DNA from: Clostridia bacterium
GTDB lineage: Bacteria > Bacillota > Clostridia > Oscillospirales > Acutalibacteraceae
Length of the DNA stretch: 64,000 nt
Assembly: GCA_017502085.1 (NCBI GenBank)
Contig: JAFVVQ010000025.1
Location: 83,551 to 147,550, forward strand
Reading direction: 5' to 3'
The notes beneath the pieces were generated by a model, which had not been told where the DNA came from, made no database searches, and saw nothing but the letters and a program-made list of their open reading frames with translations. Each line of letters begins with the position of its first letter. Position 1 is the first letter of the stretch. Shown here piece after piece: positions 1 through 64,000 of this stretch. Both the position numbers and the translations under genes were made by a program.

Positions 1-717
1 CTTTTCCCTGAAATGTGCATGAGCGTTCTGAATGAAAGCATAATCGGCAGGGCAAGAGAAAACGGCTGCGTTGAAATCAACTGCAGAAATATCCGTGACT
101 ATACTCTCGATAAGCATAACCGTGTTGACGATGCACCTTATGGCGGCGGTACGGGTATGATAATGCAGACTCAGCCGATTTACGATTGTTTTATGTCGCT
201 TTGCGAAGAAATCGGCGAAAGACCGCATCTCATCTATATGTCTCCGCAGGGCAAAACCCTCACACAGGAGAGGGTTAAGGAACTTGCGAAGCTTCCGAAC
301 GTTGCACTTTTGTGCGGACATTATGAGGGCATTGACCAGCGTGTTATTGACGAAATCGTTGACGAAGAGATTTCTGTCGGCGATTACGTGCTGACGGGTG
401 GTGAACTGCCTGCGCTGATTGTTGCCGACAGCATTTCGAGAATGCTTCCGGGTGTACTTGCGAATGAAGATGCGTTCACTCTTGAGAGCCATTATTCGGG
501 TTTGCTTGAGCATCCGCAGTATACGAGACCGTTTGAATGGCACGGCGAAAAGGTGCCCGACGTTCTGATTTCGGGTCATCACGCAAACATTCAGAAATGG
601 CAGAGGGAGCAGAGTCTCAGGCGCACTCTCGAGCGCCGACCCGATATGCTCGAAAAAGCGGAACTGACAAAAAAAGATAAAGAATATCTGGATAAAATCA
701 GACCCACCGAAGAATAA
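1..717 (+). CDS. trmD: tRNA (guanine37-N1)-methyltransferase, 5'-truncated by the window edge
   Basis: Reading frame 1 is open from the first base (LFPEM...), so the gene starts upstream of the window and only its extreme N-terminus is missing. TrmD methylates G37 next to the anticodon using S-adenosylmethionine, which prevents frameshifting. Visible family landmarks are NESIIGRA near the start, [11 protein letters not shown], the knot region [13 protein letters not shown], and [12 protein letters not shown], which forms the SAM-binding trefoil knot. The C-terminal helical domain ends in KIRPTEE. A terminator follows at once, so rplS, which often follows trmD, is not linked here. Identification is secure. 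Confidence 0.97.
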
Positions 718-735
718 TCCTCGGTGGGTTTTTTA
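702..735 (+). terminator. rho-independent terminator of trmD
   Basis: The 9-bp arms ACCCACCGA (702-710) and TCGGTGGGT (721-729) are followed by a T run. The hairpin overlaps the trmD stop codon, and the T run touches the end of the convergent XRE gene. Confidence 0.9.
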
Positions 736-1053
736 TTCAGACATTGATTCAATAAGGCTGATTATTATTTTTTTATCTCGGTCAGATAGCAGGGAGAATT
801 TATCCGTGATCTCGTTATGAAGATATTCCGCTTGTTTTTTTGTAGTTCCCGAAACAATATAGGCGATATCTCCGTCAAGCACGGTGCATATCTCGCCAAG
901 AGTCTCAAGGTTGATTTTTGTGATTCCTCTTTCGATTTGGCTGATATATCCGACAGAAACATCAATTTGCTCTGCCAGCCATTCCTGGGTTTTACCTGCT
1001 TTTTTCCTTGTGGTTTTTATTCTTGAACCGATCAGTTTGAAATCAATACTCAT
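733..1053 (-). CDS. XRE-family helix-turn-helix repressor, 106 aa
   Basis: A small DNA-binding protein with one N-terminal HTH (about residues 10-60: GKTQEWLAEQIDVSVGYISQ then IERG), the Cro/C1 fold, followed by a short helical tail (LLSDRDKKIIISLIESM) of the kind found in many clostridial single-domain regulators. I chose the ATG at 1053 because AGGGGTG lies 5 nt upstream; a GTG at 1062 is in frame but has no good ribosome binding site. The start codon lies inside a perfect inverted repeat (1050-1088), which suggests autoregulation. Its target beyond itself may be the divergent gene at 1243. Confidence 0.85.
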   Translation of the reverse strand: MSIDFKLIGSRIKTTRKKAGKTQEWLAEQIDVSVGYISQIERGITKINLETLGEICTVLDGDIAYIVSGTTKKQAEYLHNEITDKFSLLSDRDKKIIISLIESMSE

Positions 1054-1088
1054 AACTATCACCCCTACATATATTGTGATAGTTATGA
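1050..1088. promoter_or_regulatory. 13-bp inverted repeat, probable operator of the XRE repressor
   Basis: TCATAACTATCAC (1050-1062) and GTGATAGTTATGA (1076-1088) are perfect inverted repeats separated by 13 nt. They span the start codon and ribosome binding site of the XRE gene. This is seen directly; binding by the adjacent repressor is inferred. Confidence 0.65.
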
Positions 1089-1133
1089 CTAAATATTCAC
1101 AGACACTTATAGCTAAATGTTTAGTTTACGTTG

Positions 1134-1162
1134 TTGACATATATTAAATTTTGTGATATCAT
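1134..1162 (+). promoter_or_regulatory. sigma-A type promoter for the gene at 1243
   Basis: TTGACA (1134-1139), a 17-nt spacer and TATCAT (1157-1162). It lies about 80 nt before the start codon of the secreted protein. Confidence 0.7.
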
Positions 1163-1242
1163 ACAAATGTAACCATTTGCGGGTCTGTACGAATATCCGC
1201 AGAAAATGTTACAGACTTTGTATAAAAAGGGAGGAAAAAGAA

Positions 1243-1743
1243 ATGGCAATAGTTTTGTCAAAAATTTTTGCAGGGTTGATGTCCGTTATTGTGACGATTT
1301 CGGGAATGTTTCCTGTTCTTTTCGGGGGAAAAGAATTCATTGACCCGAACGGTGACGAGGTCAGAGTGGTTTCATCGATAGCTTATAATAATATTGATGA
1401 AGCTGCGGTAATAACCGACTTTGAAACGTTCAATAAGCTTTTCGGTGTAGAGGAAAATGGGGAATTAAATAAGAAATTTTTTGAAGAGTCCAATCTGGCA
1501 GTGATTCCCGTTACGCTTACAAACTCGGTGTGCGAGGTTTTTGTTGAAACGGTTTCTGTAAAGGACAATAAGGTTACTGTTTCTTACAGCGTTGTCACAG
1601 ATGGCTGCTTCGGTGCGGCAGTAATGTCGGAAGAAACGATTCTTATTGCGGTTGGCAAGAACGTTGAAAAAGTCACGGCATACGGCAAGAATCTTGCAGT
1701 TCCGTTCTGTGTCCACAAATCAGCATTTTCTTTTGATGTATAA
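1243..1743 (+). CDS. secreted or membrane-anchored protein of unknown function, 166 aa
   Basis: I do not recognise the family. The start at ATG 1243 is set by GGGAGG 9 nt upstream; the frame is open further 5' but without a ribosome binding site. Residues 1-28 form a hydrophobic signal or anchor (IFAGLMSVIVTISGMFPVLF). The rest (about 135 aa) is rich in beta-prone segments, with an acidic middle (TDFETFNKLFGVEENGEL) and two cysteines near the middle and the end that could form a disulfide outside the cell. Own promoter and terminator make it monocistronic, divergent from the XRE repressor. Confidence 0.75.
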   Translation: MAIVLSKIFAGLMSVIVTISGMFPVLFGGKEFIDPNGDEVRVVSSIAYNNIDEAAVITDFETFNKLFGVEENGELNKKFFEESNLAVIPVTLTNSVCEVFVETVSVKDNKVTVSYSVVTDGCFGAAVMSEETILIAVGKNVEKVTAYGKNLAVPFCVHKSAFSFDV

Positions 1744-1751
1744 AAGACGGA

Positions 1752-1788
1752 AGAACTCCGGGGAATGATTCCTCGGAGTTCTTTTTTT
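1752..1788 (+). terminator. rho-independent terminator
   Basis: AGAACTCCG (1752-1760) pairs with CGGAGTTCT (1774-1782) and a T7 run follows. It ends the unit of the gene at 1243; the T run abuts the end of the convergent deacetylase. Confidence 0.9.
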
Positions 1789-1789
1789 G

Positions 1790-2670
1790 TCAGCGGACGA
1801 TGCCGCCTTTCATCTTATTGAGTTCGCGGTAGCTGATGAGATAAACGTCGTTCTTTGCGAGATATTCGTGAGTATAGGGATCCTTCATAAGCCGGTATTC
1901 CCAGACTCTGTCCTGCCATCTGCCCGTGATACCCTTAAGCTCGTCGCTCTCGATTGCGGGATGGATGAATGTTTCCGTTACGCCGTCGGGAATATCGGTC
2001 CAGATTTTGAGAATTGTTTCTCTGTATTTCTCATAGCTTTCACGCATATCGTCGTTCCAGTCAGGGAAGAGAAGATAATCAGGAATAACAACGTTATATT
2101 TCTTGCCCCATGCCTTTGAAAGCAGAGTGATTGCACTGTAAAGGAAATAGGGTGTACCGTTGGGACAGATTCTCTTATCGTGTTTTGTATAAAGACGGTA
2201 TGCATAGCCATATTCACCGCAGATACGGAGAGTCATCTTTGCCAGACCGAGTCTGCCTGTGTAGTGACCGTAAAGTGAACCCATATGGTTATCAACGTGT
2301 GAGGGTTTCATACCCATACTGTGAGCGAGGTCGATCTGAGCCCTGATTTCAGCCTCAAGGTCAGCGTATGATGCGTTCTTCTCAACGTCGTCGCTTTCGT
2401 GCCACATAAAGCCCTCGTTATCGATAAGCGTTTTGCCGTCGGTAAGGGGCTTCCAGCGGTATTTGCCCATTCGCTTGTCATTGTGAGATGGATGCCGATG
2501 GGGTATTCAGGGTGATCAATTGAAAACTGAACAGCATCTTTTGCTGTGGGGCAAGGCATCATAACGGTTGCGGATTTAAGAAAACCGCCCTCAAAAAGTT
2601 CTGCAACAGCAGTGTTTGCGGAGTTGCACATTCCGTAGTCGTCTGCATTGACGATAAGATATTTAGCCAT
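1790..2670 (-). pseudogene. YdjC/ChbG-family carbohydrate deacetylase, split by a -1 frameshift
   Basis: Two overlapping frames together give one full-length protein of about 290 aa. The first (from ATG 2670) has the metal-binding NADDYG motif and ends its homologous part at GIHLTMTSEW; the second continues with KYRWKPLTDGKTL, PSHVDNHMGS (metal-binding H-x-D-x-x-H) and TFIHPA. These enzymes remove acetyl groups from N-acetylated oligosaccharides. The frame changes at about 2466-2470, where the coding strand reads TGGGCAAA; one extra G would restore SEWGKYRW. This is therefore a single-base deletion in a G run, either a real inactivating mutation or a sequencing error. The ribosome binding site AAGGAGG precedes the first start. 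Confidence 0.85.
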
Positions 2671-2682
2671 TTTTAATCCTCC

Positions 2683-3495
2683 TTATGCTTTAAGAGCGAG
2701 ATCAATAAGATCGATTGAGCCGACGGGGCATACACTGTGGCAGTTACCGCAGCCCGTACACTTTTCATAGTCAACTTTTGCGCAGAAACGGTCAATGCTG
2801 ATAGCCTCAGCTTCGCAAGCCTTGACGCATTTCATACAACCGATACAACCCGCAGTGCATTCCTTACGGGTGATTGCGCCTTTATCGTGGTTTTTGCAAA
2901 GAACAGCCGCCTTGATTTCATCAAGAGGCATCATTTCGATAAGACCGTTGGGGCAGGTTTTTACACACATTTTGCAGGCTCTGCATATGTGGGGGTTGAT
3001 TCTGGCAACGCCGTCGCAGATGCTGATTGCATCGTAGGGGCAGGCTGCGGCACAGTCGCCGAAACCGAGACATCCGTAGATACACTCCTTGGGGCCACCG
3101 AAAATCTGGGCAGCCATACGGCAGCTCTGAACGCCTTGGTATTCAAGCTTTGTAGCGGCGTTGACGTTATGACCCTGACAGAGCACAACCGCTGCAGATG
3201 GCTTGACATTGCCTGCGGCAAGACCGGTGATTTCACCTATTGCCTTGGAAACGTCGTTGCCGCCGGGGGCACAAAGTGCAGTGTCTGTTGTTTCGCCTTT
3301 TGAAAGTGCGGCTGCATAACCGTCGCAACCCGAGTATCCGCAGGCGCCGCAGTTGGCACCGGGGAGACATTCTCTGATAGCCTGGGCTTTTTCATCGACG
3401 GGAACGGCAAATACCTTTGATGCAACGGTAAGACCGACGGCGGCGATAAGACCGATGCCGCCGAGAAGGAGAACTGCAAATAAAACAGGATTCAT
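2683..3495 (-). CDS. rnfB: Rnf complex subunit B, multi-cluster ferredoxin protein (270 aa)
   Basis: RnfB is the membrane-anchored electron-entry subunit of the ferredoxin:NAD+ oxidoreductase. An N-terminal hydrophobic anchor (residues 3-27) is followed by the Cys-rich domain CLPGANCGACGYSGC (about 43-57), then by four ferredoxin-type groups: CIYGCLGFGDCAAACP, CRACKMCVKTCP, CTAGCIGCMKCVKAC and CTGCGNCHSVCP. This multi-cluster architecture is the clostridial form of RnfB. It is the last gene of the rnfCDGEAB operon, 15 nt after rnfA, with a start at ATG 3495 preceded by AAGGAGG. Identification is secure. Confidence 0.96.
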   Translation of the reverse strand: MNPVLFAVLLLGGIGLIAAVGLTVASKVFAVPVDEKAQAIRECLPGANCGACGYSGCDGYAAALSKGETTDTALCAPGGNDVSKAIGEITGLAAGNVKPSAAVVLCQGHNVNAATKLEYQGVQSCRMAAQIFGGPKECIYGCLGFGDCAAACPYDAISICDGVARINPHICRACKMCVKTCPNGLIEMMPLDEIKAAVLCKNHDKGAITRKECTAGCIGCMKCVKACEAEAISIDRFCAKVDYEKCTGCGNCHSVCPVGSIDLIDLALKA

Positions 3496-3510
3496 TTCAG
3501 ATTTACCTCC

Positions 3511-4098
3511 TTAACCGAGAATGCCTTCAACGAGCCCTGTGAAGCCCATGAAGGAGAGAGAAACAATTGAAGCCGCAATGAGAACGATGGGAAGTCCCTG
3601 AAGGAACTTGGGAACGTCGCAGCTTTCGAGTCTTGAACGTACACCCGAGAAAATAACCATTGCCAGCATAAAGCCGAGACCTGCGCCTACACTGTTAACG
3701 AGTGATTCGAGGTAGGTATAACCCTCTGTGAAGTTGAGAAGAACAACACCGAGAACTGCGCAGTTGGTTGTAATAAGGGGCAGATAGATGCCGAGTGCAT
3801 TGTAAAGCGGAGGCATAAACTTTTTGAGAATGAGTTCAACAAGCTGAACGAGAGCCGCAATAACGAGAATGCAGACAATCGTCTGAAGATATTCGAGTCC
3901 GTTGGGAAGAAGAATATAGTTGTTGATGGGGTAGCATACTGCTGTTGAGAGAGCCATAACGAAGATAACTGCCGCCGACATACCTACTGCGGTGTTGAGC
4001 TTCTTCGATACTCCGAGGAACGGGCAGATTCCGAGAAATTTGCTCAGAACAAAGTTTGCCGTGAGGATGGCGGTGAGAAGAATTGAAAGATAAGTCAT
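3511..4098 (-). CDS. rnfA: Rnf complex subunit A, membrane subunit (195 aa)
   Basis: An integral membrane protein with six hydrophobic segments. The family signatures are ANFVLSKFLGICPFLGVS near the N-terminus and PLITTNCAVLGVVLLN in the centre; the conserved cysteines in these (FLGICPF and TTNCAV) ligate the intramembrane [2Fe-2S] cluster shared with RnfE. Length is typical. The gene overlaps rnfE by 4 nt (ATGA), showing translational coupling. Confidence 0.96.
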   Translation of the reverse strand: MTYLSILLTAILTANFVLSKFLGICPFLGVSKKLNTAVGMSAAVIFVMALSTAVCYPINNYILLPNGLEYLQTIVCILVIAALVQLVELILKKFMPPLYNALGIYLPLITTNCAVLGVVLLNFTEGYTYLESLVNSVGAGLGFMLAMVIFSGVRSRLESCDVPKFLQGLPIVLIAASIVSLSFMGFTGLVEGILG

Positions 4099-4862
4099 GA
4101 TTTTGCTTCCTCCTTCTTTTCTTCGCAGTTTTCTCCCTTGTTAAGGAGAGCGCAATTCTTTGCCATAGGACAAGCGGAGCATCCGCCGAGTTCAGCTTTG
4201 GGTTTGCCCTTGCTCTCGGCGAGTTTGTTTGCACAGGCCATAAGAATACCGAAAGTAAAGAAGCCGCCGGGTGCGAGAATAAAGATTGTCATAGGATTGA
4301 TTGCGCTGTTTTCACCGATGAGTGTGATGCCGTCAAAGCCTGTGATTCCTGCAATTGAGAGAAGGCTTTCGGCTCCTGCAAAAATTGTACCTGCACCGAT
4401 AATTTCTCTGATTGCACCCATACAGCAAAGAGCTATTGTGAAGCCGACGCCCATTCCGAGACCGTCAACAGCCGAGGCGATAACGCCGTTTTTGTTTGCA
4501 AATGCTTCAGCTCTGCCGAGTATGATGCAGTTAACAACGATAAGAGGAAGGAAAACGCCGAGCGACTTATCGAGAGCCGGGATGAATGCCTTGACTATCA
4601 TCTGAACAATTGTAACGAACGATGCGATGATTACGATATAAGCGGGGATACGTACCTTATCGGGAATAATCTTTCTCAGAGCTGAAATTGCGATGTTGGA
4701 GCAGACGAGAACAATCATTGCCGAAATACCCATACCAAGTGCGTTGACAATACTTGTTGTGACCGCAAGGGTAGGGCAGGTGCCGAGAACAAGACGCATT
4801 GTGGGGTTTTCGCTTATAAGACCTTTTGTAAATTCTTTACGGAGCGATTTCTTTTCAGCCAA
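4095..4862 (-). CDS. rnfE: Rnf complex subunit E, membrane subunit with a Cys-rich tail (255 aa)
   Basis: RnfE is homologous to RnfA and lies in the membrane in inverted topology; the signatures are GTCPTLAVTTS and PLIVVNCIILGRAEAFA, each supplying a cluster cysteine. I place the start at TTG 4862, because AGGAGG lies 8 nt upstream inside the rnfG 3' end; the ATG 36 nt further upstream has no ribosome binding site. The gene overlaps rnfG by 8 nt and rnfA by 4 nt. After the last membrane segment there is a soluble tail with GGCSACPMAKNCALL and a further CEEKK, that is, four cysteines that could bind metal or a cluster; this lies beyond the conserved membrane core. Confidence 0.94.
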   Translation of the reverse strand: MAEKKSLRKEFTKGLISENPTMRLVLGTCPTLAVTTSIVNALGMGISAMIVLVCSNIAISALRKIIPDKVRIPAYIVIIASFVTIVQMIVKAFIPALDKSLGVFLPLIVVNCIILGRAEAFANKNGVIASAVDGLGMGVGFTIALCCMGAIREIIGAGTIFAGAESLLSIAGITGFDGITLIGENSAINPMTIFILAPGGFFTFGILMACANKLAESKGKPKAELGGCSACPMAKNCALLNKGENCEEKKEEAKS

Positions 4863-5409
4863 TGTTCTCACCTCCTGATGCTTCGATTGCCGCTTCAACT
4901 GCGGCGGTTACTGCCTTTGTTGTTATTGTTGCACCCGTAAGTGCCTTGATTTCGTTTTCTGCGGGAGCGTTTTTGGTGACGGTCATACCTGAGATTTTGC
5001 CGATAAACTGCTGAAGGAAGCTTTCCTTCGTTGCGTTTGCACCGAGACCCGCAGTTTCGCTCATTGAGAGAATGCTGACGCCCGTAACCTTGCCGTCAAG
5101 GTCAACGCCCGTCATAACGGAAATGTCTCCGCCGTAGCCTTTTTCAACAGTAATGGCAACGTAACCGATGGTTGTGCCGTTTGCATCGAGTGCGGGAACA
5201 AGTCTGACACCGTCTGCGTTTGTTGTTTCTTCGCCGAAACCTACGGCATCGGCAAATACAACCTGTCTGGATTTTGCTTCGTTTTCTGCATTGACCTGAG
5301 CGATTTTCGGAGCTGTAACATTATTTGTTACTGCAAGAAGAAATGCCGCAACAATGCAGATGATAAGAAGAACAACAGTCGGGGCGGCGTATTCTTTAAA
5401 CTTTTTCAT
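4855..5409 (-). CDS. rnfG: Rnf complex subunit G, covalent flavoprotein (184 aa)
   Basis: A single N-terminal membrane helix (residues 9-30) anchors an extracytoplasmic FMN-binding domain. The flavinylation motif is ALTGATITTKAV (about residues 157-168); the second Thr of the [ST]GAT-x-T motif is the residue that the ApbE enzyme esterifies with FMN, and an apbE gene lies in the same operon. A conserved SETAGLGANATK segment precedes it. The start ATG shares one base with the rnfD stop codon (TGATG). Confidence 0.95.
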   Translation of the reverse strand: MKKFKEYAAPTVVLLIICIVAAFLLAVTNNVTAPKIAQVNAENEAKSRQVVFADAVGFGEETTNADGVRLVPALDANGTTIGYVAITVEKGYGGDISVMTGVDLDGKVTGVSILSMSETAGLGANATKESFLQQFIGKISGMTVTKNAPAENEIKALTGATITTKAVTAAVEAAIEASGGENIG

Positions 5410-6392
5410 CAGTTGGCCGCCTCCTTTGATTTCTTTTCTTTTTTGGGAGTGCCGAAGGGCTTGGGAATTGTTGCTCTGTCAATGAAAGGAACAAGAAAAT
5501 TCATAATAAGTATTGCGAACGAAACACCTTCCGTCATTGGAGCAAAGAGTCTGATAAGAGCGGTGATTATGCCGCAGCCGATACCGAAGATAATCTTGCC
5601 TCTGACCTTGATGGGGCAGGTTGAGTAGTCGGTTGCCATAAAGAATGCACCGAGAAGCAGACCGCCGCCCATAACCTGATATGCAACGAAACCGAGGTCG
5701 CCCTTGCCCGCAATAAGCATAATGAGAGCAACGGTGCCGATGTATGTAAGAGGAATAGCGGGCGAGATAACCTTTCTTGCAATAAGGTAAATGCCGCCGA
5801 GAATGAGTGCGAGAGCGCAGGTTTCACCGAGACAGCCGCCTCGGAGACCGAGGAACATATCAAGAAGCGAAACACCGATTTCGCCTTCCATTGCTTCATA
5901 ACCGACTGCGAGAGGAGTCGCGGAGGTTGTGATTCCTGTTTTCCAGGAAAGGGGAGTTGCCCAGTTGCCCATCTGTGCACCGAAGGAGAGCAGAAGAATG
6001 ATTCTTGCGGTGATGGCGGGGTTTGCGAAATTCTGGCCGATACCGCCAAAGAACTGTTTGACGACAACAATAGCAACAATACTGCCGATTGCCGCAATCC
6101 AATAAGGAATTGTGGAGGGCAGATTGAGTGCAAGGATGAGGCCTGTTACGACAGCACTGAAGTCACCGATTGTCTGATGGCGTTTCATTACCTTGCGTGA
6201 AACGTATTCTGCAAGCACAGCGGAACTGACGGAAACCGCCGCAACGCAGAGAACTCTGGGCCCGAAAATAAATATTGCCGCGATGAGGGCGGGGATGAGT
6301 GCGATGACAACGTCAAGCATAATTCTTGTTGTTGTCTGGGGTGAGCGCAGATGAGGCGATGCGCTTACAACGAGTTTTTTGCCGTTAACCAT
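5409..6392 (-). CDS. rnfD: Rnf complex subunit D, membrane flavoprotein (327 aa)
   Basis: RnfD belongs to the NqrB/RnfD family of ion-translocating membrane subunits, with about nine to ten hydrophobic segments. SPHLRSPQTTTRIM near the N-terminus and GITTSATPLAVG (the FMN attachment region, Thr of SATP) are diagnostic. I set the start at ATG 6392: the longer open frame upstream is only the rnfC 3' end read in another frame. The ATG shares its first base with the rnfC stop (TAATG), and AGGAGG lies 10 nt before it within the rnfC end. Confidence 0.95.
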   Translation of the reverse strand: MVNGKKLVVSASPHLRSPQTTTRIMLDVVIALIPALIAAIFIFGPRVLCVAAVSVSSAVLAEYVSRKVMKRHQTIGDFSAVVTGLILALNLPSTIPYWIAAIGSIVAIVVVKQFFGGIGQNFANPAITARIILLLSFGAQMGNWATPLSWKTGITTSATPLAVGYEAMEGEIGVSLLDMFLGLRGGCLGETCALALILGGIYLIARKVISPAIPLTYIGTVALIMLIAGKGDLGFVAYQVMGGGLLLGAFFMATDYSTCPIKVRGKIIFGIGCGIITALIRLFAPMTEGVSFAILIMNFLVPFIDRATIPKPFGTPKKEKKSKEAAN

Positions 6393-7741
6393 TATTTGTT
6401 GCCCTCCTCTCTGAGAATTGCCTTTGCAAGTCTCATGTGCTGAACAAGGGGTTTGCCTGCGGGGCAGTCGAAAGCACAGCTTCCGCATTCCATACAGACC
6501 ATAACACCTGCTGTTTTGAGCATTGAAACGTCCTTGGTCTTTGCGGCTCTGACGATATTCGTGGGCATAAGACTCATCGGACACGCAGCCGCACATCTGC
6601 CGCAGCGGATACAGTCTGTTTCAGGCTTGAGGACTGCATCACCCTGAGCAAAAGCAAGGATTGCGTTATTCTGCTTGAGAACGGGGAGATCCGTACCGAC
6701 GATGGCGAGACCCATCATCGGACCGCCCGTAAGAATCTTGCAGGGGTCAGTGCTGAAGCCGCCGCAGAAATCGATAATTTCGCTGATGCTTGTGCCGACG
6801 GGAACTCTGACGTTCTTGGGTTCTTTGATGGCAGAGCCGTCGATAGTGAGTGAACGGCTGACAAGCGGTTTACCCGTTTTGACGTAACGTGCGATGAATG
6901 CAACCGAAGCAACGTTCATAACGACGCAGCCAACGTCGGCGGGAAGCTTTCCGGGGGGAACTCTTCTGCCTGTTGCTGACTGAACCATCATTTTTTCAGC
7001 ACCCTGAGGATATTTTGATTCAAGGACCATGAGCTTGACTTCATCGTGAACGTCAACTTCGTGGTCAGCAATGTTTTTAAGAACTTTGAATGCTTCGGGT
7101 TTGTTATCCTCAACAGCGATAACTACCTGCTTGAAACCGAGGAGGTCCTTGAGAAGATAAACACCCGAAAGGATATCCCATGAATTTTCCATACATTCAC
7201 GGTAGTCAACGGTAATGAACGGCTCGCATTCTGCGGCATTGACGACGAGAGTGTCGATATTTTTATCGGCAGGGAAATTGAGCTTGACATGTGTCGGGAA
7301 ACCCGCACCGCCGAGACCTACCAGACCCGATTCGCGTACTGCCTTGATAAGGTCTTCTCTTGTTTCGACAACGGGGGGCTTGATACCTTCCCAGAGCCTC
7401 ATTTCACCGTCTGATTCAATTGTTACGGCTTTTGCCATAGTGCCGTTGGGCATCTTGATATCGCCGATAGCGGTGACGGTGCCTGAAACGGAAGCGTGGA
7501 TAGGTGCACTGACGTATTTATCGGTGTCACCGATAAGCTGACCGACCGCAACGGTATCACCGACCTTGACAACGGGCTCACACGGAGCACCGATATGCTG
7601 CTGCATCGGAATGACAACTTTTGCGGGGACAGGCATTCTGACTACCTCTGTTTCGGCGGTGTTTTTATGGTGACTGACCTTGACGCCGCCTCTGACCTTT
7701 TTCACGGCAGACAAAACACCTGCCGGAAGTTTTCTGGCCAT
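6392..7741 (-). CDS. rnfC: Rnf complex subunit C, NADH-binding peripheral subunit (449 aa)
   Basis: RnfC resembles the NuoF core and carries the NAD(H)/FMN site. Domain order: an N-terminal barrel-sandwich region with PMQQHIGAPCEPVVKVGD, the nucleotide loop GLVGLGGAGFPTHVK (about 140-155), AECEPFITVDYR, an SLBB-like region, and two C-terminal [4Fe-4S] motifs, CIRCGRCAAACP and CMECGSCAFDCP. It passes electrons between NADH and the rest of Rnf. First rnf gene of the operon, 18 nt after the Gx transporter gene. Confidence 0.96.
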   Translation of the reverse strand: MARKLPAGVLSAVKKVRGGVKVSHHKNTAETEVVRMPVPAKVVIPMQQHIGAPCEPVVKVGDTVAVGQLIGDTDKYVSAPIHASVSGTVTAIGDIKMPNGTMAKAVTIESDGEMRLWEGIKPPVVETREDLIKAVRESGLVGLGGAGFPTHVKLNFPADKNIDTLVVNAAECEPFITVDYRECMENSWDILSGVYLLKDLLGFKQVVIAVEDNKPEAFKVLKNIADHEVDVHDEVKLMVLESKYPQGAEKMMVQSATGRRVPPGKLPADVGCVVMNVASVAFIARYVKTGKPLVSRSLTIDGSAIKEPKNVRVPVGTSISEIIDFCGGFSTDPCKILTGGPMMGLAIVGTDLPVLKQNNAILAFAQGDAVLKPETDCIRCGRCAAACPMSLMPTNIVRAAKTKDVSMLKTAGVMVCMECGSCAFDCPAGKPLVQHMRLAKAILREEGNK

Positions 7742-7759
7742 AGAGATTCCTCCTTTGCT

Positions 7760-8281
7760 TTATCTGTAGAAATATTGTTTTTGTTTTTCGAGCACGGGGA
7801 TTACGGCTTTGAGGATGATTCCCGTGACGGTGCCCGTTGCAATGCCGAAAACCGCAAGTGCAGGGGCGTAGTATATAATATCTCCGCTTCCCGTGATAAC
7901 CGCCGCTGTGCCGAGTTGACCTGCGTTATGGCAGAGGGCACATATGACGGATATGCCGACAAGACCGAGCTTATTACCTGCGAATTTAAGTAACAACCAC
8001 ATTGCGAGAGTTGAGAGCAGACCTCCCGAGAGACTCATAATTCCCGCAGTGAAGCCTCTTGTGACAAAGGCAAACGCACCTTTGACGAGAGTTATCGTGA
8101 GAGCCTGAGGCAGACCGAGACTGCCGGCGGCAAACATTGTTATTATGTTTGAAAATCCCGGCTTTGCTCCGGGTGGAAGAAACGGCAGCGGCGGAATCAG
8201 ATTTTCAAGAAATCCGAGTGCCAGTGCCTGAGCGCAGAGGATTGCTCCGAGCGCAGTTCTGAGGGCAATGCTTTTTTTCAT
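7760..8281 (-). CDS. Gx transporter family / heptaprenyl diphosphate synthase component I-like membrane protein (173 aa)
   Basis: A polytopic membrane protein with the signature PPGAKPGFSNIITM followed by GLPQALTITLVKGAF, typical of the Hpre_diP_synt_I family (COG4769). The family takes its name from heptaprenyl diphosphate synthase component I, but its members look like small-molecule transporters; the substrate is unknown. In many Clostridia it sits between an ApbE or NusG-II gene and rnfC, as here, which suggests a link to Rnf assembly, flavin supply or quinone precursors. The gap to the NusG-II gene is 1 nt. Confidence 0.85.
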   Translation of the reverse strand: MKKSIALRTALGAILCAQALALGFLENLIPPLPFLPPGAKPGFSNIITMFAAGSLGLPQALTITLVKGAFAFVTRGFTAGIMSLSGGLLSTLAMWLLLKFAGNKLGLVGISVICALCHNAGQLGTAAVITGSGDIIYYAPALAVFGIATGTVTGIILKAVIPVLEKQKQYFYR

Positions 8282-8282
8282 A

Positions 8283-8654
8283 TCAGTAAGTCATAACGCC
8301 GACGTCGGAGCCGCTGACGGTAACAACCGTTCTTGCGGGCAGACAAACGGCGGTATCTCCTTTCCTGCTGAGCTTGCCGCAGTTGATGCAGAGCTTGTCG
8401 TCGCAATCGGCGTATTCAAAATAAATTTCACCGTTTTCGGCGGCGATGATAACCTTGGGTGTGGTATCAAATTCAAATATCTGTTTTTCTTTAACCAAGG
8501 AAAGGTCGATTGTTTCAACGGTTTCTCCGTTAACGGTGATTACCGCCTCAAGCTTATCCGTCTGTTTTGATTGGATTCCCAGGAACAGAGCGACGGCAAC
8601 GAGGATAACAAGAATGACCGCTATATCGCCTTTTCTGAAAAGTTCAGCTTTCAT
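8283..8654 (-). CDS. NusG domain II-containing membrane-anchored protein (123 aa)
   Basis: An N-terminal transmembrane helix (KGDIAVILVILVAVALFLGI) carries a small extracytoplasmic NusG-II (PF07009-like) beta domain with CDDKLCINCGKLSRKGD, whose cysteines are typical of this family, and PARTVVTVSG near the end. Function is not established; it recurs next to rnf and apbE genes. It overlaps apbE by 11 nt, so the two are translationally coupled. Confidence 0.85.
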   Translation of the reverse strand: MKAELFRKGDIAVILVILVAVALFLGIQSKQTDKLEAVITVNGETVETIDLSLVKEKQIFEFDTTPKVIIAAENGEIYFEYADCDDKLCINCGKLSRKGDTAVCLPARTVVTVSGSDVGVMTY

Positions 8655-9669
8655 AATTCATAAATGTGTAGTCGCTGTCGGTTATTCTGATTTCCGACGA
8701 GACTTTTTCCGTTGCATAGATTTTTTTATCTGCGGTGATGAAAACCGCTTCGCAGCCGTATTCCTCTGCAAGGTTCATTCCGCCTTCAATGCCGAGAACA
8801 AAACAGGCTGTTGAAAGAGCGTCGGTGATGACTCCGCTTTCGGAGATAACCGTTACGCTGATCAGACCGTTATCAACGGGATAGCCCGTTTCGGGGTCGA
8901 GGATGTGGTGATAGTTTTTGCCGTTTACGTCAAAACATCGCTCGTAGCTGCCTGATGTTGAAACGCAGGTGTTGTTCAGGTCAACCGATGCAATGCTTCT
9001 GCCCGCATTTCCGTAGGGTTCACGTATACCGACGGTTACTTTTTCGCTGCCGTAGAGAAGTACGCTGCCGCCGACACTGACAACCGCAGATTTGGCATTG
9101 GAATTTTCAAGTACCGTGCGGATTTCGTCAAGCGCAATGCCTTTGCCCGTTGCACCGAAATCAATGAGCATACCGTCGGGTTTAGTTACTCTGTTGCCTT
9201 CAAACGAAAGTTTTTCGTATCCCGAAACGGTAAGTGCGGCGGATATATCCTGTCCGTCGGGAATTTTCGGATTCTTGCCAAAACTCCATAAATCGCTCAG
9301 CGCACCGATTGTGAAATCAAATGCACCGCCGCTTTTTCTGCTGATATCAATCAAAGTGTGTAAGTATCCGAGAAGTCTGTCACTGATCATCCCGTCGGGA
9401 ACGCCGTTGTTGAGCGCGGTGACCTCTGAGCTTTTGCTGTGGCGGGAAAGTATACCGTCAAGGTCGGTGACAAGTTTCTCGATTTTTTCAACGCAGAGGT
9501 CAGAATCCTTGCCCGTAACCTTTGCGGAGATAACGGTATCCATTGCAAAAAAATCCTTTGACGCAGATTTGTTGAATACACCGTCATACACTGTAAATGC
9601 AATGAGAATAACTGCAGAGACAGCCGCAATAATTGCACCGATTTTCTTCAAAAAAACAGTCACCGCCAT
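8644..9669 (-). CDS. apbE: ApbE-family FAD:protein FMN transferase (341 aa)
   Basis: ApbE splits FAD and attaches FMN covalently to a Thr of target flavoproteins, here most likely RnfG and RnfD. After an N-terminal membrane segment (9-30), family motifs are FAMDTVISA, SGGAFDFTIGALSDLW, GMLIDFGATGKGIALDEI, VSVGGSVLLYG, the ISTSG-like CVSTSGSYER, HHILDPETGYPV and ITDALSTACFVLG, which bind FAD and Mg2+. The usual lipobox is missing; it appears to be anchored by the N-terminal helix. First gene of the nine-gene operon. Confidence 0.94.
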   Translation of the reverse strand: MAVTVFLKKIGAIIAAVSAVILIAFTVYDGVFNKSASKDFFAMDTVISAKVTGKDSDLCVEKIEKLVTDLDGILSRHSKSSEVTALNNGVPDGMISDRLLGYLHTLIDISRKSGGAFDFTIGALSDLWSFGKNPKIPDGQDISAALTVSGYEKLSFEGNRVTKPDGMLIDFGATGKGIALDEIRTVLENSNAKSAVVSVGGSVLLYGSEKVTVGIREPYGNAGRSIASVDLNNTCVSTSGSYERCFDVNGKNYHHILDPETGYPVDNGLISVTVISESGVITDALSTACFVLGIEGGMNLAEEYGCEAVFITADKKIYATEKVSSEIRITDSDYTFMNYES

Positions 9670-9694
9670 TCGTTCCCATTATATTATTTAATAT

Positions 9695-9723
9695 ATAATA
9701 CACCTTATAATATATTTTTTCAA
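9695..9723 (-). promoter_or_regulatory. promoter of the apbE-rnf operon
   Basis: On the minus strand TTGAAA (9723-9718), 17 nt, TATTAT (9700-9695), 25 nt before the apbE start codon. Confidence 0.6.
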
Positions 9724-9751
9724 TATGGTAAATGCAAAACTCAAAAAATTG

Positions 9752-9780
9752 TTGGATTTTCATAAAATTTCTGCTAAAAT
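9752..9780 (+). promoter_or_regulatory. promoter of the iron alcohol dehydrogenase gene
   Basis: TTGGAT (9752-9757), 17 nt, TAAAAT (9775-9780); the start codon is at 9812 with GGGG 8 nt upstream. Confidence 0.55.
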
Positions 9781-9811
9781 ATGTAACATAATGACTTAAA
9801 GGGGTTGCCAT

Positions 9812-10915
9812 ATGAACGATATTGTATATATGCCCGTCAGATGTGTCTGCGGAAAAGATGCGGTTCTGAATAATTCGGGGCTTCTTTCAAAACTCGGCAA
9901 AAGCTGTCTGATTCTTACGGGCGGCAGCGGAGCGAAAAAAAGCGGTGCACTTGAAGATGCGCAGACCGCTCTCAAAAACGAAGGGATTTCTTATTCGGTT
10001 TTTGATAAAATCGGTGAAAATCCTTTGATTTCCGTGTGCCGTGAGGCAGGTGAAGCTGCAAGAAAATCAGATGCGGATTTCATACTCGGAATCGGCGGCG
10101 GTTCGGTGCTCGATGCAGCAAAGGCGGTTGCGATTTATGCTTCGAATCCCGACCTTTCTGCGATTGATATTTACAAAAGAAAATATGATAATCCGCCTCT
10201 CCCCGTTGCCCTTGTCGGCACGACTGCGGGTACGGGCAGCGAGGTTACGGCGGTTGCCGTTCTGACCAACGATGAAACGGGCATCAAAAAGAGCATTTCG
10301 GGAGAAGATTGCTATGCGAAAATTTCTTTCTGCGACCCGAAGTATACATATTCATTGCCTTATGCATCAACGGTTTCGACCGCTCTGGATGCCTTTGCTC
10401 ACGCAGTTGAAGGCTACTTCACAAAGAAGTGTAACGGCATTGTCGAGCTCTGGGCAGAAAAGTGCATTCCGATGATTTTTGAAGGTCTCAGAGAGCTTTC
10501 GGAATCGGAAAATATTTCAGAAAGCCTGCGTGAAAAATTATATTACGGCTCGGTTTATGCGGGTCTGGTCATCAACACCTGCGGAACGGCTTTTCCGCAT
10601 CCGCTGGGATACGTTCTGACTGAGAATTACGGTATTCCTCACGGCACTGCGTGTGCGGCATTTTTTGCGCCGTATATTGACAGGTGTGCGGAATTCTCGC
10701 CTGAAAAATTTGAGCGTTTCGTTGCAATAACCGACGGCATTGATACCGTCAAGACGGTTGTTGCGTCGCTGACCGACCTAAGAGGGGTTTCAATCGGAGA
10801 AAAAAACGCAAAAAAATACGCCCTGCGTTGGCAGGACGTAATTCCGAGGAATTTCACCGCCTCCCCGGGCGGTCTGACCCAAGAGGAGGCGGCAGGGATA
10901 TTATCCCTTATTTAG
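9812..10915 (+). CDS. iron-containing alcohol dehydrogenase family protein (367 aa)
   Basis: A group III (Fe-dependent) alcohol dehydrogenase that interconverts an alcohol and its aldehyde with NAD(P)H. The nucleotide-binding GIGGGSVLDAAKA lies at about residues 93-105; AGTGSEVTAVAV follows; the metal ligands are in STALDAFAHAVEGY (Asp and His) and CGTAFPHPLGYVLT followed by IPHGTAC (two His). Length (about 370-390) is usual. The substrate cannot be told from sequence. It is monocistronic, with the small Cys-rich gene convergent and overlapping its end by 4 nt. Confidence 0.92.
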   Translation: MNDIVYMPVRCVCGKDAVLNNSGLLSKLGKSCLILTGGSGAKKSGALEDAQTALKNEGISYSVFDKIGENPLISVCREAGEAARKSDADFILGIGGGSVLDAAKAVAIYASNPDLSAIDIYKRKYDNPPLPVALVGTTAGTGSEVTAVAVLTNDETGIKKSISGEDCYAKISFCDPKYTYSLPYASTVSTALDAFAHAVEGYFTKKCNGIVELWAEKCIPMIFEGLRELSESENISESLREKLYYGSVYAGLVINTCGTAFPHPLGYVLTENYGIPHGTACAAFFAPYIDRCAEFSPEKFERFVAITDGIDTVKTVVASLTDLRGVSIGEKNAKKYALRWQDVIPRNFTASPGGLTQEEAAGILSLI

Positions 10916-11052
10916 CAGCCGCAACCGCAGCCGCAGTCATTCGCTCTGACGCTGTTACAGCCGCAGCTGTTGTTGTTGCAACCGCAGTCACCGCAGAAGA
11001 GAAGAATGAGGATGATGAAAAGGAACCAGTTGTTATTGCATCCGCAACCCAT
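10912..11052 (-). CDS. 46-aa cysteine-rich membrane mini-protein
   Basis: A short gene with an excellent ribosome binding site (AAGGAGG, 7 nt before ATG 11052). The product begins MGCGCNNNW, has a hydrophobic stretch FLFIILILLF (residues 10-19), and then C-G-C, N-N-N and C-G-C clusters, ending in alternating Cys-Gly: 11 of 46 residues are cysteine. The layout (Cys, hydrophobic helix, Cys-rich end) resembles the small 'high-cysteine' membrane peptides annotated in clostridial genomes; the function is unknown. Possible roles are metal or cluster binding, or a disulfide-linked surface peptide. It overlaps the convergent dehydrogenase gene by 4 nt. Confidence 0.75.
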   Translation of the reverse strand: MGCGCNNNWFLFIILILLFCGDCGCNNNSCGCNSVRANDCGCGCGC

Positions 11053-11189
11053 GATGTAACCTCCTTGCAGGCATCCGCCTTTCATTGGCGGAGTGATTTC
11101 CGAAGCGTTGCTGAGTTATCAGGCGCTTACACTGTCATCTTATGTGATTGCGGAAAATGTGTTACAGTGTTTCAGGAAAAACCTTTTAC

Positions 11190-11218
11190 TTGATTATATT
11201 ATTTCAATATGATATAGT
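11190..11218 (+). promoter_or_regulatory. promoter of the NuoE/NuoF/GltD-like operon
   Basis: TTGATT (11190-11195), 17 nt, TATAGT (11213-11218), 45 nt before the start codon. Upstream, ACACTGT and ACAGTGT (about 11129-11172) could form a long-range hairpin or repressor site of unknown meaning. Confidence 0.6.
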
Positions 11219-11262
11219 TATTGAGGTTAGTTTTTAATTACAATAAATCAGGAGGCAATTTT

Positions 11263-11760
11263 ATGTGTCAGTGCAACTGTCAGGGTCCCAAGAGTGACCT
11301 TACTCTGATTGAAGACGTACTCAGAGAGTATGCTTCATCACCGAGCAATCTTATCACGATTCTTCAGAAGGCACAGAATATTTACGGCTATCTCCCCAAA
11401 GACGTTATGTATTGCATTGCGGAGAAAGTCGGTATAACACCCGCTGACGTTATGGGAGTTGCAACCTTCTATTCACAGTTCAGACTTACTCCCATCGGCA
11501 AATATCTGATTATGTCCTGCCAGGGAACGGCGTGTCACGTTAACGGCAGCGAAAGAATAACCGCCGCTATCTCCGAATATCTCGGAATCGGTAATGGTGA
11601 AACAACGGCAGACGGTCTTTTCACCCTCGAAAACGTTGCGTGTCTCGGCTGCTGTTCACTCGCTCCCGTTATTATGATTAACGGCGAAGCGTACGGCAAT
11701 CTGACCCCCGACTCGGCGGTTGCCGTTATCAAAGGCATTCAGGAAAAGGAGGGCAAATGA
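11263..11760 (+). CDS. NuoE/HydC-like [2Fe-2S] subunit of an electron-bifurcating complex (165 aa)
   Basis: A thioredoxin-fold subunit of the NADH dehydrogenase 24-kDa family. ATG 11263 follows AGGAGG by 7 nt. The cluster ligands are CQGTACHVNGS (about residues 86-96) and CLGCCSLAP (about 127-135), the usual C-x4-C ... C-x3-C pattern. The N-terminus (MCQCNCQG) adds three more cysteines. It is the first gene of a three-gene operon and overlaps the next gene. Family members serve in NADH-linked hydrogenases, formate dehydrogenases and transhydrogenases; the neighbours here point to the last. Confidence 0.92.
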   Translation: MCQCNCQGPKSDLTLIEDVLREYASSPSNLITILQKAQNIYGYLPKDVMYCIAEKVGITPADVMGVATFYSQFRLTPIGKYLIMSCQGTACHVNGSERITAAISEYLGIGNGETTADGLFTLENVACLGCCSLAPVIMINGEAYGNLTPDSAVAVIKGIQEKEGK

Positions 11761-13511
11761 TGCGTATAGTTATCGGTGAAGGCTCCTGCGGTATTGCGGC
11801 GGGCGCATCAAAGGTACATAAGGCAATCGAGGCCCTTATGACCGAAAACGAGGTGTTTGATCTCGGCAGTACGGGTTGTATCGGTATGTGCTTCCTTGAG
11901 CCGATTGTTGATTTGTATGACGGCAAAACTCTTTTACGCCGTCTTGTGAAGGTTTCTGCCGACGATGCTCAGGCAATCGTTGAAGCGGCAAGAAGCGGCG
12001 ACCTTTCAAAGGTTGATTCAATCACTATTTCCGCAGAGGATGAGGAATTCCTCAACGGTCAGACGAGAATCGCTCTGCGTCACTGCGGTCTTATCGACCC
12101 CGTTTCGCTCGAAGATTACCGTGAAGCAGACGGCTATCAGGCACTCGAAAAAGCAATTAAGACAATGACTCCCGAGCAGGTTATAGAGGAAATCAAGGTT
12201 TCGGGTCTTGCCGGCCGAGGCGGTGCGGGCTTCCCCACGTGGTTTAAGTGGAATGCCGCACGCAACAGTGTGAGCGATACGAAATATCTTATCTGCAATG
12301 CCGACGAGGGCGACCCCGGTGCTTTTATGGACAGAGCCGTTATCGAGTCGGATCCCCACAGCCTTATTGAGGGTATGCTCATCGGTGCTTATGCAATCGG
12401 CGCAAAAGAAATGATTGTTTACGTACGTGCGGAATATCCTCTTGCAATCACAAACCTTGAAATTGCCATTGCTCAGGCGAAAAAAGCAAACCTTCTCGGC
12501 GAAAATATTCTCGGCACGGATTTTTCCTGCGATATGAGAATCAAGGCGGGCGCGGGTGCGTTTGTCTGCGGAGAAGAAACCGCACTTATCGAATCTCTTG
12601 AGGGCAAAAGAGGTATGCCCAGACTCAAGCCTCCCTTCCCCGCACAGAAGGGCTATATGGATGAGCCTTCAAACATCAATAACGTTGAAACTTTTGCAAA
12701 CGTTTCGTGGATTATAAATAACGGCGGCGAAGCATTTGCCGCTATGGGTACCGAAAACAGTAAGGGAACCAAGGTTTTTGCTCTGACGGGCAAAATCAGA
12801 AAAGGCGGCCTCGTTGAAATTCCTATGGGCAAAACTCTGCGCGACGTTATTTACGGCATCGGCGGAGGTATCCGTGATGACAAGGAATTCAAGGCAGTCC
12901 AGATGGGCGGTCCTTCGGGCGGATGTATCCCCAAGGATTTGCTTGATACCGTTATCGACTACAAGGCTCTTGCCGCAACGGGAGCAATTATGGGCTCGGG
13001 CGGTATGGTTGTTATGGACGAAAGCACGTGTATGGTAGGTATGGCGAAATTCTTCCTTGATTTCACTGCACTTGAATCCTGCGGAAAGTGTGTGCATTGC
13101 CGTATCGGTACTGCAAGAATGCAGGAAATCCTTACAAGAATCGTCAAAGGCGAGGGCAAAGAGGGTGACATCGAGCTTCTTGAAGAGCTTTGCGAGGCAA
13201 TCAAGGACGGTGCACTCTGCGGTCTCGGTCAGACGGCGCCCAACCCCGTGCTTACCACAATCAGATATTTCAGAAACGAATACGAAGCACATATCAGAGA
13301 AAAGAAATGCCCCGCCAAGGAGTGCGTTGACCTTCTCACGTATTCAATCAATCCCGATAAATGCATCGGCTGTACGCTCTGCGCAAAGAAATGCCCCGCA
13401 AAGGCAATCAGCGGTGCAGTCAAGCAGACTCACAGTATCGATTCCGATGCGTGTATCCGTTGCGGTCAGTGTGTGAATTCCTGCCGCTTCGGTGCTATCA
13501 TTGTAGAATAA
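11757..13511 (+). CDS. NuoF/HydB-like NADH-binding flavoprotein subunit (584 aa)
   Basis: Domain order: an N-terminal [2Fe-2S] thioredoxin-like domain (GEGSCGIAAGA, then GSTGCIGMC), the FMN/NADH-binding NuoF core (GLAGRGGAGFPTWFKW, NADEGDPGAFMDR, GAGAFVCGEETALIESLEG), an SLBB and cluster N3-type motif ESCGKCVHCRIG, and a C-terminal two-cluster ferredoxin (CIGCTLCAKKCP, CIRCGQCVNSC). The last motif has Arg where Pro is usual. ATG 11757 overlaps the nuoE-like stop; the adjacent ATG at 11760 has better spacing to AGGAGG. It corresponds to HydB of bifurcating hydrogenases and to the NuoF-like subunit of Stn transhydrogenases. Confidence 0.93.
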   Translation: MMRIVIGEGSCGIAAGASKVHKAIEALMTENEVFDLGSTGCIGMCFLEPIVDLYDGKTLLRRLVKVSADDAQAIVEAARSGDLSKVDSITISAEDEEFLNGQTRIALRHCGLIDPVSLEDYREADGYQALEKAIKTMTPEQVIEEIKVSGLAGRGGAGFPTWFKWNAARNSVSDTKYLICNADEGDPGAFMDRAVIESDPHSLIEGMLIGAYAIGAKEMIVYVRAEYPLAITNLEIAIAQAKKANLLGENILGTDFSCDMRIKAGAGAFVCGEETALIESLEGKRGMPRLKPPFPAQKGYMDEPSNINNVETFANVSWIINNGGEAFAAMGTENSKGTKVFALTGKIRKGGLVEIPMGKTLRDVIYGIGGGIRDDKEFKAVQMGGPSGGCIPKDLLDTVIDYKALAATGAIMGSGGMVVMDESTCMVGMAKFFLDFTALESCGKCVHCRIGTARMQEILTRIVKGEGKEGDIELLEELCEAIKDGALCGLGQTAPNPVLTTIRYFRNEYEAHIREKKCPAKECVDLLTYSINPDKCIGCTLCAKKCPAKAISGAVKQTHSIDSDACIRCGQCVNSCRFGAIIVE

Positions 13512-13524
13512 GGAGGGGAACGAA

Positions 13525-15555
13525 ATGGAACAGATTAAAATTACCGTCAACGGCCGTGAACTTATCGGTGAAAAGGGCGAAACCGTCCTCAATATCGCCG
13601 CACGCAACGGCATTGAAATCCCCAACCTCTGTTATAACGGCAAGCTCAAGCTTTACGGTGCCTGCGGTCTTTGTCTGGTTGAGGCTGAAAACAGTCCCAA
13701 GCTTATGCGTGCCTGCGCAACCGTTGCTCAGGACGGTATGGTGCTCAGCACAAAAACTCCAAGAGTTCAGAAGGCAAGAAAAATCGCCCTTGAGCTTATT
13801 ATGAGTGACCACAGCGGCGACTGTGTTGCTCCCTGCTCACTCAACTGCCCCGCACATACCGATATTCAGGGCTATCTCAAGGCTATTGCAAACGGTGACG
13901 ATAAGGAAGCCGTTAAAATTATCAAAGAAAAAATTCCGATTCCCGCATCAATCGGCAGAGTATGTCCCCATCCTTGCGAAAGCCACTGCCGCCGCAGACT
14001 TGTTGAAGAGCCTCTCTCGGTTGCATATCTCAAGGCTTTTGCGGCTGATAACGACCTTGCATCCGATGATCCGTATACTGCAGTCCCCGAAGAAGCAACG
14101 GGTAAAAAAGTTGCGGTTATCGGCGGCGGTCCCGCAGGTCTGACTGCGGCTTATTATCTCCGCCTTTCAGGTCACGACGTAACGATCTATGAAGCCATGC
14201 CTGAAATGGGCGGTATGCTTCGCTACGGTATACCCGAATACCGTCTGCCCAAAGCTGTTCTTGCAAAAGAGGTTGAAGCAATCGCAAAGCTTGGCGTCGA
14301 GATGAAGAATAACGTCAAGGTCGGCAAGGATATTTCTTTTGAAGAAATCAAAAACGGATCCGATGCAGTTCTTGTGACAATCGGCGCCTGGAAAGGAAGC
14401 AGCATCGGTTGTGTCGGTGAAGAACTTGAGGGAGTTCTCAGCGGTATTGATTTCCTCCGTGAGGTCAATATGGGAAACCGTCCCGAAATCGGTAAGAACG
14501 TTGCGGTTGTCGGCGGCGGCAACACTGCTATGGATGCCTGCCGTACCGCAGTAAGATGCGGTGCGGAAAACGTATACGTAATCTACCGCCGTACAAGAGC
14601 GGAGGCTCCCGCAGAGGATATCGAAATCGAGGAAGCAATCGAAGAGGGCGTTGAGTTCCTCTTCCTGACGAATCCCGCCGAAATCATCGGCGATAACGGT
14701 AAAGTCAGCTCGATAAAACTTCAGATTATGGAACTTGGCGAACCTGACGCATCAGGCAGAAGAAAACCCGTTCCCGTTGAAGGTGAATTCAGAACGCTCG
14801 ACGTTGATACGGTTATTTCCGCAATCGGTCAGAAGTGTGCCCCTACGGGTCTCGATGAAATCGAGCTCACGAAGTGGGGTACAATCGTTGCAGCAAAGTC
14901 AACCTGTCTGACAAATATCGAAGGCGTTTTTGCCGCAGGTGATGCCACAAATAAGGGCGCATCAATCGCAATCGACGCAATTGCCGAAGCCAACGAAGCG
15001 GCAAGGGCAATCAACGCATATCTTCTCGGTATGCCGATGGATTTCCCCGAGCCCTATTATTCAAAGAAAAACGTAACCGCAGAGATGCTTGCTGACAGAG
15101 AAAAGAAGGCGAGAGCGGTTATGTCCGTCAAGTCTCCCGAGTACCGCCGAAACAATTTCGATGCAATCCTCAACGGATTCACCGAGGAGCAGGCGAGGGG
15201 AGAAGCAAAGCGTTGTCTTGAATGCGGATGCCACGATTTCAAGGAATGCAAACTCATCCGCTATGCAAACGATGAGCCGATTGCTCCCGAAAGACTTGCG
15301 GGTGAAATCCACGAAAGCTTCAGGGAGACGAAGCTTGTCACGATTGAAAGAGATCAGGGCAAGTGCATTCTCTGCAATCTTTGTGTAAGAACTTGCAAAG
15401 AAGAAGCGGGTCAGAGCATTCTCGGTCTTGTCGGCAGAGGCTTCAAGACGGTTATCAAGCCCGAATTTGAGGGCAGTGATAAGATTGAAGTATGCAAGAC
15501 CTGCGGAAAATGCGTAGAGGTTTGTCCCACGGGTGCACTTAAGCTTCTTAAATAA
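13525..15555 (+). CDS. GltD/NfnB-like flavoprotein with an N-terminal [2Fe-2S] and a C-terminal ferredoxin domain (676 aa)
   Basis: A fusion protein. Residues 1-80 form a NuoG/HydA-type [2Fe-2S] ferredoxin (CYNGKLKLYGACGLC, then C at about 64); about 95-190 is the GltD-type Cys-rich domain (CVAPCSLNCPAHTDIQGY, GRVCPHPCESHCRR); about 195-510 has two dinucleotide folds (VAVIGGGPAGLTAAYYL for FAD, VAVVGGGNTAMDACRTAVR for NAD(P)H) and the GDATNKGAS FAD loop; the C-terminus has CILCNLCVRTC and CKTCGKCVEVCP. No hydrogenase H-cluster and no molybdopterin domain are present. With the NuoE- and NuoF-like partners this matches the Sporomusa-type (Stn) NADH/ferredoxin:NADP+ transhydrogenase layout. Start ATG 13525 after AAGGAGGGG. 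Confidence 0.9.
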   Translation: MEQIKITVNGRELIGEKGETVLNIAARNGIEIPNLCYNGKLKLYGACGLCLVEAENSPKLMRACATVAQDGMVLSTKTPRVQKARKIALELIMSDHSGDCVAPCSLNCPAHTDIQGYLKAIANGDDKEAVKIIKEKIPIPASIGRVCPHPCESHCRRRLVEEPLSVAYLKAFAADNDLASDDPYTAVPEEATGKKVAVIGGGPAGLTAAYYLRLSGHDVTIYEAMPEMGGMLRYGIPEYRLPKAVLAKEVEAIAKLGVEMKNNVKVGKDISFEEIKNGSDAVLVTIGAWKGSSIGCVGEELEGVLSGIDFLREVNMGNRPEIGKNVAVVGGGNTAMDACRTAVRCGAENVYVIYRRTRAEAPAEDIEIEEAIEEGVEFLFLTNPAEIIGDNGKVSSIKLQIMELGEPDASGRRKPVPVEGEFRTLDVDTVISAIGQKCAPTGLDEIELTKWGTIVAAKSTCLTNIEGVFAAGDATNKGASIAIDAIAEANEAARAINAYLLGMPMDFPEPYYSKKNVTAEMLADREKKARAVMSVKSPEYRRNNFDAILNGFTEEQARGEAKRCLECGCHDFKECKLIRYANDEPIAPERLAGEIHESFRETKLVTIERDQGKCILCNLCVRTCKEEAGQSILGLVGRGFKTVIKPEFEGSDKIEVCKTCGKCVEVCPTGALKLLK

Positions 15556-15562
15556 AAAATCA

Positions 15563-15596
15563 ACGGATGTGTCACGACTGTGCACATCCGTTTTTT
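15563..15596 (+). terminator. terminator of the transhydrogenase-like operon
   Basis: ACGGATGTG (15563-15571) pairs with CACATCCGT (15583-15591); a T6 run follows. Confidence 0.9.
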
Positions 15597-15788
15597 AGTG
15601 AAAAGTAACCTGAGTGAAGAGTGAAAAGTTAAGGAAGGGCTTCGCCCTTGCCGATTGTAAAGTGAAGAGTAACTTAAGTGAAAAGTGAAGAGTTGAGGGT
15701 GGGCTTTGCCCACACCCATTGCAAGGTGAAAAGTAGTTTGAGTGAAGAATGAAAAGTTTCGGGCGGACTCTGTCCGCACCTGATTATA
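15597..15788. repeat. three tandem 64-bp repeats, each with a covarying hairpin
   Basis: Units at 15597-15660, 15661-15724 and 15725-15788 share the purine-rich core GTGAARAGTA...GTGAARARTGAARAGTT. At the same offset (38 nt into each unit) each holds a 6-bp hairpin with a 3-nt loop, but the stems differ: AAGGGC/GCCCTT, GTGGGC/GCCCAC, GCGGAC/GTCCGC. Pairing is kept while the bases change. The array lies between the operon terminator and the convergent glycosidase-like gene, so it is intergenic and probably noncoding. Confidence 0.85.
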
Positions 15789-15793
15789 TTTGA

Positions 15794-16753
15794 CTATATT
15801 TCCGCCTCGGCGAATCCGATGCACTCTCTGCCGAAAATCGGGTTTGCGGTATCCCTTGCATTAAAATATATGCGAAGTTTGTTGCCGTACCTTACAAGAT
15901 GACTTGCATAAACAAACTGCTTCATCCAGTTTTTGCCGTCAACAACGGCGGGTTCAATCAGCACCTTCGCAAATTCAAATTTCAGTCCGTCAGCAGAGGT
16001 CAGCAGAATGATTGCTGAATGGCTTTTGCCGTCTTTTTCATAGAGCCCGTTCTGGATGCCGATATATCCGTCACTCATACGGTAGACCTTGAGACATCCG
16101 CTGCAAAGATTGAGATACGGGTCGTTTTTATCGGGTGAAATTATCGGTTTTTCTGCTGAAACGTAGCCTTCAGTGATTTTTTTGCTTACTGCATAGCTGA
16201 TATGGGTCGGCTCACAGAAGCCGCAATCCTTTATGAATGTCAGACCGCAGGAATAATAAAGACGGTTTATTCCGTTTTCCTGCAGAAGCCACGGGTTTGA
16301 AATAGACATTCCCCTTTCACTGCGCTCGTAATCCCTTGTGTTGGTTATTACGGGTTTCGGTTCGGACCAATTTATAAGGTCATCGCTTTCGATGACGTAA
16401 ATTTCGGATTTCCATCTGACCGCATTAACAAGATTCAATGCGTTCATAAAAAGCGGAAGTGTTCTTTCAAAAAAGAGGTAATATCTGCCGTCGATACGGT
16501 TGATATTGGGTCTCATTGCGCGGTTTGTAAGTTTCTTCACCTTGCGGAAATCCACACCGGCATCACTTATAAAATGAAAAATACCGAAGGTGGTGTGGAA
16601 AAACATATGCCATCTGCCGTCAGTGGAGTTATCGGGAGTGAGCAATGACGGGTCGGCGACAACGATAGAGCCGTTAAACGGTCTGAGAATAGGACTGCAT
16701 TTGCTGACGTTGAAATCTGCGTTTATAATTTGAGCAATTGAGAGATTTTTCAT
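15794..16753 (-). CDS. five-bladed beta-propeller glycosidase-like protein (GH32/43 superfamily type), 319 aa
   Basis: A cytoplasmic protein (no signal peptide) with the blade-repeat style of the GH43/GH32/GH130 clan: VADPSLLTPD with an early Asp, GRWHMFFHTT, MRPNINRIDGRYYLFFE, SDDLINWSEPKPV, SNPWLLQENG, and late HLVRYGNKLRIYFNARD. Such proteins cleave or rearrange plant or host glycans; I cannot assign catalytic residues or substrate with certainty. Some relatives of this type are annotated as glycan-biosynthesis-linked hydrolases. Monocistronic, with GAGG 8 nt before ATG 16753. Confidence 0.7.
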   Translation of the reverse strand: MKNLSIAQIINADFNVSKCSPILRPFNGSIVVADPSLLTPDNSTDGRWHMFFHTTFGIFHFISDAGVDFRKVKKLTNRAMRPNINRIDGRYYLFFERTLPLFMNALNLVNAVRWKSEIYVIESDDLINWSEPKPVITNTRDYERSERGMSISNPWLLQENGINRLYYSCGLTFIKDCGFCEPTHISYAVSKKITEGYVSAEKPIISPDKNDPYLNLCSGCLKVYRMSDGYIGIQNGLYEKDGKSHSAIILLTSADGLKFEFAKVLIEPAVVDGKNWMKQFVYASHLVRYGNKLRIYFNARDTANPIFGRECIGFAEAEI

Positions 16754-16945
16754 AAAATTTACCTCGTGAAGTTTATAAACGGATTATACAGCATTATGGC
16801 ATAATTGACAACAAAAACACAAAAAATATCGGATTTTTGTGAAACTTTTGGTGAAACAGACCGAAAAATTTAAAAATTCTATTGTATTTATCGGTTGTTT
16901 ATTATAAAATATAAACACAATCCAATATTCCAAGGGGGATTTTCA

Positions 16946-17590
16946 ATGCCTACATCAAGTATCACCAAAATCAAAACCAACAGAAACAATCTTTTTCTTC
17001 GTATTGCAAAAGGTCATTTTGCATCCAACCATTCGCACAGCAATTATTATATTGACGTCGCGGCACAGAAATCCCGTCTTTCAGAAGCAAAGGCTGTTGC
17101 TCAGGAGCTCTGCGGCAACAGTAACTATAAGGTGAACATCATCGACACAATTCTCTGCCTCGACGGCACGGAAGTTATCGGCGCTTGCCTTGCCGATGAA
17201 CTTACAAAAAATCATTGGATGAATATTAATGCACATCAGACTGTTTACGTTGTTACTCCCGAAATGACAAGCAGCTCACAGCTTCTTTTCAGAGACAACA
17301 TCGTTCCGATGATCAAGGGTAAGCACGTTCTCGTTCTTGCTGTTTCGGTTGCAACGGGCGGAACAGTCAAGACTGCTATGGAAGCTGTCAAATATTACGG
17401 CGGCGAGGTTGTCGGTGTTGCGGCAATTTTCTCAACGGCAAAGGAATGCAACGGTTATGCGGTCAATTCCGTATTCAACCCCAACGATATCCCCGGATAT
17501 TTTGCCTGTCCCTCACACGAATGCCCTCTCTGCAAGGAAGGCAAAAAGCTCGATGCACTCATCAACAGCCATGGTTTCTCGAAACTTTGA
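16946..17590 (+). CDS. phosphoribosyltransferase-like protein with a degenerate PRPP motif (214 aa)
   Basis: ATG 16946 follows AGGGGG by 9 nt. The fold resembles type I phosphoribosyltransferases (orotate PRTase-like): the helix-loop VLVLAVSVATGGTVKTAMEA (about residues 131-150) corresponds to the PRPP-binding motif, with TGGT kept. The two acidic residues usual just before it (VVDDVxxTG) are replaced by AVSVA, so catalysis with PRPP-Mg may be altered. Near the C-terminus CPSHECPLCKEGKK gives three cysteines and a His that could bind zinc. It may be regulatory rather than biosynthetic. Own terminator follows. Confidence 0.7.
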   Translation: MPTSSITKIKTNRNNLFLRIAKGHFASNHSHSNYYIDVAAQKSRLSEAKAVAQELCGNSNYKVNIIDTILCLDGTEVIGACLADELTKNHWMNINAHQTVYVVTPEMTSSSQLLFRDNIVPMIKGKHVLVLAVSVATGGTVKTAMEAVKYYGGEVVGVAAIFSTAKECNGYAVNSVFNPNDIPGYFACPSHECPLCKEGKKLDALINSHGFSKL

Positions 17591-17618
17591 TGTTGAAATA
17601 AAAACCGGATAAAAAATC

Positions 17619-17658
17619 AGCGTCGAAACAGAAACTCCTGATGTTTCGGCGCTTTTTC
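17619..17658 (+). terminator. rho-independent terminator
   Basis: AGCGTCGAAACA (17619-17630) pairs with TGTTTCGGCGCT (17642-17653), with one wobble, then a T run. Confidence 0.85.
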
Positions 17659-17678
17659 GTTTGCAACGATGACGAATG

Positions 17679-17708
17679 TTGACATACTTGCAAGATTTGT
17701 GATACTAT
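17679..17708 (+). promoter_or_regulatory. promoter of the VirD4-like cluster
   Basis: TTGACA (17679-17684), 18 nt, TACTAT (17703-17708), about 50 nt before the first start codon. Confidence 0.6.
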
Positions 17709-17760
17709 CAAAACAGAATTATAATTTTACAGATTTCGACAGAAAAGGTTGTGAAACACA

Positions 17761-18615
17761 ATGAACAATTATTTTGAACAGATTATGGAATTCAAGGGCG
17801 CTGATGAACTCAAGACACTTGTCAGAAGCTGGGACGTTCTTTCGGACAATATCAGCAAACGTTCATTTGATGCACCGATTGTTTTGCCCGATCTTTTCGT
17901 TTATACCCAGCAGGGCTACGGCAACACCAAGCTTCTTAACCTGCTCTCGGAGTATCTTGATTCCAAAGAGAATCTGATGAGTTTTTACGGTGACGTGAAA
18001 TTTTTCGAGTTCGAGCTTGAATACTGTGAGCCTGACCGCGAATTTTCGGAGTTATACCGTCTGATCGATTCAATTCAGGCGGCGGCAGGCTTCCGCTGTG
18101 AATTCAAAGGCATTATCAGAATCAATCTTGACGATTGGGTAGGTCACCATAAGGAAGAGCATTTCCTTGATTTTCTGAGATTTCTTCAGAGCAATACCGC
18201 ATACTGGATGATATTCTTCACGCTTTCAAACGAAACGGAAACGGAAGAAACAAAGGCTATGGAAAGCATTATCAGTATGTTCCTCAGAATAGAGAAGATT
18301 ACTCTCCATATGCCTTCGGACGAAGAACTTGTGGGCTTTGCATCTGTCGGATTTGCGAAATACGGTCTTGAACTCGATGAGGGTGCGAAGAAACTTCTGG
18401 AGGAGTCAATCAGTGTTCTCAGAAAGAATCAGTATTTCTCGGGCTTGCGTACAATTTCCCATCTGTGCAGCGACATAGTATATTCGGTGTTTTCGGAGTC
18501 TAACGACGTCGGCAACGTTATTACGGCGGAAATGCTCAAGGATTTCTCCGCAGACAGCGACTACATTAAGAGAACGCTTGTTAAAATCAAGGAAACCGTA
18601 ACTCTCGGTTTCTGA
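17761..18615 (+). CDS. AAA+-like protein with a degenerate P-loop (284 aa), first gene of the VirD4-like cluster
   Basis: I do not recognise a named family. Layout suggests an AAA-type fold: LPDLFVYTQQGYGNTKLLN (about residues 42-60) sits where a Walker A loop would be but has Asn in place of the catalytic Lys (GYGNT against GxGKT); FKGIIRINLDDWVG (about 117-130) is in the place of Walker B; WMIFFTLSNETE resembles sensor 1; and the C-terminal helices (about 205-250) resemble an AAA lid. No membrane segment. It lies 17 nt upstream of the VirD4-like ATPase gene and is surely co-transcribed. A non-hydrolysing AAA adaptor is my inference. Confidence 0.6.
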   Translation: MNNYFEQIMEFKGADELKTLVRSWDVLSDNISKRSFDAPIVLPDLFVYTQQGYGNTKLLNLLSEYLDSKENLMSFYGDVKFFEFELEYCEPDREFSELYRLIDSIQAAAGFRCEFKGIIRINLDDWVGHHKEEHFLDFLRFLQSNTAYWMIFFTLSNETETEETKAMESIISMFLRIEKITLHMPSDEELVGFASVGFAKYGLELDEGAKKLLEESISVLRKNQYFSGLRTISHLCSDIVYSVFSESNDVGNVITAEMLKDFSADSDYIKRTLVKIKETVTLGF

Positions 18616-18632
18616 TGTGAGGGTGAATAATT

Positions 18633-20096
18633 ATGGAATATAAGTTAGGTAAATATCAGAATCTGAATCAGGAAACACGCTGGGCGACAATGGAGGAGAT
18701 TGAAAGATCTTCAACACATATAAATCTTTATAACGACAAATATCCGGGAGCGGGTATTCCTATCATTTCGGACGGTCACGAAGCGTACGTCGACAGTAAG
18801 GACACACATACTCTGATATTCGGCGCGACAGGCTCAAAAAAGACAAGACTGTTTTGTATGCCGACGATCAATTTCTTTATAAAAGCAGGAGAATCCTTTG
18901 TTGCAACAGACCCGAAGGGCGAACTTTATGACAGAACCGCGGGTCTTGCAAAGGCAAACGGTTATAAGACTGTTGTAATAAATTTCAGAGAAATCGGTAA
19001 GGGAGATATGTGGAATCCGCTGTCAATCCCTTATGAACTTTATAATTCGGGCAAGAAAGATGAAGCGGTTGCGTTGCTGAATGACTTCGTGAGGATGATT
19101 GCATCGCCTCAGCTTGAAAGCACGAATGATGCTTTCTGGCCGGAAATGGCATCATCTCTCGCACTGGCAAACCTTCTTCTGCTTATGGAAGCGGCTACCC
19201 CTGAAGAAGCCAACGTTGCGAGTCTGGCAACGTTATGCACCAATGCTTCGTCAAAGAGGCTTTCCGACCTTTGTAAAAATATGAGAACGGATACGATTGC
19301 GGGTGTAAACTATAAGAGCGTTTTCACCAGCCCCGAAAGAACTTTGCAGAGTATTCTGGCAGTGCTTTTCGGTATGGTACGTATCTTCATCACGCAGAGA
19401 AATCTGAACAATATGCTTTCGGGCAGCACAATTGATATATCACGCTTCGGCAGAGAAAAAACAGCGGTTTATCTTATTATTCCCGATGAAAAAAGCACTT
19501 ATCATTTTCTTGTTACTACCTTTATCAAGCAGGCATATGAGATGCTTATTTCGGAGGCTCAGAAGGAAAAGAACAGAATGCTTCCTGTCAGGGTCAATTT
19601 CGTTCTGGATGAGTTCTGCAATCTTCCTAAAATCCCCGATATGCCTTCGATGATTTCAGCGGCAAGAAGCCGTAATATGCGTTATTTTCTTGTTGCACAG
19701 AGTCTTCATCAGCTCAAGGGCAGATACGGTGAGGATGCCGATACAATCAAAGGTAACTGCGAAAACTGGGTATTCCTGACCTCAAAGGAACTCGATTTGC
19801 TGAACGAAATCAGTGACCTTTGCGGCAGTTACCATACCGCAAACGGTACGGAGCGCAAACTCATATCCGTTTCGGAACTTCAGCGTCTTGATAAAGAAAA
19901 GGGTGAAGCACTTATTATGCACGCCAGACAGTATCCGATAATTACGGAGGTTGCGGATATCGATTCTTATTCTATGTTCAAGGGTTATCCTGCGGCACCT
20001 TTGTGCGAATACGAAATGCCCGAAGCAAAGGTGTTTGATCTGGAGATATTCTATAAGGAAGTAATCAGTGAAATCCGTCCGTTGCCTTTCTCCTGA
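18633..20096 (+). CDS. soluble VirD4/TraG-like ATPase (487 aa)
   Basis: The T4CP/TraG ATPase motifs appear in order: IFGATGSKKT (Walker A, about residues 62-71), FVATDPKGELYDRTA, MWNPL, FWPEMASSLALANLLLL, VYLIIPDEKSTYHFLVT, VNFVLDEFCNLPKIPD (Walker B, about 319-334) and YFLVAQSLHQLKGRYG. Conjugative coupling proteins usually have two N-terminal transmembrane helices; here the N-terminus (MEYKLGKYQNLNQ) is hydrophilic and no membrane segment is visible, so it is a soluble ATPase. No relaxase, VirB4 or pilus genes occur nearby. It is in the middle of a four-gene operon. ATG 18633 follows GAGGGTG. Confidence 0.85.
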   Translation: MEYKLGKYQNLNQETRWATMEEIERSSTHINLYNDKYPGAGIPIISDGHEAYVDSKDTHTLIFGATGSKKTRLFCMPTINFFIKAGESFVATDPKGELYDRTAGLAKANGYKTVVINFREIGKGDMWNPLSIPYELYNSGKKDEAVALLNDFVRMIASPQLESTNDAFWPEMASSLALANLLLLMEAATPEEANVASLATLCTNASSKRLSDLCKNMRTDTIAGVNYKSVFTSPERTLQSILAVLFGMVRIFITQRNLNNMLSGSTIDISRFGREKTAVYLIIPDEKSTYHFLVTTFIKQAYEMLISEAQKEKNRMLPVRVNFVLDEFCNLPKIPDMPSMISAARSRNMRYFLVAQSLHQLKGRYGEDADTIKGNCENWVFLTSKELDLLNEISDLCGSYHTANGTERKLISVSELQRLDKEKGEALIMHARQYPIITEVADIDSYSMFKGYPAAPLCEYEMPEAKVFDLEIFYKEVISEIRPLPFS

Positions 20097-20122
20097 TTGG
20101 CGGAGAGGAGATATGATAAACG

Positions 20123-20989
20123 TTGATAGATGTTAACGGCAATAAAATTCTCAATGAAGATGAGCGCAGATTGGAAGACAGTGATTTTATATTAAGCGAA
20201 ATAAAATTCTTTTATAAAGGCTTTATCAAATCGCCCGATGCGGATAAAGCGGGGACTATTGCATGGAAAATACAGGAATATCTGGTAGCAGACGGCGGGT
20301 CTGAAGAAATAAAGGATATCCTTGAAAAGCTTTTTGATTATTCGGAGCAAAGCGACGATATCGATTTTCTTTCAAAGCTGATGGTTGTGCTGAAATCTTT
20401 TTCTGAAGAACAGGGTGAGTCCGATGAAGAAAAGGAATATGCGGCCGAAATACGACAGAAAGCATTGATTCTGTATGACAGAATTTGTGAGATCAATCCG
20501 TCGGATTATAACCTGTGCGTCAGAGTGCTGGATTACACCAGAACGATTGATGCACTGAAAAAAATCAGTGAAGAAAGGCGTCCGACAGACCGCATTTCCA
20601 TACTGCTTGAAAAGGCGGAGGATTTTTACGGTCAGATCAAAGAGACACGGACTCATATATATTATTATACGGGTCAGCGGCTTTATATCACGAAATATCT
20701 TTTCCTGATTTCCGTCAGAACTTCGGATCGCAAATTGGTTGCGGATTCAATACGCAAAAGTATTCACTGTGCAAGAAACAGTTATGAAACTGAAAGAAAA
20801 ATTTCGGATCTGAAATTTCTTGCACGTTGCTACTTGAGTTATATTTCAATGGCATCGTTCTCTTATGCCGAAGAGGAGGATAACCTTGATGTTCTGGCAG
20901 CCTGGCTTGAAGAAGCGGATAACGGTCAGGATGATGATCTGACGGAGCTTCTTGAAAAAATCAGAAAGCGTATCAGATCTTTCAGATAA
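20123..20989 (+). CDS. alpha-helical repeat protein of unknown function (288 aa) in the VirD4-like cluster
   Basis: Not recognised. It is highly charged, almost wholly helical, and reads like a TPR-type alpha-solenoid (for example WKIQEYLVADGGSEEIKDIL, YDRICEINPSDYNLCVRVLD, FLARCYLSYISMASFSYA). The start is TTG 20123, the only in-frame possibility after the stop at 20117; GGAGAGGAG lies 12 nt upstream, which is long. An ATG at 20113 in another frame closes after six codons. As a likely scaffold it may join the ATPase to a partner. Gap to the ATPase gene is 26 nt. Confidence 0.65.
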   Translation: MIDVNGNKILNEDERRLEDSDFILSEIKFFYKGFIKSPDADKAGTIAWKIQEYLVADGGSEEIKDILEKLFDYSEQSDDIDFLSKLMVVLKSFSEEQGESDEEKEYAAEIRQKALILYDRICEINPSDYNLCVRVLDYTRTIDALKKISEERRPTDRISILLEKAEDFYGQIKETRTHIYYYTGQRLYITKYLFLISVRTSDRKLVADSIRKSIHCARNSYETERKISDLKFLARCYLSYISMASFSYAEEEDNLDVLAAWLEEADNGQDDDLTELLEKIRKRIRSFR

Positions 20990-21022
20990 ATCAAAAACAG
21001 TTGGTTTTTTGAGGTGATATTA

Positions 21023-21238
21023 ATGTTCGAACCGTGGCAATTGGGTATGATTGATGAGGCGGGATATAACGGTATCAATGACGGCCACATTGAAAAAATT
21101 GCGGAATCGTTACTGTCAACGGGTAAAACGGAGATAGACCGAAGCACTTTTGAAAATCATTGCCGCCAGAACGGTATCAATCCGTCGAACTTCACTCAGT
21201 CAGACCTTGACAGACTGCAGAAAAGACTGAATAAATAA
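21023..21238 (+). CDS. small acidic/basic helical protein (71 aa), last gene of the VirD4-like cluster
   Basis: ATG 21023 follows GAGGTG by 6 nt. The product (MFEPWQLGMIDEAGYNGIN...) has a short helical pattern with DRSTFENHCRQNGINPSN and a basic end, somewhat like a small winged-helix or helix-hairpin domain. Function unknown. It is followed by a strong terminator, so it closes the operon. Its position next to the solenoid protein suggests a small subunit or regulator. Confidence 0.65.
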   Translation: MFEPWQLGMIDEAGYNGINDGHIEKIAESLLSTGKTEIDRSTFENHCRQNGINPSNFTQSDLDRLQKRLNK

Positions 21239-21253
21239 CTGAAAATGTAAAAG

Positions 21254-21295
21254 CACCGCAGTCGAGGTTATTTATCGATTGCGGTGTTGTTTTTT
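21254..21295 (+). terminator. terminator of the VirD4-like cluster
   Basis: CACCGCAGTCGA (21254-21265) pairs with TCGATTGCGGTG (21275-21286), one mismatch or wobble, followed by TTGTTTTTT. Confidence 0.9.
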
Positions 21296-21401
21296 CAGGC
21301 AAATCTTAATGAAAAATTAAGGTTTTTTCTGTTGCATCCGGATGTAAAAAAATATATAATAACCAATATTGTATTTTAAGAAGAAACGGAGAACAGAGAA
21401 A

Positions 21402-22421
21402 ATGCTTCAGATTTTTGTAATTATGAGGGGAATAGTACGTACCCTGACGGCGCTGATAATGGTACTTCCCATGGTTTCAACAATGTGCCTGCCTGATATG
21501 CCGTGGGTGAAAAACGAAATCAATCCCGATGCGGTCAACCCCTATATAACCGAAGACGGAGACCCCGACGTTTCAGCTCATCGTTCGGGTGCGGGTATTG
21601 CTCCGCAGAATACTCTTATGGCATTTGAAAAGGTTATTGAAGAAAACAACACCCTCGGTGTTGATACATTCGAGTTTGACGTTCAGATTACTGCCGACGG
21701 TGAGCTTATCGTGCTTCACGACCTCACATACGACAGCACGACGAATGCGGTCGAATATTTCGGTCACAAAAACGTTTATGCTTCAAGCCTGACTTTTGAA
21801 GAAGCTCAGGTACTCAATATGGGTGAGAATTTCTCAATTGACGGAGAATATCCTTACAGAGGTCTCAGGGGTGACGATATCCCCTATAATCTCAGAGTTG
21901 CAAAGTGCGATGATATAATCGATTATATCGAGGCTAACAGCAACGGCAGAAAATACAGATACATAATCGAAAACAAGGGCGAGGGCAAAGACGGAGAGAG
22001 AGCCGCTGACAGGCTTTATGAAATAATCACCGAAAGAAGTCTGCAGGACAGAGTTATCTGGGCTTCCGATGAGCAGGACGTTTCAAAATATATGGAAGAA
22101 ACATATCCCGATATATCACGCTCTGCAAACATTCTTGAGGTTTTCAATTTCTACGTTTTCTGCAGAATGGGATGGGATCTCGATGACCTTGACCCAACTT
22201 ATGTTGCACTGCAGATTCCCTACGGAGACAGTGCCGCGGGCGGTATCATCAATCTGGGTTCAAAACAAGTAATCAACTATGCTCACAAATATGATATCGC
22301 AGTTCAGTATTGGACAATTAACGATGCCGATGACGTAAAGTATCTGACCCGAAACGGTGCAGATTGCATTATGACCGACTATCCTCAAATGGCGTTTGAG
22401 GCAATGAAAGAATGTCAGTGA
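21402..22421 (+). CDS. membrane-anchored glycerophosphodiester phosphodiesterase (339 aa)
   Basis: A GDPD-family TIM barrel that splits glycerophosphodiesters into glycerol-3-phosphate and an alcohol. After an N-terminal hydrophobic segment (about residues 3-27) come SAHRSGAGIAPQNTLMAFE (catalytic His), DTFEFDVQITADGELIVLHD (Glu, Asp and second His), and IENKGEG (metal Glu). The C-terminal VQYWTINDADDVKYL is typical. The start at ATG 21402 is the first ATG; a TTG at 21369 is less likely. A second paralogue lies at 32248. It may recycle lipid head groups outside the membrane. Confidence 0.9.
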   Translation: MLQIFVIMRGIVRTLTALIMVLPMVSTMCLPDMPWVKNEINPDAVNPYITEDGDPDVSAHRSGAGIAPQNTLMAFEKVIEENNTLGVDTFEFDVQITADGELIVLHDLTYDSTTNAVEYFGHKNVYASSLTFEEAQVLNMGENFSIDGEYPYRGLRGDDIPYNLRVAKCDDIIDYIEANSNGRKYRYIIENKGEGKDGERAADRLYEIITERSLQDRVIWASDEQDVSKYMEETYPDISRSANILEVFNFYVFCRMGWDLDDLDPTYVALQIPYGDSAAGGIINLGSKQVINYAHKYDIAVQYWTINDADDVKYLTRNGADCIMTDYPQMAFEAMKECQ

Positions 22422-22430
22422 GAAAAAACA

Positions 22431-22475
22431 GCACCCCGCAGTTGGTATGATGCCGGCTGCGGGGTGCTTGTTGTA
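22431..22475 (+). terminator. hairpin after the glycerophosphodiesterase gene
   Basis: GCACCCCGCAG (22431-22441) and CTGCGGGGTGC (22457-22467) form a perfect 11-bp stem; the T tract is short (TTGTTGT), so termination may be partial. Confidence 0.65.
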
Positions 22476-22553
22476 ATCGGACAGGCACTGACGGTTTGAA
22501 ACCGTTTGAACAACCCGTACGGTATATTTTTTTGAATTTAAAATTAATAGTGC

Positions 22554-22582
22554 TTGTAAGTTCCTGAAAATTATAGTAAAAT
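22554..22582 (+). promoter_or_regulatory. promoter of the flavoenzyme/reductase operon
   Basis: TTGTAA (22554-22559), 17 nt, TAAAAT (22577-22582), 38 nt before the start codon. Confidence 0.55.
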
Positions 22583-22620
22583 ATAAAAATGCACGATATT
22601 ATTATGAAAGAAGTGTAAAT

Positions 22621-24165
22621 ATGATAAAGAATTATGATGCAATTGTTATCGGTGCCGGTAATGGCGGACTCGTTGCTTCGGCACGTCTAGCCAAAGAAGG
22701 AAAAAAGACGTTGCTTATCGAACGCCATAATCTTCCGGGCGGTTTCGCCACAAGCTTTGTAAGAGGCAGATTTGAATTCGAAGCATCGCTGCATGAGCTT
22801 TGCGGCGTCGGACCTATCACGGGGAAATCACCGCTTCAGAAAATATTTGAAGAAGTCGGCGCAGCAGATAAGATAGAATGGGTTTCGCTTGATGAGGCAT
22901 TCAGACTGATCACATTAAACGAAAATGACAAGTGCGACTACTCAATGCCTTTGGGTAAAGAAGCATTTATCAACAAGCTTGAGGAATATGATCCCGGATC
23001 TTCTGCCGTCGTCAGAAAGATTTTTGACCTTATCGAAAGCATTGAAAAAACGCTGGATTTTGTAGATAATATCGATGATTTCAAACCCTCGATGATAAAA
23101 GAAATCTTTTCCGAGCACACAGAGTTTCTCAAGGTTGCAAACTATTCTGTTGACGAGGTGCTTAAGGCATTCGGGGCAAGCAAAACAACAAGAGATATAC
23201 TCAACGGATATTGGTGCTACCTCGGTCAGCCTACGGATGAGCTGAACGTTATTCACTATTTTACAATGCTTCACGCATACATCATAGACGGCGCTGTTAT
23301 TCCGAGAGGAAGAAGCCACCAGATAAGCACGGCGTTGCTTGAAGCATTCACCGAAAACGGCGGTGAAGCCTGGTTCAACACAAGCGTTACAAAAATAATT
23401 GTCAAAGACGGGGTCGCAACAGGCGTTGTTCTTGATAACGGCACTCAGATTAACGCTAAGGCGGTAATCTGTAACGCTTCACCGTACAATGCATTCACAA
23501 AACTGATGGATGAAAAAGACATCCCCGAGAAGTTCAAAAAAGAGGTGAATGCAAGAACACTGTCATCAAAAGGCTTTGCGGTATTTCTTGGTCTTAATCG
23601 CTCGGCAGATGAACTCGGACTTAACAACCATACATATTTCATCTATCCCAACAACGATAACCGACAGTGCTATGAGTTGAGCAAGAAGCTTGAAACAAAC
23701 GACGTTCAGGCAACGGTATGTCTTAACAGAGCTTTTGATGATTGTTCGCCCGAGGGTACAAGTATACTCTATATGACGTCTATTTTTGCCGGTGATGAAT
23801 GGAGCAAGGTTTCCGTTGCGGATTATCATAAAACAAAAACTGCATTTGCGGAAAAAATGATAGATAATTTTGAAAAAGCAACAGGTATTGCAATCCGTGA
23901 TTATATTGAAGAAATAGAAATTGCAGCACCGATGACCTACGCACGTTATACCGACGCCCCTGCCGGAACGATTTACGGATATGAATCAAGCAAGGAAGAC
24001 GGTATTGTCAAGCGAATCGTTTTTGACCTGATAGAAAAAGGTATGCCGGGACTCTATTTTGCAGGCGGTTATACCGTCAGACATATGGGATATTCACCCA
24101 GCTATACAACAGGCAATCTGGCGGCAAAGGCTGCAATCCTCGCTATGGAAAAGGAGGCAAAGTGA
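22621..24165 (+). CDS. phytoene desaturase/RetSat-like FAD oxidoreductase (514 aa)
   Basis: An amine oxidase-fold flavoprotein of the CrtI / all-trans-retinol saturase type. The N-terminal FAD motif is VIGAGNGGLVASARLAKEGK with ERHNLPGGFATSF (residues 9-50); the C-terminal FAD motif is GMPGLYFAGGYTVRHMGYSP (about 475-495). Length fits. In a strict anaerobe it could add or remove hydrogen at isoprenoid or acyl-chain double bonds; the partner reductase just downstream could supply electrons. The start codon is ATG 22621 (AAAGAAGTG upstream). The true substrate cannot be read from sequence. Confidence 0.85.
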   Translation: MIKNYDAIVIGAGNGGLVASARLAKEGKKTLLIERHNLPGGFATSFVRGRFEFEASLHELCGVGPITGKSPLQKIFEEVGAADKIEWVSLDEAFRLITLNENDKCDYSMPLGKEAFINKLEEYDPGSSAVVRKIFDLIESIEKTLDFVDNIDDFKPSMIKEIFSEHTEFLKVANYSVDEVLKAFGASKTTRDILNGYWCYLGQPTDELNVIHYFTMLHAYIIDGAVIPRGRSHQISTALLEAFTENGGEAWFNTSVTKIIVKDGVATGVVLDNGTQINAKAVICNASPYNAFTKLMDEKDIPEKFKKEVNARTLSSKGFAVFLGLNRSADELGLNNHTYFIYPNNDNRQCYELSKKLETNDVQATVCLNRAFDDCSPEGTSILYMTSIFAGDEWSKVSVADYHKTKTAFAEKMIDNFEKATGIAIRDYIEEIEIAAPMTYARYTDAPAGTIYGYESSKEDGIVKRIVFDLIEKGMPGLYFAGGYTVRHMGYSPSYTTGNLAAKAAILAMEKEAK

Positions 24166-25334
24166 TGAGCAAGAAAAAGTTTTCCGTAAACGGCAATTTC
24201 AAAGACAGCATTAACACCGTAAAGCTTTTGACAGAGAGAAAAAAGTTTATAGGCAGTGCGCCTGCTGTTCTGCCGACCCGTACAGATGATTTCGGCGTTA
24301 ACAAAGTTGCAAAGAGCCTTCACCCCAAAGAGCAAAAACTTGTTATCAGCAGAATTGAGGAGCATGCGGATATTGCAAAAAGCTACTATTTTAAAAGCGA
24401 ATCTGCGCCTCTTGCGTATTTCAAAGCCGGTCAGTATCTCACCTTCAGGCTTGAAATCGGCAATTCGGTTGTTACCCGTTCATATTCAATAGCATCTTCT
24501 CCCGCAAGCGCATTGAACGGAGAATATCAGATAACTGTCAAACGCATCAGCGACGGATTTGTTTCCGACTATATTCTTGACAATTGGAATGTCGGTGACA
24601 GTGTAACCGCCTATGCTCCTGAAGGAAATATGACATACAATCCGTTGAGAGATGCCGGAACAATAGTTGCCATTGCAGGTGGCAGCGGCATAACACCTTT
24701 CCTTTCACTTGCCAGAGCAATCGATCAGGGTGATGAAGCTTGCTCACTCACCTTGCTTTACGGTTGCAGAAATTCAGACGAAATTCTGTTCAAATCAGAG
24801 CTGGATTCACTTGCGGAAAAGAACGGTAAGATCAACGTTGTCTATGTGCTCAGCCATAGTGATGAGGAGGGCTATGAAAAGGGATTTGTCGGTGCGGATG
24901 TCATCAGAAAATACGCACCCGAAGGCAAATACAGTATTTTTGTATGCGGTCCCGGCGGATTATATAAATTCCTTGAAACAGAGCTTCCGAAATTGGGACT
25001 GGAAAAGAAATACATACGCTTTGAGGTTTTTTCGTCCGGCAAGAAAGCAGAAGATCCGAAAAAATTCAGCATTAAGGTTATCAACCGCGGCGAAGAAACT
25101 GAAATTAAAGCAAACAGCAACGAAACCGTGCTTTGTGCATTTGAGCGAGCAGGTATAGAAGTTCCCGCAAGATGCCACACGGGTGAATGCGGTTTTTGCA
25201 GAAGTAAGCTGGTCAGTGGCAAGGTTTATATACCCGAGGGCGAGGATAAGCGCCGTATAGCGGATATGCAGTTCAACTTTATACATCCGTGTTGCTGTTT
25301 CCCCGAAAGCGACCTCGTTGTAAGAATTAATTAA
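24165..25334 (+). CDS. FNR-type NAD(P)H reductase with a C-terminal plant-type [2Fe-2S] ferredoxin domain (389 aa)
   Basis: An electron-transfer protein with four parts: an N-terminal extension (about 55 aa), a flavin domain with VVTRSYSIASSP (RxYS), a NAD(P) domain with IAGGSGITPFLSLAR and FVCGPGGLYKFLE, and a ferredoxin domain with CHTGECGFCRSKL (cluster Cys) and HPCCCFPE. This is the layout of CDP-glucoseen/phenol-hydroxylase reductases. Start ATG 24165 overlaps the previous stop codon (TGATG), with AGGAGG 7 nt upstream; coupling with the flavoenzyme is strong, suggesting it reduces that enzyme. Confidence 0.88.
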   Translation: MSKKKFSVNGNFKDSINTVKLLTERKKFIGSAPAVLPTRTDDFGVNKVAKSLHPKEQKLVISRIEEHADIAKSYYFKSESAPLAYFKAGQYLTFRLEIGNSVVTRSYSIASSPASALNGEYQITVKRISDGFVSDYILDNWNVGDSVTAYAPEGNMTYNPLRDAGTIVAIAGGSGITPFLSLARAIDQGDEACSLTLLYGCRNSDEILFKSELDSLAEKNGKINVVYVLSHSDEEGYEKGFVGADVIRKYAPEGKYSIFVCGPGGLYKFLETELPKLGLEKKYIRFEVFSSGKKAEDPKKFSIKVINRGEETEIKANSNETVLCAFERAGIEVPARCHTGECGFCRSKLVSGKVYIPEGEDKRRIADMQFNFIHPCCCFPESDLVVRIN

Positions 25335-25385
25335 CGGTTTGTTGCAATCGCAACGAGTATTTACTAAATATGTTAATATAAATAA

Positions 25386-25428
25386 AACTTCGCAGTTGGT
25401 ACGATTGTATCAACTGCGGAGTTTTTTT
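25386..25428 (+). terminator. terminator of the flavoenzyme/reductase operon
   Basis: AACTTCGCAGTTG (25386-25398) pairs with CAACTGCGGAGTT (25411-25423), one wobble, and T7 follows. Confidence 0.9.
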
Positions 25429-25709
25429 CTGACTAATGGCAGCATATCTGATATAACCAAGATTTGTGTAACAAAACCGCTATATTATCGGATAGGCAAA
25501 CACAGTATTCGGTATGATATTTATTCCGTTTTGTGATGAATGCCTTGCAGTTTCTTTCTCTCTGTTATGGCGGCAGATGAGTTTGACGGATACATAAAAT
25601 TTTTGCTAGGTTTAAAATTCACAGATTGTTAACAAATAAAAATTCACATTTTTCAGTTTTATTTTGTTTCTTTAATGGATGTTATCGAAAAAAGGAGGTG
25701 TTTTTTGGC
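25429..25709. other. intergenic stretch with no gene seen
   Basis: No open frame with a ribosome binding site and no RNA motif that I recognise. It should hold the promoter for the ECF sigma factor gene; I see no ECF-like or convincing sigma-A promoter that I can fix. Confidence 0.5.
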
Positions 25710-26201
25710 TTGTCGCAAAAACTGATTAAATCGGAAGAAGAAATAAAAGAGCTTGTAGGTAAATACAGCTCTTTGATTTTCAGAATATCTTACTGTATTC
25801 TTTGCAATACGGACGATGCAGAGGATGCTGTTCAGGAAACATTTCTCAGATATATCACCAAAGCTCCCGAATTCAACAGTGAAGAACACCGAAAAGCGTG
25901 GTTGATAAAGGTTTCGGCAAATATAAGTAAAAATATGCTTATGTTCCGGTTGAAAAGAGAAACGGTTAACATAGACAATGTGGAAAATATCGGAATAAGC
26001 GAAAATGATTATGAAACTTTTGAGCTTATAATGAGTTTGCCCGCAAAGCATAAAATTGTTATGACTCTTTATTATGTTGAGGGCTACAAAAGCAAGGAAA
26101 TCGCAGAAATAATCGGTATAAGCGAAGAAACCGTCAGAAAACGTCTTCAAAAAGGACGAGAATTATTGAGAAAAGAGTTTGAAAAGGAGAAATTACTGTG
26201 A
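25710..26201 (+). CDS. ECF-type RNA polymerase sigma factor (163 aa)
   Basis: A sigma-70 family factor with region 2 (ELVGKYSSLIFRISYCILCN, then DDAEDAVQETFLRY) and region 4 (LPAKHKIVMTLYYVEGYKSKEIAEIIGIS with ETVRKRLQKGRELL). I place the start at TTG 25710, with AGGAGG 11 nt upstream; the frame is open further 5' but has no ribosome binding site. It overlaps the next gene by 4 nt. ECF factors respond to envelope or redox stress with an anti-sigma partner; the small membrane protein downstream fits. It probably controls the acyl-ligase/PlsC operon. Confidence 0.85.
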   Translation: MSQKLIKSEEEIKELVGKYSSLIFRISYCILCNTDDAEDAVQETFLRYITKAPEFNSEEHRKAWLIKVSANISKNMLMFRLKRETVNIDNVENIGISENDYETFELIMSLPAKHKIVMTLYYVEGYKSKEIAEIIGISEETVRKRLQKGRELLRKEFEKEKLL

Positions 26202-26416
26202 TTGACCAAGAAATCAGAGAGTATATAAGATTGATCAGTTCCCTTTCCCTCAAACAGTCAAGCAAAGAGCGAATTGCGGATTTGCTGATTCAAAGGGTTA
26301 CGGACAGAAAAGAAATATCAGGTAAATATGTTGCGGCGGCATCTGCCGTGGCATTTTTAGTGGTCAGTACATTTCTGATTGCCCGCGGAATGAAACAAGA
26401 TGTAAACATAATGTGA
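26198..26416 (+). CDS. 72-aa single-helix membrane protein, candidate mini anti-sigma factor
   Basis: The start is GTG 26198 (GTGA overlap with the sigma stop; AGGAG 8 nt upstream). Residues 1-44 are a charged helical cytoplasmic part, and 45-63 (VAAASAVAFLVVSTFLIA) a transmembrane helix. No zinc anti-sigma (HxxxCxxC) motif. The coupling to the ECF gene suggests a sigma-binding role, which is inference; the length is only about one third of a usual anti-sigma protein. Confidence 0.7.
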   Translation: MIDQEIREYIRLISSLSLKQSSKERIADLLIQRVTDRKEISGKYVAAASAVAFLVVSTFLIARGMKQDVNIM

Positions 26417-26427
26417 GGAAAAAAGAA

Positions 26428-28143
26428 ATGAATATGGTGTCAAAAAATCCGTTTTTAAATTGTGAAAACAGCAAGCTTCCTCTTGGTTTTGAGGTTCCCG
26501 ACACTTCAATGTTCGGTATGCTTAAAATTACAGCAAAAAACCAACCGGAATCTTTGGCTTATGAGTATTTCGGAACAAAATGCACATATGCAAATTTAGT
26601 GAAAAGAATTGAAAAAATTTCCGGTGCATATTATGCTTTGGGCGTTCGCAAAGGCGATATTGTTACAATTATTATGCCTAACACACCCGAAGCGGTTATC
26701 AGCATTTATGCTCTTAACAGAATAGGCGCGGTTGCAAACATTCTGCACCCTCTTTCCGCACAGGAGGAGATAAAGAATCACATAAACAGAGTCGCCAGTA
26801 AGGTTTTGCTGTGTGTAGATATCAGCACCGAAAAGATTTCCGAAATCATTGACGAAACTCCTGTTAAAAAGGTAATTGTTGCCTCTGCCGGGGATTCTAT
26901 GCCTTTTGTGATGAAAACGCTTTATGCTCTTAAATGCATAAAAAATTTCAAATATGATAAGGAAGATAAAAGATATATTTCGTGGAGCAGTTTTTCTGAA
27001 AAATCAGGAAGTGTTGCGGAATACAACTCCAAGGGCGACGAAAACAAGGAAGTGGCCGTTATTCTTCACAGCGGCGGCACAACCGGCACTCCGAAAGATA
27101 TAATGCTGTCAAACTATAACTTCAATGCTTTCGGCATACAAGCGGTGCTTACGCTGAGAGATGTTAAATCCGGCGATAAGATCCTTGCGATCCTGCCGAT
27201 TTTCCACGGCTTCGGCTTGGGCGTTTGCGTTCACGTGTCATTCTGCTTCGGCGCGTGCTCGGTTTTGATTCCGCAGTTTAATGCAAGCAAGTTTGCGAGC
27301 ATTCTGAAAAAATACAAGCCGACAATGCTTTTCGGTGTTCCCACACTTTATGATGCATTGCTTAAAGCAAAGGGTGCCGAAAAAATTGATTTCTCATTCC
27401 TTAAATATGCTGTCAGTGGCGGCGATACTCTGCCCGAAAAGCTTGAAAAAAGCGTTAATGATTTCTTTGCGGCGCACAACTCAAATGTAAAAATCTGTGA
27501 GGGTTACGGTATGACCGAGGGTCTTGCTGCGCTAAGCCTTTCGGTTGGTAACAACTATAAATCAAGAACAATCGGAAAACCTCTCATCGGAACCGAAATG
27601 TGCATTGTTGAACCGGGAACAATTAATGTTCTTCCGGCAGGGGAGGACGGCGAACTTTGTGTCAGCGGACCGACGGTTATGATAGGTTACAGAAATAATC
27701 CCATTGAAACAGAGAATGCTTTACGCGTTCATTCTGACGGTAAGGTTTGGCTTCATACAGGCGATATGGCCGCTATTGATGGTGACGGTTTTGTTCATTA
27801 CAAGCTCAGAATAAAGAGAATGATGATAACTTCGGGATTCAATGTTTATCCCACTCAGATTGAAAGCGTTGTCGAAGAACTGGGTTTTGTTGAAAAATGC
27901 GTTGTTGTTTCGGTTCCGCATCAGTATAAAAAAGAGGTTGCAAAGGCTTATATCGTCCTTAAAAACGGAAAAGAAAAAAGCGATAAAACCAAAGAAGAAA
28001 TCCGTGAATACTGCAAAAAGAAGCTTATGCATTACAGTGTTCCTTACATATATGAATTTGTTGATATTCTTCCCAAAACGGCCTATAACAAGATTGATTT
28101 CATGAAATTACAAAAAGAAAGTGAAATGGAGGTCGTTTCCTAA
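26428..28143 (+). CDS. class I adenylate-forming acyl-CoA ligase-like enzyme (571 aa)
   Basis: An ANL-superfamily enzyme that activates a carboxylic acid as AMP ester and passes it to CoA or a carrier. Core motifs: HSGGTTGTPKDIMLS (A3, about residues 217-231), EGYGMTEGLAA (A5), WLHTGDMAAIDGDGF (A7), RIKRMMITSGFNVYP (A8) and a C-terminal Lys region PKTAYNKIDFM (A10). ATG 26428 follows GAGG by about 9 nt. Fatty or aromatic acid specificity cannot be decided. It shares one nucleotide with the PlsC-like gene, suggesting that the activated acyl group is used by that enzyme. Confidence 0.9.
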   Translation: MNMVSKNPFLNCENSKLPLGFEVPDTSMFGMLKITAKNQPESLAYEYFGTKCTYANLVKRIEKISGAYYALGVRKGDIVTIIMPNTPEAVISIYALNRIGAVANILHPLSAQEEIKNHINRVASKVLLCVDISTEKISEIIDETPVKKVIVASAGDSMPFVMKTLYALKCIKNFKYDKEDKRYISWSSFSEKSGSVAEYNSKGDENKEVAVILHSGGTTGTPKDIMLSNYNFNAFGIQAVLTLRDVKSGDKILAILPIFHGFGLGVCVHVSFCFGACSVLIPQFNASKFASILKKYKPTMLFGVPTLYDALLKAKGAEKIDFSFLKYAVSGGDTLPEKLEKSVNDFFAAHNSNVKICEGYGMTEGLAALSLSVGNNYKSRTIGKPLIGTEMCIVEPGTINVLPAGEDGELCVSGPTVMIGYRNNPIETENALRVHSDGKVWLHTGDMAAIDGDGFVHYKLRIKRMMITSGFNVYPTQIESVVEELGFVEKCVVVSVPHQYKKEVAKAYIVLKNGKEKSDKTKEEIREYCKKKLMHYSVPYIYEFVDILPKTAYNKIDFMKLQKESEMEVVS

Positions 28144-28793
28144 TGGCAAAAAAGCCGAGAACTTGGGGCTACAGACTTCTTAAACCTCTTCTTCTGACTT
28201 TGTTTTCTCTCTATTATAGTCCCCGTGTATTCGGAAAGGGCAACATACCCAAAAAGGGTGCTGTTGTAATTTGCAGCAACCATAAGCATGTTCTTGATCA
28301 GTGCCTTGCCGCGCTTGCGACCGGCCGCCCGATAAACTATATGGCAAAGTCCCAATATTTCAAAGGAAAGTTTGCATGGTTTTTTAAGCTTACCGGTTGC
28401 ATCTGCGTTAATCGTAACGGACATGATGAAGAGGCAAAAGCATCGGCTAATGCCGTTCTTTCAAATGGCGGAGCTTTGGGTATTTTTCCCGAGGGCACAA
28501 GAAACAAAACCGATAATTTGATTGGCGAATTCAAATACGGTGCAGCTTCTCTTGCCTGCAAAAACGAGGCAATGATAGTACCGGTGGCGGTTTCGGGTGA
28601 ATATAAATTCAGAAGCAAAACGCTTTGTTCAAGAATCGGAAAGCCTTTTTCAACAAAGGGTATGACTGTTGAACAGGCAAACGACCGCCTCCATAGGGAG
28701 GTTGTAAAACTCATAAAAGAGAATCTTGCTGACGGTTACGGCACCGCTGAAGAATTCGAAAGGGCAAAGCGCTATACTTTTCCCAAAAGTTGA
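28143..28793 (+). CDS. PlsC-type 1-acylglycerol-3-phosphate acyltransferase (216 aa)
   Basis: A lysophosphatidic acid acyltransferase family enzyme: SNHKHVLDQCLAALA (the catalytic NHxxxxD at about 45-51) and FPEGTRNKT (glycerophosphate-binding motif). A hydrophobic N-terminus (LLKPLLLTLFSLYYSP) should lie in the membrane. The ATG overlaps the ligase stop (TAATG). In genomes of this kind a second, housekeeping plsC is common; this copy is probably devoted to the ligase pathway. Confidence 0.88.
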   Translation: MAKKPRTWGYRLLKPLLLTLFSLYYSPRVFGKGNIPKKGAVVICSNHKHVLDQCLAALATGRPINYMAKSQYFKGKFAWFFKLTGCICVNRNGHDEEAKASANAVLSNGGALGIFPEGTRNKTDNLIGEFKYGAASLACKNEAMIVPVAVSGEYKFRSKTLCSRIGKPFSTKGMTVEQANDRLHREVVKLIKENLADGYGTAEEFERAKRYTFPKS

Positions 28794-28957
28794 TTCGATT
28801 TTATAATTAATTTGCATTTATGCTCTAGGATTCTTTCTGTGGCGTGAAACATTAATAAATTTGCCCCGTATAGCTTATGCTGTACGGGGTTTGTTATTTC
28901 TTGTATTTTTATATGAGTTTATTGAACAATACAATCAACTATAAAATTTTTAGTCGT

Positions 28958-29200
28958 TCATCCAAGCAGAAGCTCATCAAATGAAACGTTGAATATTTTT
29001 GCAAAAGCGATGATTTCAATATCGGTAACAAATCTTTTTCCGCACTCGATACGCTGAATTGCATTTTTATCAATATCAATACCGACGAGCTGCATCCTGT
29101 CGGCAAGTTCTCTTTGCGATATTTTCAATTCAAGACGGAGTTTTGCGATATTTTTTCCGCAGACATTGTTCAAACCGTCATTTGTTTTATTGGTAAACAT
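28958..29200 (-). CDS. XRE-family helix-turn-helix regulator (80 aa)
   Basis: A minimal Cro/C1-type protein: NIAKLRLELKISQRELADRM then GIDIDKNAIQRIECGKRFVT (residues about 20-60). Start ATG 29200 is fixed by AGGAG 7 nt upstream; the longer open frame lacks a ribosome binding site. It stands alone and faces the broken zinc-ribbon gene at 29312; its target is unknown. Confidence 0.8.
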   Translation of the reverse strand: MFTNKTNDGLNNVCGKNIAKLRLELKISQRELADRMQLVGIDIDKNAIQRIECGKRFVTDIEIIAFAKIFNVSFDELLLG

Positions 29201-29311
29201 ATATTTTCTCCTTTTTGACATTTAGTGCTTGTTAATAAGAAAATTGTATGTTATACCATTGCTGATAATGACATTCAGTGAGTATCAATATAATGCAAAG
29301 GAGAAATGTAA

Positions 29312-29554
29312 ATGGCTCTTATTAAATGCCCTGATTGCGGAAAGGATGTATCAGACAAGGCGAAAGTATGTATCAACTGCGGGTTCTTTTCTGGCGGAGA
29401 GTCAGGGACAGGGTTGTTGGTTTTCTCAGGGTGCTCGACTTTCGGCAATCGCTGCAGATTCTTTATCGCTCTACGGCTCGACGGGCGGAAAACCTTTCAC
29501 CGAAAGGTTTTCTCTTCGCCCTTTCGAATCCTAACTCTGTTTTGTAAATTTTAA
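29312..29554 (+). pseudogene. zinc-ribbon protein whose 3' part is replaced by unrelated sequence
   Basis: ATG 29312 follows AAAGGAG by 8 nt. Residues 1-26 form a zinc ribbon (KCPDCGKDVSDKAKVCINCG), the N-terminus of many small membrane proteins; compare the genes at 33169 and 61032. After codon 26, at about 29390, the frame enters a sequence resembling tRNA-Ser 3' ends and the translation becomes meaningless. The gene has probably lost its C-terminal part by recombination at that point. Confidence 0.5.
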
Positions 29555-29606
29555 GAGCATAGCAACAGACGTTGCTATGCTCTTAAATCTGGCGGAGAGT
29601 TAGGGA
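29390..29606. repeat. recombination scar bounded by tRNA-Ser 3'-end-like 19-bp direct repeats
   Basis: TCTGGCGGAGAGTCAGGGA (29390-29408) and TCTGGCGGAGAGTTAGGGA (29588-29606) match in 18 of 19 positions; the second is the 3' end of tRNA-Ser(CGA). The segment between them (about 180 bp) holds a tRNA-like TTCGAATCCTAACTCTG in the opposite direction (about 29524-29540) and a perfect hairpin AAAACCTTTC/GAAAGGTTTT. It looks like what is left of an element or gene rearrangement at the tRNA 3' end. Confidence 0.55.
29550..29587 (-). terminator. 17-bp perfect inverted repeat just after tRNA-Ser(CGA)
   Basis: Arms 29550-29566 and 29571-29587 pair perfectly around the loop AGAC, starting 3 nt after the tRNA CCA end. 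It most likely ends the tRNA transcript, but the following T run on the minus strand is poor. Confidence 0.55.
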
Positions 29607-29677
29607 TTCGAACCCTAGGTGAGTTTCCCCACACAGCATTTCGAGTGCTGCACCTTCGACCTCTCGGACAACTCTCC
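29590..29677 (-). tRNA. tRNA-Ser(CGA)
   Basis: 88 nt with CCA encoded. Acceptor GGAGAGT pairs with ACTCTCC; the T arm is AGGGTTCGAATCCCT; anticodon loop CTCGAAA gives CGA, reading UCG; a long variable arm (GTGGGGAAACTCAC) marks a serine tRNA. Confidence 0.95.
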
Positions 29678-29701
29678 GTATATTCTGTTTTCAGCTCTGC
29701 T

Positions 29702-29730
29702 ATTTTAACAGATTTCGGCGGTGTTGTCAA
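29702..29730 (-). promoter_or_regulatory. promoter of tRNA-Ser(CGA)
   Basis: On the minus strand TTGACA (29730-29725), 17 nt, TAAAAT (29707-29702), ending 25 nt before the mature tRNA. Confidence 0.75.
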
Positions 29731-29813
29731 TCCGTTTTTAATCAAACCCCGATACAATTTATCAGTATTATTTTATTTATTATAAGTAATTATGACGAAA
29801 AGCCTGATTTTAG

Positions 29814-29842
29814 TTGACTTTTTTGCTTTAGTATGATAATGT
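29814..29842 (+). promoter_or_regulatory. promoter of the amino-acid ABC importer operon
   Basis: TTGACT (29814-29819), 17 nt, TAATGT (29837-29842), 46 nt before the start codon. Confidence 0.55.
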
Positions 29843-29887
29843 ATTAACACAATAAAAGCCGATTCCGGCTGAAAAGGAGTAATATTT

Positions 29888-30694
29888 ATGAAGAAAATTC
29901 TCGCACTTCTCCTCGCACTCTCAATGGTATTCGCTCTCGGCGCTTGCGCAAAAGAACCCGCTGCTGAAAAGACTGACGCTGAATACATCACCGAAAAGGG
30001 CGAAATGATCATCGGTATCACACTTTTCGCTCCCATGAACTACTACAATGAAAAGAACGAACTCATCGGCTTTGAAACCGAATTTGCAAAGGCTGTTTGC
30101 GAAAAGCTCGGCGTTACTGCAAAATTCCAGGAAATCAACTGGGCTGCAAAAGAAACAGAGCTTAACGGCAAAACAATCGACTGCATCTGGAACGGTATGA
30201 CAATCGATGCTGAAAGACTCGAGAATATGTCAATTTCCACTCCCTATATGCAGAATAAGCAGGTTCTCATCATGAAGGCTGACAAGGCTGCTGCATTCAC
30301 ATCAATCGACGGCCTCAAGATCGCTGCAGAAGGCGGCTCCGCGGGCGCAAACGTTATCGAAAACGATGCTTACTTTGCAAACGCACAGTTTGTAGAGGTT
30401 GAAGATATGGCTGCTGCTCTTATGGAAGTCAAGGCAGGTACATCCGACGGTTGCGTTATCGACTACGTTACAAGCCTCGGCTCAATCGGTGAAGGCACAG
30501 ACTATGCAGACCTCGTTGTAGTTGAAAGCGCAAAGTTCGAGCTCGGCAACGATGAGCAGTACGGTATCGCATTCCGCAAGGGCAGCGATATGACTGCAAA
30601 GGTTAACGCTGCTATCACAGAGCTTGTTGCTGACGGTACTCTTCAGAGCATCGCTGCAAAGTATAAGCTTGAAAACGAACTTATCGCTAAATAA
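29888..30694 (+). CDS. amino-acid ABC transporter, substrate-binding lipoprotein (268 aa)
   Basis: A family 3 solute-binding protein. The signal peptide MKKILALLLALSMVFALGAC carries a lipobox (LGAC, Cys20). GEMIIGITLFAPMNYYNEKN and LIGFETEFAKAVCEKLG (about residues 47-65), then DCIWNGMTIDAER, are the usual SBP_bac_3 motifs, giving an amino-acid binding cleft. The transported amino acid (polar, glutamine- or cystine-like) cannot be decided. First gene of a complete importer operon; AAAGGAG lies 8 nt before ATG. Codon use shifts to highly expressed types. Confidence 0.93.
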   Translation: MKKILALLLALSMVFALGACAKEPAAEKTDAEYITEKGEMIIGITLFAPMNYYNEKNELIGFETEFAKAVCEKLGVTAKFQEINWAAKETELNGKTIDCIWNGMTIDAERLENMSISTPYMQNKQVLIMKADKAAAFTSIDGLKIAAEGGSAGANVIENDAYFANAQFVEVEDMAAALMEVKAGTSDGCVIDYVTSLGSIGEGTDYADLVVVESAKFELGNDEQYGIAFRKGSDMTAKVNAAITELVADGTLQSIAAKYKLENELIAK

Positions 30695-30716
30695 TTTAGA
30701 TTACAGGAAGATATAA

Positions 30717-31406
30717 ATGACACAAATTTTGCTTAATGCTGCACAGGGCGGCTTTCTGAATTCGGAGTTTGCGGAGGTTTCGATATCTCTGCTTGACGGT
30801 CTCTGGCAAAACGTCAGACTCTTCGGGTCAACGCTTCTTTTTGCGTTGCCGCTCGGTCTGATTATTACCTTTGGCTCGATGTCGAAATTCCGCCCCCTCA
30901 AATATCTGACGAAGACGTTTGTCTGGGTTATCAGAGGTACACCTCTTATGCTTCAGCTTTTCGTTGTTTTCTACGTGCCGGGACTTCTTTTCGACGTTCC
31001 GATGCAGGACAGAATGACGGCGGCCCTCATTGCTTTTGTTATAAATTATTCTGCATATTTTTCGGAAATATACAGAGGCGGTATCGAGAGCATTCCCAAG
31101 GGACAGTATGAGGCTTGTCAGGTGCTCGGTATGACAAAGGGACAAACATTCTTCAAGGTTATTCTGATGCAGGTTGTCAAGAGAGTTGTTCCCCCGATGA
31201 GCAACGAAATCATTACCCTTGTCAAGGATACCTCACTTGCGAGAGTTATTGCCGTTTCGGAAATTCTGATGGCAGCCGAACGCTTTTCAAGAAAAGGTGT
31301 TATCTGGCCGCTCTTCTATACGGCGGTTTATTTCCTCATCTTCTGCGGCGGACTCACCCTTCTTTTCGGTTGGATTGAAAAGAAGCTTGACTATTACAAA
31401 GGATAA
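30717..31406 (+). CDS. amino-acid ABC transporter, permease (229 aa)
   Basis: A His/Glu/Gln/Arg-type permease: about five transmembrane helices with GLWQNVRLFGSTLLFALPLG, YLTKTFVWVIRGTPLMLQL, NYSAYFSEIYRGGIESI and the EAA loop with GMTKGQTFFKVILMQVVKR, which docks to the ATPase. LVKDTSLARVIAVSEIL is the family end motif. ATG 30717 follows AGGAAG. Functions as a homodimer with the ATPase downstream. Confidence 0.93.
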   Translation: MTQILLNAAQGGFLNSEFAEVSISLLDGLWQNVRLFGSTLLFALPLGLIITFGSMSKFRPLKYLTKTFVWVIRGTPLMLQLFVVFYVPGLLFDVPMQDRMTAALIAFVINYSAYFSEIYRGGIESIPKGQYEACQVLGMTKGQTFFKVILMQVVKRVVPPMSNEIITLVKDTSLARVIAVSEILMAAERFSRKGVIWPLFYTAVYFLIFCGGLTLLFGWIEKKLDYYKG

Positions 31407-31415
31407 GGTGCGGCA

Positions 31416-32198
31416 ATGGCAATACTTGAAGTTACAAATATTCATAAGAGTTTCGGAAATAACCACGTTCTCAACGGTATAGGCTTCAGCCTTGAAGAGG
31501 GCTCGGTGCTTTCTGTTATCGGTTCGTCGGGCAGCGGCAAAACAACGCTTCTGCGATGCATAACCTCACTTGAAACTGCCGATGAAGGCAAAATCGTTGT
31601 TAACGGCAACGTTGTTTTTGACAGCGAAAATCAGCATAAATTCACTAAAGAAGAGATTCGCAGAAACCGTCTTTCGGTTGGTCTTGTGTTCCAGTCGTTC
31701 AATCTGTTCCCGCAGTACAGCGTTCTTGAAAACGTTACTCTTGCGGTAAAGCTTCAGGCTAAAAACAGGGATGATTACAAGGCGAACAAGAAGGCGATTC
31801 TTGAAGAAATTGAAGCTGAAGGAATGGAGCTTCTCCGCAAGGTTGGTCTTGCTGAAAAAAGAGATGCTTATCCCTGCGAGCTTTCGGGTGGTCAGCAGCA
31901 GAGAGTTTCGATTGCGAGAGCTCTTGCCATGAAACCTGATATTCTCTTCTTTGATGAACCTACTTCTGCTCTCGACCCTGAACTTACGGGAGAAATCCTC
32001 AAGGTTATCAAGGGTCTTGCGGCCGATAATATGACAATGGTAATCGTTACTCACGAAATGTCTTTCGCAAGAGACGTTTCGGATTACATCATTTTTATGG
32101 ATGACGGTGTTATTGCGGAGCAGGGTACACCTGAGCAGGTTATTATGAATCCGAAAAACGAGCGCACAAAGGCTTTCCTGAGCCGTTTCCAGCAATAA
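31416..32198 (+). CDS. amino-acid ABC transporter, ATP-binding protein (260 aa)
   Basis: A GlnQ/HisP-type ATPase: Walker [13 protein letters not shown] (about 37-48), Q loop [16 protein letters not shown], signature [16 protein letters not shown], Walker [16 protein letters not shown], switch His in [12 protein letters not shown]. It drives the importer. The gene follows the permease gene by 9 nt and ends at the terminator at 32204. Confidence 0.95.
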
Positions 32199-32203
32199 AA
32201 TAA

Positions 32204-32240
32204 GCGCAGCGGTTGATTTCAGCCGCTGCGCATTTTGTTT
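32204..32240 (+). terminator. terminator of the ABC importer operon
   Basis: GCGCAGCGG (32204-32212) pairs with CCGCTGCGC (32223-32231), then ATTTTGTTTT. It may also end the convergent gene at 32248. Confidence 0.85.
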
Positions 32241-32247
32241 TATCGGA

Positions 32248-33090
32248 TCAATAGCAGAGTGTATCGGTCTCCATATAGCGTACGCCCATATCGTAGAGCA
32301 TCTTTGCATTTTCGATTGTGTTGACGGTCCAGAATGAAAGTCCGATGCCGTGGTCAACCGCAAGTTTAATGCTCTGTTTGTCGTTCGCTGCGAGGTTGGG
32401 TGAAAGCCAGGTGTTGCCAAGTTCCTTTGCTTCTGCGATGTTTTTTTCGTCAATTTTATCGATGAGATACCAGAGTTCGATATCCTTGTTGAGCTTTCTG
32501 ATTGCCTTGAGCTGCTCAAGATCAAAGGAAATGATGATTGACTGTTTGGTGAGTCCCTTTGCTTCAACGGCTTCAAGAATGGTGTGAAGCTGATCGTAAT
32601 TCTCGGATTTGATTTCAATCTGAGGTTTTGTTGATGAGCCTACGAAAACGTCAAGATACTCTTCGAGAGTGGGCATACCGAGGTTTTCGTATGCCCAGAA
32701 ATTCGATCCGTTCTTGAAACGGAGCTGACGGACTTCTTCAAGAGTCATATCTTCAACTGCGCCCAGCTGACAGAAACGGCCGTTGACGTCGTCGTTGTGC
32801 AGAAGTACCCAGTGTCCGTCTTTTGTGAGCCTGATATCGCATTCTGCGGAATAGAAACCGAGTTCAACAGCTTTCTGATATGCGGGGAGTGAGTTCTCAG
32901 GGGCGACGGCAGTGATACCTCTGTGGGCTGTGAGATAGACGGGATCATCGGGGTTGCCTACTCCGTTTTCACTGAGCGAAATCAGTTCGAAGGGTCTGTT
33001 GAACAGCTTGGCAACGTGAACGAAGGGAAGAAAGGGGCACATAAATATGGGGACAAGAATTGACGAGATAACCTGATTGATAAATGTCAT
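32248..33090 (-). CDS. membrane-anchored glycerophosphodiester phosphodiesterase, second copy (280 aa)
   Basis: A GDPD family protein with an N-terminal hydrophobic segment (QVISSILVPIFMCPFLPFV). Catalytic motifs: LTAHRGITAVAPENSLPAY (His), SAECDIRLTKDGHWVLLHND (Glu, Asp, His), PQIEIKSE. The C-terminal LSFWTVNTIENAKMLYDMG fits. The start is ATG 33090, with AAAGG further upstream; the open frame to 33138 lacks a ribosome binding site. Roughly the same architecture as the paralogue at 21402. Confidence 0.9.
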   Translation of the reverse strand: MTFINQVISSILVPIFMCPFLPFVHVAKLFNRPFELISLSENGVGNPDDPVYLTAHRGITAVAPENSLPAYQKAVELGFYSAECDIRLTKDGHWVLLHNDDVNGRFCQLGAVEDMTLEEVRQLRFKNGSNFWAYENLGMPTLEEYLDVFVGSSTKPQIEIKSENYDQLHTILEAVEAKGLTKQSIIISFDLEQLKAIRKLNKDIELWYLIDKIDEKNIAEAKELGNTWLSPNLAANDKQSIKLAVDHGIGLSFWTVNTIENAKMLYDMGVRYMETDTLCY

Positions 33091-33122
33091 ATTTTTCACT
33101 ACCTTTAAAAATTTGCAATAAA

Positions 33123-33153
33123 CGGGAGGCTTTAACAAAAGCCTCCCGCAATT
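33123..33153 (-). terminator. terminator of the zinc-ribbon membrane protein gene
   Basis: On the minus strand CGGGAGGCTTT (33148-33138) pairs with AAAGCCTCCCG (33133-33123), followed by TTTATT. Confidence 0.8.
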
Positions 33154-33168
33154 TGTTATATTGATGTT

Positions 33169-34050
33169 TTATGCTTCAACGGTTTCCTTGGCTTCTTCAG
33201 CCTTGGCATTTCCTGCAGCGCCTTTTTTGGCTTCGATTTCGTCGAGAGCCTTTACCATCATAGCGCGGATTTCTTCCTTGGGTGTGCCCTTTGCAACGAG
33301 ATCAAAATACTCGTCTGAAGGGATGCCGCCGACAAGACACTGCTTATACTTGATGGGAGTGCCTTTGATGGTGATGACGATATTGAGCGCAAGAAGGAGA
33401 ACGAGCATTCCGATATAAACGAAGATGCCTGCGCCGATTTTACCGCTGAGGTAACCGCCGAGAGCAGCGGTTGCGTTTGATGCAAAGCTGAGGAAGAAGA
33501 AAACGGACGCAACTGCAAAAGCAATTGAAATACCGTTGAGAGTGAGATTTCTGATATTGCCTTTGGGTCCGCAGGCTGCCATAAGGGCAAGCAGGCTGAG
33601 AATAAGAACAACAGCAGAAAGGGCAAGCGCAACGAGTGCACCCGCATAACCGATGAATACACTGCCGAGAGCCTCAGTGCCGATCATGGCAAAGAGTGCG
33701 TCAAAATCGAGGTTTGAGAAAACGTCGATAAGAGCAATGAGGTTGACGGATGTTGTTTTGTCGCCCATAAAGGGAGCTTTGAAGCTGATTTCACAAAGAG
33801 GAATCAGCAATGCTGCGATGGGCAGAACGGAAAGAAAGATTCTGATTATTGTGAGCTTTGAACCAATAAATGAAGCTTTGAGCCTGTCTATTCTTTTCTG
33901 AAGTCTGGCATGCTCTGCCTCGGCTGCATCAGCTTCGTCGAGAAGCTTTTCTTCAAGACCGTAATAAACAAGGTTAACACCGCAATTGGGGCAGTTGGGA
34001 CGCCAATCAAATAATGTAAGTTTTCTTCCGCACTTGGGACAGTTTGCCAT
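33169..34050 (-). CDS. zinc-ribbon membrane protein of unknown function (293 aa)
   Basis: Residues 1-26 form a zinc ribbon (CPKCGRKLTLFDWRPNCPNCG). A charged coiled-coil-like helix (DEADAAEAEHARLQKRIDRL) follows, then five or so membrane helices (about 65-225), and a C-terminal cytoplasmic part with GGIPSDEYFDLVAKGTPKEE and an Ala/Glu/Lys-rich end. It has the layout of clostridial membrane proteins with an N-terminal ribbon and no named function. Monocistronic. Confidence 0.75.
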   Translation of the reverse strand: MANCPKCGRKLTLFDWRPNCPNCGVNLVYYGLEEKLLDEADAAEAEHARLQKRIDRLKASFIGSKLTIIRIFLSVLPIAALLIPLCEISFKAPFMGDKTTSVNLIALIDVFSNLDFDALFAMIGTEALGSVFIGYAGALVALALSAVVLILSLLALMAACGPKGNIRNLTLNGISIAFAVASVFFFLSFASNATAALGGYLSGKIGAGIFVYIGMLVLLLALNIVITIKGTPIKYKQCLVGGIPSDEYFDLVAKGTPKEEIRAMMVKALDEIEAKKGAAGNAKAEEAKETVEA

Positions 34051-34135
34051 ATGCTCTCCTCCATATTAAGAGTATTTTACAGTATATTAAATTTTAACAT
34101 AATATATCAACTAAATCAATAGTGAACAATAACTA

Positions 34136-34180
34136 AAAAGAGCGCTCAAAATTCGGCATTATGCCTATGAACGCTCTTTT
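34136..34180 (-). terminator. terminator of the SDR gene
   Basis: On the minus strand AAAAGAGCG (34180-34172) pairs with CGCTCTTTT (34144-34136), long loop, then TTAG. Confidence 0.7.
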
Positions 34181-34191
34181 ATAATCGATTT

Positions 34192-34923
34192 TCAGATTAA
34201 TCCGCCGTCAGCGGTGATGACCTGAGCTGTGATGTACGATGAATCTTTGCCTGCGAGGAATGAGACAGTTCCTGCAATTTCGTCGGGTGTTCCGAATCTG
34301 CCCATGGGGATTTCTTCGGCAAAAGCGGATTTGTCTTCGTCTGAAAGGATGGAGTTCATCTTTGTGTCGATTGCTCCCGGTGCGATGCAGTTGACCCGGA
34401 TGTTGCTCGGGGCAAGTTCTTTGGCAAGAGCCTTAGTGAAGCCGATGACCGCCGCCTTGGTTGCGGAATAGACCGTTTCGCAAGACGCACCGCAAACACC
34501 CCACATCGAGGAAATGTTGATTATCTTACCCGATTTGCGGCTGACCATATGAGGTACGGCGAATTTGCAGCAATTAAAGACGCTTTTGAAATTCACTGCA
34601 CAGATGCGGTCGAATTCTTCTTCCGTGATGTCGGTAAAAAGCTTTTGCTGAGCTATGCCCGCGTTGTTTACGAGTACGGAAATGCCTCCGAAATATTCTT
34701 CGGCATCTGCAAAAACCTTTTCAATCTGACCGTAGTCGGCGACATCTGCTTTATATAATCTGTATTTTACGCCGAGTTTTTCAAGCTCTTTTTCGAGTTG
34801 CTTTGCACCGTCTTCATCGGAAAACCAGCAGGCGGCAATATCGAATCCGTCTGCGGCAAGTCTCAAAGCGATTGCTCTGCCGATTCCTCCCGATGCGCCG
34901 GTGATTAATGCGCAATTATTCAT
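34192..34923 (-). CDS. short-chain dehydrogenase, FabG/YmfI-like (243 aa)
   Basis: A classical SDR: cofactor motif ALITGASGGIGRAIAL (residues 5-20), LVNNAGI, catalytic Ser in INISSMWGVCGASCETVYSATK (Ser, Tyr-x3-Lys). IRVNCIAPGAIDTKM is typical. The segment SMWGVCGASCE(T)VYSATKA is nearer to the EF-P 5-aminopentanone reductase (YmfI) group than to FabG, but there is no EF-P gene nearby. Likely NADPH-linked because of the missing acidic residue after beta 2. No fatty-acid genes are linked. Confidence 0.85.
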   Translation of the reverse strand: MNNCALITGASGGIGRAIALRLAADGFDIAACWFSDEDGAKQLEKELEKLGVKYRLYKADVADYGQIEKVFADAEEYFGGISVLVNNAGIAQQKLFTDITEEEFDRICAVNFKSVFNCCKFAVPHMVSRKSGKIINISSMWGVCGASCETVYSATKAAVIGFTKALAKELAPSNIRVNCIAPGAIDTKMNSILSDEDKSAFAEEIPMGRFGTPDEIAGTVSFLAGKDSSYITAQVITADGGLI

Positions 34924-34926
34924 AGA

Positions 34927-35988
34927 TTATAAACCGAGACCGAGGTCAAAGTCGCTGCCGTATACAGCGGAAATATCGAAATAGCCGACGGGAATTCTGA
35001 GTTTGGAAGTATCTGCTTTGTTTGAAACCTCGGTAAGCTCCCAGATTGTGATATCTTTGTCTGCGATGATTTCAACTCTGATGGGGTTGCCCTTATCGTC
35101 GAAATAGTTTCTGGTGATTGAACCGTCTTCTGATTTGTAAGAGTCGCAGTAGTACGTTTTGCCGCTTGCTTTAAGTTCGTAGGATGCATCGTAAACGAGA
35201 CTGCTTTCAAGTTCTTCCTCAAAGATTTCAGGATTGAAGAGAGTTTCGAATGAATCGCCGGGAATCTCTGTGTAAAGCTTCATTGCGGGCATAATCATAT
35301 AGCATTTGCCGTCTTTGTAGAGGATGCTTGCTCTCATTGATGAACCCATACCGTCGACGGGCATACTTGTTTCGATGAGAAGATTCTTGCCGCTTTTTGT
35401 CCAGCTGAGGGGGACGTTGTTTTCGGCACCGTCCATAATTGATTTGATATTCATTTTTACGGTGAAAGAGTCACCGCTGATGATATCCTGATATGATTTT
35501 GTATCCGGGCGTACGGGTCTGCCGTCATCACCGAGTTCAACGGTTACCTTGGTAAGCTTATCCTCGGGAACAAGGCTGTCAGAAAGCACAAAATCGATAT
35601 CTTCGATTTTTTCAACAAGCATATCGGGATTCTGCTCAAACTGTTTGCTTACCTGTTCGAGGTGAATCTGAACCTGTTCTTCTTTGGAATACTTTGTGAC
35701 GCCGACAACGTTGTTCTTATCTTTTTCGGTTACCTTATTGCCGTTTGCGTCGGTGTACTCATAGATGATTTCACCTTTGAAATTCTTGTTGGTAACAACG
35801 GGAATCATATTGCCGTTGCCGTCATCGATGTAAAGCTCTGTTTCTTCGAGGTTGACTGTGGGTACTGCGACGGGTTCTGTTGTGCTGACGTCGTTGCCTT
35901 CAAGGTTACCTTCCAGACCGTTTTTGCAGGCTGTGAAGCCGAAAAGAATGGCAAAAACAGAGAGTATTGCAATAGTTTTCTTCATCAT
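34927..35988 (-). CDS. lipoprotein of unknown function (353 aa)
   Basis: ATG 35988 follows GGAGG by 9 nt (a second ATG at 35985 is possible); the longer open frame is not coding. The signal peptide MMKKTIAILSVFAILFGFTAC ends in a lipobox Cys. A spacer of Asp/Glu/Thr/Val-rich residues follows, then a beta-rich domain resembling LolA/LppX-like lipoprotein folds (KMNIKSIMDGAENNVPLSWT, SKNLLIETSM-like strands, YKDGKCYMIMPAMKLYTEIP). Function unknown; the fold assignment is a guess. 3 nt from the SDR gene, so maybe in one operon. Confidence 0.7.
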   Translation of the reverse strand: MMKKTIAILSVFAILFGFTACKNGLEGNLEGNDVSTTEPVAVPTVNLEETELYIDDGNGNMIPVVTNKNFKGEIIYEYTDANGNKVTEKDKNNVVGVTKYSKEEQVQIHLEQVSKQFEQNPDMLVEKIEDIDFVLSDSLVPEDKLTKVTVELGDDGRPVRPDTKSYQDIISGDSFTVKMNIKSIMDGAENNVPLSWTKSGKNLLIETSMPVDGMGSSMRASILYKDGKCYMIMPAMKLYTEIPGDSFETLFNPEIFEEELESSLVYDASYELKASGKTYYCDSYKSEDGSITRNYFDDKGNPIRVEIIADKDITIWELTEVSNKADTSKLRIPVGYFDISAVYGSDFDLGLGL

Positions 35989-36180
35989 AATAATGTTCCT
36001 CCGTGTGGTGCCGCGAATAAGCGGCTTCTGGGCGGATATACAGTACCGCCGATATATAGGATAGCTGATTTTCACAATAAAATCAAGTACAGAATAATAA
36101 ATTATAGTAGCTAAATTGTAAAGGATTTGTTGCCAAACTGTAACAATCGAAAAGAATTTGAAATAAATTAAAAAAACATC

Positions 36181-36209
36181 TTGCAAAAATCGGATTATTA
36201 CTTTATAAT
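36181..36209 (+). promoter_or_regulatory. promoter of tRNA-Thr(CGT)
   Basis: TTGCAA (36181-36186), 17 nt, TATAAT (36204-36209), 31 nt before the mature tRNA. Confidence 0.7.
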
Positions 36210-36239
36210 AATCTGCGGAAATCAGAAAAATGAATATTT

Positions 36240-36315
36240 GCTGATATGGCTCAGTTGGTAGAGCAGCGCATTCGTAATGCGCAGGTCGTCGGTTCGAGTC
36301 CGACTATCAGCTCCA
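36240..36315 (+). tRNA. tRNA-Thr(CGT)
   Basis: 76 nt with CCA encoded. Acceptor GCTGATA pairs with TATCAGC; the anticodon loop TTCGTAA gives CGT, reading ACG; T arm GTCGGTTCGAGTCCGAC. Confidence 0.96.
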
Positions 36316-36316
36316 G

Positions 36317-36353
36317 AAAAACCTGTTTTTCGGAACAGGTTTTTCTTTTTTTT
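36317..36353 (+). terminator. terminator of tRNA-Thr
   Basis: AAAAACCTGTT (36317-36327) pairs with AACAGGTTTTT (36334-36344), then TCTTTTTTTT. Confidence 0.9.
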
Positions 36354-36357
36354 GAAA

Positions 36358-36395
36358 AGCAAAACCGCCCGACGCTCGGATGAACGTCAGGCGGT
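36358..36395 (-). terminator. terminator of putP
   Basis: On the minus strand ACCGCCTGACG (36395-36385) pairs with CGTCGGGCGGT (36374-36364), one wobble, followed by TTTTGC. It is 13 nt after the putP stop codon. Confidence 0.85.
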
Positions 36396-36407
36396 GATTT
36401 TTGTTTG

Positions 36408-37895
36408 TTATTCGATTTCGGAGCTGACTGCGAGATCGTAGAGTGCTTCGACTTCCTTTGAGGGCTTTTTGTCGATGAGAGAAACGATGATTGCTGCGAG
36501 ACCGCCGACAATGAAACCGGGAAGAAGTTCGTAAACACCGGTTGTGCCTGTGAGGAAGAGAAGCCAGAGAACGTCAACAACCGCACCGGCAACAACACCG
36601 GCGATTGCGCCTTTGTATGTGAGACGTTTCCAGAAGAGAGAAAGGATAATTACGGGACCGAAAGCTGAGCCGAAACCGCCCCATGCGTTACCGACCATAT
36701 CCATAATACTCTGAGCGCCTTTACCCTTGCTGTTTGCGATGAAGAATGCAATGACAGCAATAATGAGAACAACGATTCTGCCAACCCAGAGGACTTCTTT
36801 ATCGGAAGCATTCTTTCTGAAAATGGGCTTATAAATGTCGCTTGTGAAAGATGATGAAGCAACAAGGAGCTGTGAGTCTGCCGTGCTCATTGCGGCTGCA
36901 ACGATAGCGGAAAGAAGAAGACCTGCGATGAATCCGGGGAAGATATCCTGAGCAAGCTTAATGAAAATGAGATCCTGCTGCTCTGCCTGGGGAAGAGATG
37001 ATGTAACGCTGTATGCTCTGCCGAGGATTGCCATTGCGATTGCGGCGCCGAGAGTAAGTACAACCCAGACAATACCGATTGTTGCTGATTTTTTAAGAAC
37101 TTTTGAGTTCTTGGTGGACATAAATCTTACGATGATATGGGGCATACCGAAATAACCGAGACCCCATGCAAGACCTGAAACGATATCCTGCCATGATGCG
37201 GCGAAGGGATTGAGGTTGATTGATCCTTCTGCTGCGGCGTTGAAAACACTGTAGTCGAGATCTTTGACAACAAGGAGAACGATCGGAACTGCGAGAAGGG
37301 CAACGAGCATCATAAGACCCTGGAAGAAGTCTGTCCAGCAAACTGCCTTGAAACCGCCGAAGAAAGTGTAAACAATAATAATTGCAGCGAAAATAAGAAG
37401 TGCGAGTTCAGGTCTGTCTGCGAGAGCGGGAACAACCTGGATGAAAACTTTCTGACCGGCAACGAAGCTTGATGCAACGTAAACTGTGAAAAATACAAGG
37501 AAAACAAGTGCGCAGATGATCTGAAGAGCAGGGCTCTTTGCAAGGAAACGGTTTGAGAGATACTGGGGAACAGTGATTGAATCGTTTGCTGCCTGTGAGA
37601 ATTTGCGGAGTCTGCGTGCAACAAAAATCCAGTTAGCGGCAGTACCGAGTGCAAGACCGATACCGATCCATACCTGACCCATACCGAAAGCAAGGATGCT
37701 GCCGGGGAAGCCCATGAGAAGCCATCCGCTCATATCGGATGCCTGTGCACTGAGTGCGGTAACCCAGGGACCCATTGAGCGGCCGCCGAGGAAATAGTCC
37801 TTTTCGCCTGAGCCTTTTGACTTGAAGAAGAAGAAAAGGCCGATTGCGAGAACTGCGATGAAATAGCAAATGAATGCCAGAAGCTGTGAGTTCAT
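36408..37895 (-). CDS. putP: sodium/proline symporter (495 aa)
   Basis: A solute:sodium symporter (SSS family) with 13 membrane segments. KDYFLGGRSMGPWVTALSAQ and ASDMSGWLLMGFPG near the N-terminus (PutP signature), YVASSFVAGQKVF, TFFGGFKAVCWTDFFQGLMM and STADSQLLVASSSFTSD (Na+ site region) are characteristic of PutP. Takes up proline with Na+. ATG 37895 preceded by CGGAGG. The Na+ gradient could be made by Rnf. Confidence 0.95.
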   Translation of the reverse strand: MNSQLLAFICYFIAVLAIGLFFFFKSKGSGEKDYFLGGRSMGPWVTALSAQASDMSGWLLMGFPGSILAFGMGQVWIGIGLALGTAANWIFVARRLRKFSQAANDSITVPQYLSNRFLAKSPALQIICALVFLVFFTVYVASSFVAGQKVFIQVVPALADRPELALLIFAAIIIVYTFFGGFKAVCWTDFFQGLMMLVALLAVPIVLLVVKDLDYSVFNAAAEGSINLNPFAASWQDIVSGLAWGLGYFGMPHIIVRFMSTKNSKVLKKSATIGIVWVVLTLGAAIAMAILGRAYSVTSSLPQAEQQDLIFIKLAQDIFPGFIAGLLLSAIVAAAMSTADSQLLVASSSFTSDIYKPIFRKNASDKEVLWVGRIVVLIIAVIAFFIANSKGKGAQSIMDMVGNAWGGFGSAFGPVIILSLFWKRLTYKGAIAGVVAGAVVDVLWLLFLTGTTGVYELLPGFIVGGLAAIIVSLIDKKPSKEVEALYDLAVSSEIE

Positions 37896-38009
37896 AATAC
37901 TTAACCTCCGTGAATTTTGAAAAGTAGAAATATATTAACAGATAATGAACGCGTATGCAATACGGACTGTATTTTAGAATATAGTTTATACTGAAAAGCA
38001 AATAAAACA

Positions 38010-38038
38010 AAAACCGCCTTGAAAATCAAGACGGTTTT
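38010..38038 (-). terminator. terminator of the mntP-tetR unit
   Basis: On the minus strand AAAACCGTCTTG (38038-38027) pairs with CAAGGCGGTTTT (38021-38010) with wobble, then TGTTTTATTT. Confidence 0.85.
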
Positions 38039-38087
38039 ACAAGAATATAAAATGAACTGAAAATTCAATCAAAAAAAGACTTTCTGA

Positions 38088-38678
38088 TTATTTTTCGGCT
38101 TTGAATCCGTTGAGGAACATGGGAAGAAGATATTGAGAATAATTGCAAAGGGAGTAATTGCCGTTGCAGATGCACCAATCGTAAAGCAATGCCCTTTCAA
38201 AAAGAGCGTATGCCTTGAGAATTTCGTTTGTTGAAACGTCCGAACGCAGTTGACCGTTCTGCTGTCCGTGGATGATTATTTTGCGGAGCAGTTTAAAATA
38301 CGTGCGGCTGTTATCGAGCAGGTGCTTTTCTCCCGTTGTGATAAGCTGGGTCGAATACATTCTCGCAAGAAGATCGAGAGAGATGCGGTTTTCAATCATA
38401 AAGAAAAGTTCTTTGTTAAGGTCGATGAGCGTTTTGAATGCGTCGCCGTCATAGTCTATTCCGCTTTCGAGCGATTCGTATTTATCATCGAAAAGATATG
38501 AAAGGGTTGAAAGAAGGGCATCTTTACCGTTGAAATGGTGATAGAAGGTTCCTTTTGAGGTTTCGGAACGTTCGACTATATCTTCAATCGTCGTGTTTTC
38601 ATAGCCGTTTTCATAAAACAGCTCCCACGCTGCGCTGATGATTTTCATTCTGGTGTTTCTTGAATCTTTTCTCGGCAA
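38088..38678 (-). CDS. TetR-family transcriptional regulator (196 aa)
   Basis: Residues about 7-52 hold the TetR helix-turn-helix (RMKIISAAWELFYENGYENT, then EDIVERSETSKGTFYHHFNG), followed by an all-helical ligand domain with CICNGNYSLCNYS near the end. The start is either TTG 38678, with AGGCGG 8 nt upstream, or the in-frame GTG at 38687, which has no proper spacing; I prefer TTG. It is 29 nt downstream of mntP and likely co-transcribed. Ligand unknown. Confidence 0.85.
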   Translation of the reverse strand: MPRKDSRNTRMKIISAAWELFYENGYENTTIEDIVERSETSKGTFYHHFNGKDALLSTLSYLFDDKYESLESGIDYDGDAFKTLIDLNKELFFMIENRISLDLLARMYSTQLITTGEKHLLDNSRTYFKLLRKIIIHGQQNGQLRSDVSTNEILKAYALFERALLYDWCICNGNYSLCNYSQYLLPMFLNGFKAEK

Positions 38679-38707
38679 GAGGGTCACCGCCTTTCGGTAA
38701 TCGTTTA

Positions 38708-39277
38708 TCAGAAATTAATGATTTCCATGTGCTCAAGCAGAATTTTGAGCCCCATAAGAATAAGAATAATTCCGCCTGTAAGTTCGGCTTTTGATTTGAA
38801 TTTTACACCGAAAATATTGCCGATTTTAATGCCGGCAGCAGAAAGAATAAAGGTGATTGCGCCGATGAAACCGACTGCGGCACCTATGTTTACGTCGGGC
38901 AGAAGTGCGAAGGTGATTCCGATGGCGAGGGCGTCGATGCTCGTGGCGATTGCCATTGTGAGCATATCCTTGAATCCCATTGAACCGCAGGTTTCCTCTT
39001 CGTCTTTACCGAACGATTCCTTGATCATATTGATGCCGATGATTCCGAGAAGAACAAAGGCAACCCAGTGATCGATTTTGGTTATGTATTCTGAAAATGC
39101 AGAGCCGAGGAAATAGCCGATGAGAGGCATAAGTCCCTGAAATCCGCCGAACCATATTCCGGCAACAGCCATTTCTCTGATGCCTGCTCTTTTGACCGCA
39201 AGACCCTTGCAAACGGCAACGGCAAATGCGTCCATTGAAAGCCCGAAGGCAATGACAAACAACTCCGTGAGACCCAT
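38708..39277 (-). CDS. mntP: manganese efflux pump MntP (189 aa)
   Basis: A six-helix membrane protein of the MntP/YebN family: [20 protein letters not shown] (residues 5-24) and the pseudo-repeat [21 protein letters not shown] with the conserved Asp that handle Mn2+. I set the start at ATG 39277, which has AAAGGG 6 nt upstream; ATG 39283 touches the same purines. A hairpin with a T run lies in its leader. I do not see a yybP-ykoY Mn2+ riboswitch. Confidence 0.92.
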
Positions 39278-39291
39278 ATCCATCCCTTTCT

Positions 39292-39369
39292 GACACAAAA
39301 AAATCGGATACATTAGGTGCATCCGAGGGTGTTTCAGTTATTTTATCATAATAAAAAGCCGTTTGTCAA
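39292..39369 (-). promoter_or_regulatory. mntP promoter and leader hairpin with T run
   Basis: Minus strand: TTGACA (39369-39364), 18 nt, TAAAAT (39345-39340), then a 6-bp hairpin TCGGAT/ATCCGA (39326-39304) followed by a T7 run just before the mntP ribosome binding site. It could act as an attenuator; its short stem makes this uncertain. Confidence 0.45.
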
Positions 39370-39452
39370 TAGTGCGGAGCGATGAGATGCAGTTTCGGTG
39401 TTAGTTACAAAATAAACAGATAAAATTCTGTCAAATTTTATTGCCGTAAGTA

Positions 39453-39482
39453 TTGCAATGTTTTATATATATATAGTATAAT
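39453..39482 (+). promoter_or_regulatory. promoter of the pur operon
   Basis: TTGCAA (39453-39458), 18 nt, TATAAT (39477-39482). The leader to purE is about 45 nt, too short for a purine riboswitch. Confidence 0.7.
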
Positions 39483-39535
39483 ATATGAGGTTAATTTTAT
39501 TTTTATCCTAAAAGCATTAAGGAGGATGATTTATC

Positions 39536-40030
39536 GTGAAAAAGATCGGTATCATCATGGGCAGTGACAGTGACTTGCCCGTTGTTGAAAAAGCAATTGC
39601 AACACTCGAGGAGTACGGTGTTCCTTATGAGGTTCACGTTTATTCCGCACACAGAACACCCGAGCAGTCAAAGGCTTTTTCTCAGTCCGCAATCGATAAC
39701 GGATTCGGCGCAATAATTGCTGCCGCCGGCAAAGCAGCTCACCTTGCGGGTGCGGTTGCCGCCAACACAACTCTCCCCGTTATCGGTATCCCCGTCAAAG
39801 CTTCCACGCTCGACGGTCTTGACGCTCTTCTCTCAACCGTTCAGATGCCTGCGGGTATTCCCGTTGCAACTGTTGCGATTGACGGTGCTGTCAACGCCGC
39901 TCTGCTGGCTATACAGATTCTTGCAGTTTCCGATGCGGAACTCGCAAAGAAACTTGCAGACGCAAGAATGGCCGCAACCGAAAAGGTTCTTGCTGCAAAC
40001 AAGAAGATTGAAGAAAAGTTCAACAAATAA
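39536..40030 (+). CDS. purE: N5-carboxyaminoimidazole ribonucleotide mutase (class I PurE), 164 aa
   Basis: PurE converts N5-CAIR to CAIR. MGSDSDLPV (phosphate loop, residues 8-16), VYSAHRTPEQ (catalytic His) and GKAAHLAGAVAANT are the class I signature. A GTG start at 39536 follows AAGGAGG by 10 nt. A purK gene, needed to make N5-CAIR, is not in this operon; it may be elsewhere. First gene of purEFMNDL. Confidence 0.96.
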   Translation: MKKIGIIMGSDSDLPVVEKAIATLEEYGVPYEVHVYSAHRTPEQSKAFSQSAIDNGFGAIIAAAGKAAHLAGAVAANTTLPVIGIPVKASTLDGLDALLSTVQMPAGIPVATVAIDGAVNAALLAIQILAVSDAELAKKLADARMAATEKVLAANKKIEEKFNK

Positions 40031-40072
40031 TTGAACGTTATCGTATAAACCACATTCTTGGGAGGTACCTCT

Positions 40073-41494
40073 ATGGGAGGATTTTTCGGCGCAACGTCTC
40101 AGCGTGACGTTGTTCTGGACGTATTTTTCGGTGTCGATTATCATTCGCACCTCGGAACCCGTCGCGGCGGTATGGCGGCGGTCGGTGAGGAAAAAGGTTT
40201 CCAGCGTGACATTCACAATATCGAGAATGCACCGTTCCGCACAAAGTTTGCGGGCATCGTCGATGAAATGCACGGAAATGCCTGTATTGGCTGCATAAGT
40301 GACAGCGACCCTCAGCCGCTTATCATCCGTTCCAATCTCGGCGTTTACGCAATTTCAACAATAAGCTGCATCAATAATGCAGATGAACTCGTTCAGCAGT
40401 TCCTTTCATTCAGCGGCGGTCATTTCAATGCAATGACATCGGGCAAAATCAATGCAACCGAACTTGTTGCGGCGCTTATCAATCAGAAGAGCGATTTCGT
40501 TGAGGGTATCAGATTTGCTCAGGAAAAGGTTGAAGGTTCGCTTTCGGTCCTTATTCTTAAGGAAGACGGCTCAATCATTGCTGCGAGAGATAAGGATGGC
40601 CGTCTGCCCGTTATCATCGGCAGAGACATTGACGGTCACTGCGTATCCTTCGAATCATTTGCGTTCGAAAAGCTCGGTTATGAATTCTACAAAGAACTCG
40701 GCCCCGGCGAAATAGTTGAACTCACCTGCGATTTCGTCAAGGTGCTTTCAAAGCCCCGTGAGAAGATGCGCATCTGCGCATTCCTCTGGACTTATTACGG
40801 CTACCCCAACTCAACGTACGAAGGCGTTAATGTTGAGGTTATGCGAAACAGAAACGGTGCGGTTATGGCAAGAGACGAAGCGTCGGACAGACCCGACGGC
40901 ATTGACCTTGTCAGCGGTGTTCCGGATTCGGGTGTTGCCCACGCTCTCGGTTATTCCAATGAGAGCAAGATTCCGTACGCAAGACCGTTTGTCAAATATA
41001 CTCCCACCTGGCCCAGAAGCTTTATGCCCACAAACCAGCTCGAACGTAATAAGGTGGCAAAGATGAAGCTTGTTCCCGTTCACGATAATATTCAGGGCAA
41101 AAGCATGCTTCTCGTTGACGACAGCATCGTCAGAGGCACTCAGCTCAGGGAGACAGTTGAATTTCTTTACAGCAACGGTGCAAAGGCTGTGCATATGCGT
41201 TCGGCTTGCCCGCCGATTATGTATGGCTGCAAATATCTCAATTTCTCACGCAACACCTCCGATGATGACCTGATTGCCAGAAGGGTTATCCACGAGCTTG
41301 AAGGCGCTGAGGGCGATAAGCATATCGACGAATATTCAGACGCATCAACAGAAAGAGGTCAGAAACTTCTCGAAACAATCTGTGAGAAATTCAGATTTGC
41401 ATCTCTCGGATATCAGAGCGTGAAAGGTCTTATAGAGGCGATAGGTCTCCCCGAGGATTGCGTATGTACGTATTGCTGGACAGGCAAAGAATAA
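40073..41494 (+). CDS. purF: amidophosphoribosyltransferase-like PurF without the N-terminal nucleophile Cys (473 aa)
   Basis: PurF makes phosphoribosylamine from PRPP and glutamine. The N-terminal half has an Ntn-hydrolase layout (HSHLGTRRGGMAAV, IHNIENAPFRTKFAG, CIGCISDSDPQPL) and the C-terminal half a phosphoribosyltransferase domain with KSMLLVDDSIVRGTQLRE (PRPP motif). The mature protein should start with Cys, but here it starts MGGFFGATS: the catalytic Cys is Gly and no alternative start gives it. The glutaminase is thus probably inactive or ammonia-dependent, or another Cys serves. ATG 40073 follows GGGAGG by 7 nt. Confidence 0.88.
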   Translation: MGGFFGATSQRDVVLDVFFGVDYHSHLGTRRGGMAAVGEEKGFQRDIHNIENAPFRTKFAGIVDEMHGNACIGCISDSDPQPLIIRSNLGVYAISTISCINNADELVQQFLSFSGGHFNAMTSGKINATELVAALINQKSDFVEGIRFAQEKVEGSLSVLILKEDGSIIAARDKDGRLPVIIGRDIDGHCVSFESFAFEKLGYEFYKELGPGEIVELTCDFVKVLSKPREKMRICAFLWTYYGYPNSTYEGVNVEVMRNRNGAVMARDEASDRPDGIDLVSGVPDSGVAHALGYSNESKIPYARPFVKYTPTWPRSFMPTNQLERNKVAKMKLVPVHDNIQGKSMLLVDDSIVRGTQLRETVEFLYSNGAKAVHMRSACPPIMYGCKYLNFSRNTSDDDLIARRVIHELEGAEGDKHIDEYSDASTERGQKLLETICEKFRFASLGYQSVKGLIEAIGLPEDCVCTYCWTGKE

Positions 41495-41534
41495 ACAGTA
41501 AATAAATATGTGATTATCACAGGAGGAATAAATC

Positions 41535-42575
41535 ATGGAAAAAAGCTTCAGCGAAAGCTATGCAGCAGCGGGCGTTGATATTACCGCCGGCTACAAAGCG
41601 GTCGAACTTATGAAAACCCACATCAAGAGAACTCTCACTGCAGGCGCTATGTCTGATATCGGCGGCTTCGGCGGTCTTTTTGAGCTTGACCTTACAGGAA
41701 TTTCAAAGCCTGTTCTTGTCAGCGGAACAGACGGTGTAGGCACAAAGTTAAAACTCGCTTTCATTATGGATAAGCACGATACGGTTGGTATTGACTGCGT
41801 TGCAATGTGTGCAAACGATATCGTTTGCTGCGGTGCGAAACCCCTTCTTTTCCTTGACTATATTGCTTGCGGCAAAAATGTTCCCGAAAGAATTGCGGAA
41901 ATAGTTTCGGGTATCGCAGAAGGCTGTGTACAGTCAAACGCTGCTCTTATCGGTGGCGAAACCGCTGAAATGCCCGGATTCTATCCCATCGACGAATATG
42001 ACCTTGCAGGTTTCTGCGTAGGTGTTGTTGATAAGGATAAGGTTCTTGACAACACAAAGATCAAAGCGGGTGACGCAGTTATTGCTCTGCCCTCAAGCGG
42101 CGTTCATTCAAACGGTTTCTCCCTTGTCCGCAAGGTGTTTGACGTTGAAAACGCAGATATCAAGACTCCCGTTGCAGAACTCGGCGGCAAGTCTGTCGGC
42201 GAAACACTTCTTACTCCCACAAAGATTTACGTAAAGCCCATGACAGCTCTTTTTGAAGAAGTTACGGTTAAGGCTGTTTCCCATATCACAGGCGGCGGCT
42301 TCTATGAGAATATTCCGAGAAGCATTCCCGACGGCTTCGGTGCAAAGATTGATAAATCCGCGCTCCGCATTCTTCCCATCTTCGATCTTATTGCAAAGAC
42401 AGGCAACATTCCCGAGAGAGATATGTTCAACACCTTCAATATGGGTGTCGGTATGAGCATTGTTGTTGCTGCCGAGGACGTTGATAAGACTCTTGAAATC
42501 CTCAAGGCTAACGGTGAAGACGCTTACGTTATGGGCGAAATCATCGAATCCGACGAGAAAGTTATTATTGCCTGA
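41535..42575 (+). CDS. purM: phosphoribosylformylglycinamidine cyclo-ligase (346 aa)
   Basis: AIR synthetase, which closes FGAM to AIR with ATP. Motifs: GTDGVGTKLKLAF, GIDCVAMCANDIVCCGAKPLLFLDY, GGETAEMPGFY, SSGVHSNGFSLVRKV, and ITGGGFYENIPR. Length and motifs are typical. AGGAGG lies 9 nt before ATG 41535. Confidence 0.97.
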   Translation: MEKSFSESYAAAGVDITAGYKAVELMKTHIKRTLTAGAMSDIGGFGGLFELDLTGISKPVLVSGTDGVGTKLKLAFIMDKHDTVGIDCVAMCANDIVCCGAKPLLFLDYIACGKNVPERIAEIVSGIAEGCVQSNAALIGGETAEMPGFYPIDEYDLAGFCVGVVDKDKVLDNTKIKAGDAVIALPSSGVHSNGFSLVRKVFDVENADIKTPVAELGGKSVGETLLTPTKIYVKPMTALFEEVTVKAVSHITGGGFYENIPRSIPDGFGAKIDKSALRILPIFDLIAKTGNIPERDMFNTFNMGVGMSIVVAAEDVDKTLEILKANGEDAYVMGEIIESDEKVIIA

Positions 42576-42602
42576 TTTTATTCACAGCAAGGAGATAAAC
42601 CA

Positions 42603-43202
42603 ATGGTCAGAAAAGCCAGAATCGCCGTTCTTGTTTCCGGCGGCGGAACAAATCTGCAGGCGCTTATCGATGCGCAGAAAAGCGGTATAATCTCCAACGG
42701 TGAGATTACGCTTGTTATTTCCAACAAAGCGGGAGCCTATGCTCTCGAAAGAGCGGCAAATGCCGGCATAAAGACCGAAACGGTTATTAAAAAAGACACC
42801 CCCGATTTCGAGGGCAGACTTATCGAGCTTCTTGAAGAAAACGGAACGGACGTTATTGTTCTTGCAGGCTTTATGAGTATTCTGAGCGAAAGATTCACAT
42901 CTCATTTCGAGAAGAGGATACTCAATGTACATCCTTCGCTGATTCCGTCATTCTGCGGCGAAGGTTTCTACGGCTTACGGGTTCATCAGGCGGCGCTTGA
43001 TTACGGCGTAAAGGTGACCGGTGCAACCGTACATTTTGTTAACGAAATTCCCGACGGCGGACAGATTATAATGCAGAAAGCGGTTGAAATTCAGCCCGGC
43101 GATACTCCCGAAACTCTTCAGAAAAGAGTTATGGAGCAGGCGGAATGGATCATCCTTCCTCTTTCGGTTGAAAAAGTCTGCAAAGAAATTACGGAGGGCT
43201 GA
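42603..43202 (+). CDS. purN: phosphoribosylglycinamide formyltransferase (199 aa)
   Basis: GAR transformylase, folate-dependent. VLVSGGGTNLQALID (phosphate loop), VLAGFMSILS, LNVHPSLIPSFCG (catalytic Asn and His) and VNEIPDGGQIIMQKAVEI (catalytic Asp) are all in place. Length fits PurN. AAGGAG precedes ATG 42603. Confidence 0.97.
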   Translation: MVRKARIAVLVSGGGTNLQALIDAQKSGIISNGEITLVISNKAGAYALERAANAGIKTETVIKKDTPDFEGRLIELLEENGTDVIVLAGFMSILSERFTSHFEKRILNVHPSLIPSFCGEGFYGLRVHQAALDYGVKVTGATVHFVNEIPDGGQIIMQKAVEIQPGDTPETLQKRVMEQAEWIILPLSVEKVCKEITEG

Positions 43203-43207
43203 TAAAT

Positions 43208-44461
43208 ATGAAGGTACTTGTTGTCGGCGGCGGCGGCCGCGAGCATGCTATCATTAAAAAGCTTAAAGAAAACAAAGAAATTGAAAAAATATATGCGCTT
43301 CCCGGTAACGGCGGTATTGCCGCAGATGCAGAATGCGTTGCAATCGGAGCAAAGGATATCGACGGTATTGTTGATTTTGCAAAAAACAACGATATCGGAT
43401 TTGCGGTTGTTGCTCCCGATGATCCGCTTGTTCTCGGTGCGGTTGATGAGCTTGAAAAGCTCGGAATTCCTTGCTTCGGTCCTGAAAAGAAGGCGGCTAT
43501 TATCGAGGGAAGCAAGGTTTTCTCAAAGAATCTTATGAAGAAATACGGCATCCCTACCGCTGCCTACGAGGTGTTCGACGATGCCGCAAAGGCACTTGCC
43601 TACATTGAAACTGCTCCCATTCCTACGGTTATCAAGGCTGACGGTCTTGCACTCGGCAAGGGTGTTATCATTGCGATGACCCGTGAGGAAGCTTCCGATG
43701 CAGTCAGAAGCATTATGGAGGACAAGCAGTTCGGTGACAGTGGCAATCAGATTGTTATCGAAGAATTCCTCGAAGGTCCCGAGGTTTCCGTTCTTTCATT
43801 CACGGACGGTAAGACGGTCGTTCCGATGATTTCATCGATGGACCACAAACGTGCTCTTGACGGAGACAAGGGTCTGAATACAGGTGGTATGGGCACAATT
43901 GCTCCCAACCCCTACTATACTCCCGAGGTTGCTGAGAGATGTATGGAAGAAATCTTCCTTCCCACAATCAACGCAATGAATGCAGAGGGCAGAACCTTCA
44001 AGGGTTGCCTTTACTTCGGTCTTATGATTACAAAGAACGGCCCCAAGGTTATTGAGTATAACTGCCGTTTCGGTGACCCCGAAACTCAGGTTGTTCTTCC
44101 TCTTCTTGAGAGTGATCTTTTTGAGATTATGAAGCACGTTGCCGCAGGCACACTCGCTGATGCTGAGGTTAAGTTCAGCAGTGACAGCGCCTGCTGTGTT
44201 GTTATGGCATCCGAGGGATATCCTCAGAAATATCAGACGGGATTTGAAATCACAATGCCCGCAGATAAAAATATCTATATTGCAGGCGCAAAACTCGATG
44301 GAGGTAAGCTCCTTTCGGGCGGCGGCAGAGTTCTCGGCGTTACCGAAACAGCCGCAACCCTCGGTGAAGCAATCGGGAAAGCCTACGAAACAGTCAAAAC
44401 AGTTAATTTTGAAAATGCCTTTTATCGCAAGGATATCGGCAAGAAAGCAATGGAGGTCTGA
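43208..44461 (+). CDS. purD: phosphoribosylamine-glycine ligase (417 aa)
   Basis: GAR synthetase of the ATP-grasp superfamily. VLVVGGGGREHAI at the N-terminus, FGPEKKAAIIEGSKVFSK, PTVIKADGLALGKGV, EEFLEGPEVSVLSF, DHKRALDGDKGLNTGGMG and EYNCRFGDPETQVVLPLL are diagnostic. Gap to purN is 5 nt. Confidence 0.97.
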   Translation: MKVLVVGGGGREHAIIKKLKENKEIEKIYALPGNGGIAADAECVAIGAKDIDGIVDFAKNNDIGFAVVAPDDPLVLGAVDELEKLGIPCFGPEKKAAIIEGSKVFSKNLMKKYGIPTAAYEVFDDAAKALAYIETAPIPTVIKADGLALGKGVIIAMTREEASDAVRSIMEDKQFGDSGNQIVIEEFLEGPEVSVLSFTDGKTVVPMISSMDHKRALDGDKGLNTGGMGTIAPNPYYTPEVAERCMEEIFLPTINAMNAEGRTFKGCLYFGLMITKNGPKVIEYNCRFGDPETQVVLPLLESDLFEIMKHVAAGTLADAEVKFSSDSACCVVMASEGYPQKYQTGFEITMPADKNIYIAGAKLDGGKLLSGGGRVLGVTETAATLGEAIGKAYETVKTVNFENAFYRKDIGKKAMEV

Positions 44462-44466
44462 TATTT

Positions 44467-47400
44467 ATGGTTTACAGAGCCTATGTTGAAAAGAAAAGCG
44501 GACTCGATAATGAAGCCCGTGCACTTAAAAACGAACTCGTTTCCCTTCTCGGAATAACTTCTCTTGAGAACGTCAGAGTTCTCAACCGTTACGACCTTGA
44601 AGGACTTGAGAAGGAGCTTTTTGAATATTCAAAAGCAACCGTTCTCTCCGAGCCTCAGCTTGATGTTATCTCTGAAGAACCGGATCTTGAGTGTGACAGA
44701 CTTTTTGCAACGGAATTCCTTCCCGGTCAGTTCGATCAGAGAGCAAATTCCTGTGCAGAATGTATTCAGATGATTTCCAAGGGTGACAGACCTCTTGTCA
44801 GAAGTGCAAAGGTTTACTGCCTTTACGGTGATCTTGACGATGCTCAGCTTGAACAGATCAAGAAGTACGTAATAAATCCCGTTGAAGCAAGGGAAGCTTC
44901 TCTCGAGAAGCCTGAAACACTTGCCGCTGAATATGATATTCCCGAAAGTGTAAAAACACTTGACGGTTTCATCGGTCTTGACGAAAAAGGTCTTGCTGAT
45001 TTTGTTGATGAATACGGTCTTGCAATGGACCTTGATGATATCAAATTCTGCCAGAACTATTTCATCAGCGAGCAGAGAGATCCCACAATCACCGAAATCA
45101 GAATGATTGATACATACTGGTCCGACCACTGCCGTCATACAACTTTCCTCACAAACATTGATTCTGTCAAGTTTGAGGATGAACTCCTTCAGAAGGCATA
45201 TGACGATTATATCGGAGTCAGAAAAGAAATCGGCAGAACAAAGCCCGTCAACCTTATGGATATCGGCACAATCGCAGGCCGTTACCTCAAGAGCAAGGGT
45301 CTTCTTGCCAAGCTTGATGAGAGCGAAGAAATCAATGCTTGTACAGTTAAGATTGACGTTGAAATTGACGGCAAGGCAGAAAAATGGCTTCTTCTCTTCA
45401 AAAACGAAACACATAACCATCCCACAGAAATCGAGCCTTTCGGCGGTGCGGCTACCTGTATCGGCGGTGCTATCAGAGACCCGCTTTCAGGCAGAAGCTA
45501 CGTTTATGCCGCTATGCGCGTAACTGGTGCAGGTGATCCCACGGTTCCCGTCAGTGAAACGATTGAGGGTAAACTTCCCCAGAGAAAGATTGTCACAACC
45601 GCTGCTGCGGGCTACAGCTCATACGGCAACCAGATCGGTCTTGCAACAGGTATCGTTGATGAACTCTATCATCCCGGCTATGTTGCAAAGAGAATGGAAA
45701 TCGGTGCGGTTATTGCTGCTGCTCCAGAAGAAAATGTTCGCAGGGAATGCCCCGTTGACGGTGACGTTGTTATTCTTCTTGGCGGCAGAACAGGCCGTGA
45801 CGGTTGCGGCGGTGCAACAGGTTCATCAAAGAGCCATAATCTCAAATCACTTGAAAGCTGCGGCGCAGAAGTTCAGAAGGGTAATGCTCCCGAAGAAAGA
45901 AAGCTTCAGCGTCTTTTCAGAAATAAAGAGGCTTCAAGACTCATCAAGCGTTGCAACGACTTCGGTGCAGGCGGTGTTTCCGTTGCTATCGGTGAACTTG
46001 CAGACGGTCTTGAAATCAACCTCAATGCAGTTCCCAAGAAATACGAAGGTCTTGACGGCACAGAACTTGCTATCTCCGAAAGCCAGGAAAGAATGGCTGT
46101 TGTTGTTGAAGCAAAGGATGTTGCAAGATTCTGCGAACTCGCAGAGAGCGAAAACCTCGAAGCAACCGTTGTTGCAGAGGTAAAGGAAAAGCCCTACCTC
46201 GTAATGTACTGGAACGGCAAGGCTATCGTTAATATCAGCCGTGAATTCCTCAACTCAAACGGTGCTGAGAAGCATATCGACGTTGCTCCCGCAAAGCTTG
46301 AGGATTATTCAAAGGAAATCGGCACATCATTCACCGATATGTATACAGAAATGGCATCGGACCTCAATATCTGCTCAAAGAGAGGTCTTTCCGAGCGTTT
46401 CGACTCAACCATCGGTGCAAATACAGTCCTTATGCCTTTCGGCGGCAAATATCAGCTCACTCCCATTCAGGCAATGGTACACAAGGTTGCTGTTGAAAAG
46501 AAAGAAACCGATACCTGCTCCGTAATGTCATGGGGTTACAATCCCTTCATTACCGAAAAGAGCCCCTACCACGGTGCTTATCTTGCAGTTATCGAATCAG
46601 TTTCAAAACTCATCGCTGCAGGCGCAAAGTTCGAGGACGTTTATCTCACATTCCAGGAATACTTTGAAAAGCCCAAGAAGGATCCCGCAAGATGGGGTAA
46701 ACCCCTTGCAGCTCTCCTCGGTGCTTTCAAGGCACAGACCGACCTCAAGGTTGCCGCTATCGGCGGTAAGGACTCAATGAGCGGTACTTTCGAGGATATC
46801 GACGTTCCTCCCACTCTTGTTTCGTTTGCAGTCACAACCGAAAAACTTAAGAACATTGTTTCTCCCGAATTCAAAAAGGCGGGCAGCAAGGTTGTTATCA
46901 TCAAGCCTGAATACAATGCTGACAAGCTTCCCGTAACAGAATCCCTTCTCAAGGTTTATGATGAAGTTCATGCTCTCGTTGAAGCCGGTAAGGCTGCCGC
47001 TGTTTATACTCCCTGTATGGGCGGTGCTGCAGAAGCAGTTCTCAAGATGGCGATGGGTAACGGCATCGGCTTTGAGTTTGATAAGGCACTCTCACTTGAA
47101 GACATCTTCGGTTATGCCTACGGTTCATTCATCGTTGAACTGACAGACGATACCGATTGCGGCACTCTTCTCGGCTACACAACCGAAGAAAAGTCCATCG
47201 CATATGCAGATGAAAAGCTTGATTGCACAAAGCTCTTCGGTGTTTATGAAGATAAGCTTGAGGAGATTTACTCTTGCAATATTGCAATGCCCGAAAAGAA
47301 GATTGAAACCTTCGATTTTAAGGCAGAAACCTTTGCAAAACCCGCAATCAGAACTGCCAAACCCAAGGTGCTTATCCCCGTATTCCCCGGCACAAACTGT

Positions 47401-48156
47401 GAATACGATTCAGCAAAGTATGCTGAAAGAGCAGGCGCAGAGGCAGAGATTTTCGTAATCAACAACCTCACCTCCGCAGGCATTGCAAAGTCGGTTGAAG
47501 ATTTTGCCGCAAAGATCGGCGAAAGCCAGATTATCTTTGTACCCGGCGGTTTCTCGGGCGGCGACGAGCCTGACGGCTCAGGTAAGTTCATCACGGCTTT
47601 CTTCAGAAATGCCGAAGTCAAGGATGCCGTAACAGAACTCCTTGAAAAACGTGACGGTCTTATGCTCGGTATCTGTAACGGTTTCCAGGCACTCATCAAG
47701 CTCGGTCTTGTTCCCTACGGCAAGATTATCGATACTGATGAAACCTGCCCGACTCTTACTTACAACACCATCAGCCGCCACCAGTCCAAGCTTGTCAGAA
47801 CAAAGCTTGTTTCCAACAATTCTCCCTGGCTTTCAAAGGCAAAGCAGGGTGAAATCTACACCGTTCCGATTTCGCACGGCGAGGGTCGCTTCATCGCAGA
47901 CGAGGCTCTTATCAGACAGCTTGCCGCAAACGGTCAGATTATCACACAGTATGTTGACTTCGACGGCAACGCTACCAACGATATCGCATTCAACCCCAAC
48001 AACTCCGATTTCGCTATCGAAGGTATCGTTTCACCCGACGGCAGAGTCCTCGGCAAGATGGGTCACTCCGAAAGAACTGCGTTCGGTCTTTATAAGAACG
48101 TTCCTGGTGAGTTTGATCTCAAACTCTTTGAGTCAGCAGTTGAATACTACAAGTAA
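44467..48156 (+). CDS. purL: single-chain phosphoribosylformylglycinamidine synthase (1229 aa)
   Basis: A large, single-chain FGAM synthase that uses ATP and glutamine to convert FGAR. Order: N-terminal PurS-like region; two AIR-synthetase-like halves (TYWSDHCRHTTF, NETHNHPTEIEPFGGAATC, NDFGAGGVSVAIGELADG, GGKDSMSG); and a C-terminal class I glutaminase (VFPGTNCEYDSA, VPGGFSGGDEP, GICNGFQALIKLG with the nucleophile Cys, and SHGEGRF). Ends the purEFMNDL operon and overlaps the convergent AGCS gene by 10 nt. Confidence 0.97.
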   Translation: MVYRAYVEKKSGLDNEARALKNELVSLLGITSLENVRVLNRYDLEGLEKELFEYSKATVLSEPQLDVISEEPDLECDRLFATEFLPGQFDQRANSCAECIQMISKGDRPLVRSAKVYCLYGDLDDAQLEQIKKYVINPVEAREASLEKPETLAAEYDIPESVKTLDGFIGLDEKGLADFVDEYGLAMDLDDIKFCQNYFISEQRDPTITEIRMIDTYWSDHCRHTTFLTNIDSVKFEDELLQKAYDDYIGVRKEIGRTKPVNLMDIGTIAGRYLKSKGLLAKLDESEEINACTVKIDVEIDGKAEKWLLLFKNETHNHPTEIEPFGGAATCIGGAIRDPLSGRSYVYAAMRVTGAGDPTVPVSETIEGKLPQRKIVTTAAAGYSSYGNQIGLATGIVDELYHPGYVAKRMEIGAVIAAAPEENVRRECPVDGDVVILLGGRTGRDGCGGATGSSKSHNLKSLESCGAEVQKGNAPEERKLQRLFRNKEASRLIKRCNDFGAGGVSVAIGELADGLEINLNAVPKKYEGLDGTELAISESQERMAVVVEAKDVARFCELAESENLEATVVAEVKEKPYLVMYWNGKAIVNISREFLNSNGAEKHIDVAPAKLEDYSKEIGTSFTDMYTEMASDLNICSKRGLSERFDSTIGANTVLMPFGGKYQLTPIQAMVHKVAVEKKETDTCSVMSWGYNPFITEKSPYHGAYLAVIESVSKLIAAGAKFEDVYLTFQEYFEKPKKDPARWGKPLAALLGAFKAQTDLKVAAIGGKDSMSGTFEDIDVPPTLVSFAVTTEKLKNIVSPEFKKAGSKVVIIKPEYNADKLPVTESLLKVYDEVHALVEAGKAAAVYTPCMGGAAEAVLKMAMGNGIGFEFDKALSLEDIFGYAYGSFIVELTDDTDCGTLLGYTTEEKSIAYADEKLDCTKLFGVYEDKLEEIYSCNIAMPEKKIETFDFKAETFAKPAIRTAKPKVLIPVFPGTNCEYDSAKYAERAGAEAEIFVINNLTSAGIAKSVEDFAAKIGESQIIFVPGGFSGGDEPDGSGKFITAFFRNAEVKDAVTELLEKRDGLMLGICNGFQALIKLGLVPYGKIIDTDETCPTLTYNTISRHQSKLVRTKLVSNNSPWLSKAKQGEIYTVPISHGEGRFIADEALIRQLAANGQIITQYVDFDGNATNDIAFNPNNSDFAIEGIVSPDGRVLGKMGHSERTAFGLYKNVPGEFDLKLFESAVEYYK

Positions 48157-49514
48157 TAACAAGCTTTATGCCCTCGGATTTTCCGGGGGCTTTTTTCTTT
48201 GTTTATCGATTCGATTGCAACGTCGGAAAGCTTAATCAGTGCATATATATTAGGTATTGCAAGCAGACCGTTAAAAATATCGGAGATGCTCCACACGAAA
48301 CCGAGCTTCATTACGCAACCGAAACAGGTAGCGATGGCATATATAATATTATAGTATTTGCCTGACTTATCTCCGAAAAGGTATGCGGCACCGCTCTTTC
48401 CGTAATATGACCACGCAACGAGAGTCGCGAACGCAAAAAGGCAGATGCAGATCCCGAGTATGCCTCCGCCCGCTTTTCCCATAACACTCTCAAATGCCGC
48501 TGCACAGAGCGCAATCCCGTCGGGCGATCCCGATGCAGACCAGACTCCGCTTGAAAGTATGGTGACTGCGGTGATGGTGCACATAAAAAGCGTGTCAAAC
48601 ATCACTTCGAAAATACCCCACATACCCTGAACTGCAGGCAATTCACAGTCTGCACTCGCATGGATGACTGTATTGCTTCCCAGCCCCGCTTCGTTTGAAA
48701 AAACTCCTCTTGAAATTCCGTACCTTGCCGCTTTTGCAATGCCGAATCCTGTGACCGCTTTCGGAGAAAATGCATCACGGATAATCATTCTGAAGCACGG
48801 AATGACAGAGCCGATATTTTTTGCGATAACGGTAACACACGCACCGATGAAAACGATAGAAAGCAATGGTATCAGTTTTTCTGCAACTGCAGAAATCCGC
48901 TTGAGTCCGCCTGAAATACAGATAAAAATCAACGGAGTCAGGATTGCCGCAGTCAGGGCAGGGGAGACACCGAAGGATTCAAGCCCTGCTGCAACTGAAT
49001 TTGCCTGAGTCATATTGCCCATTCCCAGGGAGGCACCGATGAGCAGAAATGCATAAATTTTCGCAAGGCGAGGTTTTTTCATACCTCTTTCGATATAAAG
49101 CATCGGGCCGCCGACCAACTGACCGAGGGAATTGCGGATGCGGTATTTTATGCCGAGGATATTCTCGCAGCAGCAGGTCATCATTCCGAGAATTGCGGAG
49201 ACCCACATCCAGAAAACCGCACCCGCACCACCCGCACAAAGGGCGGTTGCAACGCCTGCGATGTTGCCTGTGCCGAGACAAGCGGCAAGTGCCGAGGTCA
49301 GGGCGGCAAACTGCGAAACCGAGCCGTCGTTTTTCGGCGGTTCTTTCCTTTTTCGGATAGCGTCGACTATTGTTAGATTCATCCATCTGCCGACCCCGAA
49401 GATCTGAAAAAAGCCTGTTTTGACCGAAAGAAAAGGCCCCGTTCCGAGAAAAACCGCAAGCATCGGCGGCCCCCAGATAACGGAGCTGATGAAAGAATTG
49501 ATACTGTAAAACAT
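48147..49514 (-). CDS. alanine/glycine:cation symporter, AGCS family (455 aa)
   Basis: A sodium:alanine symporter-like membrane protein with about ten helices. Motifs: AACLGTGNIAGVATAL (Na+/substrate site, about residues 86-101), NSLGQLVGGPMLYIERG, and GVFSNEAGLGSNTVIHASA. Imports alanine or glycine with Na+ (or H+). The start is ATG 49514 with GAGGTGGAG a few nt upstream; the GTG at 49523 is less likely. Its stop codon overlaps purL in the other direction, so the ends of both genes are interlocked. Confidence 0.92.
   Translation of the reverse strand: MFYSINSFISSVIWGPPMLAVFLGTGPFLSVKTGFFQIFGVGRWMNLTIVDAIRKRKEPPKNDGSVSQFAALTSALAACLGTGNIAGVATALCAGGAGAVFWMWVSAILGMMTCCCENILGIKYRIRNSLGQLVGGPMLYIERGMKKPRLAKIYAFLLIGASLGMGNMTQANSVAAGLESFGVSPALTAAILTPLIFICISGGLKRISAVAEKLIPLLSIVFIGACVTVIAKNIGSVIPCFRMIIRDAFSPKAVTGFGIAKAARYGISRGVFSNEAGLGSNTVIHASADCELPAVQGMWGIFEVMFDTLFMCTITAVTILSSGVWSASGSPDGIALCAAAFESVMGKAGGGILGICICLFAFATLVAWSYYGKSGAAYLFGDKSGKYYNIIYAIATCFGCVMKLGFVWSISDIFNGLLAIPNIYALIKLSDVAIESINKEKSPRKIRGHKACYYL
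48169..48197 (+). terminator. terminator of the pur operon
   Basis: GCCCTCGGA pairs with TCCGGGGGC (one mismatch) and T6 follows. It lies within the 3' end of the convergent symporter gene. Confidence 0.8.
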
Positions 49515-49558
49515 AAGCTCCACCTCATCAAAATATATGAGGCGGAGCCGCTGATTAT

Positions 49559-50233
49559 TTATTGATTTGTTTCGTCAACAAGGATGAGTCCGATATCAAA
49601 CATATTAGCATAGGTTTCAACGTTTTTGAAATTGCTGATGTCGCCGTAATGTTTGATTTCAAGATTTTCATAGCTCTTGCCCGTATCGATTGCCTTGGGG
49701 CTGATGGAAACGGGGTCAACCTTGAAGTGAATGATGCGGGGCATTCTTCCGAGATAGATTGCACTGTCTTCAACAGTTTTTATAGTGTCGCAGAAAACAA
49801 TCTGGGTAAGATTATCGCACTCAACAAATGTGTGTGTCTTGACAACTTCAACTTTTGAACTGAGATATTTGATACCCTTGATGCTCGATTTGTTGAAGGC
49901 ATAGGGCTCGATTTCTCTGATGTGTCTTGAAAGCTCAACGTTGATAATCTTATGCTCGCTTGTGAAAGTGTTTTTGCCGATAGCAGTAACTTCGACACCG
50001 TCAAAATTTGAAGGGATCTTGAGGTCAACGGGTGCTTCTTTCTTGTTATATGCAACGATTTTTGCGGTACCGTCTTCGAGCAACACGTAGTTGAAATCAC
50101 CCGAGGTGTAAACGGCATCTTTGTCGGCAACGGGAGACGTAGTGGTTGCGGTGTCGTCGGGTTTGCCGTTGCAGGAGCAGAGCATTGCGGTCATACAAAG
50201 GACTGCGAGTAAAATCGAAATAATCTTTTTCAT
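49559..50233 (-). CDS. leucine-rich-repeat (BspA-type) lipoprotein (224 aa)
   Basis: The signal peptide (MKKIISILLAVLCMTAMLCSC) has a lipobox Cys. A Thr/Ser linker follows, then LRR_5/BspA-like strands: VDLKIPSNFDGVEVTAIGKN, TFTSEHKIINVELSRHIREI, SSIKGIKYLSSKVEVVK and HTFVECDNLTQIVFCD, the irregular 'AFxxCxxLxxI' repeat. Such surface proteins bind other cells or polymers; a small structural role is just as likely. It follows mltG by 20 nt and so is in one operon with it. Confidence 0.85.
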   Translation of the reverse strand: MKKIISILLAVLCMTAMLCSCNGKPDDTATTTSPVADKDAVYTSGDFNYVLLEDGTAKIVAYNKKEAPVDLKIPSNFDGVEVTAIGKNTFTSEHKIINVELSRHIREIEPYAFNKSSIKGIKYLSSKVEVVKTHTFVECDNLTQIVFCDTIKTVEDSAIYLGRMPRIIHFKVDPVSISPKAIDTGKSYENLEIKHYGDISNFKNVETYANMFDIGLILVDETNQ

Positions 50234-50253
50234 ATTAATTTTCCTTTCTTTTG

Positions 50254-51108
50254 TCAGTCAATCAGACCTGCTTCTCTGCAGTTTTTAAGATGCTGACTGT
50301 AGGTTTTTGCGTAGTGATAAACGTTATCCGAATCCGTTATGAAATAATAATAATCGGTTTCATCGGGATTCAGCGCGGCGTTTATAGCTTCAATTCCCGG
50401 ATTGGTTATCGGACCTTCGGGGAGACCTTCGCAGATGTAGGTGCCGTAAAGTTGCGAAAGAAATTCGTATCTCTCCTCGGTGACGTAAGGCTTGACCGAA
50501 TCACGGAGATAGAACGTTGCGGCATCACACTGAAGTTTCGGAAAAGAACTGCTGTCAAGTCTGTTGTGAAGCACAGAGGAAACACCGCCCATATCAGCGG
50601 GGTCACCTGCTTCCTCCTGAATTATCGATGCGAGGGTGAGCACTTCGTCGAGAGTCATACCGATTTCAGCGCATTTCTCAAGAAGTGAACCGTCGAATTT
50701 TGAACGGGCATTCTTCAGAAATCTTTTTGCCGCCGAAGCGGAGCCTTCACCGACATAGAAATCATAAGTATCGGGGAAAAGATAACCCTCAAGTGCAAAA
50801 GAACGGTTTTCGGGTGATTCAATGCTGAAGCCGTATTCCGACAAAAGTGATGAATCCTGAGCAGTCAGGAGAAACTCATCTGCAGTGCATACACCTCCGC
50901 CCTCGAGAATTTCTGCAAATTCAGCAACGGTTGACCCTTCGGGGAATACAAGCCTCACCGTCGGGCGTTGTGTTACGGGTTCATTGTTGCCGAGAAGCTT
51001 GTCCTTGATTCTGCCGATTTCAGAGCATCCCGAAAGGGGGATGAGCATCAGAAATGCGAGTATCAATGCGGATATTCTTTTTAAAATTGTTGTTTTTGAA
51101 ATATTCAT
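50254..51108 (-). CDS. mltG: endolytic murein transglycosylase MltG (284 aa)
   Basis: YceG/MltG cleaves nascent glycan strands and so sets their length. After a lipoprotein-like anchor (LIPLSGCSE) come the LysM-like region VFPEGSTVAEFAEIL, the fold motif EGYLFPDTYDF, the catalytic LASIIQEEAGDPADMGGVSSVL (Glu) and PGIEAINAALNPDETDYYYF near the end, then the HLKNCREAGLID tail. Length is short (usual about 340 aa) because the N-terminal region is reduced. Confidence 0.93.
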   Translation of the reverse strand: MNISKTTILKRISALILAFLMLIPLSGCSEIGRIKDKLLGNNEPVTQRPTVRLVFPEGSTVAEFAEILEGGGVCTADEFLLTAQDSSLLSEYGFSIESPENRSFALEGYLFPDTYDFYVGEGSASAAKRFLKNARSKFDGSLLEKCAEIGMTLDEVLTLASIIQEEAGDPADMGGVSSVLHNRLDSSSFPKLQCDAATFYLRDSVKPYVTEERYEFLSQLYGTYICEGLPEGPITNPGIEAINAALNPDETDYYYFITDSDNVYHYAKTYSQHLKNCREAGLID

Positions 51109-51159
51109 AGACCGATTTTATCATACGCAGAGCCAAAAATCAAGTGTCTGAAATAATAA

Positions 51160-51195
51160 AGACGGTGCGGCGAATAGAGGTTCACCGCACCGCTT
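51160..51195 (-). terminator. terminator of the SOS-type small gene
   Basis: On the minus strand CGGTGCGG (51192-51185) pairs with CCGCACCG (51170-51163), then TCTTTATT. Confidence 0.75.
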
Positions 51196-51230
51196 ATATG
51201 GGATCAAATGAAAAAGATTATGAAAATCGG

Positions 51231-51503
51231 TTATGCAACGTGAAAGTTTTTGATTTTTCTGTCTGTAATCGAAATGATGGGAGTTTCTTCGACAGGGTCT
51301 GCGGGTGCACGCATCTGTGCGTTTGCGTGTGCAGCCGCAATTTCTCTCTGCTTACGCAGACGGCGGTTGCGCATATGAATTCTGATTGCTTTTGCAAGTT
51401 TGGCCTCGAAAGCTACAAACTTCTTTTCGTTGATAAATCCGATGATAAGCAGAACGACTGCCGTGAATTCAAAAAAAGTTAACATGATATCTGAGAATGA
51501 CAT
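51231..51503 (-). CDS. single-helix membrane protein (90 aa) under a LexA-type promoter
   Basis: ATG 51503 follows AAGGAGG by 8 nt; the longer open frame is not supported. Residues about 8-25 (LTFFEFTAVVLLIIGFIN) are a transmembrane helix; then a strongly basic segment (EAKLAKAIRIHMRNRRLRKQ) and a Pro/Glu/Ile tail. No LysM, no known domain. The promoter carries LexA-box-like sequences, so SOS induction is likely. SOS-induced small membrane proteins (YneA, SidA types) often stop cell division; that would fit but is inference. Confidence 0.75.
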   Translation of the reverse strand: MSFSDIMLTFFEFTAVVLLIIGFINEKKFVAFEAKLAKAIRIHMRNRRLRKQREIAAAHANAQMRAPADPVEETPIISITDRKIKNFHVA

Positions 51504-51523
51504 ATTAAAATCCTCCTTTGGTT

Positions 51524-51590
51524 CGAAACATTTGTTCTTACGAGTTATATTATAGCAGGTGAACATTCGTTTGTCAATACAAATGTTCGA
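51524..51590 (-). promoter_or_regulatory. consensus promoter with three LexA (SOS)-box-like sites
   Basis: Minus strand: TTGACA (51577-51572), exactly 17 nt, TATAAT (51554-51549). LexA-like boxes (Firmicutes consensus CGAACRNRYGTTYC): AGAACAAATGTTTC at 51538-51525, just after -10, matches 13 of 14 positions; a half-match GAACATTCGTTT (51561-51572) lies in the spacer; and CGAACATTTG (51589-51580) is just before -35. Confidence 0.75.
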
Positions 51591-51777
51591 TATTTTTCAA
51601 CAACTTTCTGTTGTGATTGTATTATACCACAATATATGCGGCATAACTATGGCAAATACCACAATAAGTAGATGTTCTTGCAACAAAAATTTGTTCGGAT
51701 AAGCCTGAAAATGTTCAGATTTTATCAGAACAGAACCCAAAAGACGGAAAAATTCCTTTTTTTGCCGAACATATTTA

Positions 51778-51820
51778 TTGACATTGATAACTGCTGACAA
51801 TATAATTGATTTGACGTCAA
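51778..51820 (+). promoter_or_regulatory. consensus promoter with palindrome before the metallophosphoesterase gene
   Basis: TTGACA (51778-51783), 17 nt, TATAAT (51801-51806). The palindrome TTGACGTCAA (51811-51820) covers the expected start of transcription and may be an operator. The 200-nt region upstream holds several GAAC/GTTC half-sites but no gene. Confidence 0.7.
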
Positions 51821-51839
51821 TAAAACGGAGGATGATATT

Positions 51840-53000
51840 GTGTTTTATAATCTTTGGGCATTTGTCAGACAGAGCCTTGTTAAAATTCATCTTGCTCTTG
51901 CAGGCGGAATACATAAAATCAGCGGAGGCAGACTGCCGAAATCCCTTTTTACAAAAAGAGCCGGTGTTGAAAAAATCGGCACAAGCGTGAAAATTCTTGA
52001 AAAATCCGAATATATGACGAATATTGCCAAGGTGAATCCTGACGGAAGTATCAGTGATGAGGATTTCATCATTCTTTCGAGCACGGATTTTCACTATGAC
52101 ACTGATCACGAAATGAATCAGAAAACAACAACTATGTTCGTCAATCACATCAAGGCGGTGAAGCCCGACCTCGTTGTGCTTACGGGTGATATCATTCTCT
52201 CAAAGTTTCAGCAGATTGATGCTGTTCAGTTTGCAAAAATGATGGAAGAGATCGGAATTTATTGGGCGATCACCTTCGGTAACCACGAGGTAAGGGAAGA
52301 AAAGGGCTTCTATAAATACCTGATGATGAAGAGCTTCAGCGATTATGAGCACTGTCTTGCAGTCCACGGTCCCGATGAGCTTTTCGGTTACGGAAACTAT
52401 ATCGTCAATATTATGGGCAGCAAAAACAATATCAGGCAGAGCCTTTATTTCTTTGACTCGGGCAGAGACGTGCGTGAGGAATATACTGCGCAGTACGGCT
52501 TGCCCAAGGATTTCGGCGGATACGATTTCCTTAAGAAAGAACAGATTGATTTCTATAAGAATAATGTTGATGCGCTCGAAAAGAAATACGGCAAGTCGGG
52601 TTCAATGATGTATTTCCATATTCCTGTTCCCGAATTTGAGGCTGTATTTGAAGGCAGCGGCGGAGCCGAAGAATACAAGCAGACGGGCAATGCTCAGGTG
52701 ATTTACGGCAAACAGTATGAGAGCGTCGGCAATCCGAAATTTAACAGCGGCATGTTTGAAGCGAGTCTGGAGAAGGGCCTTACGGCGATATTCTGCGGTC
52801 ACGATCATAACAACGATTGGTGCGCAATCTATAAGGGCGTATATCTTGTATATAATCTTCCTCAGAATTATAACCTCTATCATCTCGGCACGAATATGGG
52901 ATTCCCTGAGGAAAAATGGAATCAGGGCGTTACAGTGACAACACTTCATTCGGACGGTTCGTTTGATATTGCACCGAGATATAACGCATTATATTTATAA
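51840..53000 (+). CDS. metallophosphoesterase family protein (386 aa)
   Basis: A calcineurin-like phosphoesterase (Dcr2/PhoD-like layout). Metal motifs in order: STDFHYD (about residues 81-87), VLTGDIIL, ITFGNHEVR, MYFHIPVPEF (His) and FCGHDHNNDW. The N-terminus is weakly hydrophobic and has an amphipathic start; no clear signal peptide. The substrate is unknown. GTG 51840 follows GGAGG by 10 nt. Monocistronic. Confidence 0.88.
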   Translation: MFYNLWAFVRQSLVKIHLALAGGIHKISGGRLPKSLFTKRAGVEKIGTSVKILEKSEYMTNIAKVNPDGSISDEDFIILSSTDFHYDTDHEMNQKTTTMFVNHIKAVKPDLVVLTGDIILSKFQQIDAVQFAKMMEEIGIYWAITFGNHEVREEKGFYKYLMMKSFSDYEHCLAVHGPDELFGYGNYIVNIMGSKNNIRQSLYFFDSGRDVREEYTAQYGLPKDFGGYDFLKKEQIDFYKNNVDALEKKYGKSGSMMYFHIPVPEFEAVFEGSGGAEEYKQTGNAQVIYGKQYESVGNPKFNSGMFEASLEKGLTAIFCGHDHNNDWCAIYKGVYLVYNLPQNYNLYHLGTNMGFPEEKWNQGVTVTTLHSDGSFDIAPRYNALYL

Positions 53001-53018
53001 TGTAATGTATATTATATG

Positions 53019-53050
53019 GGAACGGAGATTTGATTTTCCGTTCCTTTTTT
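53019..53050 (+). terminator. terminator of the metallophosphoesterase gene
   Basis: GGAACGGA (53019-53026) pairs with TCCGTTCC (53037-53044), followed by T6. Confidence 0.9.
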
Positions 53051-53053
53051 CTA

Positions 53054-53082
53054 TTGACGAAACTGCACGAAGCATATATAAT
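53054..53082 (+). promoter_or_regulatory. promoter of the alpha-galactosidase gene
   Basis: TTGACG (53054-53059), 17 nt, TATAAT (53077-53082), 39 nt before the start codon. Confidence 0.75.
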
Positions 53083-53120
53083 ATAAAATGTTATAATGTG
53101 CACCGAAAGGAGTAAAAGAA

Positions 53121-54800
53121 ATGTATAAGTTTATCGCAAAAGTCAAGAAAGGCACCGCAATTGTCAGCCATACCGAAACGGATAACGCGGATTTTCTTTT
53201 TGAAATAAGCGAAGAAAACGGTGTGATTACCGCTTATCTTACAGCAAAAACCGACCTTAAGATGCAGGCTCTCGAACTTGAAACAGAAAAGAAGTTTGCT
53301 GCCGACGATCTTTTCTACGTCAACGGTTATCAGTCATGGTCAACCTCACGCGAATTCAACAAATACGGTCTTCTCAAGGACATTCTTCCTCTCGGCAAAA
53401 AAATCGGCGGTTTTGCTGCCCGTTGCTGTGGAATTATGAGCGACTATGACTTTGAAGAATACGGTAAAACAGGTTGCTTCCACTCATATACATATACCTA
53501 CTTCAGAAAGAAGGGTGACAGAAACATCACTCTTTACGGCTCAAAGACAGAGCGTCAGGGCTTCACTGTTTTCAAGGTTGATATGCAGAACGGCAAGTTC
53601 ATCATCAAGAAGGATATTGAAGGACTTATGCTCCGTGCAGGCGAAAAGTATGAGGTGTTCAATATTGCAGTTATCGAAAAGGAATTTGATGCTGCTTTCG
53701 ATGAATATTTCTTCGACTTTATGGGTTGCAAGAAGCCCAAGATCAGCCATCTTGCGGGTTACACATCATGGTACAACTATTTCTCAAAAATCACAGAGGA
53801 TATCTGCCTGCGTGACCTTGAGGGTATGGACAGAGCCAAGGATTGTGTTGATATTTTCCAGATTGACGACGGTTATCAGACCGCAACGGGCGACTGGCTC
53901 AGCACAGATAAGAAAAAGTTCCCTCACGGTATGAAATATGTAGCCGACAAAATTCATGAAAAGGGCTACCTTGCAGGTATCTGGCTTGCCCCCTTCTGCG
54001 CACAGATGTCTTCAAAGGTGCTCAGAGAGCATCCTGATTGGATGATCGTTGACGAAGACAACGGCAGAAAGCTTTTCGGTCACGTCGGTTGGGGCGGTGC
54101 ATATACTCTCGATATCTACCATCCCGAAGCAAGAGAATATATCAAGAGCTTCTTCCATACCATTCTCAACGAATGGGGCTACGATATGGTCAAGCTCGAC
54201 TTCCTCTTCACACAGTGCGAAAAACCCAGAGCAGGCAAAACAAGAGGTCAGATTATGTGCGAAGGTGTCGATCTTCTCCGTGAGGCTTGCGGTGACAAGC
54301 TTATTCTCGGCTGCGGTATTCCTTTCGGCCCCTGTATGGGTGTCTTCGATGCCTGCCGCATCGGTTGCGACGTAAACAAGGCGTTCGGCGGCGATTGGGT
54401 GAACAGACTCAATCTCAACAACGAGGTTCCCTCAACACAGAATGCGCTCAACAACACTGTATTCCGCAATCATCTTGACGGCAGAGCATTCTGCAATGAC
54501 CCCGACGTATTCTTCCTTCGTGACAATAATCTCACTTTCAACCTTGAGCAGAAGCTTCTGCTCGGCAAGGTAAATGCGGTTTGCGGCAACGTTCTTTTCG
54601 TTTCCGATAATGCGGGTGACTATTCAGAGGAGACTCTCGGCTACCTCAAGGATTTCTTTGATGACAGAGATTACAAGGTAACAGGTGCGGATTATATTGA
54701 CAACGAAACAATCCGTCTTTCGTTCCTCGAAAACGGTGAGGAAAAGACACTCACGTTTGATATTTATACAGGCGCAAGCAATATCAAAGAAGTTCTTTAA
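53121..54800 (+). CDS. GH36-type alpha-galactosidase (559 aa)
   Basis: A cytoplasmic glycoside hydrolase of clan GH-D that removes terminal alpha-galactosyl groups (raffinose, melibiose type). Signature motifs: YVNGYQSWSTSREF at the N-terminal beta domain; FQIDDGYQTATGDWLS; GIWLAPFCAQ; YDMVKLDFLFTQC with the nucleophile Asp; CGIPFGPCMGVFDACRIGCDVN with the acid/base Asp; and LGKVNAVCGNVLFVSDNAG. Shorter than the usual GH36 (about 730 aa), so close to the small GH36 subgroup. AAAGGAG lies 10 nt before ATG 53121. Confidence 0.9.
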   Translation: MYKFIAKVKKGTAIVSHTETDNADFLFEISEENGVITAYLTAKTDLKMQALELETEKKFAADDLFYVNGYQSWSTSREFNKYGLLKDILPLGKKIGGFAARCCGIMSDYDFEEYGKTGCFHSYTYTYFRKKGDRNITLYGSKTERQGFTVFKVDMQNGKFIIKKDIEGLMLRAGEKYEVFNIAVIEKEFDAAFDEYFFDFMGCKKPKISHLAGYTSWYNYFSKITEDICLRDLEGMDRAKDCVDIFQIDDGYQTATGDWLSTDKKKFPHGMKYVADKIHEKGYLAGIWLAPFCAQMSSKVLREHPDWMIVDEDNGRKLFGHVGWGGAYTLDIYHPEAREYIKSFFHTILNEWGYDMVKLDFLFTQCEKPRAGKTRGQIMCEGVDLLREACGDKLILGCGIPFGPCMGVFDACRIGCDVNKAFGGDWVNRLNLNNEVPSTQNALNNTVFRNHLDGRAFCNDPDVFFLRDNNLTFNLEQKLLLGKVNAVCGNVLFVSDNAGDYSEETLGYLKDFFDDRDYKVTGADYIDNETIRLSFLENGEEKTLTFDIYTGASNIKEVL

Positions 54801-54813
54801 TCAAAAGTGATTT

Positions 54814-54846
54814 CAGCCGTCTCTTTTTGGGACGGCTGATTTTGTT
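54814..54846 (+). terminator. terminator of the alpha-galactosidase gene
   Basis: CAGCCGTC (54814-54821) pairs with GACGGCTG (54831-54838), then ATTTTGTT. Confidence 0.8.
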
Positions 54847-54868
54847 GAAAAATAAAAATAAAAAACTA

Positions 54869-54897
54869 TTGACAGAACGGTAATCTTATGATAACAT
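54869..54897 (+). promoter_or_regulatory. promoter of the two tRNA-Ser genes
   Basis: TTGACA (54869-54874), 17 nt, TAACAT (54892-54897), 16 nt before tRNA-Ser(TGA). Confidence 0.8.
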
Positions 54898-54912
54898 ATT
54901 AAAGCAATTTAC

Positions 54913-55003
54913 GGAGAGATACCGAAGTGGTCATAACGGAACGGTCTTGAAAACCGTCGTACCCTTACGGGTACCGTGGGTTCGAATCCCACTCTCTCCG
55001 CCA
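54913..55003 (+). tRNA. tRNA-Ser(TGA)
   Basis: 91 nt with CCA encoded. Acceptor GGAGAGA pairs with TCTCTCC; anticodon loop CTTGAAA gives TGA, reading UCA; long variable arm (TACCCTTACGGGTA). Confidence 0.96.
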
Positions 55004-55022
55004 TTTTTTAAAACTATATAAT

Positions 55023-56747
55023 TTATATATACGTTACCATGGAGAAGTACTCAAGTTGGTGACGAGGCGCCCCTGCTAAGGGCGTAGGTCGGGTAACCGG
55101 CGCGGGAGTTCGAGTCTCCCCTTCTCCGCCATTCAATGCACACAAAAAATTGTGTGCATTGTTTTTATCCGAAGATACCACAGAACAACTGCTTTGGTCG
55201 GGAGTTTTCTGTGGTTTTTCTTTTGGGTCAAACAGGTCAGGCTCAAATCCTAAGTTGTATTCAATCCTTATTTTGTCAGGATAAACAATGACCTGATTTA
55301 CATAGAGGTCAACAAGCTTTTTTGTTGTACTCAATGACCCTTTTCTGAACAAATCCTTTGCACGGTTAAATTCGGCTCTCAATGCCTTTTCGGTTATGCC
55401 CTTGGAGCTTAAAATAAGCTCGATTTTGTCAAGTTCATATAAAACCTTTTCTTTAAGCTCCTCACGCTCTGACAGCTTATCAAAGAGTATGTCGGAGCTG
55501 TTTTTTATTAGAAGCTCTGCAATAATGTCTATCTCCTTGTTAAGCTCCGTCAATCTTTGTTCTAACCTCGTCTTTTCACTCTTGAGTCCTTTGTTGCGTT
55601 CACTCAAATACTCTTTATAGCGTTTTACTACTTGAGGTATTATTTTTGGGTTAAACACAATATCCGAAAGACGGTCTAACACATATTGCTCAATGGCATC
55701 TCTGTTGATACCTTTGTTTGTGCACTTGACCTTTGAGCACTTTTTATTGCACCTGTAGTCAACATACTTTTTGCGGGTAGCAGTTGCTTGTCTGCTGTTT
55801 CCCGTGTAAGAAGACCCACATACACCGCACTTTATTTTACCGCTTAAAAGATATGTCTCTTTGGCGGTGTTTTTTGCTCCGTTCTTCCTACGCTGTGACA
55901 ATATCTCTTGCACCATGTCAAAATCTTCCTTTGAAACAATCTGAGGCAATCCTCCCTCTATGCGTATAATCTCGCTTGGGTCTTTGTATTTATGACCGTT
56001 TCTCTTGCCGTCAATTGACTTTGAGGCGGATTTGTTGTAGATATAAACACCTGTGTATTTTTCGTTTTTCAATATGCCGTTTATTGAGGTTTTACTGAAT
56101 CCTTCACCTCTTTTGGTCTTGTAGCCGTTAATATTAAGCTTTGTTAGTATCTCACTATATCCGCAACCATTCAAGAACATTGAAAAGACAGTCCTGATTA
56201 TTTTTGCCTCTGATTCGTTCATACTCAGTTTTAGTGTAGTCTTGTCAACATCATACCCTAAAGGAGGTATACCGCCTGTGTGCAAACACTTATAAGCGTT
56301 TTCTTTTTTGCCCTTTTCAACTTCTCTTGCTAAATTCCGTGAATAGTACTCATTAAAGCCCTCTATAACAGACTCCAATATAACACTTTCAGGTGCATCA
56401 GGGTCAATATTTTCAATGACCGATTTTAAAACAATGTCATTTCTTTTTAAATACACTTTGTATAGTATGCTGTCGTTTCTGTTTCTTGCAAATCTGTCTA
56501 ATTTATGGACTAAAACAATATCAAACGCTTTTGTGTTTGAGTCTTCAATCATTCGTTGAAATTCAGGGCGATTTGCTGTTGTTGCTGACTTGCCTCGGTC
56601 TATGTATTCACCGACAATAATTAAGTTGTTTCTCTTTGCATAGTCCCTACAAGCTCTTAACTGTGCATCAATGCTCTCCTCCCTCTGCAAGTCACTTGAA
56701 TACCTCGCATAAATAACAACTCTGTTTCGGTCTTTCTGCTGTGACAA
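55023..56747 (-). CDS. large serine recombinase (574 aa) whose C-terminus reads through the tRNA
   Basis: The integrase of the element. Resolvase catalytic domain (YARYSSDLQREESIDAQL with the catalytic Ser, then DRGKSATTANRPEFQRMIED and LVHKLDRFARNR, about residues 13-85), a Recombinase domain (about 160-270; GGIPPLGYDVDK, LNGCGYSEILTKLN), a zinc ribbon (CGVCGSSYTGN and CNKKCSKVKCTNKG, about 305-350), and a coiled coil (about 375-445; KTRLEQRLTELNKEIDIIAE). The last 31 residues (ETRTPAP...) are the antisense of tRNA-Ser. Start is TTG 56747 with AGGGAG 10 nt upstream; no better start is seen. Confidence 0.9.
   Translation of the reverse strand: MSQQKDRNRVVIYARYSSDLQREESIDAQLRACRDYAKRNNLIIVGEYIDRGKSATTANRPEFQRMIEDSNTKAFDIVLVHKLDRFARNRNDSILYKVYLKRNDIVLKSVIENIDPDAPESVILESVIEGFNEYYSRNLAREVEKGKKENAYKCLHTGGIPPLGYDVDKTTLKLSMNESEAKIIRTVFSMFLNGCGYSEILTKLNINGYKTKRGEGFSKTSINGILKNEKYTGVYIYNKSASKSIDGKRNGHKYKDPSEIIRIEGGLPQIVSKEDFDMVQEILSQRRKNGAKNTAKETYLLSGKIKCGVCGSSYTGNSRQATATRKKYVDYRCNKKCSKVKCTNKGINRDAIEQYVLDRLSDIVFNPKIIPQVVKRYKEYLSERNKGLKSEKTRLEQRLTELNKEIDIIAELLIKNSSDILFDKLSEREELKEKVLYELDKIELILSSKGITEKALRAEFNRAKDLFRKGSLSTTKKLVDLYVNQVIVYPDKIRIEYNLGFEPDLFDPKEKPQKTPDQSSCSVVSSDKNNAHNFLCALNGGEGETRTPAPVTRPTPLAGAPRHQLEYFSMVTYI
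55041..55131 (+). tRNA. tRNA-Ser(GCT), integration target
   Basis: 91 nt with CCA encoded. Acceptor GGAGAAG pairs with CTTCTCC; anticodon stem CGCCC/GGGCG with loop CTGCTAA gives GCT, reading AGC/AGU; long variable arm. The last 13 nt (55119-55131) are duplicated at 60590-60602, the two ends of an integrated element; the tRNA stays intact. Confidence 0.96.
55119..55131 (+). other. left attachment core (tRNA 3' end)
   Basis: CCCTTCTCCGCCA, acceptor-stem 3' strand and CCA of tRNA-Ser(GCT); identical to 60590-60602. Confidence 0.85.
55134..55166 (+). terminator. element-encoded terminator for tRNA-Ser(GCT)
   Basis: CAATGCACAC (55134-55143) pairs perfectly with GTGTGCATTG (55152-55161), then T5. 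It lies inside the element and in the coding region of the recombinase on the other strand. Confidence 0.85.
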
Positions 56748-56956
56748 AACAAAATATCTCCCTTCTGAAATGTTTTTAAGCAGATATTCTTTAGATTTTC
56801 AATTCTGATGAATTTCACACAATCTCCAAAATTATCCGCTTTTGTAAGATATGAAATGCCCTCACAGATAGAAGTCAATGCTGTCCGTATATCCACTATA
56901 CAATCAGTAAAGGCAATTTCAATGTTGTCAAATCGACTGTCTTTATTAGCGTACAA
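56657..56956 (-). CDS. possible small gene upstream of the serine recombinase (99 aa)
   Basis: TTG 56956 is preceded by a strong AAGGAGG at 8 nt. The first 75 residues look protein-like (DNIEIAFTDCIVDIRTALTS, GDCVKFIRIENLKNI), while the last 30 overlap the recombinase start in another frame. I do not recognise it. It may be a leader gene translationally linked to the recombinase, or the ribosome binding site may belong to a shorter, uncertain product. Confidence 0.4.
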   Translation of the reverse strand: MYANKDSRFDNIEIAFTDCIVDIRTALTSICEGISYLTKADNFGDCVKFIRIENLKNICLKTFQKGDILFCHSRKTETELLFMRGIQVTCRGRRALMHS

Positions 56957-57041
56957 AATAACACCTCCTTATTCTATATTTTGCATGGATTATATTACAT
57001 CTTTTACATTTAGTCAAATACGCCTTATAGTATTATTTATA

Positions 57042-57070
57042 TTGACTGAAAGTATAGAGAATGGTATAAT
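57042..57070 (+). promoter_or_regulatory. promoter of the membrane cargo gene
   Basis: TTGACT (57042-57047), 17 nt, TATAAT (57065-57070), 27 nt before the start codon. Confidence 0.8.
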
Positions 57071-57096
57071 TAAACAAAATTTCAGGAGGGTTGAAA

Positions 57097-58425
57097 ATGA
57101 AAGATAATTTAGAGAAAATTGTTCAGCGTATCGATGAATTAAAGGAGCGTTACAAAAACAAAGAAAGCAAGCACAAGCTTTTACTCGGAATAGCAGTTTT
57201 TATATTGAGTCCTTGTGCCTTTATCCTAAAACTTAACGGCAATGACATTGTTAAGATAATATTAGCTCTAATTGTCACCCTGATTATGTTTGATATTATA
57301 CTGTTTGCTTCTCCCATTTTATTGCTGTATCATATTTGGTGCAGGTCGAGCTTAAAAACCTTCGGAAAGCTTTTTGTCACCTCTTTACTTGCCGTAATTT
57401 TTGCTGTCTGTTATGTAGGTGTAACACAGGAGACGGACACAGAAACGGAAAGTACTACCTCCTATTCAGAGGAAACAAAAGAACCTGTTACAGAGAGTAA
57501 GCACACGGAAAAACAAACGGAGCTTATAACCGAAATCACTACAAAGAAAGAATTAAACTCTGTTTATTCAAAATTGACTGATAAACAGTTTGCACTCCTT
57601 ACAGAAATGATGGCAAAATCATTTTATTCGTTTTCTCTCTCAAAAGAAGAACATAAAACAGTGGAATCTGATTCTGCTGTAATGTCTTGTTTAACTCAAA
57701 TATATTCTTACGCTTACGACAATTACTTTGAGTTAGACCCCGAATATAAAGAGGTCTTTGCAACAAAGTATGAGGTTGTTTCAAAAATATCAAACTATGA
57801 AACATTAAAAGAGAACTTTGCAATAGAGTATTATTTTGACAATAAGACTCAGAATTGGGTCTATACAATCAACTCTTACTCCCTTAATAAAAATGATGTC
57901 GTTGAATATGACGATAAATTATATATTGATGCAGAGGGATATTTAAATAAGGGCGTTATTGTTTATTGGTTAAATGACGGTGTAATGGAGGCTTCAGGCG
58001 AAATTAAAGACACTGCATATAACAAAGAGATTAACGGAACAACATACGCTTATGCAGTAAATATAGAATATTACGATGACCCCTATGCAAGCGGATGGAC
58101 TGACGGAGAAATAATTTTAAGAGTAAACAAGAATTTTTCGGGCAAACCACTCTATTATGTCAATGTTCAGGATGCTAACCGAAAGATAATAAGAGAAGAA
58201 ATTGACTTTAGCGGGTCAACAGTTTGGAAGCCTCTGAAAAGCTCAAAACCTTCAGTCGGAACAGAGGTGTACTCAGGTATAACTCATTCTAAGTCCTATG
58301 TTTTCACTATAGTTGGTATTGATATTTCAAGTGATTCTATGCTTGTCTCATATCCGAGTGGAACAACCGAGTATAAGTCATATTCGGCAATTATGAACAA
58401 TGAGTATTTATTTGTTAAACTCTGA
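57097..58425 (+). CDS. membrane protein with an extracytoplasmic domain, cargo of the element (442 aa)
   Basis: ATG 57097 follows AGGAGGG by 6 nt. A charged N-terminal helix (about 1-27) precedes three membrane helices (about 28-115: LLLGIAVFILSPCAFIL, IVKIILALIVTLIMFDIILF and LFVTSLLAVIFAVCYVGV). Then a Thr/Glu-rich linker (about 118-155) and a large domain of about 280 aa outside the cell, rich in Tyr, Asn and Asp, which I do not recognise. As the only non-recombination cargo it could be a surface, immunity or exclusion factor; no evidence decides this. Confidence 0.8.
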   Translation: MKDNLEKIVQRIDELKERYKNKESKHKLLLGIAVFILSPCAFILKLNGNDIVKIILALIVTLIMFDIILFASPILLLYHIWCRSSLKTFGKLFVTSLLAVIFAVCYVGVTQETDTETESTTSYSEETKEPVTESKHTEKQTELITEITTKKELNSVYSKLTDKQFALLTEMMAKSFYSFSLSKEEHKTVESDSAVMSCLTQIYSYAYDNYFELDPEYKEVFATKYEVVSKISNYETLKENFAIEYYFDNKTQNWVYTINSYSLNKNDVVEYDDKLYIDAEGYLNKGVIVYWLNDGVMEASGEIKDTAYNKEINGTTYAYAVNIEYYDDPYASGWTDGEIILRVNKNFSGKPLYYVNVQDANRKIIREEIDFSGSTVWKPLKSSKPSVGTEVYSGITHSKSYVFTIVGIDISSDSMLVSYPSGTTEYKSYSAIMNNEYLFVKL

Positions 58426-58499
58426 TTACTCCCGCAAACCACTCCACCACCAAAACCAAAATAATTTTTGAATGACCCCGTGTCAGGTATAACGACTAA

Positions 58500-58535
58500 A
58501 AGACAGTACAGTTTTAATGCTGTGCTGTCTTTCTG
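58500..58535 (+). terminator. terminator of the membrane cargo gene
   Basis: AAGACAGTACAG (58500-58511) pairs with CTGTGCTGTCTT (58520-58531), one wobble, then TCTGT. The stretch 58536-58769 between it and the next operator shows no gene. Confidence 0.75.
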
Positions 58536-58769
58536 TATATATGTCTCTCTATGTTTATCACTATAATGTTTATATAACACACTCTTTACTCCGCACTTTT
58601 CTCTCCTCTATGTCACCTGTGAATTTTAGCCGATACAAATTAACAACCTCGTGTATTTTAACGCTTTTACTAACAATAACCTTATTTTAAGCTCCATTTT
58701 TATCCTGTAAAATATTTGACTTGGTGCAGTCCTTTTCAGGGTGGAGGTGGTTTAAGGGTGGGGGCGTTT

Positions 58770-58819
58770 GTCAAGTATTATGAATAATAGTTGACAAACA
58801 TATCAAGTTATGATAATAT
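58770..58819 (+). promoter_or_regulatory. palindromic operator and promoter of the compact recombinase gene
   Basis: A 26-bp near-perfect palindrome (58770-58795; GTCAA-N-TATTAT-NN-ATAATA-N-TTGAC) overlaps the -35 element TTGACA (58791-58796); 17 nt later is TAATAT (58814-58819). The gene is thus probably under repression, likely by the XRE protein of the element. Confidence 0.75.
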
Positions 58820-58844
58820 ATGTGTGTATGCAGGAGGTAATACT

Positions 58845-59639
58845 ATGGAAAAAGTATTCGGTTATGTTCGTGTAAGCACAGAGACTCAAGCTTCAGACGG
58901 TTACGGCATTCAAACTCAAAAGACAGCAATAAAGGACTATTGCAAAGAGAACAATCTTGAGTTGGTTAATATATTTGTTGACAGAGGCATTTCAGGCACA
59001 GTTATAGACAGAGACGGTCTTACAGAATTGCTCTCCTCTTTTAACGGCATCTGCAAAGTGGTTGTGCTGAACACAAGCAGACTTTGGAGGTCTGACACTG
59101 CAAAGGTCTTAATACAAAAGGCTATAAAAAGTGCTAATGCAGATGTTATCAGCATAGAGCAAAAAAACTACTCCATATATCACAAAGACCCTAACGACTT
59201 TTTAATCAACAACATGATTGAGCTTTTAGACCAATACGAAAGACTCAGCATTAACTTAAAGCTTGCTAAAGGCAGAAAGACTAAAGCAAAGTCTGGAGAA
59301 AAAGCCTGCGGTGTTGCTCCTCTTGGTTACAGGTGGAACTCTGATGCCGAAATTGAAGTTGACCCCGAAACAGCTTGTGATGTCAAGCACATATACAAGA
59401 AGTATTTGGAACTCGGCAGTATAGGCAAGCTGAAGGACTATCTTGACCAAAACGGATATACAACTAAAAGAGGCAATATGTACTCTAAACAGGCATTGTT
59501 AAATATCCTTACAAATGACTTTTACAAAGGTTATGTTACACACGGCTCTGTTCACATTAAAGGCAATCATAAAGCTATTATTTCCCCGATTTTGTTCAAA
59601 CAGGTTGAGTCAAAATTGAGAGCAAACAAAAAGTACTGA
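58845..59639 (+). CDS. compact serine recombinase without zinc ribbon (264 aa)
   Basis: ATG 58845 follows AGGAGG by 8 nt. Resolvase domain (GYVRVSTETQASDGYGIQ with catalytic Ser, DRGISGTVIDRDGL, VLNTSRLWRS; residues about 5-85) and a shortened Recombinase domain (GVAPLGYRWNSDAEIEVDPE, YTTKRGNMYSKQALLNILTN; about 165-250), ending at RANKKY. It lacks the zinc ribbon and coiled coil of large integrases, so it may act as a resolvase, partner or excision helper. Confidence 0.85.
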   Translation: MEKVFGYVRVSTETQASDGYGIQTQKTAIKDYCKENNLELVNIFVDRGISGTVIDRDGLTELLSSFNGICKVVVLNTSRLWRSDTAKVLIQKAIKSANADVISIEQKNYSIYHKDPNDFLINNMIELLDQYERLSINLKLAKGRKTKAKSGEKACGVAPLGYRWNSDAEIEVDPETACDVKHIYKKYLELGSIGKLKDYLDQNGYTTKRGNMYSKQALLNILTNDFYKGYVTHGSVHIKGNHKAIISPILFKQVESKLRANKKY

Positions 59640-59697
59640 CAGTCAGCACAAACACTACCAACAGCATATTTTATTTTACAAAACAATTCCTTATAGT

Positions 59698-59711
59698 ATA
59701 GTTATAACTAT
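59698..59711. promoter_or_regulatory. palindrome upstream of the XRE gene
   Basis: The 14-nt palindrome ATAGTTATAACTAT just before the ribosome binding site is a likely operator. Its half ATAGTTAT also occurs in the operator at 1050-1088. Confidence 0.5.
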
Positions 59712-59728
59712 CAAGGAGTTGTTTTTTT

Positions 59729-60169
59729 GTGACTTCAAATAAAAAAGGTAATTCAGGACAGGTCAAATCTCAAGTGCGTGGGAGACCTGCGTGCAGTCCT
59801 GTTCAAAAATACGCTTACACCGAAAACAGTATGCACTGTTATAATGACCCCGATATGTCTTTTGTCGGAAAAAGGCTCAGGGAAGAACGCAACCGTCTAC
59901 ACTATACTCAAGAGGAAGTTGGGGAAATGATAGGTGTTACTCCTGCGTATATAGGACACATGGAAAGAGGAGAAAGAGGCTTTTCTATTGAAACTCTTGT
60001 TAAGCTCTGTAACTGTTATAAGGTCACTATTGACTATCTCTTTAAGGATGTCATAAAGCAGGACAAAAACAGCATAACGGAACAAATCAAGCTCTTGTTA
60101 AGAGATAAAGATGAGGAACAGCAAAAGGCTATTCTTGACATTATGAAAGCTGTTATAAGAAACATATAA
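59729..60169 (+). CDS. XRE-family regulator with a disordered N-terminal extension (146 aa)
   Basis: GTG 59729 follows AAGGAG by 10 nt. The HTH lies at about residues 45-105 (FVGKRLREERNRLHYTQEEV, GEMIGVTPAYIGHMERGERG). The first 43 residues are polar and low in structure and may be disordered. The C-terminal helix (QIKLLLRDKDEEQQKAILDI) is typical of dimeric regulators of mobile elements. Likely represses the recombinase genes. Confidence 0.85.
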   Translation: MTSNKKGNSGQVKSQVRGRPACSPVQKYAYTENSMHCYNDPDMSFVGKRLREERNRLHYTQEEVGEMIGVTPAYIGHMERGERGFSIETLVKLCNCYKVTIDYLFKDVIKQDKNSITEQIKLLLRDKDEEQQKAILDIMKAVIRNI

Positions 60170-60171
60170 AA

Positions 60172-60213
60172 ATAGCGTTATGCTTGTGGTTGAGCATAAC
60201 GCTATCTCTTTTT
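60172..60213 (+). terminator. terminator of the XRE gene
   Basis: ATAGCGTTATGCT (60172-60184) pairs perfectly with AGCATAACGCTAT (60193-60205), then CTCTTTTT. It abuts the end of the convergent 68-aa gene. Confidence 0.9.
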
Positions 60214-60418
60214 ACAGTCTGTGTCTTCGTGGAGCTAAAAGCTTTACTTCTCTTGTATTGGGATTATAATAATACCCGTGACTTTTGAAGTCGTTTAACA
60301 CCGATATGTAAGGTAAATTCAATTTTCGGGCAAAAAGCTCTAAACTCATCCGTGTTTTGTTATAATACTTCGCTTTGTCTTCAGGGAGCTTATCAAGCCA
60401 CACATCAACAGATACCAT
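60212..60418 (-). CDS. small protein of the element (68 aa)
   Basis: ATG 60418 follows GAGGTGAT. The product (MVSVDVWLDKLPEDKAKYYN..., a Lys/Arg-rich end LLAPRRHRL) is basic and may bind DNA; LELFARKLNLPYISVLNDFK is a helical pair. Position next to the right attachment core fits an excisionase-like factor, but nothing proves it. Confidence 0.6.
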   Translation of the reverse strand: MVSVDVWLDKLPEDKAKYYNKTRMSLELFARKLNLPYISVLNDFKSHGYYYNPNTREVKLLAPRRHRL

Positions 60419-60589
60419 ACAATCACCTCATATACTATATATTATGTATATTATATCATATAACCACAATTTGTGTCAATATATATGGGTTAAGATTCTT
60501 TTTTATACATATCCGAGTATAGTCTGTCTGTATACTATTTTAATAAAAGGGTTGTCTATCTCTATGTTTGTGTGCTTTATAGGTGTTGT

Positions 60590-60602
60590 CCCTTCTCCGC
60601 CA
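60590..60602 (+). other. right attachment core
   Basis: CCCTTCTCCGCCA, identical to the tRNA-Ser(GCT) 3' end at 55119-55131; it is followed by a terminator hairpin belonging to the chromosome. Confidence 0.85.
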
Positions 60603-60608
60603 AAGAAA

Positions 60609-60928
60609 AACAGTCCGCAAAAGCGGGCTGTTTTTCTTTGGGAGAAACGAAGCCTGTGCCGGTAACCGGCGTGGGGCGAACCGCCGAAGCGCCGCCTGTG
60701 GCGGATGAAGCAAGGCGGTGAGGTGAAGAAACAAGGAGCATAGCGCCCGCTCCAAGGGCGATAGGCGACTATGTTTCTGATGGGCCCGGCAGAAACCCTC
60801 GGAAGCGGCGGGGTTAGTCTGATGAGCAAACAGTCCGCAAAAGCGGGCTGTTTTTTCTTTGGGAGAAACGTCCTGTGTCTTGCAGAAAGTTCGGTCTGAT
60901 GAGCAAAAGCGGGCTGTTTTTTGTTACG
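60609..60928. repeat. direct repeats of a terminator-type hairpin beyond attR
   Basis: A 41-42-bp unit (AACAGTCCGCAAAAGCGGGC... to GGGAGAAACG) occurs at 60609-60649 and 60829-60870, and a shortened third copy (GCAAAAGCGGGCTGTTTTTT) at about 60903-60922. Each copy is a hairpin (CAG-CCGC/GCGG-CTG) with a T run, that is, a terminator. TCTGATGAGCAAA precedes copies 2 and 3. Confidence 0.85.
60650..60828. ncRNA. GC-rich, structured candidate noncoding RNA or repeat
   Basis: The segment is clearly richer in G+C than its surroundings and lies between two copies of the terminator repeat. It can form several stems: GCCGG/CCGGC (60658-60662/60666-60670), CCGCC/GGCGG (60692-60696/60700-60704), and AGAAACA/TGTTTCT (60727-60733/60772-60778) that encloses GGAGC/GCTCC (60735-60739/60749-60753). 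I see no ribosome binding site for the open frames here. It may be an RNA gene or a dispersed repeat. Confidence 0.4.
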
Positions 60929-61031
60929 TAAAAAAACAGTTAGTTTTGCGGTGCATTATCAACGGATTTTGGTTGAAGATTATTTAATCTTGTGATAGAA
61001 TAATTTATTATTTGCAAAGAGAGGTGTTCAG

Positions 61032-61433
61032 ATGGCGGGATTAGGTGCCATGCTTATTGGTATGATAGGCGGAGGCATAGCAATGTTTTTATTTTTTCTG
61101 ATGACGGTTACAGAGGCTGTCATTGTGTTTTTTGATGCCCGTTGCCATGGAATGAATGCGGTTCTCTGGGGCGTTATGGCGTTGTTGTTCAATTTTTACG
61201 GTTTGCCATTTTATATTTATGCAAGAGTCAAATCAGCAACGGTTATATGCAGTTCGTGCGGAGCGAAGGTTGGCAACAAAAACAACTTTTGCCCCAAATG
61301 CGGAACGGAAGTTCAGAAGTTTGATGACGGCGCTTTCTGTAAAAAGGTTTTAAAAATTGTGCTTATAGTTGCCGCTGTTTTTTACGGCGTTTCTGTCATA
61401 TGGGTGGCATTAACGGGTATTCTGGATATATGA
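61032..61433 (+). CDS. membrane protein with a zinc ribbon (133 aa)
   Basis: ATG 61032 follows GAGAGGTG. A glycine-rich N-terminal helix (MLIGMIGGGIAMFLFFLMTV) and a second helix (NAVLWGVMALLFNFYGLPFY) are followed by the zinc ribbon VICSSCGAKVGNKNNFCPKCG (about residues 75-95) and a last helix (LKIVLIVAAVFYGVSVIWVA). It belongs to the set of small clostridial zinc-ribbon membrane proteins of unknown function. Confidence 0.75.
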   Translation: MAGLGAMLIGMIGGGIAMFLFFLMTVTEAVIVFFDARCHGMNAVLWGVMALLFNFYGLPFYIYARVKSATVICSSCGAKVGNKNNFCPKCGTEVQKFDDGAFCKKVLKIVLIVAAVFYGVSVIWVALTGILDI

Positions 61434-61583
61434 TATGCGGTCTTTGAAAAGTTTTTTAAGAATATGTTTGTTGATTTCTTAACAGGAAGAAACTGATGCG
61501 ATATACAACATATAATTGATCGTATATTTTGTCGAATGTTTAAATCTTGTGTTGTCTGCAAACAAATTAAAAGGGTGATAAAT

Positions 61584-61943
61584 ATGATTTTATCTATATG
61601 GCTCAACAGAATAACAGGTAAAGCGGTCAGAAAGACACTTTCTGCCCTTGAGGGAAAATCTCCCGAAATATACTTTCACGATTTTTACGGTGCGGTTGAC
61701 GTTTCTCCCCGCAATCTCGTGATATGGTATATATTCAAAACCGATTCAGACCTTTCTCACGCAAAAGATTCGGGTTTCTGTAACGAAATTGAAAACCTGA
61801 CGGCAGGTAATCTTATTGCCTGCGGCTATCCCGAAGATGCTTTTGATGCGGATGAAAACGGCAGAAAGGTATCTGTATGCTTTGCGTCACAGGAAGATGT
61901 CGACAGAAAAGCGGACGGGGATTACCGTCTTTATTTTCAGTAA
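61584..61943 (+). CDS. small soluble protein of unknown function (119 aa)
   Basis: ATG 61584 follows AGGGTG. The sequence (FHDFYGAVDVSPRNLVIWYI..., VCFASQEDVDRKADGDYRLY) looks like a compact alpha/beta domain, with no motif I recognise and no membrane segment. Same direction as its neighbours, but gaps of about 100 nt on both sides leave its operon unclear. Confidence 0.65.
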   Translation: MILSIWLNRITGKAVRKTLSALEGKSPEIYFHDFYGAVDVSPRNLVIWYIFKTDSDLSHAKDSGFCNEIENLTAGNLIACGYPEDAFDADENGRKVSVCFASQEDVDRKADGDYRLYFQ

Positions 61944-62039
61944 TTTTATCCCACCGGCGGTTGTTTCTCCCCACTCAACCGACGGTTTGTAGACTTTTTG
62001 AGGAATTACACCTATACTGTAACCGAAAGGAGGCACCAT

Positions 62040-62675
62040 ATGGATCAGGTGAAAATCGGAAAATTCATTGCCGAATGCAGAAAAAAAGAAAATATGACTC
62101 AGATGCAGCTGGCAGAAAAGCTGGGTATCACCGACAGAGCGGTATCCAAATGGGAAACAGGCAGAGCAATGCCCGATTCTTCGATTATGCTTGAGCTGTG
62201 CGGCATCCTCGGAATCAACGTTAATGATTTATTGTCAGGGGAGGTAGTGACAATGGAAAACTACAACAAGGAAATGGAAAAGAAATTGCTCGAACTGATA
62301 AAGGAGAAAGAGCAAGCGGACAAGAGATTGCTTACTCTTGAATGGATAATCGGAATCCTTTCGCTTATCATTATGATTGTGCCGTGCATTGTTGCATCAT
62401 ACTGTACGGATGCAGGCATAATTGAAGAGTGGAAGGCAGTGCTTATTATTTTCTCGGGAATGATTCCTGCCCTTGTCGGAATATTTTTTGCTATGAAAAT
62501 TGAGCAGGTTGCGGGATATTATGAGTGCAAGCATTGCGGTCACAGATACGTCCCGACCTTCAAAGCGATCACTTTTGCACCTCATATGGGCAGAACGAGA
62601 CATATGAAATGCCCCGAATGCGGCAAGAAATCGTGGCAGAAAAAAGTTATCAGTAAGGAAAAATCCGACTTATAA
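62040..62675 (+). CDS. XRE-family regulator with membrane helices and a zinc ribbon (211 aa)
   Basis: ATG 62040 follows AAAGGAGG by 6 nt. The HTH (FIAECRKKENMTQMQLAEKL, ITDRAVSKWETGRAMPDSS; residues about 7-60) belongs to the SHXR/SinR-like group; then a coiled linker, two membrane helices (LEWIIGILSLIIMIVPCIVA and AVLIIFSGMIPALVGIFFA), and CKHCG...CPECGKKSW, a zinc ribbon. Such membrane-bound regulators sense envelope stress. A terminator hairpin, also carrying the ribosome binding site of the next gene, follows. Confidence 0.85.
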   Translation: MDQVKIGKFIAECRKKENMTQMQLAEKLGITDRAVSKWETGRAMPDSSIMLELCGILGINVNDLLSGEVVTMENYNKEMEKKLLELIKEKEQADKRLLTLEWIIGILSLIIMIVPCIVASYCTDAGIIEEWKAVLIIFSGMIPALVGIFFAMKIEQVAGYYECKHCGHRYVPTFKAITFAPHMGRTRHMKCPECGKKSWQKKVISKEKSDL

Positions 62676-62696
62676 TTCATAATGTATAAAATATAA

Positions 62697-62734
62697 CCCT
62701 CTTGCGGAAAAATAACCGCAGGAGGGATTTTTTT
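62697..62734 (+). terminator. terminator hairpin holding the ribosome binding site of the hydrolase gene
   Basis: CCCTCTTGCGG (62697-62707) pairs with CCGCAGGAGGG (62716-62726), one wobble, followed by T7 (62728-62734). The AGGAGGG in the 3' arm is the ribosome binding site for TTG 62733. Reading through and translation of the hydrolase must therefore melt the hairpin. Confidence 0.75.
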
Positions 62735-63698
62735 GTGTACTGCAATAACTTTTGATGCGGGGAATTTTTATTTCGGGAGAAATCTTGATTTATCATATCA
62801 CTATGACGAAGCGGTGACCGTTACGCCCGGAAATTTTCCGTTCCGATTCCGCAACGGGGAAGTGTATGAGAATCACTTTGCGGTTATCGGGATCGCAACC
62901 GTTGTTGAGGGGTATCCGCTTTATTATGATGCCACCAACGAAAAGGGTCTGAGTATTGCAGGTCTGAATTTTCCTGATAATGCGGTTTATAATCCCGAAT
63001 CAGAGTCTGCGGTCAATGTCGCACCGTTTGAACTGATTCCGTATATACTCGGCAAATGTTCAACAGCCGACGAAGCGTATTCTGAAATCAAAAAGCTGAA
63101 TCTGTGGGATATTCCGTTCAGCAATAATTATCCGCTGACACCACTCCATTGGATTGTATCCGATAAAAAACGTTGCTTCACTGTCGAGCCGACGGCAGAC
63201 GGACTGAAGCTTTATGCCAATCCCGTCGGAGTGCTCACCAATAATCCGCCGTTTGATTATCATATGCACAACCTGGCCAATTATCTGAATCTCTCTGTAG
63301 ACGAGCCCGCCGATAATCCGAAAAATCATACAATAAAAAGGTATTCTCTCGGTCTGGGCGCATACGGTTTGCCGGGAGATTTGTCGTCCGCTTCAAGATT
63401 CGTCAGAGCAACGTTTGCGAAAATTCATTCCGAATGCAGTGATGACGAATATGAAAACGTAAATCAGTTTTTTCATATTCTCGGGTTTACAGAGCAGGTG
63501 AAGGGTCTTTGCAGACTTTCTGACGGCAAATCAAATTACACCGTTTACTCATCCTGCTGCAATACCGACAGAGGAATATACTATTATATAACTTATGATG
63601 ACAGAAAGATAAGGTGTGTTGATATGAAAAAAGAGGACCTGAACAGCGAAAAAATTGCGGTGTATCCGTTGAAAATGGAAAAAAGATTTTTTGAATAA
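62733..63698 (+). CDS. choloylglycine hydrolase family protein, likely bile salt hydrolase (321 aa)
   Basis: An Ntn hydrolase that cleaves the amide bond of glycine- or taurine-conjugated bile salts (or penicillin V). The TTG start at 62733 gives M-C-T-A-I; Cys2 is the nucleophile after Met removal. Other catalytic residues are in GRNLDLSY (Arg, Asp), GLNFPDNAVY (Asn), VLTNNPPFDYH (Asn) and SASRFVRA (Arg). Length (317-338) and motifs fit BSH; PVA-type activity is not excluded. This gene points to a bile-exposed gut host. Translation should depend on opening the hairpin at 62697. Confidence 0.93.
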   Translation: MCTAITFDAGNFYFGRNLDLSYHYDEAVTVTPGNFPFRFRNGEVYENHFAVIGIATVVEGYPLYYDATNEKGLSIAGLNFPDNAVYNPESESAVNVAPFELIPYILGKCSTADEAYSEIKKLNLWDIPFSNNYPLTPLHWIVSDKKRCFTVEPTADGLKLYANPVGVLTNNPPFDYHMHNLANYLNLSVDEPADNPKNHTIKRYSLGLGAYGLPGDLSSASRFVRATFAKIHSECSDDEYENVNQFFHILGFTEQVKGLCRLSDGKSNYTVYSSCCNTDRGIYYYITYDDRKIRCVDMKKEDLNSEKIAVYPLKMEKRFFE

Positions 63699-63730
63699 AA
63701 CTAAAAAACGTAAAAATATAATCTTTTTTA

Positions 63731-63753
63731 AAAACTTTTCAAAAAAGTTTTTT
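63731..63753 (+). terminator. weak A+T-rich terminator of the hydrolase gene
   Basis: AAAACTTTT (63731-63739) pairs with AAAAGTTTT (63743-63751), with T run. Confidence 0.5.
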
Positions 63754-63912
63754 ATGACGATTTTGTCACACAGAAACACTTATATGAGCATTATATATAA
63801 AAGATGAATAGAATAATCATGGCTGATAAAAGGTTTTTGTGCAACATTGTGAAAACATCGCGAAACACACGGAGGAGTTGAGAATAGGGGCAAAAAATAT
63901 TGAAAAAAGGTG

Positions 63913-63941
63913 TTGACAAATGGGAATGAATTTGGTAATAT
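63913..63941 (+). promoter_or_regulatory. strong promoter of a downstream rRNA operon (probable)
   Basis: TTGACA (63913-63918), 17 nt, TAATAT (63936-63941), just before a leader ending ACCTTGAAAATTAAACAACG at 63976-63995, which is characteristic of sequences just before 16S rRNA genes in Firmicutes. The 16S gene itself is beyond the window. Confidence 0.65.
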
Positions 63942-64000
63942 ATCGGAGCGCTCTGAAATACAGCAGCGCACCGCACCTTGAAAATTAAACAACGAGAAGA

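Follow-up and report, generated by a model that had tools for sequence, protein, structure and literature searches.

Serine integrases are widely used in genome engineering, and the 3' ends of tRNA and tmRNA genes are the classic niche of tyrosine integrases. Serine integration at tRNA genes has been called rare (PMC3218068; Ghinet 2011), and Islander 2015 agrees, as far as the accessible parts of these sources go. Two described cases are the Mycobacterium AICEs in tRNA-Leu and phage phiRSM1 in tRNA-Ser (PMC3218068, excerpts). The word tRNA is absent from the searchable text of PMC10083194, and how often serine integrases occupy tRNA genes is not stated in the available portions of PMC12424338 and PMC12884075. 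In the ssrA islands of Dehalococcoides, the gene for the large serine integrase DsiB always overlaps attL and meets a stop codon only outside the island; in the excerpts available, the article asks whether an integrase of this type works fully only from the circle (PMC3146451). Streptococcal ICEs in rumA, which have a single serine integrase, exchange the C terminus of that integrase on integration (PMC4701971, excerpts).

We analysed a window of 64,000 nucleotides, the term referring to the whole stretch of DNA, with a locus that resembles each of these systems in part, to judge from the accessible descriptions. Like the Dehalococcoides islands, it has a large serine integrase at the end of an RNA gene, an integrase gene that overlaps attL, a repeat of the RNA 3' end, and a second, smaller serine recombinase. 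By contrast, the target is tRNA-Ser(GCT) rather than tmRNA (ssrA), and the crossover probably lies ~11 nt from the RNA 3' end, whereas the authors of that study placed integration in the T-loop. The Dehalococcoides islands also carry RecF, ParB and Mom genes, families that are absent here, and have dsiB and dsiA side by side, whereas the short recombinase of our locus is not adjacent to the integrase. The rumA ICEs likewise have an att site within the integrase gene and an exchanged C terminus, but their target is a protein gene, and the element described here, unlike them, is small and has no conjugation family. The Mycobacterium AICEs and phiRSM1 share with it a serine recombinase at a tRNA gene, but belong to other hosts and element types. 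In prophage Mx8, too, attP lies in the integrase gene and the tail is replaced on integration (PMC4701971, excerpts), but that enzyme is a tyrosine recombinase and the one described here a serine integrase.

Boundaries, parts and empty sites of the element

The best explanation of the locus, which we hold with considerable confidence, is that the 3' end of tRNA-Ser(GCT) is occupied by a small integrative element, and that the large serine integrase encoded at the element's left end moves it. This level of confidence covers the explanation as a whole: the element, the action of the integrase, the crossover, the rebuilding of the tRNA and the replacement of the integrase tail. The element measures 5.47 kb (~5.5 kb) and is bracketed by a 13-bp repeat, CCCTTCTCCGCCA, with copies on the forward strand at 55119-55131 (attL) and 60590-60602 (attR). 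No other match to the repeat was found in the window at up to one mismatch, and shuffled controls gave a mean of 0.05 matches per shuffle, with two matches in 0/100 shuffles; given this uniqueness and the shuffle mean, we rejected a chance repeat. The tRNA-Ser(GCT) gene (55041-55131, forward strand, Rfam tRNA match) has the left copy as its 3' end. The neighbouring gene is tRNA-Ser(TGA) (54913-55003, forward strand, Rfam), and the same pair was seen again in the same-genus loci that were read. The element's own genome contains a single match to the tRNA-Ser(GCT) region. The locus shows the signature used by Islander, with an intact tRNA gene, a displaced tRNA fragment and an integrase in between, and there are empty sites too.

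Directly inside the left boundary lies a terminator-like hairpin (55134-55161, forward strand) that the element gives to the tRNA. The host flank with the old tRNA hairpin is found past attR (60603-60640, forward strand), and a same-genus genome (G008) matches this flank from the first base after the CCA. A preliminary description had proposed that an element with these boundaries occupies the tRNA-Ser(GCT) 3' end, that it supplies a new tRNA terminator, and that the old terminator survives beyond attR; the unique repeat, the two hairpins and the empty sites described below agree with all of this. Further copies of the hairpin that follows the CCA occur within the window.

The element contains six open reading frames. 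The large serine integrase (55023-56747, reverse strand) combines Resolvase, Recombinase and Zn-ribbon domains in one protein of ~500 aa, and its start is overlapped by a small reading frame (56657-56956, reverse strand) for which family searches returned nothing. These are followed by a 444-aa protein with an N-terminal part that is hydrophobic by eye and, again, no family (57091-58425, forward strand); a short serine recombinase with Resolvase and Recombinase domains and no Zn ribbon (58845-59639, forward strand); an XRE-type (HTH) regulator, identified by its domain (59729-60169, forward strand); and a 68-aa reading frame of no family, with a relative in locus L318 (60212-60418, reverse strand). 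The gene content had been described correctly beforehand, except that the integrase frame extends beyond the element: it passes attL, crosses the tRNA gene and stops at 55023.

None of the six reading frames matched a relaxase or conjugation family (Pfam, NCBIfam, PHROGs). We rejected a phage, since the six frames include no structural genes and match only integrase, invertase, transposase and regulator or unknown families. Relatives of the integrase in viral contigs reach 49% identity at best, and a Moorella phage record 43%; judged from such similarity, the integrase may be kin to phage integrases. An SCC element was rejected as well, the best NCBIfam match to CcrB scoring 181 bits against a cut-off of 900.

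We searched 40 genomes (the element's own and 39 others) for the tRNA region; matches came from 37 of them, and we took 20 loci, including that of the window itself. Sixteen of the 19 other loci were compared, leaving out two that end at the tRNA and L020. The element had no match in any of these 16 same-genus sites (BLAST, E 1e-3; also within the 200 bp after the CCA). By contrast, the right flank of the window matched above every shuffle in 6/16 sites (G002, G008, G017, G022, G007 and G021), and in two of these, G002 (182 bp) and G008 (33 bp), the match begins at the first base after the CCA. The empty sites that the preliminary description had anticipated are thus present, and two of them pass directly from the CCA into the right flank. 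The other ten sites have different DNA after the tRNA, including G006, the tRNA region of which is nearest to that of the window (97%). A caveat on the flank matches is that part of the right flank (~60658-60784) is a dispersed repeat, with further copies at a distance of 6 kb in L062 and in reverse orientation in L066. Independently of that repeat, positions 62679-64000 of the window begin 1.4 kb after the CCA in G006 (71% over 1336 bp) and positions 63860-63995 lie 0.4 kb after the CCA in G008 (82% over 137 bp), indicating that the tRNA and this stretch are neighbours where the element is absent.

Mobility, as proposed beforehand, draws support from the empty sites and from the patchy occurrence of the cargo: at E 1e-35 the short recombinase was found in 0/149 other family genomes (150 searched, with a match in the own genome only), and the 444-aa protein gave fragment matches only, in 2/149. 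The circle junction of the element was looked for in viral contigs and not found, which would fit a set of fixed chromosomal genes flanked by a chance repeat. We regard such an arrangement as extremely improbable, because it is contradicted by the empty sites, by the absence of any shuffle with two repeat matches, and by the attP symmetry described below. It is also improbable, if to a lesser degree, that the role of integrase falls to the short recombinase (58845-59639), or that the large integrase depends on it as an obligate partner. The protein has the catalytic and Recombinase domains, and the proposal that DsiA acts with DsiB offers a precedent (PMC3146451, excerpts), but it lacks a zinc ribbon and lies at the opposite end of the element. 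In the available flanks of loci L083-L244, moreover, a separate relative of the short recombinase occurs in 0 RNA-labelled loci, with 17 others having one; we therefore rejected it as a general partner. The short recombinase, the XRE regulator and the 68-aa reading frame were found again in G453 (64%, 42% and 57% identity, respectively). The large integrase has no relative above 30% identity in that genome, which also speaks against a partnership, although the genome is only 64% complete. From this recurrence, the three genes look like a portable unit. A candidate attR by the related module in G453 yielded no pair, the second match lying within a protein gene. Assigning the 68-aa protein the role of a directionality factor would be a guess, and no family supporting that role was found for it.

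attP symmetry and the probable crossover

Joined as they would be in the circle, the ends of the element form an inverted repeat, TTTGTGTGC...GCACACAAA, with arms at 60567-60575 and at 55138-55146 (both forward strand), the latter within the integrase gene. The repeat is centred at index 10 from the tRNA 3' end (0-based; 55121/60592 in the window) and has 12/14 matching pairs (p 0.010, 200 shuffles). Its arms, 17-25 bp away from the centre, agree with the position of 16-24 given for the ZD motif in the complex of LI integrase with attP (PMC3783163, excerpts), and the window shows the attP geometry of large serine integrases, with inverted-repeat arms ~16-25 bp from the crossover. Across the group, the axis is at 10-11 in 23/28 attP sequences, some of them near copies, with L215 counted after its index was moved by 2 and L228 left out, its core not being located. 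All 15 attP sequences with p < 0.05 have the axis at 10-11; as counter-examples, five of the 28 have another best axis (L114, L218, L233, L239 and L104). Tyrosine-type integration was rejected, because no tyrosine integrase family was found among the proteins scanned and the attP geometry is of the serine type.

An axis at index 10, with arms that match the ZD distances, suggests that the repeat is mostly tRNA end carried, and restored, by the element, and that the crossover is at its inner edge. The crossover would then probably lie ~11 nt inside the tRNA 3' end, at ~55120-55121 in attL. We infer its exact position and the 2-bp overlap from this symmetry; the ends of the identity blocks appear consistent with a 2-bp overlap. 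The 13-bp sequence that the preliminary description took as a core is a real repeat but not a symmetric core, since the attP inverted repeat is centred on its third base. In the mechanism that we propose, the integrase, which we infer to be active, would bind attP, where a copy of the final 11-13 nt of tRNA-Ser lies between the two arms; it would cut at the 2-bp overlap near the boundary of acceptor and T-stem; and the circle would be joined to the chromosome such that the tRNA 3' end is rebuilt from the copy brought by the element, with the new terminator next to it.

RNA-gene ends as targets of the integrase group

We scanned genome contigs with a profile and kept the best 80 of at least 565 relatives. 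In 26/80 of these, a tmRNA or tRNA gene is convergent with the integrase gene, its 3' end facing the integrase at a distance of no more than 300 bp from the integrase end. For random points in these 80 loci the expectation was 1.16, or 0.32 without the target genes. No RNA gene was found within 450 bp upstream of the integrase in the 80 loci, and no same-strand RNA gene within 450 bp downstream. The remaining 54/80 relatives have no such RNA gene within 300 bp, and the relative of highest identity (L083) has no RNA gene within 1 kb; both points count against the element explanation. Judged by gene position, RNA-end targeting is common in the integrase group and not universal. The preliminary description had stated that serine integrases seldom use tRNA ends; this agrees with Islander 2015 and Ghinet 2011, in their accessible parts, but not with the integrase's own group, in which RNA ends are a common target.

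The 26 relatives at RNA ends belong to the Bacillota, as classed by name. Over all sets, the targets of the group are tmRNA and tRNA-Ser, -Ala, -Pro, -Gln, -Leu, -Glu, -Gly and -Val. All 14 of the cut viral loci tested end in a tmRNA 3' end (Rfam, E < 1e-12), and in 12 the match exceeds the gathering score. L068, which is among the nearest rows of the tree, also adjoins tRNA-Ser(GCT), but its integrase stops 115 nt before the RNA, a further point against the element explanation. No attR was found for L068 in the 20 kb upstream or for L134 in the stretches read; a pattern search gave an attR pair for L104, and the attR of L126 was located in upstream stretches. In a tree of 167 rows we counted 37 changes of RNA label, against a mean of 46.8 for shuffled labels, with 0/500 shuffles as low. 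The origin of RNA targeting is not readable from this tree, because relatives seen only as circles or on cut contigs, and some missed ones, are labelled 'none'; L186, for example, carries that label yet is a tmRNA end by Rfam.

An integrase gene that reads through its attachment site

The integrase gene of the window has no stop codon before attL, an overlap with the attachment site that the preliminary description overlooked. Its frame continues antisense through the tRNA gene and ends at 55023, in the spacer ahead of tRNA-Ser(GCT). After the residues GGEG, the tail reads TTPIKHTNIEIDNPFIKIVYRQTILGYV in the circle and ETRTPAPVTRP... in the chromosome, where it is coded by the antisense strand of the tRNA. 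Because attP spans the 3' end of the integrase gene, the C-terminal tail of the integrase is replaced on integration; as read from the DNA, this tail swap is a coding fact.

The same arrangement is seen across the group. In 41/45 loci (47 minus two copies, L113 and L123), the integrase frame runs on into the RNA gene without a stop, compared with 24.1 expected from shuffles; with the RNA at a distance of 60 nt or more, it does so in 15/19, compared with 1.8 expected. A stop precedes the RNA in L068, L077, L129 and L202. The frame enters the RNA gene in phase 2 in 38/47 loci with an ARAGORN gene, and in 7/9, 18/23 and 25/30 overlapping clusters at 50%, 60% and 70% identity, respectively; because these clusters are related by descent, the p-values for them are too small. 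In viral contigs, three integrases could be observed in both states. L176 (attP) and L180 (attL in tmRNA) have 98% DNA identity over 2.9 kb and diverge at the end of the core, and L215/L217 and L188/L192 have 96% and 94% DNA identity, respectively, up to the core. These pairs diverge 11-13 nt inside the RNA end, the RNA ends of L180, L192 and L217 being tmRNA 3' ends. Among attP forms, the integrase frame continues at least 42 nt past the core in 24/24, compared with 18/48 for the other frames, in a set that was picked by hand from reading frames passing the core and from which four near copies were dropped. Beyond the DsiB and rumA precedents, we found no description of a group-wide overlap in one phase in the literature searched, which covered few subscription journals.

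What the tail swap does can be read in two ways, both of them accounts of a single detail within the element explanation, with odds that do not compete with it. We lean slightly towards the overlap being compact packing only, with attP abutting the 3' end of the integrase gene and a tail of no consequence. The match of the group profile to the A118 integrase extends as far as position 493 of 522, close to the end of that chain and immediately ahead of the core, such that the fold ends before the core and the tail may lie outside it. The residues common to the circular tails are partly the arms of the attP palindrome read as codons, and four loci stop before the RNA. Neutral tails, however, should often stop or lose phase, and the excess of open frames speaks against this. 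A built-in switch, in which the circular tail is competent for integration and the antisense-RNA tail weakens or redirects the integrase, is possible but doubtful. It would account for a frame held open to the core over long extensions, mostly in one phase, and for attP forms that all run on past the core, and a similar swap lowers the activity of the Mx8 integrase (PMC4701971, excerpts). The A118 comparison, the palindromic component of the circular tails and the hand-picked attP set all weaken that argument, as does the variation of integrated tails with the target. That the swap regulates recombination is a guess. On the same tentative footing, this large group of RNA-end integrases, with the att site threaded through its own gene, might use the re-coding at each integration as a self-acting directionality switch that needs no regulator.

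Whichever reading of the tail applies, the element is a tRNA-Ser variant of a serine-integrase group that has RNA-gene ends as a regular target and an integrase tail that the element itself re-codes. The group is a natural set of serine integrases often found at tRNA and tmRNA 3' ends, for which a crossover ~11 nt from the RNA 3' end would be the rule. Integrases taken from integrated copies carry the RNA-derived tail and not that of the free element, and the idea put forward for Dehalococcoides in 2011, that the integrase is fully functional only from the circle, becomes testable.

Related integrases and their attachment sites

The genome that carries the window encodes seven further relatives of the large serine integrase (L311–L317), with 26–50% identity. 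Two related large serine integrases (L092 and L121) also lie on a single Clostridium muellerianum contig, with ~17 kb between them. On one viral contig, two differing integrases (L204 and L231) have the right half of attP in common. At locus L182, a tandem pair of copies of the RNA-gene 3'-end core, located near the integrase end, adjoins a single integrase, and is perhaps a double attachment site.

The right flank and a related module

To the right of attR, positions 60603–60925 of the window contain two full copies and one partial copy of the ACAGTCCGCAAAAGCGGGCTGT hairpin. Positions ~60658–60784 are a dispersed repeat, with further occurrences elsewhere in genomes of the same genus.

A module related to the short recombinase, XRE regulator and 68-aa ORF of the window element is found at positions 1–1682 of L318 (G453:C8), in another family of the same order. 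The module is followed, immediately ahead of tRNA-Ser(GGA), by TGCCCCTGCCA and a hairpin, a sequence that represents a possible attR. A search for the partner tRNA of this candidate attR for the G453 module found none.

A circular Bacillus subtilis record

A short serine recombinase with 57% identity is encoded, together with a MerR regulator, by a circular Bacillus subtilis record of 3,964 bp (L324; NZ_CP089153.1, 1–3964). The annotation includes no replication gene, and the circle is perhaps an excised element.
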